DNA of 64,000 nt. Source: an uncultured SAR116 cluster alpha proteobacterium (GTDB lineage: Bacteria > Pseudomonadota > Alphaproteobacteria > Puniceispirillales > GCA-002684695). The stretch covers positions 24,822 through 88,821 of the forward strand of contig CACBIM010000008.1 of the NCBI GenBank assembly GCA_902539295.1, read 5' to 3'. This document shows positions 1-64,000 of this stretch, piece after piece. Numbering within the stretch: the first letter of the stretch is position 1; each line of letters opens with the position of its first letter. Under the pieces are notes generated by a model. The model had not been told where the DNA came from. It did not search any database and was given only the letters and a program-made list of their open reading frames with translations. The position numbers and the translations under genes are program-made.

Positions 1-2
1 CA

Positions 3-692
3 TATAAAGTTGAAACAGATGTTAATTTTAGAGATACTGTTGTAACACTTTTAATTGATAACTCTGGCTCCATGAGAGGCAGACCTATAACAATAGCCGC
101 ACTTTCAGCAGATATTTTATCAAGAACATTAGAAAGATGTGCAGTAAAAGTTGAGGTACTAGGTTTTACTACTAAAGCATGGAAAGGTGGCCAAACAAGA
201 GAAAAATGGCAACAAGAAGGAAGAGCAAATAATCCAGGAAGATTAAACGACTTAAGGCACATTATTTATAAGGCTGCTGAAGAGCCATGGAGACGCGCCA
301 GAAATAATCTTGGGCTAATGCTTAGGGAAGGAATATTGAAAGAAAACATAGACGGTGAGGCTCTTGACTGGGCTCATAAAAGACTCTTATCTCGTTATGA
401 AGAACGAAGAATATTAATGGTCATTTCTGATGGAGCGCCAGTCGATGATTCAACTTTATCAGCTAATTCTGGCAATTATCTGGAATCTCATTTGAGAAAT
501 GTAATCAATTATATTGAAAACAAATCACCAGTTGAGTTATTAGCCATTGGTATCGGGCATGATGTCACAAGATATTATTCAAAAGCAGTTACTTTAACCG
601 ATGCAGAACAACTTGGAGGAGCAGTAACAGAACAACTAGCTAATTTATTTGAGGAAAAAAGACCACAAAAATTATACAAAAATGCATCTTAA
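3..692 (+). CDS. cobT: Cobaltochelatase CobT subunit, C-terminal VWA region (5' truncated by window)
   Basis: Frame open from window start; [16 protein letters not shown]-like motif, [25 protein letters not shown] motif typical of CobT C-terminus. Confidence 0.85.
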
Positions 693-696
693 AAAA

Positions 697-981
697 TTAT
701 TTGTTTTTAGCTTGCACTAACTGAAGTTTTAACTTTTGTGCTTTTTCAGTAAGATGTGAATTGCTACTATTTAAAAGGAATTCATCCAATCCACCCTTTT
801 TCTCAACTGTTCTTATCGTTGAAGCTGCAACTCTAAATTGAAGCGTTTTACCTAAAATAGAACTATGCATTGAACTTTTTTGAAGATTTGGTAAAAACCT
901 TCTTTTAGTTCTATTATTGGCTTTACTGACATTATTACCTGTCATAACCTTTTTGCCTGATAATTCACATACTCTTGACAT
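697..981 (-). CDS. rpmB: 50S ribosomal protein L28
   Basis: MSRVCELSGKKVMTGNNVSKANNRTKRRFLPNLQ is the L28 signature; start set at MSRV rather than the upstream ORF start. Confidence 0.95.
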   Translation of the reverse strand: MSRVCELSGKKVMTGNNVSKANNRTKRRFLPNLQKSSMHSSILGKTLQFRVAASTIRTVEKKGGLDEFLLNSSNSHLTEKAQKLKLQLVQAKNK

Positions 982-1070
982 CTTAATCTCCAAATAATTG
1001 TGCTTGTATAAGCTAGGTTATGTTAATCGTCAAGTATGTATAGAATATTTATTCTTTTAATATTAAGCGA

Positions 1071-2138
1071 TCATAATATTGAATTTAATTTTATAGCTTC
1101 TTTGTAATTAAGTGCCCCTACAGCTTCTAAAATGGATTTAAACCCATCTCTTTTTAAGTATTGATCAATTTCATTTGTAATTACTTTTACTATATTGGGC
1201 CCTTGATATAGTAACCCTGTATAAAGCTGGACCAAACTAGCTCCAACTAGAATTTTTGTATAAGCTTGTCTTGCATTTTCAATGCCGCCAACACCCACAA
1301 GCCCTATTTTACCCTTTGAGTGATTATTTATATAATCCAATAGTTTTGTTGATTTTTCAAAAATTGGTTGTCCTGATAACCCGCCTGAAACTAATTTGCT
1401 CTTTCTAAGAAAATCAGAGGGCAACTCTATTGACGTATTAGAAACTATTATTGCATCTATTTTCTTTGCTAGAGCAACTTCAATAATTTTGTCGATTTGA
1501 GAATATTTTTCGTCAGGTGAAATTTTTAAAAAAATTGGTGTATATTTGCTATTTTGGTTCATACCTTCCTTAGTTGCTTCTATTACTTCTAAGAGCAAAT
1601 CTTTATCATGAAATTTCCTAAGATATGGGGTATTTGGACTGGAAATATTTATTGCTAAATAATCACAATAATTTGACAAATTACTCGAGGTCACTTTAAA
1701 ATCTTCGATTGGATTTTTTGATTCTTTATTTGGACCAATATTTACTCCTAAAACTCCATCTCTTCTTTTACAATCAATAAGTCTCTTTTTAACAATTTCC
1801 ATTCCGTCATTATTAAAACCATAGCTATTTATTACAGCTCTATCTTTATATAATCTAAACACTCTTGGCTTATTATTACCTTCTTGAGGAAATGGAGTAA
1901 CAGTCCCCACTTCAACAGATGAGAACCCCAATTGAAAAATACCTTGAAAACATTGACCTGATTTATCAAAACCTGCGGCCAGGCCTACAGGATTTTTGAA
2001 TTTTAAATTAGCTATTCTTGTATATAAATTTTTGGTCCTATAGCTTATAAAATAATTTCTAGAGAGCATAGATACTGCTAATTTATGTGCAGTTTCTGGA
2101 TCAAAAAAATTTAAAAAGTATTTGATTAAATTATTCAT
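1071..2138 (-). CDS. pyrD: Dihydroorotate dehydrogenase (quinone)
   Basis: NPVGLAAGFDKSG, SSPNTPYLR, GVGGIENARQAYTKILVGASLVQLYTGL motifs. Confidence 0.95.
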   Translation of the reverse strand: MNNLIKYFLNFFDPETAHKLAVSMLSRNYFISYRTKNLYTRIANLKFKNPVGLAAGFDKSGQCFQGIFQLGFSSVEVGTVTPFPQEGNNKPRVFRLYKDRAVINSYGFNNDGMEIVKKRLIDCKRRDGVLGVNIGPNKESKNPIEDFKVTSSNLSNYCDYLAINISSPNTPYLRKFHDKDLLLEVIEATKEGMNQNSKYTPIFLKISPDEKYSQIDKIIEVALAKKIDAIIVSNTSIELPSDFLRKSKLVSGGLSGQPIFEKSTKLLDYINNHSKGKIGLVGVGGIENARQAYTKILVGASLVQLYTGLLYQGPNIVKVITNEIDQYLKRDGFKSILEAVGALNYKEAIKLNSIL

Positions 2139-2212
2139 TGGGAAAGCCTTGCCAAATTTATCTTATAATGGCAAGTCTTAGTATTATATATTATAGAAAG
2201 TGTTAAAAGACT

Positions 2213-3052
2213 ATGGATGCTATAACTTGGATTAATGGTAATTGGATAGAAGGCAATCCTCCAATTTTAGGACCAATGACTCAATCAACTTGGCTTGGTT
2301 CACTCGTGTTTGATGGCGCGAGAAGAATTAATGGAAAATATCCAGATTTAGATTTACATTGCGACAGGTTAATTAAAAGCTCAGAAAGAATGGGCCTTAA
2401 ATCTCCTAAATCTGCTAGTGAAATATTAAATATATGCATAGAAGGATGTTTAAGATTTGATAGTAGCAAAGATTTATACATTAAGCCTTTGATTTGGGCG
2501 GAAGATGGAATAGGAATTATTGCACCAGATCCGGAAAGTACAAAGCTAGCTGTGTGTATTTTTCCTGCACCTTTACCTGAAGGAGGAATGTCTGCATGCC
2601 TCTCAAGTTACATAAGACCTATGGAAAATGCAGCGCCGACAGATTCAAAAGCAGCAGCGCTATACGCAAACACAGGTCGAGCAGTAAGAGAAGCAAAGGC
2701 AAAGGGATATGATAACTGTGTAATTTGTGATCATGAGGGATATGTTGCGGAATTTACAGTTGCTAATTTGTTTAAAGTAAAAAATAAAATTGTTTACACT
2801 CCCAAACCAACTGGTACCTTTTTAGTTGGTATTACAAGAAATCGAGTTATAAACCTTTTAGTAGAGTTAGGCATTGAAGTTATTGAAAGTAAGATTAAAC
2901 CTGAAGAACTTCTGGAAGCAGATGAAATTTTTTGTTCTGGAAATTATGTTAAATTAAGAAAAATTGTTAAGTACGAAAATAAAAACTTTAAGAATACACC
3001 AATATTTGATTTGGCTTATAAAGCTTATTGGGATTGGATGAAAACTATTTAA
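2213..3052 (+). CDS. ilvE: Branched-chain amino acid aminotransferase
   Basis: PLP class IV fold motifs: GSLVFDGARRINGKYPDLDLHCDRL, FTVANLFKVKN. Confidence 0.85.
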   Translation: MDAITWINGNWIEGNPPILGPMTQSTWLGSLVFDGARRINGKYPDLDLHCDRLIKSSERMGLKSPKSASEILNICIEGCLRFDSSKDLYIKPLIWAEDGIGIIAPDPESTKLAVCIFPAPLPEGGMSACLSSYIRPMENAAPTDSKAAALYANTGRAVREAKAKGYDNCVICDHEGYVAEFTVANLFKVKNKIVYTPKPTGTFLVGITRNRVINLLVELGIEVIESKIKPEELLEADEIFCSGNYVKLRKIVKYENKNFKNTPIFDLAYKAYWDWMKTI

Positions 3053-4652
3053 GCTTTCCTAAAAGAGCATCATCAATTAAACTTTTAGTTTCTTCTATCC
3101 CATAAAGTGAGATAAAAGAACCCATTCTAGGACCTTCACTCTGACCGAGTAATATTTCATATAAGCTTTTAAACCAATCTCTGAGATTTTCAAAATTATT
3201 TTCTTTTCCTATTGAAAAAACTAGTTTTTGTATTTCCTCAGATGATGAAGATTTTTCTAATTTTGTTAAACCGGTAGACAATTCTTTTAATGCTTTTGTC
3301 TCATTATCATCCGGCAGACGATATTTCTTATTTGGTTTAATCATATCATTAAAATATACAACTGATAGATTAACCATATTTTCTAGAAATTTATTTTTCT
3401 TTGATTTGGCTCCAGGTGCGTATTTTTCAATAAAGCCCCAAATAATCTCTGGATCTTCTGCGTGGCATACAGAAGCAAGGTTTAGTAAAAGAGAAAAAGG
3501 GATAGTTATATTTTCTTTTGGAATTTCACTAGGTTGAATATTGTGAACATATAGAGAAGGATTGTTTAAACGCTCTTCATCAGATTGAGAAATAAAATTC
3601 TTAATTTGAGTTAAATATTCATCAACTGATTTAGGAATTACATCAAAGTACAGTCTTTTTGCTCTTTTTGGGTGCCCATACATAAAATAAGAAAGTGATT
3701 CTTGGGGTCCATAACTTAACCACTCTTCAATAGTTAATCCGTTTCCTTTTGACTTAGAAATTTTTTCACCGTTTTGATCTAAAAATAACTCATAATTGAA
3801 GCCCTCGGGGGGTCTTGAACCAATTTGTTTATTAATTTTACTAGATAGAGAAACAGAATCTATTAAATCCTTACCAGCCATCTCATAGTCAACTCCAAGT
3901 GCATCCCAGCGCATTGCCCAATCACATTTCCACTGTAATTTGCATTTTCCACCTGTAACAGAAATTGTAACTTTCTGATTATCAGCTGGATCAGTGTATG
4001 TAATTGTCCCATTTTTTTTATTTATTTCATTTATGGAAACTTCAAGCACTTTTCCAGTTTTCTGACAAATAGGCAAAAAAGGTGAATAAGTTTTCCTTCT
4101 TTCTTCTCCGAGTGTAGGAAGTATTATTTGCTTTATTTTCTCATAATTGTCTAAAACCTTAATTAAAGTTTTGTCAAATAAGCCGCTTTTATAGCAATCA
4201 GTTGCGCTATAAAATTCGTATTCAAAATCAAAACTATCTAAAAATGATTTAAGTCTTGAATTATTATGCTCTCCAAATGATGGATGAGTCTGAAAGGGGT
4301 CTGGAACTTTAGTAAGTGGGTGACCAATGTAATTAGACATACTTTCCTGGTTAGGAATATTTGAAGGAACTTTGCGTAAACCATCCATATCATCTGAAAA
4401 GCAAATTAATTTTGAAGACCTGCCTGTTAATAAGGTAAAAGCCTTTCTGACAAGATTGGTTCTGAAAACCTCACAAAAAGTTCCTATATGCGGAAGCCCT
4501 GAAGGGCCATAACCAGTCTCAAAGACTACTAACTTATCCTCAGGAAGGTATTTTAGCCTATTAATTATTTTTTTAGCTTCTTGGAAAGGCCAAGTGTTAC
4601 ACTTTTCAAGAGCTAGCTTGCTAAAATCATCTATTTTTAAGTTTGTTGTCAT
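3045..4652 (-). CDS. lysK: Lysyl-tRNA synthetase, class I (LysK type)
   Basis: GYGPSGLPHIGTFCEV (HIGH) and KISKSKGN (KMSKS) motifs; class I LysRS architecture. Confidence 0.9.
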   Translation of the reverse strand: MTTNLKIDDFSKLALEKCNTWPFQEAKKIINRLKYLPEDKLVVFETGYGPSGLPHIGTFCEVFRTNLVRKAFTLLTGRSSKLICFSDDMDGLRKVPSNIPNQESMSNYIGHPLTKVPDPFQTHPSFGEHNNSRLKSFLDSFDFEYEFYSATDCYKSGLFDKTLIKVLDNYEKIKQIILPTLGEERRKTYSPFLPICQKTGKVLEVSINEINKKNGTITYTDPADNQKVTISVTGGKCKLQWKCDWAMRWDALGVDYEMAGKDLIDSVSLSSKINKQIGSRPPEGFNYELFLDQNGEKISKSKGNGLTIEEWLSYGPQESLSYFMYGHPKRAKRLYFDVIPKSVDEYLTQIKNFISQSDEERLNNPSLYVHNIQPSEIPKENITIPFSLLLNLASVCHAEDPEIIWGFIEKYAPGAKSKKNKFLENMVNLSVVYFNDMIKPNKKYRLPDDNETKALKELSTGLTKLEKSSSSEEIQKLVFSIGKENNFENLRDWFKSLYEILLGQSEGPRMGSFISLYGIEETKSLIDDALLGKLK

Positions 4653-4712
4653 TGAACTTGTTATGTTTTCAATTTGTATATATTTTTTTATAAAGAATTA
4701 AAATCTTTAAAT

Positions 4713-4737
4713 AAAAAAGGCCGGCAAAAAGCCGGCC
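4713..4737 (-). terminator. Rho-independent terminator of groESL operon
   Basis: Perfect 7-bp stem ggccggc-aaaaa-gccggcc with A6 on the + strand (U-tract on -), 21 bp after groEL stop. Confidence 0.85.
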
Positions 4738-4757
4738 CAAAATATTATTTTAGTTGG

Positions 4758-6479
<1,722 letters not shown>

Positions 6480-6764
6480 TTAAAGTACGCCCATTATGTC
6501 AGATTCTTTCATTATTAAGTAATCTTCATTATCGATTTTTACTTCAGTTCCTGACCATTTACCAAAAAGAACAGTGTCACCTGCTTTGACATCCAGTGGC
6601 ATAATCTTTCCACTATCATCACGAGCACCATTTCCTACTGCAATAATTTTTCCTTGCATTGGTTTTTCTTGTGCACTGTCTGGAATTATAATTCCGCTTG
6701 CAGTTTTTTCTTCACCATCAAGGCGCTTGACTACAACACGGTCATGGAGTGGCCTAAATTTCAT
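6480..6764 (-). CDS. groS: Co-chaperonin GroES
   Basis: [44 protein letters not shown]. Confidence 0.99.
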
Positions 6765-6799
6765 AGTTATCTCCTCATATCCTTTTAAAAATTAAGTTA

Positions 6800-6826
6800 T
6801 TAGCACTCTCACATTGAGAGTGCTAA
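6800..6826 (-). promoter_or_regulatory. CIRCE operator (HrcA binding site) upstream of groES
   Basis: TTAGCACTC-tcacattga-GAGTGCTAA: perfect 9-9-9 CIRCE, 36 bp upstream of the groES start. Confidence 0.97.
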
Positions 6827-6883
6827 GGACAAATAGCTACTAATTAAATTTATTTCAAGACCTAAATTAAAAAAAATTTTTTT

Positions 6884-9000
<2,117 letters not shown>

Positions 9001-9049
9001 AATAAATTTTTAATTAAAAAATATTGAATTACAACGACTTGTCTTAATA

Positions 9050-10813
9050 TTATTTGATAATTTTATTTTTCTTAATATTCAATTCTTTTAATTGATCATC
9101 TGATATTTCAGAAGGTGCCCCCATCATTAGATCTTCTGCTTTACCATTCATAGGGAATAAAATGACTTCTCGAATGTTAGGCTCATTAGCAATAAGCATG
9201 ACTATTCGGTCAATACCAGGAGCAAAACCTCCATGAGGGGGGGCACCAAATTTAAAAGCACTAATCATACCTGAAAAATTAGCATCGACTGTTTCCTTAG
9301 AATAACCTGCTATTTCAAACGCTTTATACATTACTTCTGGTAAATGATTTCTTATAGCACCAGACGAGAGCTCTACACCATTGCATACTAAATCATACTG
9401 CCAAGCTTTGATATCTAATGGATTTAGATTATTGAGTGCTTCTAAGCCGCCTTGGGGCATAGAAAATGGGTTATGTGAAAATTCAATTTTACCTTTTTCA
9501 TCTAACTCATACATAGGAAAATCAATTATCCAACAAAATTTATAACCATCAGTTTCAGAAATTCCTTGATCTATACCAATTTTTACTCTTGCTTTTCCAG
9601 CTAAATCAGCCGCATCCTTTTCATTTGAACAAGAAAAAAATGCAGCATCACCATCTTGAAGCCCTAACCTGTTTTTTATTTCGTCACATTTTTCTTTTCC
9701 AAGCGCTCCTGCAACTGGCCCTTTAGCCTCGCCGTCACTATAGATTATATACCCCATTCCCGGAGCACCCTCTCCTTGAGCCCAACTATTCATTCTATCA
9801 GCGACAGACCTGCTCCCACATTTTGGTCCTGGAACAGCTCTTACAACAGCATTTTTACTAGCAATTAAATTTGCAAATAGTGAAAAGCCACTTCCATCAA
9901 AAACATCTGTAACATCTACAATCTTTATTGGATTTCTTAGATCTGGTTTATCAGTTCCATAGAGCAACATGGCTTCAGCATAAGTCAATCTTTTGAAAGG
10001 TTTTTCTAGTTTAGCATTCGTAAACTCTTCAAAAACTCCCCCTATAACTGGCTCAACAGCATTAAAAACGTCCTCTTGCTCAACAAAACTCATTTCAAGA
10101 TCTAATTGATAAAATTCTCCAGGACTTCTGTCAGCTCTACTATCTTCATCTCGAAAACAAGGCGCAATTTGAAAATATTTGTCAAAACCTGAAACCATTA
10201 TTAATTGCTTAAATTGCTGTGGGGCTTGCGGAAGAGCATAAAACTTTCCAGGATGAAGCCTTGCTGGAACCAAAAAATCTCTTGCACCTTCTGGACTTGA
10301 AGCTGTCAATATAGGCGTTTGAAATTCCATAAATCCTTGATCAATCATTCTCCTTCTTATTGATTGAATCACTGAAGACCTTAGAATTATATTATTATGT
10401 AGGCGATTTCTTCTTAAGTCTAAATATCTGTAACGAAGTCTTATTTCTTCTCCTGCATCATCATCTGAGTTCACTTGTAAAGGAAGTGTTTCAGCTGTTG
10501 ATAAAATTTCCAAATCATTGATTTTAATCTCAATTTCACCAGTTGGTATTTTAGAGTTGATGGTATCATCTGACCTTTTCACTAACTCACCGTTTACTTT
10601 AATAACAGACTCAACTTTTAATGGCTCAACAAGTTTAAATACTTCTGACTCCATATCAGTTACACATTGGGTTATTCCAAAATGATCTCTTACATCAATG
10701 AATAGCAAACCTCCATGATCTCTTTTGCGATGAACCCAGCCAGAGATTTTTACAATTTCACCTACGTTACTTGCTCTTAATTCTGAGCAATTATGAGACC
10801 TGTAATGATTCAT
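9050..10813 (-). CDS. aspS: Aspartyl-tRNA synthetase (probably the non-discriminating bacterial type)
   Basis: [40 protein letters not shown]; class II motifs; GIDRIVM. Confidence 0.95.
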
Positions 10814-10821
10814 TTGTATTC

Positions 10822-11034
10822 CTAATTTTTATTAATTTTTTTTATGCTTCTTCTGTTAACTCTTCTTTTGAGACCTTGTCTTTCCCTAAGTATAGGTAAT
10901 AAAGATAATCTTTCATCATTATTCATATAAGGCCAAAGAGCAATTTCATTTTCAGTTCTAAAACATCCTTCACAAAATCCAGTTGATTTGTTTAATTTAC
11001 AAATACTAACACAAGGTGATGGTAGATTTTTCAT
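10822..11034 (-). CDS. DUF1289 domain protein
   Basis: [29 protein letters not shown], Cys-rich DUF1289 signature. Confidence 0.85.
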
Positions 11035-11133
11035 TTAGGCTCATAATTAATTATTTTTTCAGTTACTATCAAGATAAATTTTAAATTATAATCTTAAATT
11101 AAAGGTTAATTTAATCAATTTGGAGATTTCAAA

Positions 11134-11985
11134 TTGGAGACACAAAATGCTCTAGTCATAGGAATTGGTTATGTTGGAATAAGACTAGTAGAAAAAATTA
11201 ATAGTCTTGGCATAAAAGTGTTTGGATTAAGTAGGAATGAAAAAAGTCTAGAAAAATTAGAAAAATATGATGCTCACAAAATTTATTGGGATGAAAAAAG
11301 TTTATTAAATTTTAGTTTAGTAGATAATAAGATAAATTTCGTTCTTTCTACAGTTCCACCTAACAGCATAGGAAATGATCCTGTATTAAACATATTTAAT
11401 AAAAAATTATCACAATACAAAGGATGGCTCGGATATATATCTTCTACATCTGTATATGGAGGTGAAAATAATCAAATAATTGATGAAAGTTCAGAATGTT
11501 TGCCACAAACTAGCAGGGGAATTACAAGGCTTAAAGTTGAGAAAGCATGGCTTAACTTTGGTTCAGAAATTTTTAGAGTTGCTGGAATATATGGTGATAA
11601 AAGATCACCTTTTGAGAAATTACCAGATAAAAAAACTTATTTAGTTGATAAAGAAAATCATGTTTTTAACAGAATTCACATTGAAGATTTAGTTGAAATC
11701 ATTATCAAGTCCTATACAAATCCTAGGCCGCAAAGAATTATAAATATATCAGATGGCAATCCTTGCAACCAAATTGAATTCTACAGAGAGGCTTGTAGAA
11801 TATCTAACTCTAAAATGCCAAAAATTTATAAAATAAATGAAATTAAAATGTCAGATAAGCAAAAAAGTTTTTGGCTATCATCTAAACACATAGTTTCTTC
11901 AATTCTCAAAAATGAATTCAATTATAAGTTTATTCATCCAAATTATAAGTCAGGCTTGAAAGCGATTTGGAAAATGAAAAATTAA
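11134..11985 (+). CDS. NAD-dependent epimerase/dehydratase (YeeZ-like SDR), TTG start
   Basis: NALVIGIGYVGIRLVEKI Rossmann motif; SSTSVYGG; RVAGIYG. Confidence 0.7.
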   Translation: METQNALVIGIGYVGIRLVEKINSLGIKVFGLSRNEKSLEKLEKYDAHKIYWDEKSLLNFSLVDNKINFVLSTVPPNSIGNDPVLNIFNKKLSQYKGWLGYISSTSVYGGENNQIIDESSECLPQTSRGITRLKVEKAWLNFGSEIFRVAGIYGDKRSPFEKLPDKKTYLVDKENHVFNRIHIEDLVEIIIKSYTNPRPQRIINISDGNPCNQIEFYREACRISNSKMPKIYKINEIKMSDKQKSFWLSSKHIVSSILKNEFNYKFIHPNYKSGLKAIWKMKN

Positions 11986-12791
11986 ATTTTTGATGAAATA
12001 AATTTGTAAAAACTTTCTTCTTTTTTACTGTTCATAAATTTATTATTCCAAATAATTTTATTCTGTAATACTCGAATAATTTGGATATTAGTATAACTAT
12101 TTTCTACTTTAAGTTCTTTAAAATAATAATGCCGCCAATATTTATAAGAATTGTCAACTAGTTTACTGAAATCCTTTTGGGATGTTTTACTCTTTTCATT
12201 GAGCCAAATTTGATATTTGGAATGTGAAGGAATTTTTGATCTGTAAGGGATTTTTTTTAGTAAATTTATGCAATGAATTACATCTTGCGATGCACCATTT
12301 GGGAATGGTCCTGCAAGTTTTTTTAACACTAGAGGATGAAAACTACCGGGAAGAAGACCAAAATGTTTTATTTCAAAATTATAACCTGGGTCTAATGTAA
12401 AAAGATGATTTCCATTTTGATTTAAAATTTCTGTTTTAGTGATAGCCATCCCATATCTCATGGCAATAGGTTTAAGTTCACACAAGTAATTTGAAGACCA
12501 GGTGTCATCAGCATCTAGAAATCCTATTATTTTGCCACGAGCAATTTTGATGCCACGATTTCTTGCTTCACCCGCACCAGTTCTTAATTTTCCCGAAGGA
12601 TTTAAGATGCGAATGTTTTTATTTAATAACTTAAAATGATCATATTTAGAGTTGTCATCTACTGATAATATGATTTCTATTTTATCTTGGTCATAAAGCT
12701 GATTATTTATTGAAGAAATAGCACGCTCTAAGGTAGAATGGGCTTTATAAACAGGTATTATTACTGATATTTCAGGAGTAATTATTTTCAT
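11982..12791 (-). CDS. Glycosyltransferase family 2
   Basis: ISVIIPVYKAHSTLERAISSINNQ; GAGEARNRGIKIARGKIIGFLDADD. Confidence 0.85.
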   Translation of the reverse strand: MKIITPEISVIIPVYKAHSTLERAISSINNQLYDQDKIEIILSVDDNSKYDHFKLLNKNIRILNPSGKLRTGAGEARNRGIKIARGKIIGFLDADDTWSSNYLCELKPIAMRYGMAITKTEILNQNGNHLFTLDPGYNFEIKHFGLLPGSFHPLVLKKLAGPFPNGASQDVIHCINLLKKIPYRSKIPSHSKYQIWLNEKSKTSQKDFSKLVDNSYKYWRHYYFKELKVENSYTNIQIIRVLQNKIIWNNKFMNSKKEESFYKFISSKI

Positions 12792-12864
12792 TAAATGCTA
12801 TAAGAGTTTTATTAACTAACTTAATAAAAAAATATAAATTAAGTTATAATATTTGGAAGTTAAA

Positions 12865-14442
12865 ATGAATACTTTTTCGCCTGATTATAATGAGAATAAA
12901 ATAAATAATATTTTGTTATCCTTATCTAAAGAGATATCATCATTTAGTAATTTAAAAAATCCTTCAATCAGCCTAAAAAAAAGAAGAGAGTTTTTTACTA
13001 AAGAGTTAGAGGACCTAACTTTTGATGCCTCTAGGCATAATATTTCCATTAAAACAATTGAACTATCAAAAAAGTTACTTCAGGAAATGAAAACAAATCA
13101 GTTCCTTGAAGCTATGTGGAGCGGGAAAGTTGTAAATATCACGGAAAACAGACAAGCGTTACATCCAGCGCTGAGAGGCTCAAGAGATAGTTTTTTTCCT
13201 AAAGATATTATGAATGAAGTTTCAAAACAAAAAAAACAAATGCTTAAAATTGCTGAAGGTGTAAGAAATGGTAATATTAAAAGTCATAGTGGTAAAAAGT
13301 ATACATCTGTTTTAGCTATAGGAATTGGGGGCTCTGACCTTGGTCCAAGAATGTCAGTCAAAGCATTAACCCCTTTTAAAAGTAACATTGATGTGAGATT
13401 TGTATCAAATATTGATCCAAGCGAATTAATTAATGTAACTGCTGACTTAGATCCCTCAAAAACTCTTATTATTGTCTCATCAAAAACATTTACTACTATA
13501 GAAACATTAACCAACGCAAAAGCTGCTTTTAACTGGTTGGCAAAAAATATTGGTGAAATTGGAGCAAAAAATCAACAATATGCAATTACTTCAAATTTTA
13601 ATAATGCAAAAATATTTGGATTTGACACCACCAAGATACTTCTTTTTTCAGAGTGGGTAGGAGGACGAACTTCAATCTGGTCAAGTGTTGGTCTTCCTCT
13701 AGCGATATCTATAGGAGAAAAACTTTTTAAAGAATTTCTTTTAGGTGGGTATTCTGTGGACAAGCATATGAAAAACGAAATGACTAATTCAATACCTTCT
13801 CTAATGGCAGTTTTAGGATACATCCATAGAAATCAACTTGGGGCAGGCAGCCATTGCATTATACCTTATGACGCTAACCTTTTATATTTTCCTTCATATT
13901 TACAACAACTTGAAATGGAATCGAATGGTAAAAGTGTTTCTATCAAGGGTGATTGCATAAAATCTTCATCAGTCCCAGTTGTTTGGGGTTTGGTTGGAAC
14001 AGATGCCCAGCATTCATTTTTTCAGATGTTGCATCAAGGCACTGATAAAATTCCCTTGGATATTTTAGTTGCAAGAGAGAGTGCTTATGCTGACAAAAAT
14101 AAAGATATAATTGAAAGACACCGAATGTTAGTTGCTAATGCTCTCGGACAAGTAGAGGCTCTTCACAAGGGAAGTAAAAATATATCTAAACATAAAAACT
14201 TTGATGGCGGCAGATCAATTTCTTTGATTTCTTATAATAAGCTAACTCCTTATACACTTGGCTCTTTAATAGCTATTTATGAATATAAAGTGATTGTTCA
14301 ATCAACTTTATGGAGAGTAAATCCATTTGATCAGTTCGGTGTTGAATTAGGAAAAAAATACGCTAATAATTTGATAGAAGGCAATGAAACAATTTTTACA
14401 AACGAACCAAATAAGTTAGAAAATTTTTTAAATTTAAAATAG
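12865..14442 (+). CDS. pgi: Glucose-6-phosphate isomerase
   Basis: IGIGGSDLGPRMSVKAL, SSKTFTTIETLTNA, GGRTSIWSSVGLP, HQGTDKIPLD. Confidence 0.97.
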   Translation: MNTFSPDYNENKINNILLSLSKEISSFSNLKNPSISLKKRREFFTKELEDLTFDASRHNISIKTIELSKKLLQEMKTNQFLEAMWSGKVVNITENRQALHPALRGSRDSFFPKDIMNEVSKQKKQMLKIAEGVRNGNIKSHSGKKYTSVLAIGIGGSDLGPRMSVKALTPFKSNIDVRFVSNIDPSELINVTADLDPSKTLIIVSSKTFTTIETLTNAKAAFNWLAKNIGEIGAKNQQYAITSNFNNAKIFGFDTTKILLFSEWVGGRTSIWSSVGLPLAISIGEKLFKEFLLGGYSVDKHMKNEMTNSIPSLMAVLGYIHRNQLGAGSHCIIPYDANLLYFPSYLQQLEMESNGKSVSIKGDCIKSSSVPVVWGLVGTDAQHSFFQMLHQGTDKIPLDILVARESAYADKNKDIIERHRMLVANALGQVEALHKGSKNISKHKNFDGGRSISLISYNKLTPYTLGSLIAIYEYKVIVQSTLWRVNPFDQFGVELGKKYANNLIEGNETIFTNEPNKLENFLNLK

Positions 14443-14465
14443 CTATATTTTAAACTGAGGTACAT

Positions 14466-17021
14466 ATGAAAGATAAATACAGAGCGGTTATTATTGGTGG
14501 AGGAGTAGTAGGGTGTTCAGTTCTATACCATCTTGCTAAAGCAGGTTGGAAGGATATTTTACTTGTTGAAAGATCAGAGCTTACTTCTGGCTCATCATGG
14601 CATGCAGCAGGTGGTTTTCACACACTAAATGGTGATCCTAATGTAGCAAAACTTCAAGCTTACACGGTATCTCTTTACAAGGAGTTGGAGGAATTAAGTG
14701 GCCAAAAATGTGGTCTCCATCTTACAGGTGGTGCCATGATGGCAGATACCCCAGAGAGAATGGATTTCCTAAAGCACACTCACGCAAAAGGACGATACTT
14801 AGGTATGAGTACTGAAATCATTACTCCAAGTGATGTAAAAAAAATGTTTCCATTAATCGATGAAAGTCATTTTGTTGGCGCTTTATGGGATCCAGTTGAA
14901 GGACATTTGGACCCTTCAGGAACAACTCATGCATATGCTAAGTCAGCAAAAATCTTAGGCGCTGAACTATCTCTTCGAAACAGGGTAGTTGAATTAAATC
15001 AGAACTCAGACGGAATATGGAATGTTGTAACAGAAAAAGGCACTATCAAAACTGAACATGTTGTTAACGCTGGAGGTTTATGGGCCAGAGAAGTTGGCCG
15101 AATGGTTGGTCTAGAATTACCGTTGTTAGCTATGGAACATCATTATCTATTAACTGATGAAGTCCCAGAAATAGTTGAATTTAATGAAAAAACTGGAAAA
15201 GAGCTTATACATGTAATTGACTTTAAAGGTGAAATTTATACAAGACAAGAACAAAAAGGTGTTTTGCTTGGAACTTATGAACAAGCATGCGAGCCCTGGT
15301 CACCTTTTGAAACCCCATGGTCTTTTGGGCATGAATTACTAGAACCAAATCTTGAAAGAATTTCTCCCTCTCTTGAAATAGGATTTAAACATTTTCCTCC
15401 TCTTGAAAAGGCAGGGATCAGAAGAATGATTAACGGCCCTTTTACATTTGCACCTGATGGAAATCCTTTAATTGGTCCTGTTCCAGGTTTAACAAATTAT
15501 TGGTCAGCTTGTGCTGTAATGGCAGGATTTAGCCAAGGAGGAGGCGTTGGGCTTGCTTTGTCTAACTGGATGACAGAAGGCGACCCTGGACATGATGTGT
15601 TCGGAATGGATATCGCTAGATTTGGAGACTTTGCTACCTTACGTTATACTAACGCAAAAGTCAGAGAAAATTACTCAAGAAGGTTTAGGATTTCTTTTCC
15701 AAATGAAGAGTTAGATGCAGGAAGACCACACCAAACCACTCCCATTTATGATCTATTAATAGAGCAAAATGCTGTTATGGGTAATTCTTGGGGTCTTGAA
15801 AATGCACTATGGTTTGCACCAAATAAAAAAGATGCCAAAGATATTTTATCCTTTCACCGTTCAAATGATTTTAACTCAATTAAAAAAGAGGTTACTTCAG
15901 TTCGGAATAGTGTTGGAGTAACTGAGATCTCAAACTTTGCAAAATACATGGTTTCTGGGGCAGATGCAGAGAGTTGGTTATCTAATCTAATGACAAATAG
16001 TATGCCAGAAGTTGGAAAAATGGTTTTAAGTCCAATGTTAAATGAGTTTGGAAAAGTTATTGGTGATTTTACTATTGCTCAAGTTGACAAAAATAAATTT
16101 TATATTTGGGGCTCTCAAAATGCTCAAAAGCATCACATGCGGTGGTTTCATAAGCATCTAGACAAAGAAGAGGATGTTTCTATCGATTGTATCGATTTGA
16201 AAATGGTCGGCTTATCTGTTGCTGGACCAAAGTCTCGAGACACGCTTCAAAAATTAATAGACAAAGATATATCAAATAATAGTTTTAAATTTATGAATTC
16301 CCAAAGAATGGATGTCGCTGGGGCACCATGCATTATTAGCAGAATTACTTTTACAGGCAGTCTTGGTTTTGAAATCTGGATGGAACCGTCCTTCCAAAGA
16401 AAAGTATATAAAGAAATAAAGTCAGCAGGAGAAGAGTATGGAATAGTTGATTTTGGAACCAGAGCATTACTCTCAATGAGACTAGAAAAAAACTTCCCAA
16501 CCTGGGGACGTGAACTACGGCCAATCTACGGTCCATATGAATGTTCATTAGACCGTTTTGTTAAACTTGATAAAAATAAATTTATTGGGAGTGACGCAGC
16601 AAGGAATGAAAAAGAAAATCTTCCAGCTCTCAAAAGAGTATCTCTTGTGATCAATACTGATGATGCCGATGTAATGGGCGATGAACCAATATGGGCAAAT
16701 GTTCCTAAAGGTGAGTTTTCAAAAGCAATTACAGAAACACAATCAGATAATAAGCCTTGCAAATTTGATGAGAACGGAAAAGATTTTCCTAATATTAAAA
16801 GTAATACATCAGATGGTGAATGGAATGTCATAGGATGGGTGACGTCTGGAGGATACGGTCATTATGTTGATTTGTCTCTTGCACAAGGTTATATACCTTT
16901 TTCTTTGTTTAAAGAGATAAAAAATACAAAATTTCAAGTTGAAATATTAGGCAAAAGATATGATGCGAGCATTGCTAATGATCCTCCTTTTGACCCTGCC
17001 GGTTCAGCAATGAGAAGTTAG
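14466..17021 (+). CDS. FAD-dependent oxidoreductase with GcvT domain (dimethylglycine/sarcosine dehydrogenase-like)
   Basis: AVIIGGGVVGCSVLYHLAKAGW plus SGSSWHAAGG; C-terminal aminomethyltransferase-like domain (GSLGFEIWM, DFGTRALLSMRLEK, GYGHYVDLSLAQGYIP). Confidence 0.85.
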   Translation: MKDKYRAVIIGGGVVGCSVLYHLAKAGWKDILLVERSELTSGSSWHAAGGFHTLNGDPNVAKLQAYTVSLYKELEELSGQKCGLHLTGGAMMADTPERMDFLKHTHAKGRYLGMSTEIITPSDVKKMFPLIDESHFVGALWDPVEGHLDPSGTTHAYAKSAKILGAELSLRNRVVELNQNSDGIWNVVTEKGTIKTEHVVNAGGLWAREVGRMVGLELPLLAMEHHYLLTDEVPEIVEFNEKTGKELIHVIDFKGEIYTRQEQKGVLLGTYEQACEPWSPFETPWSFGHELLEPNLERISPSLEIGFKHFPPLEKAGIRRMINGPFTFAPDGNPLIGPVPGLTNYWSACAVMAGFSQGGGVGLALSNWMTEGDPGHDVFGMDIARFGDFATLRYTNAKVRENYSRRFRISFPNEELDAGRPHQTTPIYDLLIEQNAVMGNSWGLENALWFAPNKKDAKDILSFHRSNDFNSIKKEVTSVRNSVGVTEISNFAKYMVSGADAESWLSNLMTNSMPEVGKMVLSPMLNEFGKVIGDFTIAQVDKNKFYIWGSQNAQKHHMRWFHKHLDKEEDVSIDCIDLKMVGLSVAGPKSRDTLQKLIDKDISNNSFKFMNSQRMDVAGAPCIISRITFTGSLGFEIWMEPSFQRKVYKEIKSAGEEYGIVDFGTRALLSMRLEKNFPTWGRELRPIYGPYECSLDRFVKLDKNKFIGSDAARNEKENLPALKRVSLVINTDDADVMGDEPIWANVPKGEFSKAITETQSDNKPCKFDENGKDFPNIKSNTSDGEWNVIGWVTSGGYGHYVDLSLAQGYIPFSLFKEIKNTKFQVEILGKRYDASIANDPPFDPAGSAMRS

Positions 17022-17036
17022 ATCAACTTTTCTTAT

Positions 17037-17939
17037 ATGGAATATACAAATTTTTTAAATAGCAAAATTTTTTTTCCAACTGACTGGCAAGATTATGAAT
17101 TAATTGACTTTGGGAATAATAAAAAACTTGAACGATTTGGAAATTATATATTCATTCGCCCTGATAACCAAGCTATTTGTAAACCATGCCTGAGTAGAAA
17201 ATTTTGGGGGAATGCTGATGGCGAATTTAGCTCTGAAATCAACAGTGACAAAGGAAATTGGAAATTTTATAGAAAGATTCCTGAATTTTGGGACATTAAA
17301 TATAATAAATTAAATATAAAATCGCTTCCTACTCCTTTTAGGCATTTAGGTTTTTTTCCAGAGCAATCGGTTCATTGGGAATGGTGTCGCAACCTTATTC
17401 AGTCCTCTCAAATTGATCAACCAAGAGTTTTGAATCTTTTTGGATATAGTGGCATAGCTTCATTAGATGCCGCAATTGCTGGTGCATCTGTTACTCATAT
17501 TGACGCATCCAAAAAAGCTATCAATCTAGCATTTGAAAACAGAAATAGAAATAATTTAGAAACTTTGCCAATAAGATATTTAGTTGAAGATGCAGTAAGC
17601 TTTGTAAAAAAAGAAATTAACAGAGAAAAAAAATATGATGGAATTATACTTGACCCTCCAAAATATGGGAGAGGACCAAATGGTGAAATATGGAAAATTG
17701 AAGAAAATCTTTTAGACTTGATGAATCTAATAAAAGAAATTTTATCAGATAATCCTCTTTTTATAGTAATAACCTCATATGCAATTAGATCATCTCATGT
17801 ATCTTTATATAACTTGCTGAAAAGTAGTTTGAATTTTGACTATGGTAAGTACAGTTCAGGTGAACTTGGAATAAGAGAAAGTGGGGAAAAAAGAAGGGTT
17901 TTATCCTGTGCAAACTTTGCCAGATGGGAAATTAAATAA
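17037..17939 (+). CDS. Class I SAM-dependent methyltransferase (RlmI/PUA-less rRNA MTase-like)
   Basis: VLNLFGYSGIASLDAAIAGASVTHIDASKKAI; GIILDPPKYGRGPNGEIW. Confidence 0.8.
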   Translation: MEYTNFLNSKIFFPTDWQDYELIDFGNNKKLERFGNYIFIRPDNQAICKPCLSRKFWGNADGEFSSEINSDKGNWKFYRKIPEFWDIKYNKLNIKSLPTPFRHLGFFPEQSVHWEWCRNLIQSSQIDQPRVLNLFGYSGIASLDAAIAGASVTHIDASKKAINLAFENRNRNNLETLPIRYLVEDAVSFVKKEINREKKYDGIILDPPKYGRGPNGEIWKIEENLLDLMNLIKEILSDNPLFIVITSYAIRSSHVSLYNLLKSSLNFDYGKYSSGELGIRESGEKRRVLSCANFARWEIK

Positions 17940-17942
17940 AAT

Positions 17943-18757
17943 TTATTTTTTTGTTTTTAAAATTTCATACAAAAAAATTCCTGTCGATACTGATAAATTA
18001 AGGCTATCTGAAGTACCCATCATAGGAAGCTTTATCAATTCTTGTGCACTACTCTCAATTTCTTTAGAAACTCCTGATTGTTAATTTCCATTACAAGTAT
18101 AGGTTTTTCACCCCAGTTGCATTCAGTATAGAGTTTATTTGCTTTAAGACTTGTTACTATTAGCTTATTTTTTATTTGATTACTCCAAATAAGAAAATCA
18201 TCTAAGCTTATACATAATATCTTTATAGAAAAAATTGCGCCCATGGACGCTCTTACACATTCTGGTGAAAATGGATCACAACAATTACCTATAAGAATAA
18301 CTGTCTTAATACCTGTAGCATTACATGTTCTAAAAATAGTACCTAGGTTTCCTGGATCTCTTACTCTATCAATAGCCAGCCAAGCTATTGAACCGTCATC
18401 TATTAGATGCTCTTTATTAAATTTTTTTTGTTCAAAGACACCCATTATAGTTTGAGGGTTATCTTTTTTTGAAATTTTTCCAATAATTTTGTTAGTTACA
18501 TTTAAAACTAAACCATTATTTTTCTTACATTCAAAAATTAAATCATTGAAATTTATAGTTTGATTTTTTTCATTACTGTAAATTAAATATTTAGGGTTCC
18601 ATTTATGCTCAATCGCCTCACGACAGGTTCTCTCACCTTCAGCAATGAATAATCCTGTTTGGTTTCTGTTTTTTCTTAAAAGTAAAGATTTTATGTATTT
18701 AATTTTTGGATTTGAAATACTAATAATTTTGTCTTTTTCAGAGATCACAAATACCAA
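17943..18757 (-). pseudogene. TrmH/SpoU-family RNA methyltransferase disrupted by a frameshift and a nonsense codon in motif 2
   Basis: ORF 18035..18757 has motif 1 (DRVRDPGNLGTIFRTCNATG) but ends early; the other frame down to 17943 encodes [44 protein letters not shown] (SpoU motifs 2/3). Confidence 0.85.
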
Positions 18758-18763
18758 ATTAAG

Positions 18764-20434
18764 CTAAAATAGTCCTTGAACCAAATTTTCTTTATCAATA
18801 TGAATTTTCTCAGCTGCTGGTACACTTGGCAATCCTGGCATAGTCATTATATCGCCGCATATTACAACTATAAACCCAGCGCCAGCAGAAAGCCTAACTT
18901 CTCTTATTGGTATAGTATGCCCTTCTGGAGCACCAAGTAAATTTGGGTCAACAGAGAATGAATACTGTGTTTTAGCCATACAAATTGGAAGATTTCTATA
19001 GCCCGCTTTCTCCCAGTCATTTAATTGATTAATTATTTTCTTATCAGCTGAAATGTCTGCGGCCCTATATATTTCAGTAGCTACACATTTTATTTTATCA
19101 ATTAGAGGAAGATCATCTTTATAAAGAGGTTGAAAGTCTGCAGCATTTGAGTCACATATATCAACTACTTTTTGTGCTAACTGTTTTGTTCCTTCTGATC
19201 CATCAGACCAATGCTTACATACTATAGCTTCTGATCCAGATGATGACACTATATCAAGTAGTTTTTCAACCTCTTTATCAGTATCTGAGACAAAGTGGTT
19301 AATACCGACAATCACAGGTAAATTAAATTTCTTGATATTTTCTATATGCCTAAGCAGATTTACAGAACCCCTCTCAAGCGCATCTACGTTTTCTTTTGAT
19401 AGCTGATCTTTTGGGATGCCACCATTCATTTTTAATGCTCTTATTGTAGCAACAATTACAACTGCATCAGGTTTCAGATTTGCTTTCCTGCATTTAATAT
19501 TTAAAAATTTCTCTGCCCCTAAATCAGCACCAAATCCAGCTTCAGTTATTACAAAATCACCTAACTTAAGGCCTGCACGTGTTGCAACAACAGAATTACA
19601 TCCATGGGCAATATTTGCAAAAGGACCGCCGTGAATGAAAGCTGGGTTATTTTCTAAAGTTTGTACTAAATTTGGCTGGAGTGCCTCTTTCAAAAGAACT
19701 GTCATTGCGCCATCAGCACCAATATCTCTGCAAAATACAGGTGATTTATCTTTTCTATAACCTATTATTATATCACCGAGCCTTTTCTCTAAATCTTCAA
19801 GATTTTCTGATAAGCAAAATATGGCCATTATTTCAGATGCAACTGTAATATCAAAACCAGACTCTCTAGGAAAACCATTGCTAACTCCACCAAGAGAAAC
19901 AACAATATTTCTTAATGCCCTGTCATTCATATCAAGAACTCTTTTCCATGTCACTCTTCTGGGATCTATTTCTTGTTTATTGCCCCAGTAAATATGGTTA
20001 TCTATCATGGCAGATAATAGATTATGTGCTGATGTAATGGCGTGAAAATCACCTGTGAAATGTAGGTTAATGTCTTCCATAGGTACAACTTGAGCATATC
20101 CTCCCCCAGCTGCACCACCTTTCATACCAAAACAAGGGCCAAGAGATGGCTCTCTAAGACAAACTATAGATTTTTTTCCAATTGCATTTAACCCATCATT
20201 CAAACCAACTGAAGTGGTGGTTTTGCCTTCTCCTGCCGGTGTGGGATTAATTGCAGTAACTAAAATTAATTTAGCATTTTTTTTGTTGGATTGGTTTTGT
20301 AACCATGTTGGTGATAATTTTGCCTTAAAATGCCCAAATGGTCTAAGTGCTTTGAAAGGAATATCTAACTTAGTGCCAATATCCATAATTGGTTCCATGT
20401 TTGCTTTTCTTGCTATTTCAATATCACTGCTCAT
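18764..20434 (-). CDS. fhs: Formate--tetrahydrofolate ligase
   Basis: [49 protein letters not shown]. Confidence 0.98.
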
Positions 20435-20595
20435 TTATTTGCCTTTAAGAAATTTTGGTAACTTAATTAATGTCGTGTTTAAGTTTTTTTTAATTCTCTT
20501 TACGACTTAATATTGTTGATTTTCGTCATAAAATATATTTATTTTAGATTTAGTCTAAACTTTTACACTCTCAAATAAGGACTTACAATTTCAAA

Positions 20596-21555
20596 GTGAC
20601 AAATACTCAGAATAAGATTACAAAAATAAGCTTTTTACTAGTAGAAGAATTTTCTATGATTGCTTTTGCTTCAGCTCTAGAACCATTAAGGACTGCAAAT
20701 AGAATTAGTAAGAAAAAATTATTTGAATGGGAATTTTTAAGCCTTAATAACCGAAAGGTGTTCTGCTCAAACGGAATATCAATTGATACACAGGATTTAA
20801 ATGAAGAAAAATTACAAACTGATATACTATTTGTTTGCGGTGGAATAAATATTAAAGATAAAATAAATAAAAAATTACTTGCTGCCCTTAGAAGAGTTAG
20901 TAGAAATGGAATTAGCTTAGGTTCATTATGCACAGCAAGTTATATATTAGCAAAAGCTGGCCTGCTTACGAATAAAAAAGCTACAATTCATTGGGAAAAC
21001 TTATCTGGTGTTAGAGAAGAGTTTCCTAATTTGGTTTTCACAACTAATTTATATGAGATTGATCAAGACAGATATTCTTGTTCGGGTGGAACATCTTCGC
21101 TTGATCTTATACTTAATATTATCTCAGGCATGTATGGAAATAATTTAGCTAAAAATATATCAGATCAGTTAATCCATGAAAGAATAAGGCTTCCTAATGA
21201 TTTTCAAAGGATGAATCTTAGATCAAGATTGGGTGTCAGTCATCCTAAACTCTTGAATGCAGTATCAATTATGGAAGAAAATCTTGAAGAACCCCTGTCT
21301 CAAAAAGAGCTAGCTTTTAAATCAAATATTTCTCTTAGGCAACTTGAAAGATTATTTAAAAAATATATCTCGAATACCCCTAATCAATATTATCTTAAAT
21401 TAAGATTAGAAAGAGCCCAAAATTTATTAATGCAAACTTCAATGTCAATTTTGTCAGTTGCTTTAGCCAGCGGCTTTACCTCATCATCACACTTTTCAAA
21501 ATGCTACAAGGTTCAATTTGGAATTTCACCTAGAGAAACTAGATTTCAAGAATAA
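20596..21555 (+). CDS. GlxA-family (DJ-1/PfpI plus AraC HTH) transcriptional regulator, GTG start
   Basis: DJ-1-like N-terminus, GISLGSLCTASYILAKAGLL; C-terminal AraC HTH SVALASGFTSSSHFSKCYKVQFGISPRETR. Confidence 0.9.
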   Translation: MTNTQNKITKISFLLVEEFSMIAFASALEPLRTANRISKKKLFEWEFLSLNNRKVFCSNGISIDTQDLNEEKLQTDILFVCGGINIKDKINKKLLAALRRVSRNGISLGSLCTASYILAKAGLLTNKKATIHWENLSGVREEFPNLVFTTNLYEIDQDRYSCSGGTSSLDLILNIISGMYGNNLAKNISDQLIHERIRLPNDFQRMNLRSRLGVSHPKLLNAVSIMEENLEEPLSQKELAFKSNISLRQLERLFKKYISNTPNQYYLKLRLERAQNLLMQTSMSILSVALASGFTSSSHFSKCYKVQFGISPRETRFQE

Positions 21556-21560
21556 GAATT

Positions 21561-21983
21561 TTAAACCTTAGCAGCATTTTTGATGGCTGAAACCATTGAT
21601 GAAAGACCATTTTTTCTAGTTACTGAAAGATGTTCATTTAAACCAATTTGAGAAATAAATTCTATTGGTGTGCTTAAAATTTCAGAACTGCTTCTATTGT
21701 TATAGACTCTTAATAAAAGCGCTATAAGCCCTTGGACTATAGCTGCATCAGAAAAAGCCTTAAAATTAACTAACCCTTCATTACTTTTTTCAGAATAAAA
21801 ATATACTGTAGACTGGCAACCTCTAAGTTTAGTTTCTTCAACTTTAAGTTCTTCATCCATTGGTTCAAGTTTTTTTCCCATATCAATTAAATATGCATAC
21901 TTATCTTCCCAGTCATCAAAAAACCCAAATTCATCTATTATTGCATTAACCTCGTCTACAATTTCATTATTTGAACTGTTCAT
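21561..21983 (-). CDS. sufE: SufE family Fe-S assembly protein
   Basis: YAYLIDMGKKLEPM, KLRGCQSTVYFYSE, AIVQGLIALLLRVYN. Confidence 0.92.
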   Translation of the reverse strand: MNSSNNEIVDEVNAIIDEFGFFDDWEDKYAYLIDMGKKLEPMDEELKVEETKLRGCQSTVYFYSEKSNEGLVNFKAFSDAAIVQGLIALLLRVYNNRSSSEILSTPIEFISQIGLNEHLSVTRKNGLSSMVSAIKNAAKV

Positions 21984-22067
21984 TTGACACTCTTCATAAT
22001 TTATTTTTTCTTTATAATAATTTATATAGTTTTAGATAGGTAACTTACAATTAATAAAAGATTATTA

Positions 22068-23510
22068 ATGAAAAACATAATTCCTCAAAAATTTTTAATT
22101 AGTTCATTAATTATAATAGTTTTAACTTTTATCTTGTTGAGAGTTTTCGCAATAATAAGTACTCCATTAGAATTATCAGCTGATGAAGCTCAGTATTGGC
22201 TTTGGAGTAAAGAACTAAATTGGGGTTACTTTTCAAAACCTCCTATGATTGCATGGCTAATCCATGTTTCAAATAATATTTTTGGCGATTATGATTACTC
22301 AATAAGAATTTTCGCTCCTCTTATACATGGTATAAATGCTGTGGTAATTTTTAGATTATCACAAGAAATTAATGATAATTATTTAGCTCATTTTTTATCC
22401 TCTTTTATATGGTTAACCTTGCCAATTGTTGGAGTTGGGTCATTTTTAATGTCTACAGATACACCATTAATGCTCATATGGACAACTTCACTGTTGGTAA
22501 TAGTCAAAGCTTATAATTCAGACAATTTATTTCTATGGAATTTAGCAGGATTAATTGCAGGGTTAGCATTATATGCTAAATATGCAGCTTTATATTTACC
22601 TTTAGGCTTAATTATTTTTTATATTATTAATTTTCAGAATGAAAAAAATATTAAATTAAGAGGTTTATTCTTATTCGTATTAAATTTTATTATTGTTTCT
22701 TTACCGAATGTAATTTGGAATTATTTTAATAATTTTCACACAATTAACCATCTCTCGTCAAATGCTGTCATTGATGCTCCGAGTTACTCTTTATTCGGTT
22801 CATTAACATTCCTGATTGCTCAAGTAGCAATATTAGGTCCATTACTTTTTATTGTATTTTTACTCACAGCTTACAATATTAAAACTTTAAATAAATTATC
22901 TATATTTTTATTATATTTTATCTTTCCAGTTTATTTCTTAATGTTTATCCAAGGTTTTTTCTCAGAAGCAAATGCAAATTGGGCAGCTTCTGCACTACCT
23001 GCAATAACAATTTTATGTGGTTATTTCTTAAGTAAGCGTATCAAATTTGCAGTGCTTACAATTTTCTCAAATTTTTTTATTTGTATTTTTATTTTTATTG
23101 TTTCATTAAATGGCAATCTTATTTTCCTTGATTTAAAGTCAGATCCACTAAGAAAATTAAAAGGGTGGAGTATTTTAAGTGAGGATTTAAAAGATAAAAT
23201 ATCAAAGGAAAAAAGTGACGTAGTCTTAGTTGATAGACGTGGCATTGCAGCTGAATTAATTTATTACTTAAGAAATGAAAATATTAAAATTAGAGTTCCA
23301 AAAAGAACAAAACCCCCTTCCAACCACTACCAACTTTATTATTCATTAACAGAGAAAGAGAATAAAATTTTTTATTATGCTTCAGAAAATACAAATATCC
23401 CTGAAAGTTACAAAGTTGATTACAACGTAGTTAAAGTTGGAGTTTCAAAAGTTAAAATTTCTAAGAAAAAAAATAGGAAAATCAATTTTTATCTGATTGA
23501 AAAATTATAA
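22068..23510 (+). CDS. ArnT/PMT-family lipid-linked glycosyltransferase (membrane)
   Basis: ELSADEAQYWLWSKELNWGYFSKPPMIAWLIH motif; multi-TM. Confidence 0.85.
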   Translation: MKNIIPQKFLISSLIIIVLTFILLRVFAIISTPLELSADEAQYWLWSKELNWGYFSKPPMIAWLIHVSNNIFGDYDYSIRIFAPLIHGINAVVIFRLSQEINDNYLAHFLSSFIWLTLPIVGVGSFLMSTDTPLMLIWTTSLLVIVKAYNSDNLFLWNLAGLIAGLALYAKYAALYLPLGLIIFYIINFQNEKNIKLRGLFLFVLNFIIVSLPNVIWNYFNNFHTINHLSSNAVIDAPSYSLFGSLTFLIAQVAILGPLLFIVFLLTAYNIKTLNKLSIFLLYFIFPVYFLMFIQGFFSEANANWAASALPAITILCGYFLSKRIKFAVLTIFSNFFICIFIFIVSLNGNLIFLDLKSDPLRKLKGWSILSEDLKDKISKEKSDVVLVDRRGIAAELIYYLRNENIKIRVPKRTKPPSNHYQLYYSLTEKENKIFYYASENTNIPESYKVDYNVVKVGVSKVKISKKKNRKINFYLIEKL

Positions 23511-23520
23511 ATGTGATCTT

Positions 23521-23946
23521 TCATTTTATATAATTTTTAAATGCTTCAAGAGTTTCTATACTTACATGATGCTCAAGACCTTCAGCGTCACTATGAGCTA
23601 CTTCTGGAGCAACGCCAATGTTTAACAAGAACTTATAGACAATTTCATGCCTATTCTTACAAAATTTTGCTAGTTCCTCACCCTTTTTAGTAAGAAAAAT
23701 TGATCTATAAGGCATTGTTTGAACTAGTCCATCTTTTTGAAGCCTTTGTATTGAAGCATTAACCGTTGGATTGCTTACTCCAAATCGTTCTGCCAAATCA
23801 ACAGACCTTGCCTCTCCTTTTTCATTAATTAGTTCGTAAATCATTTCCACATAATCTTCGGCAAGTTCAGTTTGATGAGCTGCCCTTAATTGATTAAATC
23901 TATGGCTTGTGACATCAGGATTTGAATTTTTTTTTACTTCAGACAA
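23521..23946 (-). CDS. mntR: MntR-like (DtxR family) manganese-responsive regulator
   Basis: EDYVEMIYELINEKGEARSVDLAERFGVSNPTVNASIQRLQKDGLV; AEGLEHHVS metal-binding motif. Confidence 0.88.
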   Translation of the reverse strand: MSEVKKNSNPDVTSHRFNQLRAAHQTELAEDYVEMIYELINEKGEARSVDLAERFGVSNPTVNASIQRLQKDGLVQTMPYRSIFLTKKGEELAKFCKNRHEIVYKFLLNIGVAPEVAHSDAEGLEHHVSIETLEAFKNYIK

Positions 23947-23973
23947 AGCGCTTTAAAATTTTTTAAGAATACG

Positions 23974-23986
23974 TACTAGACTAGTA
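23974..23986. promoter_or_regulatory. Candidate operator, perfect odd palindrome TACTAG-a-CTAGTA upstream of mntR
   Basis: 6-bp perfect arms located 28-40 bp upstream of the mntR start; regulator identity not proven. Confidence 0.35.
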
Positions 23987-24078
23987 TTTTTTTTTTTAAT
24001 TGCAATAACTAATATTTAGATTGGATTGAGACAATGATTGTATTAAGTTATTTGATAAATAATATTCGAAGGATTGTA

Positions 24079-24372
24079 ATGAAAAGCTCACTAGAAAATG
24101 AAATTGAAGCAGCTACGCTCAAGAGGCTATTATCACATTTAGATGAAAGAAAAGATGTTCAAAATATTGATTTGATGAATTTAGCTGGTTTCTGTAGGAA
24201 CTGCCTTTCAAGATGGTATAGAGAAGAAAGTATTAAATTGAATTTAGATATATCAGATAAAGAAGCTAGAGAAAAAATCTATGGAATGCCTTATGATGAA
24301 TGGAAACAGAAATATCAAAAAGAAGCATCACAAGATCAAAAGGATAAATTTAAAAAAACATATAATCATTAA
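24079..24372 (+). CDS. DUF1244 family protein
   Basis: IEAATLKRLLSHLDERKDVQNIDLMNLAGFCRNCLSRWYREES; start set at MKSSLEN. Confidence 0.88.
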   Translation: MKSSLENEIEAATLKRLLSHLDERKDVQNIDLMNLAGFCRNCLSRWYREESIKLNLDISDKEAREKIYGMPYDEWKQKYQKEASQDQKDKFKKTYNH

Positions 24373-24374
24373 TT

Positions 24375-25259
24375 GTGCATTTTGCAGATAAAATTACAGA
24401 AAAAACAAAAGAAACAGGCTGCCCACTCTGCTTAGGCCTAGACCCACACAAAAACTTAATACCAGATTTTTTTAAAAAAAAATCAAGTCAATTGCACTTG
24501 GCTGATATTGAAGATTTTTTGTTTGAAATAATTAATCTTGCAAAAGGAAAAGTAGCAGCATTGAAGCCTCAAGTTGCTTTCTTTGAGGAATGGGGACCAG
24601 AAGGACTATCTCTTTTAGCGAAAATTTCAAAGTTTGCAAAAGATTTGTATCTTCCAATTATCATGGACGCAAAGAGAGGTGACATAGGTTCTACTTCTGA
24701 AGCTTATGCAAATGCATGGTTGGGTGATAATTCTCATTTTTATGCAGACGCATTAACTGTTAATCCATGGATGGGACTAGAAACTATTGATCCTTTTATT
24801 AAAATAGCTAAAGAAAAGGGCAAAGGTGTTTTCATTTTAGTTAAAACATCTAACCCAGGATCAAAAGATATTCAGAGCCTTGAAGTAAATGGTGAGAGTG
24901 TATTTTTAAAAATATCAAAATTAATAAAAGAAAACTTACCACTTAATTTAGGCAAATCTGGTTATAGCAATATTGGTATAGTAGTTGGTGCAACTAAACC
25001 TAAAGAGGCAAAATTGATAAGGAACATTCTTCCTAATCATTTATTTTTAGTTCCAGGTTTCGGTGCACAAGGCGGAAGTGCTAAAGACGCTTTTTCAGGA
25101 CTAATTTTGAATGAAAATATTTACGAAGGAGGATTAATTAATTCTTCTAGAGCAGTTCTTTTTCCTGAAAAATCAAAAAAATACAATAATATTTATGAGT
25201 GGAGAGAAACTGTCATAATGGCATTAAGCAAAGTAAAAAAAGACCTTATGATTAATTAA
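24375..25259 (+). CDS. pyrF: Orotidine 5'-phosphate decarboxylase (type 2), GTG start
   Basis: CLGLDPHKNLIPDFF, IIMDAKRGDIGSTSEAYANAWLG. Confidence 0.93.
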   Translation: MHFADKITEKTKETGCPLCLGLDPHKNLIPDFFKKKSSQLHLADIEDFLFEIINLAKGKVAALKPQVAFFEEWGPEGLSLLAKISKFAKDLYLPIIMDAKRGDIGSTSEAYANAWLGDNSHFYADALTVNPWMGLETIDPFIKIAKEKGKGVFILVKTSNPGSKDIQSLEVNGESVFLKISKLIKENLPLNLGKSGYSNIGIVVGATKPKEAKLIRNILPNHLFLVPGFGAQGGSAKDAFSGLILNENIYEGGLINSSRAVLFPEKSKKYNNIYEWRETVIMALSKVKKDLMIN

Positions 25260-26073
25260 AGTTCACCGGTATCAATTTTAAGTCTGGAAAAAATATCTTT
25301 GTTCTACCTGTAACCCTGTATGCAAGCAAACCAACTATTTCATGAATTAAATTATCTAATCTTCCAATATTATTAAAACTGAATTTTAAGCTAAATTTTG
25401 GATTGAAGCTGGTAAAATCAGTTGGGTATGGAAAAATTATTGAGTTGCCTAAATCTCTAGATTGCATCAAAGCAATTGTTCTCGGCATATGCAAAGCAGA
25501 AGTCACAATTATCCATTCACCACCTTTTTCTCTAAGATGTTTAGCAATTTCAATACTTTCTTGATAAGTGTTATTAGAAATTTCCTTGATTATTAATCTT
25601 TGATTATTAATTTGAAATATTTTAAAAAACTGCATAGCTTGTTCAGCCTCACTTATTCCTGAATTAACCAACATCGAAGCATTTGAAACAAACAAAAGCT
25701 TTGCTTCCTTATGCTCATTCAATAGCCTAAGAGTTTCAACTACTCTTTCTGCTCTACCTCCTAAGCTAACTTGATTAAGATCTAACGCTTTTTTTGAGCC
25801 AACAAATGCACCACCTAATAATATAATTCCATCAGGATTAATAGGTTTTTGAATTTCAATAAAGTTTTCAAATTTCCAGATTAAATAATTAGGTATGTAA
25901 CTAAAACCACCAATAATTATTACAAATAAAGCGATAAAACCAAAAAAATATGACATCATCCTTAGAAAGTAAAGTCTGCTTTTAGATAATAAAATATAAA
26001 TTAAGATTGAAAAAAAAATTAAATTGTAGGCCTTTAAAAAAAAACCTAAAATTTTTGATAAAGTGAAAAACAT
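25252..26073 (-). CDS. YdcF/DUF218 family membrane protein (ElyC-like)
   Basis: GIILLGGAF, NTYQESIEIAKHLREKGGEWIIVTSALHMPRTIALMQ. Confidence 0.82.
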   Translation of the reverse strand: MFFTLSKILGFFLKAYNLIFFSILIYILLSKSRLYFLRMMSYFFGFIALFVIIIGGFSYIPNYLIWKFENFIEIQKPINPDGIILLGGAFVGSKKALDLNQVSLGGRAERVVETLRLLNEHKEAKLLFVSNASMLVNSGISEAEQAMQFFKIFQINNQRLIIKEISNNTYQESIEIAKHLREKGGEWIIVTSALHMPRTIALMQSRDLGNSIIFPYPTDFTSFNPKFSLKFSFNNIGRLDNLIHEIVGLLAYRVTGRTKIFFPDLKLIPVNFN

Positions 26074-26079
26074 AATAGT

Positions 26080-27027
26080 TTAATATATAAAATTTTCAGC
26101 AACTTTTAAATATTCAGAAATTACATTTTTACTTTCAACATCATATAAAACCTTCACAAAGTCCCTATCATCATTAATTGTTGTCTCATGCTTTAAATCT
26201 TTTAAATAAACAACTGTCTGTCCTCGTGTCAAATTATCTTTTGAAACATAGACTTTAGCATTTTTATATTTAAAGAATTCTGGATTTGTCATTGCTATTA
26301 CAGCTGTTGCATCATGAAAAAAACAACCATCCATATTTCTTGTATCCTTATAAAACTTTATATATATGTTTGAAATTTTTTTTAAAAATTTGCCTGAATT
26401 ATTTAGAGAAGATAATTTATCTATATCTTTTTGTGACAAAAAAACTTTGTGAGTTACATCCAACCCTACCATTATAATTGGTAAACCTGATTTAAAAACT
26501 ATTTCAGCTGCTTCTGGGTCATTATAAATGTTTGCTTCTGCAACTGGTGTAATGTTTCCACCAGCTAACCATGATCCACCCATGATTAATAGAGAATTTA
26601 CTTTATTTGCGATTGATGGATCTTGTTTTATGGCATTTGCAATATTTGTAAGTGGTCCTACAGCAACTAAGTTAATATTTCCAGAGTTTTCATTAATTTC
26701 ATTTATAATAAATTGTGCTGCATCTAATTTACTTGCATTAAATTTAGACTGTGGTTGATTAGTATCTCCTAAACCATCATGGCCATGGATAAATGATGGA
26801 TAATTTGTTACTTTTCTGTCTAAGGGTTTATTAGCTCCTTGATAAACAATTGTGCCCTTGTTAGCCATTTCAGATAAAATTAAAGCATTTTTTGTTGAGG
26901 TTTCAACAGGCACATTGCCAAAGACTGTTGTAATTCCTAAAACATTAATATTTGGATGGTTTAATGCATAAAGCAAAGCAAATGCATCATCTACTCCTGG
27001 ATCGGTATCAAATATAATATTAATCAT
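26080..27027 (-). CDS. Inosine/uridine-preferring nucleoside hydrolase
   Basis: IIFDTDPGVDDAFALLYALNHP signature. Confidence 0.95.
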   Translation of the reverse strand: MINIIFDTDPGVDDAFALLYALNHPNINVLGITTVFGNVPVETSTKNALILSEMANKGTIVYQGANKPLDRKVTNYPSFIHGHDGLGDTNQPQSKFNASKLDAAQFIINEINENSGNINLVAVGPLTNIANAIKQDPSIANKVNSLLIMGGSWLAGGNITPVAEANIYNDPEAAEIVFKSGLPIIMVGLDVTHKVFLSQKDIDKLSSLNNSGKFLKKISNIYIKFYKDTRNMDGCFFHDATAVIAMTNPEFFKYKNAKVYVSKDNLTRGQTVVYLKDLKHETTINDDRDFVKVLYDVESKNVISEYLKVAENFIY

Positions 27028-27101
27028 AATTTATTTAAAACTTAATTTAGAATTATATTATATGATAACTATAATAGTATATAATTTAATAGATAGAATT
27101 T

Positions 27102-28202
27102 ATGCAAAAGGAAGTTTCTGAACTAATTATTGTAGGTGATGGCATAGCTGGATCTTTAGCTGCCTATGTTTGTGCAAAATTAAATATAAAAGCATTATGG
27201 TTTGCTCCAAAAAATAAAAGCTTAAATGGCGCTATACAAGTACCTCCGAATTCTATTGATGCATTAAAAGGTCTTGGCATATTCAAAGATTTGAAGAAGC
27301 ATCTAACACCTATTTCAATGATTAGAGTTAGAGACCCGTTTTTAAAACAAGACCTTTCATCAATTGATGTAAATAATCATTATTTTTCTGTATCAAGACA
27401 AGAGCTTTTGTCAGTCATAAAATCATCTTTTAAAAAAAATTCTTCTGTAACTGTTTTAGAGGAAAGAATTATATCCATTGAGAACAGGAGCAATTGCTAT
27501 AATTGCATTACCTCTTTAGGTAATGTTTTTGTAACTAAGTTAATTATGGGTGCTGATGGTAGCGATGGTGTTTGCAGATTGCAAACTGGCAACATTGACC
27601 AAAATTCAAATAAGACGCTTATTTATAGGGGTACCCTGAGTGCCAAAAAAGATAATAGGGCATTATTCCAATCTTCAATAAATTTATGGTTAAATGATGG
27701 TTGGCATTTAGTATACTATCCATATTCAGAGTTTAATTATTTAAATCTAATTCTTGTTGGAAAAAATTCCATTGAAAAGCTAAATAAATCTCCACAAGAG
27801 GAGTTTAAAAAACTTCATAATGTTGAATGGAAACTGGTTAAAACAAGCAAAATATCGAGTGAGGCAATTTACAATAGTGGTCAAATTTTTTTGATTGGTG
27901 ACGCAGCACATCCCATTTATCCTCATTTAGCACAAGGTGCAGCTCAAACATTTTTAGATGGTTTTACTTTATTCAAGGTATTATCAAGCAATAATGATAT
28001 TAACTTATCATTAATTGAGTATGCTAAAATCAGAACCGCAACTATAAATCGAGTTAAAGATATGTCATATCTTTCTGGGGAAGTTTTTAAAGCTAAAGGA
28101 ACAATAGCCAAAATAAGAAATAATTTATTGCTTAATAATTATTTAGATTTGGAAAATTTTCTTAATAAGATATGGGAAAAAGATAGCCCTTTAAATAAAT
28201 AA
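27102..28202 (+). CDS. FAD-dependent monooxygenase
   Basis: LIIVGDGIAGSLAAYVCA; GADGSDGVCR; IFLIGDAAHPIYPHLAQGAAQTFLDG. Confidence 0.85.
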   Translation: MQKEVSELIIVGDGIAGSLAAYVCAKLNIKALWFAPKNKSLNGAIQVPPNSIDALKGLGIFKDLKKHLTPISMIRVRDPFLKQDLSSIDVNNHYFSVSRQELLSVIKSSFKKNSSVTVLEERIISIENRSNCYNCITSLGNVFVTKLIMGADGSDGVCRLQTGNIDQNSNKTLIYRGTLSAKKDNRALFQSSINLWLNDGWHLVYYPYSEFNYLNLILVGKNSIEKLNKSPQEEFKKLHNVEWKLVKTSKISSEAIYNSGQIFLIGDAAHPIYPHLAQGAAQTFLDGFTLFKVLSSNNDINLSLIEYAKIRTATINRVKDMSYLSGEVFKAKGTIAKIRNNLLLNNYLDLENFLNKIWEKDSPLNK

Positions 28203-28212
28203 AGGGCTATCT
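28181..28212 (-). terminator. Terminator of the Bax inhibitor-1 gene, overlapping the 3' end of the convergent monooxygenase CDS
   Basis: Perfect 12-bp stem agatagcccttt / aaagggctatct, 8-nt loop; A-rich left flank gives a U-tract on the - strand. Confidence 0.85.
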
Positions 28213-28218
28213 AAAAGT

Positions 28219-28950
28219 CTATTCTCTGTTACCCAACAACTGTAATAACATTATAAACATGTTAATGAAATCTAAGTAGAGAGTTAATGCGCCCATAATT
28301 GATTTCTTTAGTGCTGTACCTCTATCGTCAGAAGCCATATACATTAATTTTATCCTTTGGGTGTCATAAGCGGTTAAACCTGCAAAAATTAAAACACCAA
28401 CAACCGAAATGATAAACTGCATCGCACTTGAAGCTAAAAAGATATTAACAATTGATGCTAAAATTAAACCAACCAAACCCATTATTAAAAATGATCCAAG
28501 GCTTGTTAAGTTCTTCTTTGTTGTATAACCATAAATACTTAATGCTGAAAATGAAGCAGCTGTCAGAAAGAAAACTCTTATAACGGATTCACCAGTGAAA
28601 ACTAATAGTAGTGAAGATAAAGAAATACCCATAATTGCAGCAAATGCGTAAAACAGATTTCTAGCAGTTTCTGGCTTCATAGTTTGAACTTTTGCAGATA
28701 GCCAAAAGACCATCCCTAAAGGAGCAAGCATTACCAACCATTTAAGTGGACTTGTGTAAATAGCAGCTCCAAAAGGAGTTAGCATTCCTTCAGATGTGAC
28801 TGACATAATCTTTGTTAAATATGCAAAAAAACCGGTAATAGCCATACCGATTGTCATGTGGTTGTACACACCTAACATGTAAGCTCTTAATCCAGCATCA
28901 ATATTGGCAGTTTGTGCCTGTGTTGATGACATAAAACGAGGATCTTGCAT
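28219..28950 (-). CDS. Bax inhibitor-1/YccA family membrane protein
   Basis: LRAYMLGVYNHMTIGMAITGFFAY, IFAGLTAYDTQRIKLMY, ALTLYLDFINMFIMLLQLLGNR. Confidence 0.95.
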   Translation of the reverse strand: MQDPRFMSSTQAQTANIDAGLRAYMLGVYNHMTIGMAITGFFAYLTKIMSVTSEGMLTPFGAAIYTSPLKWLVMLAPLGMVFWLSAKVQTMKPETARNLFYAFAAIMGISLSSLLLVFTGESVIRVFFLTAASFSALSIYGYTTKKNLTSLGSFLIMGLVGLILASIVNIFLASSAMQFIISVVGVLIFAGLTAYDTQRIKLMYMASDDRGTALKKSIMGALTLYLDFINMFIMLLQLLGNRE

Positions 28951-29017
28951 TTATAAACTCCTAAATAATAAACGATTAAACTTATATTTATATATTATTG
29001 CTTAATTTTTCAAGTTT

Positions 29018-30154
29018 TCAAAGAGTTTTTGTATTAAGTTTTTTCTGTTTTATCGATAGCGATTTTAACTGACCACAAGCTGCCATAACATCTCTACCTC
29101 TTGGTGTCCTAATTGGGCTTGCGTAGCCAGCTTTCATTATAATTTTAGCAAAGCTATTGATACTATCTTCTTCTGAGCATTCATAAGGTGAACATGGCCA
29201 TTCATTAAATGGAATAAGATTAATTTTTGATGGAATTCCTTTGATTAATTTAACTAAATTTTTTGCATCTTCGGCAGTATCATTTATACCTTTTAACATT
29301 ACATATTCCCAAGTTACCCTTCTAGAATTTGATATTCTTGCATAAGATCTAACAGCATCTAAAAGTTGTTTGATGTCATATTTTTTATTAATTGGCACTA
29401 GTTCATTTCTAAGATTATCATTTGTAGCATGCAAAGATATTGCTAAATTAACACCTAAATCATCACCACATTTTTTAATTTCTGGAACAATTCCTGATGT
29501 TGATAGTGTTATTCGCCTTCTAGATAAACTTATGCCAGAGTGATCCATAATAATTTCAAGGGCCTTTCTTACGTTCTCATAATTAAATAAAGGTTCCCCC
29601 ATACCCATTAAAACTATACTAGTAAGCAGTCGATTTTCAGAAGCAGATGGCCAGTCTTTAAGTTGATCCATAGCTAACATTACTTGACCTACAATTTCTG
29701 AAGAAGATAAATTTCTTACCAATTTTTGAGTGCCAGTATGACAAAATTTACATGTTAGCGTGCAACCAACTTGACTGGAAATACAAAGAGTGCCTCTTTC
29801 TTCATCAGGTATCCATACAGTTTCAACTTCATTTCCATCATCCAGTTTTAACAACCATTTAATCGTGCCATCTTGAGATTGATGTGTTGAGGAAATTTTT
29901 GGCCTCCAAATATTAAAATTTTTTGATAGAAGAGACCTTAATTCTTTCGAAATGTTTGTCATTTCTTTAAAATCAACTTTACCTGACCTGTAAATCCAAT
30001 ACCAAATTTGGCTTGCTCGAAAATTTGGTAATTTTATTTTATTCAATAATGATTTTATTTCGGCTTGTGTTAAGCCCAATAAATTAGTTTTTGTATTATT
30101 TTCAAGACTAGAGATACTTGTTTTGTATTTATTATCTTCCACAAGCTTTATCAA
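29018..30154 (-). CDS. rlmN: 23S rRNA (adenine2503-C2)/tRNA methyltransferase RlmN
   Basis: SSQVGCTLTCKFCHTGTQKLVRNL radical SAM CxxxCxxC; VLMGMGEPLFNYENV. Confidence 0.95.
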   Translation of the reverse strand: MIKLVEDNKYKTSISSLENNTKTNLLGLTQAEIKSLLNKIKLPNFRASQIWYWIYRSGKVDFKEMTNISKELRSLLSKNFNIWRPKISSTHQSQDGTIKWLLKLDDGNEVETVWIPDEERGTLCISSQVGCTLTCKFCHTGTQKLVRNLSSSEIVGQVMLAMDQLKDWPSASENRLLTSIVLMGMGEPLFNYENVRKALEIIMDHSGISLSRRRITLSTSGIVPEIKKCGDDLGVNLAISLHATNDNLRNELVPINKKYDIKQLLDAVRSYARISNSRRVTWEYVMLKGINDTAEDAKNLVKLIKGIPSKINLIPFNEWPCSPYECSEEDSINSFAKIIMKAGYASPIRTPRGRDVMAACGQLKSLSIKQKKLNTKTL

Positions 30155-30638
30155 TTAATTTGAGAGCCGCTGTAAAACCAAAAAGAGAATATGTATCCTC
30201 AGTGTCAGTGCCCCTTGAAGATGTTCCTGAAACAATCAACTTGTTTCCAGCCTTCATTGCAGAAACAATTTTTGAGTCTAATTCTGGTGTCTCAGCCCAA
30301 GCTCGATCTTTTAACGTAAACAATGAAAACTTCTTTCCATCAATTGTATATTTAACAATCGATTGCTCTTTATGATCATAACCCGCCTTGATTGAAACTT
30401 CATTAGTAACATCCTGAGCGGGCCCATGCGTTACATAAACTCTAACGTCACCTCTGTTTTCTTTTTTATAGTCTCCTTTTGAGGATTTAGGCTCACTTGA
30501 AACAAAACAAGTCCTTTTATCCCCACTATCTGATCTGTAAGCAGTCCAATCGCGTTCAACACCTAAAATAAGCGTTTCGGATAACGCATTAAATGAAAAA
30601 AAAATTGAAATAAATATATTTAACATAAAAATTTTCAT
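30132..30638 (-). CDS. Invasion-associated locus B (IalB)-family periplasmic protein
   Basis: Signal peptide; DWTAYRSDSGDKRTCFVSSEPKSSKG; SSRGTDTEDTYSLFGFTAALKLIDKACG. Confidence 0.8.
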   Translation of the reverse strand: MKIFMLNIFISIFFSFNALSETLILGVERDWTAYRSDSGDKRTCFVSSEPKSSKGDYKKENRGDVRVYVTHGPAQDVTNEVSIKAGYDHKEQSIVKYTIDGKKFSLFTLKDRAWAETPELDSKIVSAMKAGNKLIVSGTSSRGTDTEDTYSLFGFTAALKLIDKACGR

Positions 30639-30788
30639 TAGAACCTCAAAATAATTTTTTTATTTTAAAATTTTTGTAATTATATAACTTTTTTATAAAA
30701 GAATTAAGTAAAAAAAAATTATTTACATAAATTTTATATTTTAAATAAACTACTTTTATTTTATGGCAACAAAATGTCTGATATTATA

Positions 30789-31253
30789 TTAAATTAATGG
30801 CCGGTTATGAAAATTTTTCATTGATACCATTCTATCATATAAAACTATACCTCCAGTAAGTGCCAAGTTTAATGAAAATTTCGTAGGGATCTTTATAATC
30901 TTGTCACATTTCTCCAATATTTCTTTACTTAAGCCATATCTTTCAGATCCAAGAATATATGCCGCTAATCTTGGGTGCTTAAATGATGGTAAATACTCTG
31001 CATCATCAAGTAACTCAATACCAACTAATTTACATCCTTTTGGAAGAATTAAATCTTTAACACCATTAAAGTAATAAGTAGGCAAGCTATCCTCTGTATT
31101 TGAAGTATCTGACAACCTTATTTCATTTTTATTTAGGGGTCCTCCAACAAAAAATGAGAAATTTGCTCCAAAAGCGTGAGCAGTTCTCATAACAGCGCCA
31201 GCATTCATTGCTTTAGATACATTCTCAACACCAATTCCAAAGTAGCCCTTCAT
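30789..31253 (-). CDS. TrmH/SpoU-family RNA methyltransferase (intact, short form)
   Basis: GIGVENVSKAMNAGAVMRTAHAFGA; YILGSERYGLSKEILEKCDKIIKIPTKFSLNLALTGGIVLYDR. Confidence 0.88.
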   Translation of the reverse strand: MKGYFGIGVENVSKAMNAGAVMRTAHAFGANFSFFVGGPLNKNEIRLSDTSNTEDSLPTYYFNGVKDLILPKGCKLVGIELLDDAEYLPSFKHPRLAAYILGSERYGLSKEILEKCDKIIKIPTKFSLNLALTGGIVLYDRMVSMKNFHNRPLI

Positions 31254-31257
31254 TTTT

Positions 31258-31692
31258 TTAAAATACACCATTTATTAATGTGCATATTGTTGCAACACAT
31301 GTGAGCTTTAATCTTAAATTAACATACCAACTATAAGAGGAAAAATTCTTATAATCGACAATCAGCGAAATAATAAAACCTAAAGATAATATTAATGAGG
31401 CCAATAAATAGTTGTTAAATAAAAAAATAACTATTAATGAAAACCAAGCCACTAATGATGTTGCAATTCCCCATGCCCATAGAATGTGTTCATAAGCCTC
31501 AGATTTTAGAAGATAGCCCCAGTAAACAGCGCCTAAAAACCCTAAAATAGACGAAGCATATAGCAATCCTAAGACCTTTAATTCTATTGAAAACCTGATT
31601 TCAAATAAAACAAAAAAAGATGTAAAAATAAATGGAAGAATTCCTAACCAACCAAGTATTTGAGGATTTTCAAGTACTCTTTTTTTTAGCAT
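31258..31692 (-). CDS. DUF3429 family membrane protein
   Basis: LGWLGILPFIFTSF; ILGFLGAVYWGYLL. Confidence 0.75.
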   Translation of the reverse strand: MLKKRVLENPQILGWLGILPFIFTSFFVLFEIRFSIELKVLGLLYASSILGFLGAVYWGYLLKSEAYEHILWAWGIATSLVAWFSLIVIFLFNNYLLASLILSLGFIISLIVDYKNFSSYSWYVNLRLKLTCVATICTLINGVF

Positions 31693-31695
31693 AAA

Positions 31696-31983
31696 TTATT
31701 TTTTTTCAATAAAATTAATTAAATCAATATCTTTATCTGTTATTCCACCCGCATCATGAGTAGTTAAACAAATCTTAACTCTGTTATATACATTCGACCA
31801 TTCTGGATGGTGGTCTTTTTTTTCTGCATAAATTGCAATTTTGGTCATAAAAGAGAATGCCTCTATAAAAGACTTAAATCTAAATTCTTTTTTCAACTTT
31901 TTTCCATTATCTTCAATTTCCCATTTTTCATCAAATTGCTTTAAAATTTGTATAATCTCTTCATGTGATAAAACCTTTGCCAT
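31696..31983 (-). CDS. phhB: 4a-hydroxytetrahydrobiopterin dehydratase (PCD/DCoH)
   Basis: [41 protein letters not shown]. Confidence 0.93.
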
Positions 31984-32088
31984 AAATAGCTCCTGTAGTT
32001 ATTATGCAAATTATAAAAGTAATTAATTTTAAGAACAAGTTATAGCTTAAATTTAAGTCAGTAATTTTAAATTAAAAAGCCAAGATAA

Positions 32089-33297
32089 ATGAATATTCAT
32101 AATCCTTCCAAAATTGTATTAGCCTATTCCGGAGGCTTAGATACTTCAGTAATATTAAAATGGTTACAAGAAAAGTATCAGTGTGAAGTTATTACTTTCA
32201 CTGCTGATATTGGTCAGGGTGAAGAAGTTGAACCAGCAAGAAAGAAAGCTCAAAACCTTGGTGTAAAAAAAATATATATAGAAAACTTAGAAAATACTTT
32301 TGTCAAAGACTACGTATTTCCGATGTTTAGATGTAATACAATTTATGAAGGCATGTATTTATTAGGAACAAGTATAGCAAGACCACTGATTGCAAAACGC
32401 CAAATTGAAATAGCTAAATTTGAGGGAGCTGATGCAGTAGCACATGGTGCTACAGGAAAGGGAAACGATCAAGTAAGATTTGAGCTATCTTACCTTGCCC
32501 AAGACCCCAACATAAAAGTTATAGCTCCTTGGAGAGAATGGGAGCTTTCTTCAAGAACAAAACTCATAGAATATGCAGAAAAGCATCAAATTGCAATCTC
32601 AAAAGATAAAAGGGGCGAGGCCCCTTTTAGCGTTGATGCAAATCTACTTCATGTTTCAGCAGAAGGTAAAATTCTTGAGGATCCATGGATAGAACCAGAA
32701 GAATATATATATTCAAGAACAGTCAATCCAATGGAAGCTCCAGATAAACCTACTGAGATAACTATTGAATTTAGTAAAGGTGACCCCATAGCATTAAATC
32801 AGAAAAAGTTAGAACCGGCACAAATTTTAAAAAAATTGAATGAATTTGGAGGGAAGAACGGTATTGGAAGAATTGATATTGTTGAAAATAGATTTGTTGG
32901 CATGAAATCACGTGGTGTTTATGAAACTCCAGGTGGAACTATTTTATTTTACGCACGCAGAGCTATGGAATCCATTACTCTTGATAGAGAGGAAGCCCAC
33001 TTAAAAGATGAAATCATGCCGAAGTATGCAAAATTAATTTATAATGGGTTTTGGTTTTCACCTGAACGTGAAATGATGCAAGCTTTAATTGATAAGGCTT
33101 CCATGAGTGTTAATGGTGTAGTTAGACTTAAACTTTATAAAGGTAATATCATTATAACAGGTAGAAAATCGAAAAATTCCTTATATGATGAATCTTTGGT
33201 AACTTTTGAAGACAGCAACAGCAATTATGATCAAACTGATGCAAAAGGATTTATTAAATTAAATGCTCTTCGATTAATAAAAAACAAAAAAATTTAA
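32089..33297 (+). CDS. argG: Argininosuccinate synthase
   Basis: [35 protein letters not shown]. Confidence 0.98.
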
Positions 33298-33893
33298 TTT
33301 TGTAACTTTGACCTTGCTCTTAGAGCTTGAGTAATTGTTCCATCATCAAGAAAATCTAACTCACCTCCCATTGGCAATCCTTGTGCTAATCTTGATAATA
33401 TTATATCTGAACTACTTAGTTGATCAGCTATATAATGCGCTGTAGTTTGTCCATCAACCGTTGCTGAATTAGCTAAAATTACTTCCTTTATTTTTTCACT
33501 TTTTGCTCTTTGAATCAATTGACCAATTTTTAAATCATCAGGACCTATATTATCTAATGCTGATAAGACGCCACCAAGAACATGATACTTCCCATAAAAG
33601 ACACCTGACCTTTCAATAGCCCATAAGTCGCCTACATTTTCCACAACACAAATAGTGGATACATCTCTTTTTTCATCTTTACAAATATGACATTCTTCAC
33701 TTGTATCCATATTCCCACAAATAACACAAAATTTTACACGTTCAGCAACATCCTTTATTTCATCAGAAAGGACAAGCATTTCTTTTTCTTTATTGTTTAA
33801 CAAATGCAAAACAATTCTTCTTGCTGATCTCAAACCTAAGCCAGGCAATTTTGAAATCAGCCTCACTAAATGATCAATTTCAGAGTTGATCAT
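33294..33893 (-). CDS. recR: Recombination protein RecR
   Basis: [35 protein letters not shown] zinc finger. Confidence 0.96.
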
Positions 33894-33926
33894 GTCTTTT
33901 TTTATTTATTAAGAAGAATATGAAAC

Positions 33927-35603
33927 TCATTTATTTTTATCATTTACTGATTTCAATTCTGCATTTGGAAAGGCCTTTAAAATTTTTTGCATTTCTGGCG
34001 TGTTTTTTGTATTTTCGATTTCTTTTTGAGCTTTTCTCTCATTTTTGTGATCTAAAGTTTCAGTGCCTTGGTCATCGACTATACTTATAACCCAATCTTC
34101 ACCAGTCCAGTTTTTTAAAAATTTCGATATATCCTTTGCAATATTATTATTGGTATTGCCACTAATACTAATTTCTAATTTTCCCTTTTCAAAAGAAGTT
34201 AAATGAACACAAGATAACAATTGTGCATGAAGAAGTAACTCTCCTTTATTTTTAAATAATTCAACAAGTTCCTCAAAAGTGTTGACTTCTGCTAAAGTTG
34301 TTTTGTTATCAATAGAATTTATTTCTTGAAGGTTATTAAAAATCCCAGATGTGTCTTTTTTATTATCATCATTTTCTTCTAAAGTATTGTTAAATGTAGT
34401 TTTACTTTCTTCAAGAGAAGCTTGGATTTTCTTCACTAAAGAAGCAGGGTCTGGTAAATTGCAAGAATAAGCTAACCTTATAAGTATCATTGAACCTGCT
34501 TCATCTGGATTAGGAGCAGCCCTTATTTCTTCAATTCCTTTTAATAAAATTTGCCATGCTCTTGTCAAACCTGGAAGAGATATTTTAGAAATCTTTAAAA
34601 TACCAGCTTTTTCACCATCTGGAATTGAATTCATAAAAGTATCTAAATTGTTTTCACCTACAATATTTATGCGGGTAGACAAATGTATTATATCAAGCAT
34701 ATCTCCAATTAGAATTTCACCGTTAGTACCATGATTAATAACGTTGTCATAAATCTTTAGTGCATTTTCTACGTTACTATCAAAAATATTTTCTAAAATT
34801 TCAATACTTGATATCCTACTTGGCAAACCTAGCATAAAGGATATAGTCTCAGATTTAATATCATCGCCACTTATTGAGGCTGACTGATCTAATAAAGAAA
34901 GAGCATCTCGAACTGAACCTCCAGATACCCTAACAATTATTTGAAGTGCTTCTATAGTAAAATTTATCTTTTCTTCTTCACACACCCATTTAAGATGGTC
35001 TATCAAAATTTTAGAAGGGACTATTTGCAAGTCAAATCTTTGGCATCTTGATAGTATTGTTATTGGAACTTTTCTAATTTCGGTAGTTGCAAATATAAAT
35101 TTAACATGTTCTGGTGGTTCCTCTAGAGTTTTCAGTAGTGCATTAAATGCACCTTTTGATAGCATATGGACTTCATCAATTATATAGACTCTAAATTTAG
35201 ATGTTAGAGGTTTGTATCCAACTCCATCAATTAACTCCCTGATATTATCTACGCCTGTATTACTAGCTGCATCAATTTCCAGAACATCTATATTTTTCCC
35301 TTCTGCGATTCCCAAACAAGAGTCACATACACCACAAGGGTTGATAGCAATTTCAGATGATTTCTCTGGATTTGTGCAATTAAATAACTTTGCAATAATT
35401 CTAGCTGTTGATGTTTTACCGACACCTCTAACGCCTGTAAGTATGTAAGCATGTGCTAATCTGCCTCTTTCAATTGATCCAGATAATGTTTTGATTAAAT
35501 TATTTTGGCCAACAAGTTTTGTGAAATTTAGAGGCCTATATTTTCTTGCAAGAACTCTATGAATAGAATCTGTAACATTATTTTTGTTTTCATTAACCAT
35601 CAA
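33927..35603 (-). CDS. dnaX: DNA polymerase III subunit gamma/tau
   Basis: LARKYRPLNFTKLVGQ; GVRGVGKTSTARIIAK; YIIDEVHMLSKGAFNALLKTLEEPP. Confidence 0.97.
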   Translation of the reverse strand: MMVNENKNNVTDSIHRVLARKYRPLNFTKLVGQNNLIKTLSGSIERGRLAHAYILTGVRGVGKTSTARIIAKLFNCTNPEKSSEIAINPCGVCDSCLGIAEGKNIDVLEIDAASNTGVDNIRELIDGVGYKPLTSKFRVYIIDEVHMLSKGAFNALLKTLEEPPEHVKFIFATTEIRKVPITILSRCQRFDLQIVPSKILIDHLKWVCEEEKINFTIEALQIIVRVSGGSVRDALSLLDQSASISGDDIKSETISFMLGLPSRISSIEILENIFDSNVENALKIYDNVINHGTNGEILIGDMLDIIHLSTRINIVGENNLDTFMNSIPDGEKAGILKISKISLPGLTRAWQILLKGIEEIRAAPNPDEAGSMILIRLAYSCNLPDPASLVKKIQASLEESKTTFNNTLEENDDNKKDTSGIFNNLQEINSIDNKTTLAEVNTFEELVELFKNKGELLLHAQLLSCVHLTSFEKGKLEISISGNTNNNIAKDISKFLKNWTGEDWVISIVDDQGTETLDHKNERKAQKEIENTKNTPEMQKILKAFPNAELKSVNDKNK

Positions 35604-35629
35604 ATTGAAATGCTCTTAGAATCATTTAA

Positions 35630-35725
35630 GCAGGAAACTGCCTGACCCAAATAAAACTTGTTACGGCTGCTACCTTTCGATCCTGACCGAGTTCGCAAGA
35701 CATCTGTCCAAACAGCTTCCCATGT
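35630..35725 (-). ncRNA. ffs: Signal recognition particle RNA, small bacterial 4.5S type
   Basis: RNA strand contains GGUCAGGAUCGAAAGGUAGCAGCC, the SRP domain IV core; ends pair (ggaagcug with caguuucc); lies upstream of dnaX. Ends approximate. Confidence 0.92.
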
Positions 35726-35778
35726 CTGTATGATACAGTTCAAGGAATCTTTCAAGTATAAATATTCTATTTAATTAT

Positions 35779-36642
35779 TTAGCTTTTCCTCAATGGTGAT
35801 GCTAAATAAGTTCCCAGGATTTTAACTTTGTTCTGACCACAGTAGAATTCCAACTCTTTTAAAGCGTGTTTCATTGCTGATGTTTCAGGGTGACCTTCAA
35901 TATCTACATAAAATTGAGTTGCTGTCATACTACCGTTAATCATATATGATTCTAGTTTCGTTAAATTGATTCCATTTGTTGCAAAACCACCTAAGGCTTT
36001 ATAAAGTGCCGCAGGAACTGATCTTGTTGAAAAAACTATTGTTGTTATATATTTCTTTTTACTGATTTTTGGCATTTCAAATGATTTGCTCATTATTAAA
36101 AACCGTGTCGTATTGTGGCTACTATCTTCAAAATTTTCTTGAAGAATTTCTAAATTGTATCGTTTAGCTGCTAAATTAGATGCTATTGCACCAATAAATT
36201 TATCATTTAACTCTGAAACCTCCTTAGCAGCTCCAGCAGTATCAGGGTGAATTACGGGAATTAGATTTAGATTATTTATATTTTGTCTGCATTGAGCTAA
36301 ACCTTGTGCATGGCTCCTTACCTCTTTTAGGTTTTCTAATTTTGAACCTTTTGGACCCAAAAGCATATGATTTACTCTAAAAAAAGTTTCTCCTATAATA
36401 AACAGTCCAGACTCAGGTAGCAAATGATGTATGTCAGCTACTCTGCCTGCAGTTGAATTTTCAACAGGCACCATTGCTAATTTAGCTTTATTTTCTTGAA
36501 CACTAGAAATCATTTGTTCAAATGAAGGACATGCTAAAGTTTCCATTGTATTAAAATTACTTAAACAAGCCATTTCAGAATAAGCACCTGGGATACCTTG
36601 AAAAGCTATCGTATTATCTGGGTTATTTACTTTTTGAGACAT
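35779..36642 (-). CDS. pheA: Prephenate dehydratase
   Basis: AFQGIPGAYSEMA; VENSTAGRVADIHHLL; C-terminal ACT domain FATNGINLTKLES. Confidence 0.95.
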   Translation of the reverse strand: MSQKVNNPDNTIAFQGIPGAYSEMACLSNFNTMETLACPSFEQMISSVQENKAKLAMVPVENSTAGRVADIHHLLPESGLFIIGETFFRVNHMLLGPKGSKLENLKEVRSHAQGLAQCRQNINNLNLIPVIHPDTAGAAKEVSELNDKFIGAIASNLAAKRYNLEILQENFEDSSHNTTRFLIMSKSFEMPKISKKKYITTIVFSTRSVPAALYKALGGFATNGINLTKLESYMINGSMTATQFYVDIEGHPETSAMKHALKELEFYCGQNKVKILGTYLASPLRKS

Positions 36643-37386
36643 TCAATTACTTTCAGATTGATTTTTAATTTTATTTCTTACCTTATTTAAATCTTTTTGA
36701 GTATCAACCCCAATAAAGTGATCTTTAGTTTTTACTACTTTCATTATCATACCATTCTCTAAAGCTCTAAGTTGCTCTAATTTTTCTGTTTTCTCAAGAT
36801 TAGACACAGGAAATGAAATAAATTTTTTTAAACTTTTTCTTTTCCATGCGTAAATCCCGATATGATGCCAGTAGGTTAATGCATTGTATGGAACTTGCAT
36901 TCGACTAAAATAAAGAGCTGTTCCATAATCATCGTCATTTTTATCCCATGATATTACAGCTTTAACTACATTTGGATCAGAAATTTCATCAAAGTTGGCT
37001 TTGCAAACTAAAGTAGTAATATCTTCACTTCTAATTTTTGACACTAAATTTTGCAATACTCCGGAGTCAAATATTGGCATATCACCTTGCAAATTTATAA
37101 TTAAATCATAATGGAAATCAGGGTCAAACTTGCTGAGTGCCTCATAAATTCTATCAGAACCAGAATGGTGATTAGCATCTGTGAGAATTGCATTTCCACC
37201 TTTGGCATCTATAACATTGCTTATTTTTTCTGAATCAGTGGCTACCACTACCGGTCCTAAATCAGCCTTTAATGCATTTGACCAGACATGACAAATCATA
37301 GGTTGACCATTAATTATTTTCAGTGCTTTTTTTTGTAGTCTGGTTGATCCTAATCTTGATGGAATTATTATTATGGGTTTTAACAT
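36643..37386 (-). CDS. kdsB: 3-deoxy-manno-octulosonate cytidylyltransferase
   Basis: IIIPSRLGSTRLQKKALKIINGQPMICHVW; NLQGDMP. Confidence 0.96.
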   Translation of the reverse strand: MLKPIIIIPSRLGSTRLQKKALKIINGQPMICHVWSNALKADLGPVVVATDSEKISNVIDAKGGNAILTDANHHSGSDRIYEALSKFDPDFHYDLIINLQGDMPIFDSGVLQNLVSKIRSEDITTLVCKANFDEISDPNVVKAVISWDKNDDDYGTALYFSRMQVPYNALTYWHHIGIYAWKRKSLKKFISFPVSNLEKTEKLEQLRALENGMIMKVVKTKDHFIGVDTQKDLNKVRNKIKNQSESN

Positions 37387-37529
37387 TTTATTTGGATCTT
37401 AATCTTGCAACTTTTGCTTGCTTTATATATATCATCATTATGAATAAATTTTGTTGAGATTTATTTGTATTTTAAAGTAAAATATAACAATAGCATAATT
37501 TTTAATTATTTTATAAATGAGTTTTTTCT

Positions 37530-38150
37530 ATGAATGATCCTTTAGCATTTAATAAAGTTGTTGCTGGTTTTTTATGCGCCTGCCTTTTAATGATAGGTGC
37601 AGGTAAGTTTGCATCTTTTATGCAAGGGGCAGATAGTCACCATGACGACCACCATTCAGATGAAAAACATTCATCAAAAAATTCATATCCAATTGAAGTA
37701 CCTGAGGGTGCAATTACTGAAGCCTCAGCAGTTGCTTCAGCACCTATTAAAATTGTGCCAATTTTAGCAATGATAGCAAATGCTGACATTGATGCTGGTA
37801 AAAAACTATCAAAAAAATGTGCAGCTTGTCATAGTTTTAATGCTGGAGGTCCTAATAAGGTAGGGCCTAATCTATGGAATGTTCTTAATCGTGAAATGGG
37901 CCAAGTTGATGGTTACAAATATTCAAAAGCATTGATGGCCTTTGGTGGTAAATGGGATTACTCTTCTCTAAATCAATTTCTACTCAAGCCTAAAGAATAT
38001 ATGAAGGGGACTAAGATGAATTATGCTGGTCTTAAAAAAGAAAAAGACAGAGCGAATATATTACTTTGGTTAAGAAGTCTGGCTGATACACCAGCTAATC
38101 TTCCATCAGATGAAGAAATTCAAAAAGAAAAAGAAGGAATGGGTTCTTAA
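37530..38150 (+). CDS. Membrane-anchored c-type cytochrome (cytochrome c552/CycM-like)
   Basis: N-terminal TM anchor; KKCAACHSFNAGGPNKVGPNLWNVL heme-binding CxxCH; GTKMNYAGL distal Met. Confidence 0.92.
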   Translation: MNDPLAFNKVVAGFLCACLLMIGAGKFASFMQGADSHHDDHHSDEKHSSKNSYPIEVPEGAITEASAVASAPIKIVPILAMIANADIDAGKKLSKKCAACHSFNAGGPNKVGPNLWNVLNREMGQVDGYKYSKALMAFGGKWDYSSLNQFLLKPKEYMKGTKMNYAGLKKEKDRANILLWLRSLADTPANLPSDEEIQKEKEGMGS

Positions 38151-38153
38151 AAT

Positions 38154-38927
38154 TTGATAGAATTTAATAAATTAAATGACTTCCTTAATTTATTAGTTTT
38201 AGAAAACCGAAAGATAATACTTCCTTTATTTAGAAAAATTACAGATGTGGAGACAAAAACAGATCTAAGTCCTGTTACAGAGGCTGATAAGTCTACTGAA
38301 AAAAATATTAGAAGTTTAATCCACAAAAACTTCCCTGATGACGAAATAAGAGGTGAAGAATTTCCTGATAAAATTACAGGTTCTAATTATAACTGGATAA
38401 TCGATCCTATAGACGGGACTCGATCTTTTATTACTGGAAAACCAACATTTGGAACTTTAGTAGGTTTATACGATAGAAATAAACCAATAGCTGGTTTAAT
38501 TGACATGCCAGTGCTTGAAGAAACCTATATTGGGGTCAAAGGATATGGTGCGTATTTAAATGGAAATATAATAAAAACAAAAAATACTAGATCAATTCAC
38601 TCAGCTTCAATTGCATGCACTTCACCGAACATGTTCAATGAAAAGCAATTAAAGCTTTTTAAAAATGTAGAAAATAAATGCATAAATTCTGTATGGGGAG
38701 GTGATTGTCACAACTTTGCTTTACTCTCAGCTGGTTTTATCGATATTGTCATAGAACATAATTTATCTTGGCATGATATTGCAGCAACAATACCTATTAT
38801 AGAAGAGGCCGGTGGCTTAGTTACAGACTGGAATGGTGTAAAAATTGATTCTGAAAGTGATGGTAGTATAATTGCATCTAGCAATAAGTGCCTCCACAAA
38901 AAAGTCTTGGACATTATTGGAAATTAA
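38154..38927 (+). CDS. Inositol monophosphatase family protein, probably histidinol-phosphatase
   Basis: PVTEADKSTEKNIRSLI; WIIDPIDGTRSFITGKPTFGTLVGL; WHDIAATIPIIEEAGG. Confidence 0.85.
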   Translation: MIEFNKLNDFLNLLVLENRKIILPLFRKITDVETKTDLSPVTEADKSTEKNIRSLIHKNFPDDEIRGEEFPDKITGSNYNWIIDPIDGTRSFITGKPTFGTLVGLYDRNKPIAGLIDMPVLEETYIGVKGYGAYLNGNIIKTKNTRSIHSASIACTSPNMFNEKQLKLFKNVENKCINSVWGGDCHNFALLSAGFIDIVIEHNLSWHDIAATIPIIEEAGGLVTDWNGVKIDSESDGSIIASSNKCLHKKVLDIIGN

Positions 38928-38932
38928 TAAAT

Positions 38933-39871
38933 ATGAGAAAAAACATAAATTTACTTTATTACTGGGATGCTGAAGGATACAAATCATGGCAAAAAATTTT
39001 CAGTGAAAAAGCACCTGAAATTAAGGTTTTTAATAAAGATAATTGTATAGAGGATGATATTGACGTTGCACTAGTTTGGCTTCCACCAGAGGGGTTTCTT
39101 AAAAAATTTCAAAACCTAAAGGGTGTAATAAATCTTGGCCAAGGTGTAGATCATTTATTAAAACCAGGAGTTGTGCCTGACAAACTTCCAATAATTAGGT
39201 TGGTTGATGAAGACATGTCCAAGCAAATGGCTGGATGGGTGTCTCTTCAAATTTTGAGAGAAACCTGTTTTCTAAATGATTATTTAGAACAACAAAAGAA
39301 TAAAATTTGGAAGACAGTAAACTTTATTCCAGGAAATAACTGGACAATTGGTATATTGGGTATTGGAGCAATTGGATCACATGTTGCTAAATCACTAACA
39401 AATTTTGGTTATAAAATTAAAGGTTGGTCAAAAAATAAAAAAAATATTCAAAACGTTGAATGCTATTCTGGAAGAGAAGAGCTTCACAAAATGCTTAAAG
39501 ATTGTAACATTTTAGTTTGCCTTTTACCACTCACTAGTGAAACAAAGCATATTATTTGTAAGGAAACATTATCATTACTTCCTAAAGGATCTACAATCAT
39601 AAATGCTGGAAGAGGTGGGCACGTTAATGAAACTGATCTTTTAGAAATGATTAATAAGGGTCATATAAAAAATGCCTATTTAGATGTATTTGAAACTGAA
39701 CCTTTACCAAAAGATCATAGTTTTTGGGAACATAAAAATGTATATGTTTGGCCACATGTTTCAGCTCAAACCAATACATTAACTTCAATTGATCAAATTG
39801 TTAATGCAGCGAGATGTATAACTGATGGTTTGGAAGCGCCGAACCAGATAAATAGAAGCAATGGGTATTAA
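38933..39871 (+). CDS. Glyoxylate/hydroxypyruvate reductase A-like D-2-hydroxyacid dehydrogenase
   Basis: IGILGIGAIGSHVAKSLTNFGYKIKGWSK; INAGRGGHVNETDLLEMI. Confidence 0.88.
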   Translation: MRKNINLLYYWDAEGYKSWQKIFSEKAPEIKVFNKDNCIEDDIDVALVWLPPEGFLKKFQNLKGVINLGQGVDHLLKPGVVPDKLPIIRLVDEDMSKQMAGWVSLQILRETCFLNDYLEQQKNKIWKTVNFIPGNNWTIGILGIGAIGSHVAKSLTNFGYKIKGWSKNKKNIQNVECYSGREELHKMLKDCNILVCLLPLTSETKHIICKETLSLLPKGSTIINAGRGGHVNETDLLEMINKGHIKNAYLDVFETEPLPKDHSFWEHKNVYVWPHVSAQTNTLTSIDQIVNAARCITDGLEAPNQINRSNGY

Positions 39872-41304
39872 TGTTTTCTTATAAATTTTTTTAAATAATG
39901 ATGGAAGGCTCTCAATGTCATTGCCTCCCCACCAATAGGCCTTCCAGGTTGATAACTTAAATTCCAAGCCATAATATCCAAGTGCATCCAAGAAGTATTT
40001 GGTTTTATAAACTTTTGTAAAAATAAAGCAGCTGTAATTGCACCACCATATGGTGATGATCCAATACTAGAAATCGAGCCATTTTTATTTTCTAAAAATC
40101 TTTCATAAGGTTTATATAATGGTAGGCGAAACAATGGGTCTCCAACTTCTTCTGCAGACGAGATTATGTCTGTACTTGCATCATTATCATTGGAAAATAA
40201 TGCAGGAAGTTCTGTTCCTAAAGCAACTCTGGCAGCTCCAGTGAGAGTTGCAAAATCTATAATAAGATCTGTTGGTTTCTCATCTGCATAGAAGAGAGTA
40301 TCTGCTAAGATTAGCCTGCCTTCTGCGTCTGTATTACCAATTTCAACATCAATACCAGATCTTGAGTGAATTATATCCTGAGGTCTCATAGACTTACTGG
40401 ATACAGCATTTTCAACTGCTGGAACTAATAATCGAAGGTTTAGATCAAGGTTTTCCATAAATAAAGAATGAGCAAGGCCAATTGCTATTGCTGCTCCGCC
40501 CATGTCCTTTTTCATAAGCTCCATAGCTTTAGGTGGTTTTAAATCAAGGCCACCACTGTCAAATGTAACTCCCTTTCCTATGATCGTAATATTTGGAAAG
40601 GACTTATTTTTAATATGAGAAATTTCAATTAGCCTTGGTTTATCCTCAGCTGCACGTCCTACTGTATGAATTAAAGGAAAATTAATTTCGAGATTATTGT
40701 CTTTTATCACTTTAAACTTTGCATTATGCAGTTTTGCCAACTTTTTGCATAATTCCTCGAGTATACTAGGTTTAACAATGTTTGCAGGAGAATTAATTAA
40801 GTCTCTAGTCAAGAAAATACCATTTAATAATGGTGCAATACTTTTAATTTCAGATCTTTTTAAAACTAATTTCAAGGGCTCTACTTTTTTTTCTGGTTTA
40901 TTTAATCCAGCATTAAATGGAGAAAATAAATAGTTTTCTAGTGCCCAAGCTATAGCAAGGTTGTTTTTACTTTCATTTTTATCATTATAAATAAATTCGA
41001 TCTGATATTTTCCAGAGGAAAGTTGTTTATTTATTCTTGAAATATCCCAGAAGTTATTTTCGTTGCCTATTATTGCTATGACTTCAATAATCCGCATGTC
41101 CTTATCTGGTACTCTCAGTATAGACCCAGGTTTTGGTTCAAGATTATTAGAAATTATCCAATTTTTGAGACTTTCAGAACATTCACTTAGCCATTTTGCA
41201 AATTGTGAATTCCTTAACAACTTTAATTTAATTACATTTTTTGAATTTGTTGTTAGTCCTGTTTGAGGATTAATATCTAATATTAAATTTTGTGCATATT
41301 CCAT
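39868..41304 (-). CDS. Leucyl aminopeptidase family (M17) protein
   Basis: IIGKGVTFDSGGLDLKPPKAMELMKKDMGGAA; NTDAEGRLILAD. Confidence 0.95.
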   Translation of the reverse strand: MEYAQNLILDINPQTGLTTNSKNVIKLKLLRNSQFAKWLSECSESLKNWIISNNLEPKPGSILRVPDKDMRIIEVIAIIGNENNFWDISRINKQLSSGKYQIEFIYNDKNESKNNLAIAWALENYLFSPFNAGLNKPEKKVEPLKLVLKRSEIKSIAPLLNGIFLTRDLINSPANIVKPSILEELCKKLAKLHNAKFKVIKDNNLEINFPLIHTVGRAAEDKPRLIEISHIKNKSFPNITIIGKGVTFDSGGLDLKPPKAMELMKKDMGGAAIAIGLAHSLFMENLDLNLRLLVPAVENAVSSKSMRPQDIIHSRSGIDVEIGNTDAEGRLILADTLFYADEKPTDLIIDFATLTGAARVALGTELPALFSNDNDASTDIISSAEEVGDPLFRLPLYKPYERFLENKNGSISSIGSSPYGGAITAALFLQKFIKPNTSWMHLDIMAWNLSYQPGRPIGGEAMTLRAFHHYLKKFIRKH

Positions 41305-41326
41305 ATTATTTATCTTTTCCTAGTAA

Positions 41327-42679
41327 TTAATTATCATATACAAAAAGAGAGTTAAAATAGAATGATAAAAAAACTCCTCTTAGTAGAAGAAAAATTAAAT
41401 AACTCAACCAAAGATACTGAATATTTGGATTTATCAACATAATGAAGTAATTAAGAATTATAAAGACACAGAATGCTAACAATGTAGAATTCCGCATTGG
41501 CTTACTCTTAGCTGCACCTACAAAAAATCCATCCAGCATAAATGCCCAAACGGAAATAATTGGTAATAATAGTAAATAAGGAAATAATTTCTTACATTCA
41601 TTTAATATTACATCTAATGAAGTAAATATCTCAAAAATATTGAACCCAATTAAAAAAATTAAAATTGATAAAACAATTGCTAGCAATAGAGAAAAAATAA
41701 ATGTTTTAAATATTACTACTAAAGAAGTACTTTTATCTTTGTTGCCAATTGATTGGCCTAAGAGTGTTTCCGCTGAATGTGCAAAGGCATCTAGTATATA
41801 AGCAACAAAACCTAGTAAAACTATATATATTTGTATTACAGCTAAAGAGTTCATATTTAATTTTGCGGCATTATTAATTAATATAAATTCACCAAAAACA
41901 ATACATAAAGTTCTTATAAATAGATCTTTTGAAATGTTGAAAATTGAATAAAATTTTTTATCACTGTAAAAATTAAATTTAAAAAAAGTTTTAAAATTTA
42001 TATGTTCATAATTTATAATTCTTATGAGCATAAATATGCTTAACAAGCAACCTGCCCATTGAGCTATTACAGTCCCTAAAGCAACACCAAAAACCCCTAA
42101 ACTAAAGTGTAATACAAAGACTATACTTAGAATTGCATTTAATATACTTATTGATACTAATTGAAACATTGCAAATTTTGCAGATCCAATTCCAATAAAT
42201 ACTCCTAAGAATACCATATTCATTAATGTCGCAGGAGAAGCAAAGGATCTATAAAATATATATTCTGACATTAAATGTTCAGCTTGCTCAGAGCCTGAAA
42301 TTAAAATTTTTGCAATTTCGATCAAAGGATATGAAGAACAGATTATTAAAAAACCAATTGCGATAGCAATACTTAGTGTCAACCTTATAATTTTTTTTAT
42401 CTCTTCTTCGTTTTTTCTACCTTTCTCTTGGGATACCAGACCAGTTGTACTCATTCGAAGAAAGTTTAATGAAAAATAAATTATATTGAAAACTATACCA
42501 CCTAATGCAATTGCAGCAATAAAAGTAGAACTTTGTTCACGCCCCATAACAGCTGTGTCCGTTGCTGTAACAATTGGTAATGTTAAATTTGCAATAATTA
42601 TTGGCCATGTTATTTTCCAAATAGATATAAAAGAAGGGCTTTTGTTATATATTTGTGATAAGTTCATTTTCTTTAACAA
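41327..42679 (-). CDS. MATE-family efflux transporter (DinF-like)
   Basis: IWKITWPIIIANLTLPIVTATDTAVMG; 12-TM hydrophobic pattern. Confidence 0.85.
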   Translation of the reverse strand: MLKKMNLSQIYNKSPSFISIWKITWPIIIANLTLPIVTATDTAVMGREQSSTFIAAIALGGIVFNIIYFSLNFLRMSTTGLVSQEKGRKNEEEIKKIIRLTLSIAIAIGFLIICSSYPLIEIAKILISGSEQAEHLMSEYIFYRSFASPATLMNMVFLGVFIGIGSAKFAMFQLVSISILNAILSIVFVLHFSLGVFGVALGTVIAQWAGCLLSIFMLIRIINYEHINFKTFFKFNFYSDKKFYSIFNISKDLFIRTLCIVFGEFILINNAAKLNMNSLAVIQIYIVLLGFVAYILDAFAHSAETLLGQSIGNKDKSTSLVVIFKTFIFSLLLAIVLSILIFLIGFNIFEIFTSLDVILNECKKLFPYLLLLPIISVWAFMLDGFFVGAAKSKPMRNSTLLAFCVFIILNYFIMLINPNIQYLWLSYLIFLLLRGVFLSFYFNSLFVYDN

Positions 42680-42754
42680 AGTTCAATTGAAAGAATTAAG
42701 TTATTATCTTAAGCTATTTCCTAAAAACAATTATAATTCCTATCAATAGTTTCC

Positions 42755-44542
42755 ATGCATAAATTTAATTTTCCAATATTATCTATTATTAATTCAAAAT
42801 TAATAGTTTTTACTGATGGATTCGGAGACTTTGTTGAAAAGCTTCCAATGTATTTAAAATATCTAATTGTTTCATTTTTAGTAATTTGTTTTCTTTTGCC
42901 TGGCATAAAGTCTATACCTCCATTAGATAGAGATGAAGCAAGATTTTCACAAGCTAGTAAGCAAATGTTGGAGGATCAGAACTTTGTAGTTATTAAATTC
43001 CAAGATGAATTAAGAGCAAAAAAACCAATTGGAATATACTGGGTTCAATCGTTGAGTGCTTATATTTTTGGAAAGGAAAGAATAACTTCATTTCGTATAC
43101 CCAACGTTATTGCTTTCATAACTTTAACGTTAGTTTTTAGTGCTTTTGTTTATAATATTGCATACAGGTATTTTGATGTAGCTTTCTCATCAGCTGTTAA
43201 TTATTCATTACTTACAAGCATATTGCTATCAATAATTTTTGGTTTTGCTATAGAAATTAAACAAGCAAAAACAGACAGTATTCTTTTAATGCTATGCACT
43301 ATACAACAACTTATTTTCTGGAAAATATATAATTATGGCAAAGAAAGCTGGAATATTTACAAACATCATGATCATACATGGCTAGTAAGATTATTTTGGT
43401 TTATTTTAGCATTAGGTATTCTTATTAAGGGACCTATCTCTCCACTTCTTTTTTTTCTTACATTAACAAGTGTAGTCCTTCTTGATAGATTTGTAGAAAA
43501 GGAATGGAACCTTTCCTGGGTGCGTTTATTCTTATGGCATCAGGGACTTTTGATCATTTTTGTTATTACAATACCATGGGTTTATTTAGCATGGAAAGCA
43601 ACAGATGGCTCATTAATTTTAAATGCAATTAAAGGTGACTTTATTAATAAAATCAAGAGTGGGCAAGAAAATCATTGGGGGCCTTTTGGTACTTATATAT
43701 TGCTTTTATTTTTAACATTATGGCCAATTGTTTTGTTTGTTCCATATGCCGCAAGAGCCCTTTTTGATTGGAAACATCATCGTTTTATAAGATTTTTGAT
43801 ATCTTGGATATTACCATTTTGGTTTATTTTAGAATTAACACCAACAAAATTACCACACTATATATTACCGATTTACCCCGGAATACTATTACTAGTTTAT
43901 TTAGGAATGTCTTCACCACCTAGTGGAAGAGATATTTATAATAAACTAAGCATAGTTTTTAGAATTTTTGTTTTCATATTTAGTATAATTTTAGGTTTAG
44001 CTACTATATATTTCACATTCATTTTTTCTTCAAATATTTTTAATATTTTTTATGCTATTTTATTTTCAGTTCTAATTCTTGCCTCAATAACTGCCGGCAA
44101 TACTTATTTTTTTAACTTATCACGACAAAAGCTTGCTCCTTTGTATTTAATGGCCATTTTAGCTGGTTTATCAAACATCGTTTTTTTTTCAATGATTTTT
44201 CCAAATCTTGACAGAATTCATGTTACTTCAAAAATTGAGAGTTTTATTGAAAGTTTTGATATTAAACCTGACACTATTGTTGCTACAGGTTATCATGAAC
44301 CGTCTCTTGTGTTTGCTCTTGGAAGGGATACTTTATTACTTAGACCTGAAGAAACAGCAATTGTTTTAATTGAAGGAGATAATACAATTGCTATAGTTGA
44401 GGAAAAAGCGATGCAGGAGGTTAAAAAAATAATGGAAAGTTTTAATCGTGAGTTTTTGAATTTGAAAAGTTTCTCAGGTTATAATTTAGCTAAGGGAGAA
44501 AAAGTTAAAATAAATGTTATAAAGCCTATTTTAAATAAATAG
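42755..44542 (+). CDS. ArnT-like glycosyltransferase (GT39/GT83 family)
   Basis: PPLDRDEARFSQASKQMLEDQNFVVIKFQDELRAKKPIGIYWVQS; multi-TM. Confidence 0.9.
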   Translation: MHKFNFPILSIINSKLIVFTDGFGDFVEKLPMYLKYLIVSFLVICFLLPGIKSIPPLDRDEARFSQASKQMLEDQNFVVIKFQDELRAKKPIGIYWVQSLSAYIFGKERITSFRIPNVIAFITLTLVFSAFVYNIAYRYFDVAFSSAVNYSLLTSILLSIIFGFAIEIKQAKTDSILLMLCTIQQLIFWKIYNYGKESWNIYKHHDHTWLVRLFWFILALGILIKGPISPLLFFLTLTSVVLLDRFVEKEWNLSWVRLFLWHQGLLIIFVITIPWVYLAWKATDGSLILNAIKGDFINKIKSGQENHWGPFGTYILLLFLTLWPIVLFVPYAARALFDWKHHRFIRFLISWILPFWFILELTPTKLPHYILPIYPGILLLVYLGMSSPPSGRDIYNKLSIVFRIFVFIFSIILGLATIYFTFIFSSNIFNIFYAILFSVLILASITAGNTYFFNLSRQKLAPLYLMAILAGLSNIVFFSMIFPNLDRIHVTSKIESFIESFDIKPDTIVATGYHEPSLVFALGRDTLLLRPEETAIVLIEGDNTIAIVEEKAMQEVKKIMESFNREFLNLKSFSGYNLAKGEKVKINVIKPILNK

Positions 44543-44612
44543 ATTATAATACTTAACTTGCGGTTTATTTGAATGAAGTTTATGAAATATAAAATAAATT
44601 TTTAGCTTGTTT

Positions 44613-45350
44613 ATGAAAACCAAAACAAAAAAATTAGAGCTTTCTGTAGTTATACCTGTATTGAATGAAGAACAGAATGTAAAAGAATTAGCTTATGAAA
44701 TTGATAAAGCACTAAAGAATTTTTCACATGAAATAATTTTTGTTGATGATGGAAGTAAAGACGACACTAGAAATTCAGTTTTAGCTTTAAATAATTTGAA
44801 ACAAGTAAGATTGATAGTTCATAAAAAATGTTATGGACAGTCAATTGCAATGAGATCTGGTATTTTAAAATCGAATTGTAATTTAATTGCTACACTTGAT
44901 GGTGATGGACAAAATGACCCAAGTGATTTACCTGCAATGATTAAAGCTTATTTTAAAAGTAATAGTAAATTAACTTTGGTTGCCGGAATTAGATATAAAA
45001 GAAAAGACACTTTAAGCAAAAAGATTGCATCTATTTTTGCGAGATATATTAGAAGAATTTTATTTTCTGACACACACCCAGACTCAGGATGTGGAATAAG
45101 AGTATTTAGTAAAGAATTATATTCTTCTCTTCCTTTTTTTAATCATATGCATCGTTTTTTCACTATTTTAGCATTGAGATATAATGCTGATGTAATAGGA
45201 GTTAACGTTAACCATCGGGAAAGAGTTAGAGGGAAATCAAAATATTCTAACTTAGGAAGAGCTATGGTAGGCATTATAGACGTTTTGGGTGTATTGTGGG
45301 TTTTAAAAAGAACCCCTAAAGACATATCTTTTTTTGAAGAAACAAAATAA
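44613..45350 (+). CDS. Glycosyltransferase family 2 (polyprenyl-phosphate sugar transferase-like)
   Basis: LSVVIPVLNEEQNVKELAYEI; IIFVDDGSKDDT; ATLDGDGQNDPSDLPAM; VNHRERVRGKSKYSN. Confidence 0.9.
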   Translation: MKTKTKKLELSVVIPVLNEEQNVKELAYEIDKALKNFSHEIIFVDDGSKDDTRNSVLALNNLKQVRLIVHKKCYGQSIAMRSGILKSNCNLIATLDGDGQNDPSDLPAMIKAYFKSNSKLTLVAGIRYKRKDTLSKKIASIFARYIRRILFSDTHPDSGCGIRVFSKELYSSLPFFNHMHRFFTILALRYNADVIGVNVNHRERVRGKSKYSNLGRAMVGIIDVLGVLWVLKRTPKDISFFEETK

Positions 45351-45353
45351 TAA

Positions 45354-45731
45354 ATGAATATGATCTCGTATTTATCAGACTTAATAACTATAGGAAGTCA
45401 GAAGTTGGCTAGTTTTATAATTTTGCTTTTGCCATTCACCACAACGTATCTAACTGAAAGGCCTGAAGTCATCATGTTGATTGTTGGTTTTGGCGGTCAA
45501 GCCTTATTTGCAAGCAGATTTATTATTCAATGGATTTCTTCAGAGAGCGTAGGAAGAAGTATTATACCCATCGGATTTTGGTACTGTTCAGTTGGAGGAG
45601 GTGCTGTAATGCTTATCTATGCAATTTGGAGGGAAGATCCTGTATTTATTTGCGGCCAAGGACTTGGATTATTTATCTATCTTAGAAATTTATATCTTAT
45701 TTTCAAAGAGAAAAAAACAAATGGAGCTTAG
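45354..45731 (+). CDS. Lipid A biosynthesis N-terminal (LAB_N) domain protein
   Basis: GFGGQALFASRFIIQWISSESVGRSIIPIGFWYCSVGGGAVMLIYAI. Confidence 0.88.
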   Translation: MNMISYLSDLITIGSQKLASFIILLLPFTTTYLTERPEVIMLIVGFGGQALFASRFIIQWISSESVGRSIIPIGFWYCSVGGGAVMLIYAIWREDPVFICGQGLGLFIYLRNLYLIFKEKKTNGA

Positions 45732-46147
45732 ATCGACGTTTCACCCATTTCTAATATAATGTCCCAATGTTCTTTTGTAATTGGCATAACTGAAAGTCTT
45801 GATTGCTTTATCAGTGAAATCCCTTGCAATTTTTGATTAGATTTAATTTCAGATAATGAAACTGACTTAGTAAAAGATTTAATAGCCTTTACAACTACCA
45901 TTCCAAAACGTCCAGTTTTGTCAGTTGGGTCATCTTGATATTTCTCTATTATTGAAACAATTCCTACAATACTCTTCTCATTTACGGAATGATAAAAAAA
46001 AGCTAGATCACCAAACTCCATTTTCTTCATATTATTTGAAGCTTGATAGTTCCTTACACCATCCCAACCTTCACCTTCATCACCTTTTTTTAATTGATCA
46101 TCCCAAGACCAAGTTCCAGGTTCAGATTTTAACAGCCAATAAGCCAT
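45728..46147 (-). CDS. EVE domain protein
   Basis: MAYWLLKSEPGTWSWDDQLKKGDEGEGWDGVRNYQASNNMKKM. Confidence 0.93.
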   Translation of the reverse strand: MAYWLLKSEPGTWSWDDQLKKGDEGEGWDGVRNYQASNNMKKMEFGDLAFFYHSVNEKSIVGIVSIIEKYQDDPTDKTGRFGMVVVKAIKSFTKSVSLSEIKSNQKLQGISLIKQSRLSVMPITKEHWDIILEMGETSI

Positions 46148-46207
46148 TTTAATTACCACAAAAATTTTATACTACTATATCAATTAATAAGAATTAAACT
46201 ATAATTT

Positions 46208-47302
46208 TTATCTTGGTTCTTTTGCATTTCTAATTGGTTTAGCCATTGGGTCAAGCGGCCACCTTGTTCGAGGTTCAAAATCAGGATCATTAATATTTGA
46301 TATTCCGTATTTAAGAATTTTTTCTATACCATTCCATGCAATCATTGCTCCGTTATCTGTACAAATTTCAACAGGAGGAAAGTATGGTGAAAAATTTTTC
46401 ATTTTAGATAGATTTGTTAGTCTTTTACGAATAACTTTATTAGCTGCAACACCGCCAACAACAACAAAATTTTTACAATTATTGTTGATCTTTTTGATTA
46501 TTTTAAAAGCGTTTAAGCATCTGTCCTCTATAACATCTGTTGCAGCAGACTGAAATGAGGCTGCGAGATTACTTTTAACTTTTTTATTTAAAGTTTCTTT
46601 TTCAGCTATTCTAAAAAGTGCAGTTTTTAAACCTGAAAGAGAAAAATCAGCGTTATTTCTTTTAATCATTGGTCTTGGTAGGTTGTAGCTTTGCGGATCT
46701 CCATTCTCAGCAGCTTTCTCAATATTTTTTCCACCAGGCCAACCTAAGTCTAAAATTATTGAAGCTTTATCAAATGCCTCACCTACAGAATCATCTAATG
46801 TAGTTCCAATTCTGCTAATTTTATCTAAATCTTCTACGTATAGTAATTGGGTATGGCCTCCAGAAACTAACAGAGCCAAATAAGGAAAGTCAATATTTTG
46901 GAAAAGTCTAGGTGATAAAATATGTGCTTCCAGATGATTTATTGGGATAAATGGAATTGACTTGCTTAGGCTATAGGCCTTGCCAAACATAGAACCTACT
47001 AATAAGCCACCTATTAGTCCTGGACCACAACTTACAGAAACAGCGTTAACTTCTTCATTGGAAATATTTGCTTGTTTAATGGCCTCTGCAACTATAAATG
47101 AAATATTCTTAAGATGAGATCTTGCAGCAACTTCAGGTACAATACCACCAAACTTTGAATGCTCATTATATTGGCTATGAACTATATTTGAAAGTAAATT
47201 ACTTTCACCTTTTTCATTTAATGAAACAATTGCAGCTGCAGTTTCATCGCAAGTTGTTTCAATTCCTAAAACATTAATATTTTTATTTAGAATATTATTC
47301 AT
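46208..47302 (-). CDS. tsaD: tRNA N6-adenosine threonylcarbamoyltransferase TsaD
   Basis: VLGIETTCDETAAAIV; VSCGPGLIGGLLVG; INHLEAHILSP; LVSGGHTQL. Confidence 0.97.
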   Translation of the reverse strand: MNNILNKNINVLGIETTCDETAAAIVSLNEKGESNLLSNIVHSQYNEHSKFGGIVPEVAARSHLKNISFIVAEAIKQANISNEEVNAVSVSCGPGLIGGLLVGSMFGKAYSLSKSIPFIPINHLEAHILSPRLFQNIDFPYLALLVSGGHTQLLYVEDLDKISRIGTTLDDSVGEAFDKASIILDLGWPGGKNIEKAAENGDPQSYNLPRPMIKRNNADFSLSGLKTALFRIAEKETLNKKVKSNLAASFQSAATDVIEDRCLNAFKIIKKINNNCKNFVVVGGVAANKVIRKRLTNLSKMKNFSPYFPPVEICTDNGAMIAWNGIEKILKYGISNINDPDFEPRTRWPLDPMAKPIRNAKEPR

Positions 47303-47414
47303 AGTTTATGGTAATTATAGGTGTATGTTTTACTAAATAGTTCATGTTAAACTATAATTAAAAATATAAAAACTACATTAACTTATTAATTGGTAATTAG
47401 AATTAATTTTCAAA

Positions 47415-48302
47415 ATGTATTCATTTAATAGTGAAATTAGAATAGCCACTAGATCTTCCCCGCTAGCTATTAAGCAGTGTGAAATTCTTATTGAAAAGTT
47501 ACCATATTTAAAAACTAAAATTATCAAAATCGTATCTAAAGGTGATGAGATACAAGATAAAAGTCTCCAAGAGATTGGAGGAAAGGGTTTGTTCATAAAA
47601 AAACTGGAACAGGCTTTAATCGATAACGAAGCGGACATTGCTGTCCACTCATTAAAAGATATGGAATGGAAAGAAACTAAAGGGCTTGAAATAGCAGCTT
47701 TTTTAAAAAGGGGGTCTAGAAAAGACATTTTAATAAGTAAATATAAATCTATTTATGAACTTCCAAAAAATGCAAAATTAGGAACATCCTCTGTCAGAAG
47801 AAAAGCTTTTATTTTATCAGAGAGGCCTGACTTAAATATTTCAATATTAAGGGGAAATATAAATACAAGAATCAATAAATATAACAGTGGTAAATTCGAT
47901 GGAATTGTCTTAGCTCAAGCTGGTGTTGAAAGATTAGACTTAAAGACCAAATATACAGAATTTGATGAAAGCATTATGCTTCCAAGTGCAGGACAGGGAG
48001 CTATTGCTGTACAATGTAGATCTAATAATAAACAAATACTTAACTTAATAAGATCTTTAAATCATGAGCAGACAAAATATGAAACTTTAGCTGAAAGATC
48101 TTTCGTGTTTAATTTAAACGGGACTTGTAGCTCCCCTATAGGAGCTTCTGCAAAAATTTCTAATGAAATATTAGAGCTTTATGGTGCATTGGCTAGTCCA
48201 GATGGAGCTTTAATCACTAAAAATAATATTTCTGGATTTTACAAAGATGCAAAAAAACTAGGTAAAGATTTAGCTATCAAAATTATAAATCAAATGAAAT
48301 AA
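47415..48302 (+). CDS. hemC: Hydroxymethylbilane synthase
   Basis: RIATRSSPLAIKQCEIL; GLFIKKLEQALIDNEADIAVHSLKDM; NLNGTCSSPIGA. Confidence 0.95.
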   Translation: MYSFNSEIRIATRSSPLAIKQCEILIEKLPYLKTKIIKIVSKGDEIQDKSLQEIGGKGLFIKKLEQALIDNEADIAVHSLKDMEWKETKGLEIAAFLKRGSRKDILISKYKSIYELPKNAKLGTSSVRRKAFILSERPDLNISILRGNINTRINKYNSGKFDGIVLAQAGVERLDLKTKYTEFDESIMLPSAGQGAIAVQCRSNNKQILNLIRSLNHEQTKYETLAERSFVFNLNGTCSSPIGASAKISNEILELYGALASPDGALITKNNISGFYKDAKKLGKDLAIKIINQMK

Positions 48303-48311
48303 TTTTTTTAA

Positions 48312-49028
48312 ATGTATTTAATAACTACTCGTCCTATCGAAGATGCTTTAAATGACTGTAGAATTCTCAATAAAAGAGGTGTAAATGCTACAGCATCTCC
48401 TTCAATGAAAATTGAAAAGGAAAATCCACATATTAATTTTAATTTTGACGGGATATTTCTTACTAGTAGACATGCTGCTCATATAGTTAAAAATTTAAAA
48501 GATAAAAATATTCCAATATTCTGCGTTGGAAGCTCCACTGCAAAAATTGCTAGATCTTTTGGCGCAACAAACTTAATAGTAGGAAACTCTGATGCTTTGC
48601 ACCTAATTTCTCTAATAAAAGGCGTTTTAAAAAATGGGTCAAATATTTTGTGGCCATCTAATAATCAAAAAAATGATTTGATTGAAAAGAAATTTAAACA
48701 ATATAATTTTAGTTTATTTAGGGAAACATTTTATAGAGTATCTTCTTTAAATACAATTGACGGTGATTCACTTAATTTAATAAAAAAAAATAAAGTTTCA
48801 GTAATACTATTTTTCTCCCTTATCAGCGCAAAAATGTGGATTGAATTGATAAAGAAATCAAATTTAACTAAATCTATATATAAAATTAATTATGTTGTGA
48901 TAAATAATTCTATCTTTAATTATTTGAAAAAACTAAAATTAGATAATGTTTATATCTCAAGAAGGAAAAGAAGAGCTTCCGTACTTTCAAAAGGTTTAGA
49001 AATTTATAAAAATTTAGATAATTCATAA
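48312..49028 (+). CDS. hemD: Uroporphyrinogen-III synthase
   Basis: MYLITTRPIEDALNDCRILNKRGVNATASPSMKIE; FDGIFLTSRHAA; position between hemC and hemY. Confidence 0.82.
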   Translation: MYLITTRPIEDALNDCRILNKRGVNATASPSMKIEKENPHINFNFDGIFLTSRHAAHIVKNLKDKNIPIFCVGSSTAKIARSFGATNLIVGNSDALHLISLIKGVLKNGSNILWPSNNQKNDLIEKKFKQYNFSLFRETFYRVSSLNTIDGDSLNLIKKNKVSVILFFSLISAKMWIELIKKSNLTKSIYKINYVVINNSIFNYLKKLKLDNVYISRRKRRASVLSKGLEIYKNLDNS

Positions 49029-50002
49029 TGAGTGATGAGAAACCAAAACTTATAGAAAATAAGAAAAATAAAAGCAACAATTTCATTTTTATTTTCAACT
49101 TTTTATTATTTGTTATTTTATTGTGCTCTATTGGATTTTCTGCATATATCTGGATTAATTTTAAAAATAATAATAATGAGGAACTCCTTTTAGAACTAAA
49201 GGCAAGTATTTTTGACGAAATTAGAGAAAATTCGAAAAAAAATAACTTAGAGCTCTCAAACGAAATCAATAATTTATATTCAAAAAAAATAACTCAACTT
49301 ACAGATGTTTCACTTAAACTAGAAGATCGGCAAAATAAAACCGAATTGAATAATCAAAAAATATTTTCTCAACTAATAGAACTAGAAAATAAGATTGATA
49401 GCTTATTTAGAGATTTAGACCAAAAGGTAAAAATTATTAATTCTCCAAATATTAATAAAAAAACAAAAAATCTTACACAAATTCATGAAACTGATTTGGA
49501 ACAAATTTTAGAAAATTTAAATTTAAATTTTCAAAAAAATAAAAATTGGAGTAAAGAAATTAAAGCTATTTTTGAACATAATAATGTAAGTTTTATAAAC
49601 CATTTCTCAAGAGAATTAGATGTTTTAAAAAATTATGCTTATCTTCCACCACCAACCCTAGATGAATTAAAATTTAGCTTTAATGAATTGTTGCCATCTA
49701 TTCTTCAAAACTTACCTTCACAAAATAAAAGTTTTCTAAATGATAAAATTAATTGGATAATCAGTTCTGTAAAGTTACGAAAGTCAGAAATTTCTGATGG
49801 TAATGAACCCTATGATTTTTTATCCAATGTTGAATACTATTTAGATAAAGAAAACTTAGATAAGGTACTAGATAACTTTGAAAATCTTCCAGCAACGATG
49901 AAAAAGCCTGCACTTGATTGGTTTGAAAATTTAAATTCAAGAATTTCTGTAAATAATTCAATTAATGCAATTACAAATAATTATAGGAATTTCATTAAAT
50001 GA
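49028..50002 (+). CDS. Mitofilin/Mic60-like inner-membrane protein
   Basis: N-terminal Lys-rich cytoplasmic tail, one TM helix, long coiled-coil, C-terminal helical domain; located between hemD and hemY. Confidence 0.65.
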   Translation: MSDEKPKLIENKKNKSNNFIFIFNFLLFVILLCSIGFSAYIWINFKNNNNEELLLELKASIFDEIRENSKKNNLELSNEINNLYSKKITQLTDVSLKLEDRQNKTELNNQKIFSQLIELENKIDSLFRDLDQKVKIINSPNINKKTKNLTQIHETDLEQILENLNLNFQKNKNWSKEIKAIFEHNNVSFINHFSRELDVLKNYAYLPPPTLDELKFSFNELLPSILQNLPSQNKSFLNDKINWIISSVKLRKSEISDGNEPYDFLSNVEYYLDKENLDKVLDNFENLPATMKKPALDWFENLNSRISVNNSINAITNNYRNFIK

Positions 50003-51273
50003 TAATTAGATTAATTTGGTGGTCCCTTAAAATAATATCAATTTGTATAATTGTTGCATTTATTGCTAATCAGGAAGGCAACTCACAAATTGTTTGGGTC
50101 GGTTGGAAAATGGAAGTCCCAACATCCATACTTTTTGGAAGTTTTTTACTTCTAATCATTATAATTCTATGGCTCCATAATTTGTGGAAATTAATAATTA
50201 ATCTTCCAACAAATATTAGTAAATTAGTAAAGGAAAATAGACAAAAAACAGGTTATAATGCCCTTGCTTATGGTCTTGCAGCATCTTCCGCAGGAGATAT
50301 TGAAAGTACCCAAAAATATGCAGCTCAGGCACAACGACTTTTAGATAATAAAGATTTGACTGAAATGTTATCTGCACATGCAGCTCATTTATCAGGAGAT
50401 AAAAATGCAGCTTTTAAATATTTTAATAATTTAGCAAATAGAAGTAGTACAAAATTTCATGGCCAGTTAGGATTAATGAGGCTTGCTATAGAAAATAACG
50501 ATCATGATGAAGCGCTAATAAGAGCTAGAGCAGCAAATTCTATACAACCTAGAAATCCAAAATTAAATTCTTTGCTTGTAATGATGGAGGCAAAGAAAGA
50601 GAACTTTGAAGAAGCTATAGAAGTTCTTCAAAAAGGACGGAGGATTGGTTCAATTGAGGAAGAAAAAGCCCAAAATCTAGCAGCAGCTTTACACACTAAA
50701 ATTGGAATGAAAAAACTAGAAGAAAATCAATTAAGTGATGCAGAAAAATCATTTACATTAGCACTTAGAGAAAAAACAGATTTTATCCCAGCTGTTATAT
50801 CACTATCTAAAATTTTTATTGGCAAAGACAATCAAAGAAAAGCACTCTCTCTCCTTTCAAAGGTTTGGAAAATAAAACCACACCCTGAGATTGCACATAC
50901 ATTAAAACTAATTTGGAAAAATGAGAGAGCTTCAGTAAATATAGCAAACTTGATTAACCTTACAGAAGATAATGCCAATTCACAAGCAAGACTTATTATA
51001 GCTGATGAAGCTATTTCAGCTGGCTTAAAAGGTGAAGCAAATGATCAACTTAGTAAAATTTCTACAGAACAACATAATAAAACTTACCACCAACTAATGA
51101 GCAGATTAGCTGATCAAAGTAATGATAAAACTAAATCTAATCAAGAACTTGAAAAAGCATTAGAAGCAAATCCTTCTCAAGCCTGGGTTTGTAGCTCTTG
51201 TGGCTTTTCTTATGATTTTTGGTCAATAAAATGTAATAATTGTGATAATATAGGTTCTATAGAATGGTCCTAA
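49999..51273 (+). CDS. hemY: HemY-family TPR protein with C-terminal zinc ribbon
   Basis: Two N-terminal TM segments, TPR repeats, genetic context; C-terminal CSSCGFSYDFWSIKCNNCDNIGSIEW. Confidence 0.85.
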   Translation: MIIRLIWWSLKIISICIIVAFIANQEGNSQIVWVGWKMEVPTSILFGSFLLLIIIILWLHNLWKLIINLPTNISKLVKENRQKTGYNALAYGLAASSAGDIESTQKYAAQAQRLLDNKDLTEMLSAHAAHLSGDKNAAFKYFNNLANRSSTKFHGQLGLMRLAIENNDHDEALIRARAANSIQPRNPKLNSLLVMMEAKKENFEEAIEVLQKGRRIGSIEEEKAQNLAAALHTKIGMKKLEENQLSDAEKSFTLALREKTDFIPAVISLSKIFIGKDNQRKALSLLSKVWKIKPHPEIAHTLKLIWKNERASVNIANLINLTEDNANSQARLIIADEAISAGLKGEANDQLSKISTEQHNKTYHQLMSRLADQSNDKTKSNQELEKALEANPSQAWVCSSCGFSYDFWSIKCNNCDNIGSIEWS

Positions 51274-51349
51274 GAACTTCTTCCTTATTTTGCAAATTAA
51301 AATAGCAACAAGAGATATTAAGATTTTCATTGTAAAAATAAAAATTTAA

Positions 51350-51928
51350 TTACATACCATTTTTAAAAGTTTTTAAATCAGCCACATTTCTTACAGATAC
51401 TAGAGCTCTTGAATATTCTAAAAGCATTTTACAGCTATAATCCAGTCTGGAATTCAAACGCAGATCTTTATCGGGATCAAATTCTTTAACTTTGCGAATT
51501 ATAACATGATCAGGTATCCAACAAATTTTAGTATTTTTATAAGAAAATGATCTTAATTCTACTACGGGATAAGAGCCCCCCAAAGACTCAGAAAGTGTAA
51601 CTATTAATCCTGGTTTATGAGCAAACTCATTATTTGATGCTAATAAAAAAATATTTTTTACCTGAGACGGAACCATACCGCCCCACTCAGGAACCACAAA
51701 AACAAAACCTTCAGATTCATGTAATTTTATTGAAATATTTTTGAATGCTTCTTTGTGTGGTGGAATGTAGCCTTCATAGTCATCTTCCCAAAAAGGAAGC
51801 CTCTCTTTTTCCAAGTTAATTAAACTAACAGATGCATCTAAACGATTTAATTTTTCAAAATAAATTTTTGATATCTTTATTGATTGCGAATTTTTTCTGT
51901 TACTACCTGATATAATTGAAATTTTCAA
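51350..51928 (-). CDS. NADPH-dependent FMN reductase family protein
   Basis: KISIISGSNRKNSQSIKISKIYFE; VVPEWGGMVPSQVKN. Confidence 0.85.
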   Translation of the reverse strand: MKISIISGSNRKNSQSIKISKIYFEKLNRLDASVSLINLEKERLPFWEDDYEGYIPPHKEAFKNISIKLHESEGFVFVVPEWGGMVPSQVKNIFLLASNNEFAHKPGLIVTLSESLGGSYPVVELRSFSYKNTKICWIPDHVIIRKVKEFDPDKDLRLNSRLDYSCKMLLEYSRALVSVRNVADLKTFKNGM

Positions 51929-51937
51929 AATGATCTC

Positions 51938-52756
51938 CTATTGAAAAGCAATATATATCATTCTTGTCGCCATTATTAATAAAAAAATAGAGAAAATTCT
52001 TCTTAATAACAGCCCATCTAGTTTATGTGCTAAACTTACTCCTATTTGTGCACCGATAATAGTTAAAGGCACAAAAACCATAAACACTGGTAAATAAACC
52101 ATACCTATTGACCAATCAGGAAATTCAAATTCACTTGTATTAGCAAACATATAAATCATTGTACTAGGTACAGCTATAATTAGTCCAATAGCTGACGCAG
52201 TTCCTGTTGCTCTGTGTTGATCTACCGAAAATGCATTCATAAGTGGTATAGATAAGGTGCCCCCACCAATTCCTATCATTGCAGATAATGAACCAATAAT
52301 GAAACCAATAAAACTGTTCAAAGAAAAATTATTTGGCATAACATTACCAAAAATAATTTGGTTTTTTTTCATCATATTAAATGAAGAAATTATGGCAATC
52401 ACTCCAAAGATTAATCTTAAACCATTTCCAGAAATACTCTGCGCAAGAATTGCCCCAAAAAAAGCACCAATTAAAATAAATAAGTATAATTTTTTAATAA
52501 TCTGAAAGTCTACAACGCCTTTTTTATAATGGCCTAAAGTTGAAGAGATTGCAGTTGGTACTATTAATGCCAATGAAGTAGCAACACCTATATGCATTGT
52601 TATAGAGGGACTATAACCGACAAAGTCTAACGTAAATGCTATTGCTGGGACAAGTATTATTCCTCCACCAACACCAAATAAACCAGCAATTAAACCAGCT
52701 GAAGTAGCACTTAAAGAAATAGGTATTATTAAACTTAAAAGAGTACTAAAATCCAT
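51938..52756 (-). CDS. TauE/SafE-family sulfite exporter-like permease
   Basis: AGLIAGLFGVGGGIILVPAIAF; GSLSAMIGIGGGTLSIPLM. Confidence 0.93.
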   Translation of the reverse strand: MDFSTLLSLIIPISLSATSAGLIAGLFGVGGGIILVPAIAFTLDFVGYSPSITMHIGVATSLALIVPTAISSTLGHYKKGVVDFQIIKKLYLFILIGAFFGAILAQSISGNGLRLIFGVIAIISSFNMMKKNQIIFGNVMPNNFSLNSFIGFIIGSLSAMIGIGGGTLSIPLMNAFSVDQHRATGTASAIGLIIAVPSTMIYMFANTSEFEFPDWSIGMVYLPVFMVFVPLTIIGAQIGVSLAHKLDGLLLRRIFSIFLLIMATRMIYIAFQ

Positions 52757-52757
52757 G

Positions 52758-52795
52758 AAAAAAATAAACTGCCACCCATAAGAATGGCAGTTTAT
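52758..52795 (-). terminator. Hairpin plus U-tract between PuuD-like and TauE-like genes
   Basis: Perfect 11-bp stem ataaactgcca / tggcagtttat; A7 on + (U7 on -) ending 1 nt before the TauE ATG. Confidence 0.75.
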
Positions 52796-52813
52796 ATCAT
52801 TTAATCAACTATA

Positions 52814-53404
52814 TTATGCAAATAAATTTTGATGCACAGTCATAGATACTAACATTGGAATGGAAAGAACAGTGTTAGTTCTTGAAAAAAGCATAGCCAT
52901 TTTAGCAGAAGAAGCTTTTGTTTCCGCATCAGCCTCAACTAAGCCTAAAGCTCTTTGTTGGTTAGGCCAAATGACCAACCATACATTTAAAAACATTATT
53001 GTTCCAAGATACATACCTATACCAATAGCCCAATAGCCCTCTGATAATAAAATTGCTTCTAATAAATACCCCTGATCATGAGCCAATATAATACCAAAAA
53101 CAATTGTAGCCATTGCAGCCCATCTAAACCACCAAAGAGCTGCGGGAGCAATAACTTTACCTATAGCGGGTTTCTGTTCATCGGGTATATTCCCCATGTT
53201 GGGTATTTGAACAAAATTGAAATAATAAAGAAGACCAATCCACATAATGCCCGCAACTACATGACACCATCTAAGCAACCAACTCCAAAAAGCTGAAAAA
53301 CCCTGATATTCTCCAATATTACCAATTAATAAAACTAAAATTATAGCTAACACAATTCCAGTAGCTACAGCATATCTTAAATCTTTAAGTATATTTTCTA
53401 TCAT
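52814..53404 (-). CDS. Urate hydroxylase PuuD-like membrane domain protein (short, no cytochrome c domain)
   Basis: RWCHVVAGIMWIGLLYYFNFVQIPNM; ALWWFRWAAMATIVFG; NVWLVIWPNQQ. Confidence 0.8.
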   Translation of the reverse strand: MIENILKDLRYAVATGIVLAIILVLLIGNIGEYQGFSAFWSWLLRWCHVVAGIMWIGLLYYFNFVQIPNMGNIPDEQKPAIGKVIAPAALWWFRWAAMATIVFGIILAHDQGYLLEAILLSEGYWAIGIGMYLGTIMFLNVWLVIWPNQQRALGLVEADAETKASSAKMAMLFSRTNTVLSIPMLVSMTVHQNLFA

Positions 53405-53532
53405 TTTTTAACCTCGATTAAATTACAATTTATAAGTTAATCTTTCATTATTTATGTTTAATTTTATATGTATTATAATAGATTTTATTTATTTTACAAA
53501 AGTTAATAATTTATAATTGGTAGAAATTTTTT

Positions 53533-54069
53533 ATGCTAAACTTAATTTATAGAAATATTTTTCTTTTCATTTTAATTTTTTTATTTGGATGCTCTGCTAT
53601 GAAAATTGAAGATTTTGCAAATACAAATCCAGAATTTAAACTTATGGAGTTTTTTGAAGGCAATGTAAAAGCCTGGGGTATAGTAGAAGATAGATTTGGA
53701 AACATTAGAAGGCAATTTAAAGTTGATATGAAAGGAACTATAGAGAATGACATCCTTACACTAGAAGAAGATTTTGAATATGCAGATGGAGAAATAGACA
53801 AAAGAATTTGGAAATTTAGCAAACTAGATAAAAAATCTTACAAAGGGCTAGCCAACGATATTATAGGAGTGGCAATAGCTAAAGAACAGGGAAATGCATT
53901 TAATATGAAATATAAAATGGACCTTGATTTAGGGTTTGCAGAACTTCGTGTAAATTTTAATGACTGGATGTTTAGAATTGATGAAGAAACTATAATTAAC
54001 AAAGCCACAATAAACAAATTTGGGCTGAATATAGCAACAGTTACATTATTTTTTAGGAAGGATAACTAA
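53533..54069 (+). CDS. DUF3833 family lipoprotein
   Basis: Lipobox LFGCSA; EFFEGNVKAWGIVEDRFGNIRRQFKVDMKG. Confidence 0.85.
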   Translation: MLNLIYRNIFLFILIFLFGCSAMKIEDFANTNPEFKLMEFFEGNVKAWGIVEDRFGNIRRQFKVDMKGTIENDILTLEEDFEYADGEIDKRIWKFSKLDKKSYKGLANDIIGVAIAKEQGNAFNMKYKMDLDLGFAELRVNFNDWMFRIDEETIINKATINKFGLNIATVTLFFRKDN

Positions 54070-54074
54070 TCTAC

Positions 54075-55151
54075 TTACTTTTCAATAGAAGGTAACTGAT
54101 TGACTTCAATTTCTTCAATTTTTTGACCACGGCTAGTAATTTTCCTACTTGAAATTTGAATTGCATTTAAATCACTTTGTGCTTGGGTGAAATGATTGAT
54201 TAATTTACTAACCCTGTCATCTAATCGCCCAACATCATCCATCATTTTTGACACTTCAGATTGAACAGCTCCTGCCATTTCACTCATGCTTGCATCCCTT
54301 AGTACAGCGCGAACAGTATGCAATAATAGCATTAAATTGTCAGGACCTGCCATAAAAACTCTTTTATGTCTTCCCAATGTTATACTATTAGGCAAGTGTA
54401 CATTAATACCTGCATAGACCGACTCAGAAGGTAAAAACATTACCGCAGTATCAGCTGTTTCCCCTGCTAAAATATATTTTTCTGAAATATCTTTTATATG
54501 TTTTTCAGTATCAATTTTCAGTCTTTTTAAAGCATCAGATCTTTCATCTTGATTTTCACTCTCAATAAAAGATCTCCAAGCTTCTAAAGGAAATTTACTA
54601 TCAATACATATATTACCAGGCGGACCAGGCATTTTTACTAAACAATCAACCCTTTTGCCATTGCTAAGAGTATGTTGAAAGGAGTATGAATTCTCAGATA
54701 AAATATCTTTAATAATGCTTTCTAATTGGACTTCCCCAAAACTTCCACGAGCTTGTTTATTAGAAAGTATATTTTGCAAACCAGATACTTGCTGTGTCAA
54801 TTCGAGAATATTTTTTTGAGCAGCATCAATAACAGCCAAACGTTTATGCATTTCAGACAACTCTTTAGTGGTCTGGGCGGTCTGGTCTGATAGCCTTACA
54901 TTAAGTCTGTCTGATAAGTTTGCTAAAGAGCTTTCTAAACCTTTATTAAGAGTTTCTTGTTGTTTTGATAAAGCGTCAGATACAGCTTGCTGGCTCTGAC
55001 TACCAGCTGAAGCTAAAATATTAAGTTGTGCTTTTATTTCATTCAACTCTAGTAAATTTTTATTACTCCGTGTCCTGAATATCAAAAATATTAGCAAGAA
55101 ACAAAAACTCAAAAGAGAAAATATTAATATAATAATTAGTGAAGTATCCAT
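54075..55151 (-). CDS. rmuC: DNA recombination protein RmuC
   Basis: Coiled-coil N-terminus; ARGSFGEVQLESIIKDIL; CIDSKFPLEAW; FLPSESVYA. Confidence 0.93.
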   Translation of the reverse strand: MDTSLIIILIFSLLSFCFLLIFLIFRTRSNKNLLELNEIKAQLNILASAGSQSQQAVSDALSKQQETLNKGLESSLANLSDRLNVRLSDQTAQTTKELSEMHKRLAVIDAAQKNILELTQQVSGLQNILSNKQARGSFGEVQLESIIKDILSENSYSFQHTLSNGKRVDCLVKMPGPPGNICIDSKFPLEAWRSFIESENQDERSDALKRLKIDTEKHIKDISEKYILAGETADTAVMFLPSESVYAGINVHLPNSITLGRHKRVFMAGPDNLMLLLHTVRAVLRDASMSEMAGAVQSEVSKMMDDVGRLDDRVSKLINHFTQAQSDLNAIQISSRKITSRGQKIEEIEVNQLPSIEK

Positions 55152-55262
55152 TCAAAATTAAACTTTAAATTAATTTATTTTTTTATCATATTACTTTATC
55201 TTGACGAAACATAAAGGCTCAAATATTTGATTAATGAAATTTAATAAATGTTAAAATAAAAT

Positions 55263-55778
55263 ATGACCGTTTTAGAAATAAAACTTATCCCTGATCCCGT
55301 TTTAAGAAAAAAAGCTGAATCTGTTAAAGTTGTTACCAATGATATTATTTCTGTTTTGAATGATATGGCAGAAACAATGTATGATGCTCCAGGAATTGGA
55401 TTAGCAGCAAATCAAGTTGGGATTCTTAAAAGGTTAGTTGTTATGGATTGCTCAACAGATGATGAAGATCCCAACCTTATTAAAATGATAAACCCAGAAA
55501 TAATATTTTCATCTACTGAAATATCTGAACTTGAAGAGGGATGCCTTTCAATTCCAGAACACAAATCGATAGTTAAAAGACCTTCAAATATAAAAGTTAG
55601 ATTTTTAAATATTCAAGGTTCAGAAGAAATAATAGATGCAGAAGGTCTTCTATCAGCATGTATTCAACATGAAATAGATCACCTAAATGGCGTGCTGTTT
55701 GTTGATCATATTTCCAGATTAAAAAGAGATATAATTTTCAGAAAAGTAAAAAAACAAATACGTGAAAATGAGAAATAA
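55263..55778 (+). CDS. def: Peptide deformylase
   Basis: GIGLAANQVG; EEGCLSIPE; QHEIDHLNGVLF. Confidence 0.98.
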   Translation: MTVLEIKLIPDPVLRKKAESVKVVTNDIISVLNDMAETMYDAPGIGLAANQVGILKRLVVMDCSTDDEDPNLIKMINPEIIFSSTEISELEEGCLSIPEHKSIVKRPSNIKVRFLNIQGSEEIIDAEGLLSACIQHEIDHLNGVLFVDHISRLKRDIIFRKVKKQIRENEK

Positions 55779-56733
55779 AAAAAGTGTTATTTTCATGGGT
55801 ACGCCAGACTTTGCTGTTCCAAGTCTAGAAAAAATACACAAGGAATATCATGTATTAAGTGTATATACACAGCCTCCAAAAAAATCAGGGAGAGGATTAA
55901 GAACAAAACTTAACCCAATACATGAAATATCAAATAACTATAATCTACCTGTTAAAACACCTCAAAATTTCAAAAGTTTTGATATTATTGAAGAAATTAA
56001 GAATCTAAAACCTGATTTTATTATAGTTGTAGCATATGGAATAATTCTTCCAAAAACAGTATTAGATATTCCCATTTTTTTCTGTCTTAATGGTCATGCG
56101 TCTGATTTACCAAGGTGGAGAGGGGCTGCTCCTATTCAAAGAGCAATTGAAGCAGGGGATAAAACAACTGCTGCATGTGCAATGATTATGGAGGAAACCC
56201 TTGATACAGGGCCTGTGATAGCTAAGAAAAAAATTAATATCCTAAATAAAGATAATGCAAGTAGCCTTCATGATAAGTTATCAAAACTGACTGCAAATGT
56301 TCTTATCGAATCTATGGATAAGATTATCCAAAACAAATACAAACCAATTAAACAAAAAATTACTGGTATCAAATATGCAAATAAAATCACATCTAATGAT
56401 ACTTTAATTAATTGGACCCAGAACAATGAAGAAATATTAAGAAAGTTAAGATCACTTTCTAATTGGCCTGGAGGATGGACTTATCATAATCAAAACAGGA
56501 TTAGAATTCATGAGGCAAAGAAAATTGAATTCTCAGTTGGCAAAGAAAATATAAAACCTGGTGAGTTTATAGGTTATTCTGGTAATGGTTCACCAATAAT
56601 ACAATGTGGAAGCAATTCCTTTTTGGAAATTACTCAAATCCAAAAAGAAGGAAAAAAGAAAATGAATAGTCAGGATTTTCTAAGAGGATATAAGATCAAT
56701 ATTGGTGATAAATTTAGAAGAGATAAAATGTAA
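55768..56733 (+). CDS. fmt: Methionyl-tRNA formyltransferase
   Basis: IFMGTPDFAVPSLEKI; GHASDLPRWRGAAPIQRAIEAGD. Confidence 0.98.
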   Translation: MRNKKSVIFMGTPDFAVPSLEKIHKEYHVLSVYTQPPKKSGRGLRTKLNPIHEISNNYNLPVKTPQNFKSFDIIEEIKNLKPDFIIVVAYGIILPKTVLDIPIFFCLNGHASDLPRWRGAAPIQRAIEAGDKTTAACAMIMEETLDTGPVIAKKKINILNKDNASSLHDKLSKLTANVLIESMDKIIQNKYKPIKQKITGIKYANKITSNDTLINWTQNNEEILRKLRSLSNWPGGWTYHNQNRIRIHEAKKIEFSVGKENIKPGEFIGYSGNGSPIIQCGSNSFLEITQIQKEGKKKMNSQDFLRGYKINIGDKFRRDKM

Positions 56734-56736
56734 TTT

Positions 56737-57492
56737 ATGAGATTTTTTCTTACAATCGAGTATGATGGATCTGAATATATTGGCTGGCAAAGACAAAACT
56801 CTGGTTTATCTGTTCAAGAGGTTGTTGAAAATAGCATATATAAAATCATTCAAATAAATTTGAATATTTATGGATCTGGCAGAACAGACGCTGGCGTACA
56901 CGCTACTGGTCAAGTTGCTCATGTTGATATTATAACAAAAGAATTTGAAGAAATTAGATTGATGGACGCTATTAATGCTTATTTGTTAGACCATAAGATA
57001 AAAGTTACAGATGTAAGAAAAACTATAGATGATGCACATGCAAGATTTTCCGCACTAAGCAGAGAATATGAATATGTTATATTAAATCGTTCTGCACCAC
57101 CTGCAATTGAGGAAGGTAAAGTTTGGCATCAGAGAAGAATACTTAATATTAAAAAAATGCAGGAAGCAGCTAGTTATTTCGTAGGGACTCACGATTTTAC
57201 TTCATTTAGAGCTACACAGTGCCAAAGTAAGAGTCCAATTAAAACTCTCGATGAACTTGCAGTTGTACAAGAAGAAAATAAAATATTCATTCGTGCAAAA
57301 GCTAAATCTTTTCTTCACCACCAAGTAAGAAATATTGTTGGAACTTTGCAACTTGTTGGTTCTGAAAAATATAAACCAGAAGATATTAAATTAATTTTTG
57401 AAAAAAAGGATAGAACGTCAGCTGGTCCAACTGCTCCAGCATGTGGGCTTACATTAGTAAAGATTGAATTTCCTCAAGAAATTTATTTGTAA
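56737..57492 (+). CDS. truA: tRNA pseudouridine(38-40) synthase
   Basis: EYDGSEYIGWQRQNSGLSVQEVVE; GSGRTDAGVHATGQVAH. Confidence 0.98.
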   Translation: MRFFLTIEYDGSEYIGWQRQNSGLSVQEVVENSIYKIIQINLNIYGSGRTDAGVHATGQVAHVDIITKEFEEIRLMDAINAYLLDHKIKVTDVRKTIDDAHARFSALSREYEYVILNRSAPPAIEEGKVWHQRRILNIKKMQEAASYFVGTHDFTSFRATQCQSKSPIKTLDELAVVQEENKIFIRAKAKSFLHHQVRNIVGTLQLVGSEKYKPEDIKLIFEKKDRTSAGPTAPACGLTLVKIEFPQEIYL

Positions 57493-57494
57493 AT

Positions 57495-58076
57495 TTATCC
57501 CACAAAAAAACCATAAAATATCTGATCTAAAAATCCAACTATTAAGCCAATAATTATATTGCCAAAAACAATTCCAATTGCTGCTAAAGTTGAAACATCT
57601 AATAGTTGTTTGGCAATTTTAAATTGAGATATTAGTATTTGAATACTTATAACTGCACCTATTATTGCAACCAAAAGAGAGATACCTGGCAAAACCCACA
57701 ATAGAATAGTAACCACTAACACTAATGAGGATTGCAATGTAACCAACCAAAAAAATGCAATTGTAAAATTATAAAAATAATTAATTCTGTTTATAATTCT
57801 CAAGAGATAAAAAACAAAAAAAACAAATAAGGACAGTTCAATTACCATTAACGGGATTGTTGATAATATCATTCTTATTGGAAGTTCATGAGGTATAGCT
57901 ATTTGGAAAATAGCTAATTTTGCTAAAATAGAAATTATACAAGTAATAAATAGAACATGCCATAAACCAAGTGGTCCTATGTTTACTTGAGATTTAATTA
58001 AATCAAATGGTCTCCCTCGTAATAATGAAAATGCGAAACTCAAACCAGACGTAAGTTGGCTAATTGAAGGAATCAT
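57495..58076 (-). CDS. Multi-TM membrane protein (YIP1-like)
   Basis: Five or so hydrophobic segments; next to dapE; family assignment tentative. Confidence 0.55.
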   Translation of the reverse strand: MIPSISQLTSGLSFAFSLLRGRPFDLIKSQVNIGPLGLWHVLFITCIISILAKLAIFQIAIPHELPIRMILSTIPLMVIELSLFVFFVFYLLRIINRINYFYNFTIAFFWLVTLQSSLVLVVTILLWVLPGISLLVAIIGAVISIQILISQFKIAKQLLDVSTLAAIGIVFGNIIIGLIVGFLDQIFYGFFVG

Positions 58077-59227
58077 CTAGTAACCTCAATAAATGTTTTA
58101 TTTAAAAACTCATAATAAATTTCCGTTAATAGTTTTAGATCTTTTATTAGAGCATGCTCATTAACTTGATGCATTGTTTTGCCTACTAAACCAAATTCAA
58201 TAACTGGGCAATATAGAGAAATAAATCTTGCATCAGAAGTTCCACCAGTTGTTGACAAATCAATTGAAGAATTAGTTTTCAGCTTAATAGCCTCACTAAT
58301 ATAGTTTATGAGTTTACCTGGTTTTGTAATAAATGGATTAGCATTACAAGTAAATTCAACTTTATAGTCTTTATGCACACGATCAAAATGTGATCGTAAA
58401 AATTTTTCAAGTTTTTCAGGGTTTTGCTTTTCATTGAACCTAATATTAAATTTAACCTCAACTTTTGAAGGAATTACATTTACTGCATCATTACCAGTGT
58501 CTATGCTTGTAATAGAAGCATTAGTAGGGGGGAAACTTTTACTTCCTTTGTCTAATTCTCCTTTTAATAACGGCTCGATCATTTTTTGCATTATTGTAAA
58601 TGGGCTTAACGCTTGGTGCGGATAAGCAACATGACCTTGTTTTCCATATACAACTAACTTGCCATTTAAACTCCCTCTTCTTCCTATTTTAACTGTGTCA
58701 CCAATCTCTTCTTTATTTGTAGGTTCCCCAACAATACACATATCAGGTATTTGATTATTTTCATCCATCCATTTTAAAACTTTTGATGTACCATTTATTG
58801 CTGGGCCTTCTTCGTCACCAGTTAATAAAAAACTTATACTTCCTGTAAATTTTTTATTATCTTTAATCCAATTAATTACTGCACTTGCAAATGATGCAAT
58901 TGCACCTTTCATATCTACAGCACCCCTACCAAAAATTTTGTTTCCTTTGATATCACCCCCAAATGGTGAGTGCTCCCATAAGTTATAATCACCTGCAGGT
59001 ACAACATCTGTATGACCAGCAAAACATAAATGTGGGCGTTTGCTTCCTAACCTTAGGAATAAATTTTCAACTTTATCCTGACCAGTCCCAAAAGTTAATC
59101 TTTGAGATTTGAAATTATTCTTTTTTAAAATATTTTCAATTACTGCTAATGCACCATCATCATTTGGAGTAACTGATTTACATTTAATAAGTTTTACTAA
59201 TAGATCTACAGGATCAGAGTTCACCAA
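58073..59227 (-). CDS. dapE: Succinyl-diaminopimelate desuccinylase
   Basis: CFAGHTDVVPAGD; GRGAVDMKGAIASF; GDEEGPAINGT; STTGGTSDARF. Confidence 0.97.
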   Translation of the reverse strand: MVNSDPVDLLVKLIKCKSVTPNDDGALAVIENILKKNNFKSQRLTFGTGQDKVENLFLRLGSKRPHLCFAGHTDVVPAGDYNLWEHSPFGGDIKGNKIFGRGAVDMKGAIASFASAVINWIKDNKKFTGSISFLLTGDEEGPAINGTSKVLKWMDENNQIPDMCIVGEPTNKEEIGDTVKIGRRGSLNGKLVVYGKQGHVAYPHQALSPFTIMQKMIEPLLKGELDKGSKSFPPTNASITSIDTGNDAVNVIPSKVEVKFNIRFNEKQNPEKLEKFLRSHFDRVHKDYKVEFTCNANPFITKPGKLINYISEAIKLKTNSSIDLSTTGGTSDARFISLYCPVIEFGLVGKTMHQVNEHALIKDLKLLTEIYYEFLNKTFIEVTR

Positions 59228-60088
59228 TTAATCTCTCAATAAATCATTTATGGATGTTTTTTCCCTTGTTTGTGCATCTACTTTTTTCACAATTACAGCA
59301 CAATAAAGATTAGGGCCAGGAGATCCATCAGGTAAATTTTTACCAGGTAAACTTCCTGGAACAACTACAGAGTAAGCAGGTACTCTTCCAATGTGTATTT
59401 CTCCTGTGCTTCTATCAATAATTTTTGTAGAAGCACCTATGAAAACACCCATTGAAAGTACAGCCCCTTTTTCAACGATAACGCCTTCAACAACTTCTGA
59501 CCGAGCGCCTATAAAACAGTCGTCTTCTATTATAACAGGACCAGCTTGTAGAGGTTCCAATACACCCCCAATACCAACACCTCCAGAAAGATGTACGTTA
59601 GCCCCAATTTGTGCACAAGATCCAACAGTTGCCCAAGTATCAACCATTGTAGATTCTCCTACATTTGCTCCAATATTAACAAAGCAAGGCATTAAAACAA
59701 CTCCCTTTGCGATATATGCTGAATGTCTTACAACACATCCTGGTACAGATCTAAAGCCGGCTTTTCTATAGTCTTGCTCAGTGTAACCAGCAAATTTTGA
59801 AGGGATTTTATCCCACCAAAAAGATTTACCTAAACTTGGAGTTTCAGGTGCACCAGAGATCAATCCCATATCATTCAAACGAAATGATAAAAGGACAGCT
59901 TTTTTAAGCCATTGATTAACCTTCCATTGATGATCGCCAATCGGTTCTGCGACTCTGAATAAACCGCTATCTAAACCGTTTAGAGCTTCTTCAACTGATT
60001 TTCTAACTTCACCTTTAGTATCAGTACTAATTGTATCTCTATTTTCCCATGCATCATTAATTATATTTTCAAGTTTTGATACATCCAT
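59228..60088 (-). CDS. dapD: 2,3,4,5-tetrahydropyridine-2,6-dicarboxylate N-succinyltransferase
   Basis: [49 protein letters not shown] hexapeptide repeats. Confidence 0.98.
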
Positions 60089-60115
60089 TTTTTTCTCCAA
60101 TTTTAATATGTTTAC

Positions 60116-60769
60116 TTATGAAAGGAATTCTTCTAAATCAGTAATTGTATAATCAATATAGTCATTTTTCTCATTTTCTAAAAGATCATTTTTCGAACTA
60201 ATTAATACTGTTGTCATCTCAAGCATCTTGGCTGTTTTAAGGTTCCATTTTGTATCTTCAAACATTATTGCTCTTAATGGATCAATATTTTCTTGTAACA
60301 TCATTTTTTCATAAGCATGTTTTGAGGGTTTAGGAATATAACCAGATGTTTCTATGCTATGTATGCTGTGGAAATTTTTCTCAATACCTAGTTTTTGAAG
60401 AACACTTTCAGCATGCTTAAAAGAACCGTTTGTAAAGATATATTTTGTTCCATTGATTTTTTTTAAAGTCCTATTTAATTTCAAATTTTTGTTGATTATA
60501 GATAAATCTATATCGTGAACATATTCCAGAAATTTGTCTGGATTAATTTTATTTTCTGACATCAAACCACGAAGAGAAGTACCATACTCATTATACAATC
60601 TTTGTCGCTTTTTGTTTGCAGATACTTTATCGATTTGAAATTCAAGAGAAATAAATTCAATAATTCTTTTTTTTACCTGTGGAAAGATATTTTCATCTTC
60701 AGGATATAGGGTATTATCTAAATCAAAAATCCAATGCGAAAAATCTTCATGATTAAAATTTTTACTCAT
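60116..60769 (-). CDS. HAD-superfamily pyrimidine 5'-nucleotidase
   Basis: HWIFDLDNTLYPED; IFTNGSFKHAESVLQKLG; MFEDTKWNLKTAK. Confidence 0.92.
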   Translation of the reverse strand: MSKNFNHEDFSHWIFDLDNTLYPEDENIFPQVKKRIIEFISLEFQIDKVSANKKRQRLYNEYGTSLRGLMSENKINPDKFLEYVHDIDLSIINKNLKLNRTLKKINGTKYIFTNGSFKHAESVLQKLGIEKNFHSIHSIETSGYIPKPSKHAYEKMMLQENIDPLRAIMFEDTKWNLKTAKMLEMTTVLISSKNDLLENEKNDYIDYTITDLEEFLS

Positions 60770-60780
60770 AAAATGGTGCT

Positions 60781-61677
60781 TTACTTTCTAATAAGAGTTC
60801 CTCCACCATGCTCTGTAAATAGTTCCATTAAAGTAGCATGCGGGGCTCTTCCATCTAAAATCACTGCCGCATCAGTTCCATTTTCAACTGTTTCAATACA
60901 TGTCTCGACTTTTGGTATCATGCCAGAGGTAATTACTTTCTGATCAATTAATTTTTTTGCTTCTTCAGAACTTAGTTCTTTAATAAGTTTACCATTTTTA
61001 TCTAAAACACCTGGTACGTCAGTTAACATCAACATCCTTTTTGCATTGAGAGAGCTTGAAATTGCTCCTGCTACAGTGTCTGCATTTATATTATAGGTTT
61101 GACCATCATTACCTAATCCTAAAGGTGCAACCACTGGTATCAAACTACCTTCCATAAGAGCATTAAGAACTTTATTTTCAATATTAGTTGGCTTTCCAAC
61201 AAATCCAAGATCAACAACTTTTTCAATGGCTGAATTTGGATCTCTTCTTGATTTAATTTTTTCTGCTTTAATTAGCCCCCCATCTTTACCCGAGATGCCT
61301 ACTGCTTTAGCACCAGCAGAAGTTATAGCTGCAACTATAGATTTATTTATTGCACCTGATAATACCATCTCAACAACATTTACAGTGTCTTTATCTGTAA
61401 CTCTTAAACCATCAACAAAGTCTGTTTTAATATTAAGTTTTTCAAGCATTGTCTCAATCTGTGGCCCACCACCATGAACAACCACAGGTTTTGTGCCAAC
61501 TTGCTGTAACAAAGCTATGTCTTTGGCAAAAGAATTTTGCATTTCTTTATTTGTCATTGCATGTCCACCATATTTAATAACAATTGATGAACCATTATAC
61601 TGATGCATGTATGGTAAAAATTCGGATAAAAATTCTACCTTTTTTAACCATTGATTACTCTCATTTTGATATGACAT
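60781..61677 (-). CDS. argB: Acetylglutamate kinase
   Basis: IVIKYGGHAMTN; VVVHGGGPQIETML; NINADTVAGAIS. Confidence 0.98.
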   Translation of the reverse strand: MSYQNESNQWLKKVEFLSEFLPYMHQYNGSSIVIKYGGHAMTNKEMQNSFAKDIALLQQVGTKPVVVHGGGPQIETMLEKLNIKTDFVDGLRVTDKDTVNVVEMVLSGAINKSIVAAITSAGAKAVGISGKDGGLIKAEKIKSRRDPNSAIEKVVDLGFVGKPTNIENKVLNALMEGSLIPVVAPLGLGNDGQTYNINADTVAGAISSSLNAKRMLMLTDVPGVLDKNGKLIKELSSEEAKKLIDQKVITSGMIPKVETCIETVENGTDAAVILDGRAPHATLMELFTEHGGGTLIRK

Positions 61678-61702
61678 ATGTCTCTCTAAGGTTTAATTTA
61701 AT

Positions 61703-62398
61703 TTACAGTAATCTAGCTATATCTGCTCTGAGAAAATTTATACCAATTCCCTTTAATGATGAAGTTAAATGTATAAATGGGTGCGCAGCTGCATTTTTAT
61801 GACTTTCTTTAATTACCCCCTCAAAAGTTGATATAAGCTCACTTGATTTTAGTTTATCAATTTTTGTTAATACGATTTGATATGAAACCGCAAGTTTGTT
61901 AAAAATTTCCATCGCATCTCTATCTGGGTTAGTTATGCCTCTTCTTGAATCAATGAGTAAAAAAACTCTTACCAATGACGATCTATACTTTATATAAGAT
62001 TTTATTAAATTATTCCATTTTTGAATAGATGACTTAGATGCCTTAGCATATCCAAACCCTGGAAAATCAACTAGCCTTATCTGACAATTACCAACCTCAA
62101 AAAAATTTAATTGTTGTGTTCTTCCTGGATTTTGTGACGTACGAGCGGTGAATTTAGTTCCAGTAATAGAGTTTATAAGCGATGATTTGCCAACATTAGA
62201 CCTACCTGAAAAAGCAATTTCGCTTACGGTTTCTTCAGGTAAAGAATTCATAGAATTGGATCCTGCTATAAATTTTACTGATTGAGAAAATAATTTTTTG
62301 CCTTTTTCAACTATTTCGTCTGTAAAATCAAAATTGGGATTTTTTAAATAGTTGTCGTCTATTATTTTGCTTTGTTTGTCTGTCTCATTATTAGCCAT
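61703..62398 (-). CDS. engB: Ribosome biogenesis GTPase YihA/YsxC (EngB)
   Basis: EIAFSGRSNVGKSSLINSITG; RTQQLNFFEVGNCQIRLVDFPGFGYAKA; LTKIDKL. Confidence 0.97.
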   Translation of the reverse strand: MANNETDKQSKIIDDNYLKNPNFDFTDEIVEKGKKLFSQSVKFIAGSNSMNSLPEETVSEIAFSGRSNVGKSSLINSITGTKFTARTSQNPGRTQQLNFFEVGNCQIRLVDFPGFGYAKASKSSIQKWNNLIKSYIKYRSSLVRVFLLIDSRRGITNPDRDAMEIFNKLAVSYQIVLTKIDKLKSSELISTFEGVIKESHKNAAAHPFIHLTSSLKGIGINFLRADIARLL

Positions 62399-64000
62399 TG
62401 TTGACCTATGCTCAACAAATTGTTAATTGTCCAGTAAATCACAAGACCCGCTGGAAAAGTTGCAAGTAAAAATGTAAAAATTACGGGCATCCAAGCAAAT
62501 ATTCTTGCTTGAATTGGATCAGGGGGGGTTGGGTTAAGTCTAAATTGTAACCACATTGAAGCTCCCATAATAATAGGCCAAACACCTAACTGAAAGAAAT
62601 CAGGAATAGGCCAATTCTGAACAGAATAAGGTAATAACCCAAATAAATTTAAAATAGATGTTGGATCTTTCGCTGAAAGATCATTTATCCATCCGTAAAA
62701 TGGAGCGTGCCTCATTTCAATAGTTACGTATAAAACCTTATAAAGAGCAAAAAAGACCGGTATCTGAATAAAAATAGGTAAGCAACCAGCAGCAGGATTT
62801 ACTTTCTCAGATCTATACATTTCCATCATTGCCTTATTAAGAGCTTGTTGGTCACCTTTATACCTCTCTCTCAATTCTGTGAGTTTGGGTTGTAAGGCTC
62901 TCATTTTAGCCATTGATCTATAAGACCCATTTTGGAGTGGGAAAAATAAAATTTTAATAATAATTGTAAGACCAATAATAGCTAAACCAAAATTCCCTAA
63001 ATATTTGCTTAACCAATTTAATGTATAGAAAAAAGGTTTTGTAAGGAAATAAAACCAACCAAAATCAATGGCTAAATCAAATCTATAAGCGCCAATATCT
63101 TCTTCAACTTTGTCAAGTAGTGCTAATTTTTTTGCTCCTGCATATAGGTGTGAAGTTGTTTCTATTTCTGATCCAGATGACAAAATCTTGGCAGAACCTC
63201 TCCAATCACTTTGCCACTGGCCAGTAGATTTCTTTGAATACCTAAAAGCAAATTCAGATCTATCTTTTTGGTCTGGAATGAGTGCTGCAAGCCAATACTT
63301 ATCAGTTATTCCTATCCATCCACCATCTATTTCAGATGATATGATTTCATCTCCATCATCAATTAAATCATTGTAATCAACTTCTTTGAGCTCTTCATTT
63401 ATAACAGCGATGGGCCCTTCATGTAAAATAAATAGCCCGTCTACTTTTGGGAGGCCAGTTCTACGAACTAAACCATAGGGATAAAGTGTTGTATCAGATA
63501 TACCTGTATTTTTTACTTTATCTGTTATTTTAATTAAATAATCCTCATTTATCTCAAAAACTCTGGTAAATTTTAAGCTAGTTGTTTCATAGGATAAAGT
63601 AACAGGTTTTCCTGGCTGGAGAACTGATTGATTGGTATTCCATATACTTGTCGAATTTGGCAGATTAATTTCTTCAGACCCAATCCAACCAAACTCAGCA
63701 AAATAAGGCTTTGTATCATCAATTCTGTTAAAAAACCGAATTTTCGATGAGTTTTCATCAAGTGTTTTTGTATAGTTTTTTAAAACAATATCATCAATTC
63801 TAGCCCCAGCTAGTGATATAGAACCTTCTATTGAAGGGGTGTCAATCGTAATTCTAGGTGCGTTTACAATTTCAGTTTGCTGTATAGAAGTTTCCGCAAT
63901 TTTTTCATTATTTGATGTTTGCTCTGGTGCAGTTAAAATTAGATCCTTTTGCTCCAGTAGTGCCTGTTCTTCAAGAGCTTGTTGCTTTGGGAGCTCATAA
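62362..64000 (-). CDS. yidC: Membrane protein insertase YidC (5' part beyond window)
   Basis: C-terminal 60KD_IMP domain (NGSYRSMAKMRALQPKLTELRERYKGDQQALNKAMMEMYRSEKVNPAAGCLPIFIQIPVFFALYKVLY). I hand-translated the frame upstream of the listed TTG ORF start from 63184 to about 63577: it stays open and encodes the YidC periplasmic domain (GGWIGITDKYWLAALIPDQK); continuation to 64000 is inferred. Confidence 0.95.
   Translation of the reverse strand, partial: YELPKQQALEEQALLEQKDLILTAPEQTSNNEKIAETSIQQTEIVNAPRITIDTPSIEGSISLAGARIDDIVLKNYTKTLDENSSKIRFFNRIDDTKPYFAEFGWIGSEEINLPNSTSIWNTNQSVLQPGKPVTLSYETTSLKFTRVFEINEDYLIKITDKVKNTGISDTTLYPYGLVRRTGLPKVDGLFILHEGPIAVINEELKEVDYNDLIDDGDEIISSEIDGGWIGITDKYWLAALIPDQKDRSEFAFRYSKKSTGQWQSDWRGSAKILSSGSEIETTSHLYAGAKKLALLDKVEEDIGAYRFDLAIDFGWFYFLTKPFFYTLNWLSKYLGNFGLAIIGLTIIIKILFFPLQNGSYRSMAKMRALQPKLTELRERYKGDQQALNKAMMEMYRSEKVNPAAGCLPIFIQIPVFFALYKVLYVTIEMRHAPFYGWINDLSAKDPTSILNLFGLLPYSVQNWPIPDFFQLGVWPIIMGASMWLQFRLNPTPPDPIQARIFAWMPVIFTFLLATFPAGLVIYWTINNLLSIGQQWLIMRQTNKAK

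Follow-up and report, generated by a model that had tools for sequence, protein, structure and literature searches.

In MRM3-like enzymes of the TrmH/SpoU family of RNA 2'-O-methyltransferases, a substrate-binding domain (PF22435) precedes the SpoU methylase domain (PF00588), and SpoU motifs 2 and 3 form the trefoil knot at the C-terminus, which serves both S-adenosylmethionine binding and dimer formation. The nearest solved structures for the locus described here are 5KZK/5L0Z, followed by 1IPA. The locus shares the domain order of these enzymes, but the gene is cut inside motif 2 and motif 3 is out of frame. In this respect it resembles recent bacterial pseudogenes and private frameshift alleles in draft genomes, which likewise show a one-base indel in one genome, an intact sister and no decay elsewhere in the gene; the difference is a GAA to TAA change within 8 nt of the indel. 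The window, i.e., the whole stretch of 64,000 nt that was analyzed, comprises bases 24822-88821 of contig C8 in a 2.16-Mb draft genome (68 contigs, 88% complete, GC content 31-33%). A streamlined SAR116 subclade of low GC content (about 30%) is known mainly from single-cell genomes (PMC8547437). Judged by its GC content and its kinship, the window probably belongs to this subclade.

The first 223 codons of the methyltransferase gene are found in an open reading frame at 18035-18757 on the minus strand, which has a TTG start and encodes 240 amino acids. ORF calls and Pfam agreed with the original prediction that it carries the N-terminal part and motif 1 and ends in an odd tail. The MRM3-like substrate-binding domain was recognized with an E value of 3.8e-20 (PF22435), and motif 1 is covered by positions 4-101 of PF00588. 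The tail, EINNQEFLKKLRVVHKN, consists of 17 out-of-frame codons (18088-18038) and is terminated by a stop at 18035-18037. The last 45 codons lie in a different frame of the same strand (17943-18080, beginning QSGVSKE), and, as had been proposed, this frame holds the missing SpoU motifs 2/3, matching positions 106-142 of PF00588 with an E value of 9.9e-9. Within 18060-18110, the broken junction reads ATGGAAATTAAC. The lesion is in the middle of contig C8, at about base 42,900 of 88,821, and both neighboring genes are intact: upstream a formate-tetrahydrofolate ligase gene (FTHFS, PF01268; 18764-20434, minus strand), which is syntenic in the sister genome, and convergently a class I SAM-dependent methyltransferase gene (17037-17939, plus strand), which ends 3 nt from the ancestral stop of the broken gene. 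The end of the convergent gene, at 17924-17935 of the plus strand, forms an inverted near-repeat with the lesion (18081-18091, minus strand), and this copy has the T of the lesion.

Each of the two frames separately exceeded the 29.7-bit cut-off of Pfam SpoU_methylase, with 62.6 bits for positions 4-101 and 35.9 bits for positions 106-142. A complete knot, with motifs 1, 2 and 3 in one frame, is present in the sister and in the relatives and is missing from the window, where the break lies inside motif 2. The sister protein matched the TrmH-family methyltransferase structure 5KZK over its whole length (residues 9-266, E value 8.6e-57), with the GNEQ region and motif 3 covered by the match. It also matched the RlmB model TIGR00186 (E value 1e-35) and the TsnR/NshR model NF000477 (E value 3.9e-18), but its scores of 123.4 and 66 bits were below the respective equivalog cut-offs of 160.15 and 425 bits, and therefore the RNA target was left unassigned. 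The window ORF reached 55.8 bits in the RlmB test and was thus also below the cut-off. Judged from these matches, the locus is an ordinary chromosomal gene for a predicted TrmH/SpoU-family RNA 2'-O-ribose methyltransferase (MRM3-like, TsnR/RlmB-related). A close second copy was not found in the genome of the window, and the remaining SpoU paralogues are distant.

The sister genome, SAR116 AG-891-F06 (G004), has about 96% identity to the window and is syntenic across almost all of it, with aligned blocks of 94-97% identity. In the corresponding syntenic position, it contains an intact gene of 271 codons with an unbroken frame, and its junction, ATGGGAAATGAACAATCAGG, is exactly the ancestral junction that had been inferred from the window alone. 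Compared with the sister, one G is missing from the window at 18088-18089 (GG instead of GGG), and the GAA codon for the Glu of the GNE motif is replaced by TAA at 18081-18083, which verified both predicted changes. In three further genomes the junction reads ATG GGG AAT GAA/GAG CAA, with GAA in G003 and G002 and GAG in G001. Each of the five genus genomes has the gene, which is intact in the four other than that of the window; among 41 related genomes, 37 contain it, and among the 27 good ones, 25. Further strains beyond AG-891-F06 were found neither in the genome contigs nor in the viral contigs that were searched, and the genus comprises five genomes. The GNEQxG motif and a full-length frame were present in 28 of the 28 relatives that were read, so that the broken state is derived and private to the window genome among the genomes compared. 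The disrupting lesion was thus absent from the orthologues of the four other genus genomes and of the 28 relatives. It had also been considered that homologues might naturally end at the 18035 stop; none of these 28 relatives ends early.

The constraint on both parts of the gene was quantified by comparison with the sister. Before the lesion pN was 0.0132 and pS 0.0965, and after the lesion the values were 0.0090 and 0.0670, excluding stop and gap codons. A background of 0.0133 and 0.1035 was obtained from the pooled window genes with more than 94% identity, and pN/pS was 0.13 on both sides of the lesion, equal to this background. The remnant 3' frame differs from the sister by one nonsynonymous and two synonymous changes. 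The suggested conservation check on the C-terminal frame therefore revealed full constraint, and the relaxation that follows inactivation in a pseudogene was not seen, so that any inactivation must have been very recent or never happened in the cell. With 4-7 nonsynonymous changes on the window branch, a rough Poisson estimate, made on the assumption of equal branches, gave a 95% upper bound of 0.17-0.31 for the unconstrained share of the branch since the split. An old, decayed pseudogene is ruled out by pN/pS.

Frameshifts were counted throughout the genome. Inspection showed that most of the disruptions flagged in the first screen were due to over-extended start codons or to last codons, and these were removed. 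In 516 orthologous comparisons (176,297 codons), three genes were disrupted in the window genome and none in the sister (Fisher P 0.12); the sister had no frameshift in 523 comparisons, its single flag being a tandem paralogue. Within the window, the methyltransferase lesion was the sole interior frameshift among the orthologues compared. The original prediction had stated that the surroundings show no decay, and indeed the other orthologues of the window are intact; however, contig C1 has two more private frameshifts. One is a 1-nt loss in an A7 run of an HtpG/Hsp90 gene (G000:C1:49939), which is intact in the sister, and the other is a 1-nt gain in a T7 run of a branched-chain-type ABC permease gene (G000:C1:44106), 5.8 kb away. 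For a single-cell workflow (SCGC), 3.0 indels and 5.0 mismatches per 100 kb had been reported with benchmark cultures (PMC6122165, PMC11247762). The three coding indels in about 529 kb of the window genome, which may not be a single-cell genome, correspond to 0.57 per 100 kb, and because this is below the benchmark rate, error alone could supply all three. An error-rich assembly was rejected, as only three frameshifts occurred in 516 orthologues.

The short distance between the two changes had been regarded as striking, but this argument turned out to be weak. Between the window and the sister, 43% of the aligned positions lie no more than 8 nt from a substitution, and thus a substitution beside an indel is by itself unremarkable. 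What is remarkable is a nonsense change in a gene that still works. Therefore, the best reading of GAA to TAA is that it arose neutrally after the frame was dead, or that it belongs to one complex mutation or to one local error; its position beside the deletion speaks slightly against an indel error that is simple and isolated.

Of the three explanations that had been offered, i.e., a young pseudogene, a cluster of errors and, less likely, recoding, the former two remain, and they were weighted about evenly. It is an even bet that the lesion is a private, very recent loss-of-function allele in one cell or lineage. The deletion in the GGG run would then have shifted the frame inside SpoU motif 2 and yielded a product without motifs 2 and 3, and the TAA would have followed as a neutral second hit once the frame was dead, or both changes would belong to one complex mutation. 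Following what is established about the SpoU knot, a protein truncated in this way, without motifs 2/3, is expected to have no activity, and the RNA methylation would be lost with it. The lesion is known from the consensus of a single draft assembly, and its presence in the cell, like the order of events, is something we infer. The intact gene at the syntenic position of the sister and in three other genus genomes is consistent with a recent loss, a nonsense change beside the frameshift fits a frame that was already dead, and a deletion in a GGG run seems less typical of read or assembly errors than the A7 and T7 changes elsewhere. On the other hand, the published error rates are more than enough for the coding indels that were counted. 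An error of the draft consensus during amplification, read generation or assembly, with an intact and functional gene in the cell, was accordingly given somewhat under an even chance. This is favored by the unrelaxed constraint everywhere in the gene, by the two other private single-base frameshifts in A/T homopolymers and by the published indel rate of 3 per 100 kb for single-cell genomes (PMC6122165). However, both the deletion and the nonsense change, 5-6 nt apart, would have to be errors, for which independent mismatches at 5 per 100 kb give about 1e-3 unless the errors are correlated. Furthermore, a GGG run in mid-contig is neither a long homopolymer nor a contig end, and with a coding indel rate far under the benchmark the assembly looks cleaner than average. 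The intact sister sequence does not decide between a recent loss and an error: the proposed rule that it would indicate an assembly error was too strong, as a real private mutation would leave the sister intact just as well.

Recoding, in which the ribosomes would shift by -1 after the junction and produce a full-length enzyme, is extremely improbable. In its favor, the frame downstream of the junction has been conserved, and VMEINQSGVSKE, the result of a -1 shift at AAC, would have the ancestral length. However, a very recent lesion would leave the frame just as conserved, and the product would read MEINQSG instead of MGNEQSG, so that EIN would replace the GNE kept by 28 of 28 relatives. The hallmarks of programmed -1 frameshifting, a slippery heptamer and an arrangement conserved in relatives, were both missing: there is no X XXY YYZ heptamer in GAAATTAACAAT, and all relatives have a single straight-through frame. 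A further, very unlikely idea is that a template switch, whether in the cell or in the amplification step, copied the G to T change from an inverted near-repeat about 150 nt away, ATGGGAAATTAA at 17924-17935 (plus strand). This would be a mechanism only, compatible with a real allele as well as with a draft error. The ancestral junction ATGGGAAATGAA matches the copy, inverted, at 11 of 12 positions, and the 12-mer occurs once in 1.24 Mb of the genome, which is suggestive; but the deleted G would be left unexplained, as the copy has GGG, and the present match of 9 nt is within chance, since such a match is reached within 300 nt by 5.6% of all window substitutions (12 nt: 0.5%).

Taken together, the intact sister, the unrelaxed constraint and the genome-wide lesion count point to a lesion that is either very recent or an artefact. 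There is a slim chance that it is real and spreading in the SAR116 population, so that an ocean bacterium under streamlining is losing an RNA 2'-O-methylation that is otherwise widely kept, or, with much lower probability, that the broken gene is still read by frameshifting. Nothing indicates a new mechanism, and the case is ordinary. Its significance is small; it illustrates well how to weigh a one-base lesion seen in just one draft genome, and if the lesion is real, this RNA methyltransferase can be lost in a low-GC SAR116 lineage.

The comparison with the sister also revealed how unevenly the divergence is distributed along the window. Within syntenic DNA of 94-99% identity, the identity drops sharply at 1071-1622, 25252-26073 and 52700-54070, with the lowest values of about 73-81% around 52700-54070, as expected from recombination with other lineages. 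The genes at 56737-62398 are 98-99% identical to those of the sister and have pS values of 0.03-0.05, versus a pooled value of 0.10, which suggests that this stretch may have been exchanged recently.
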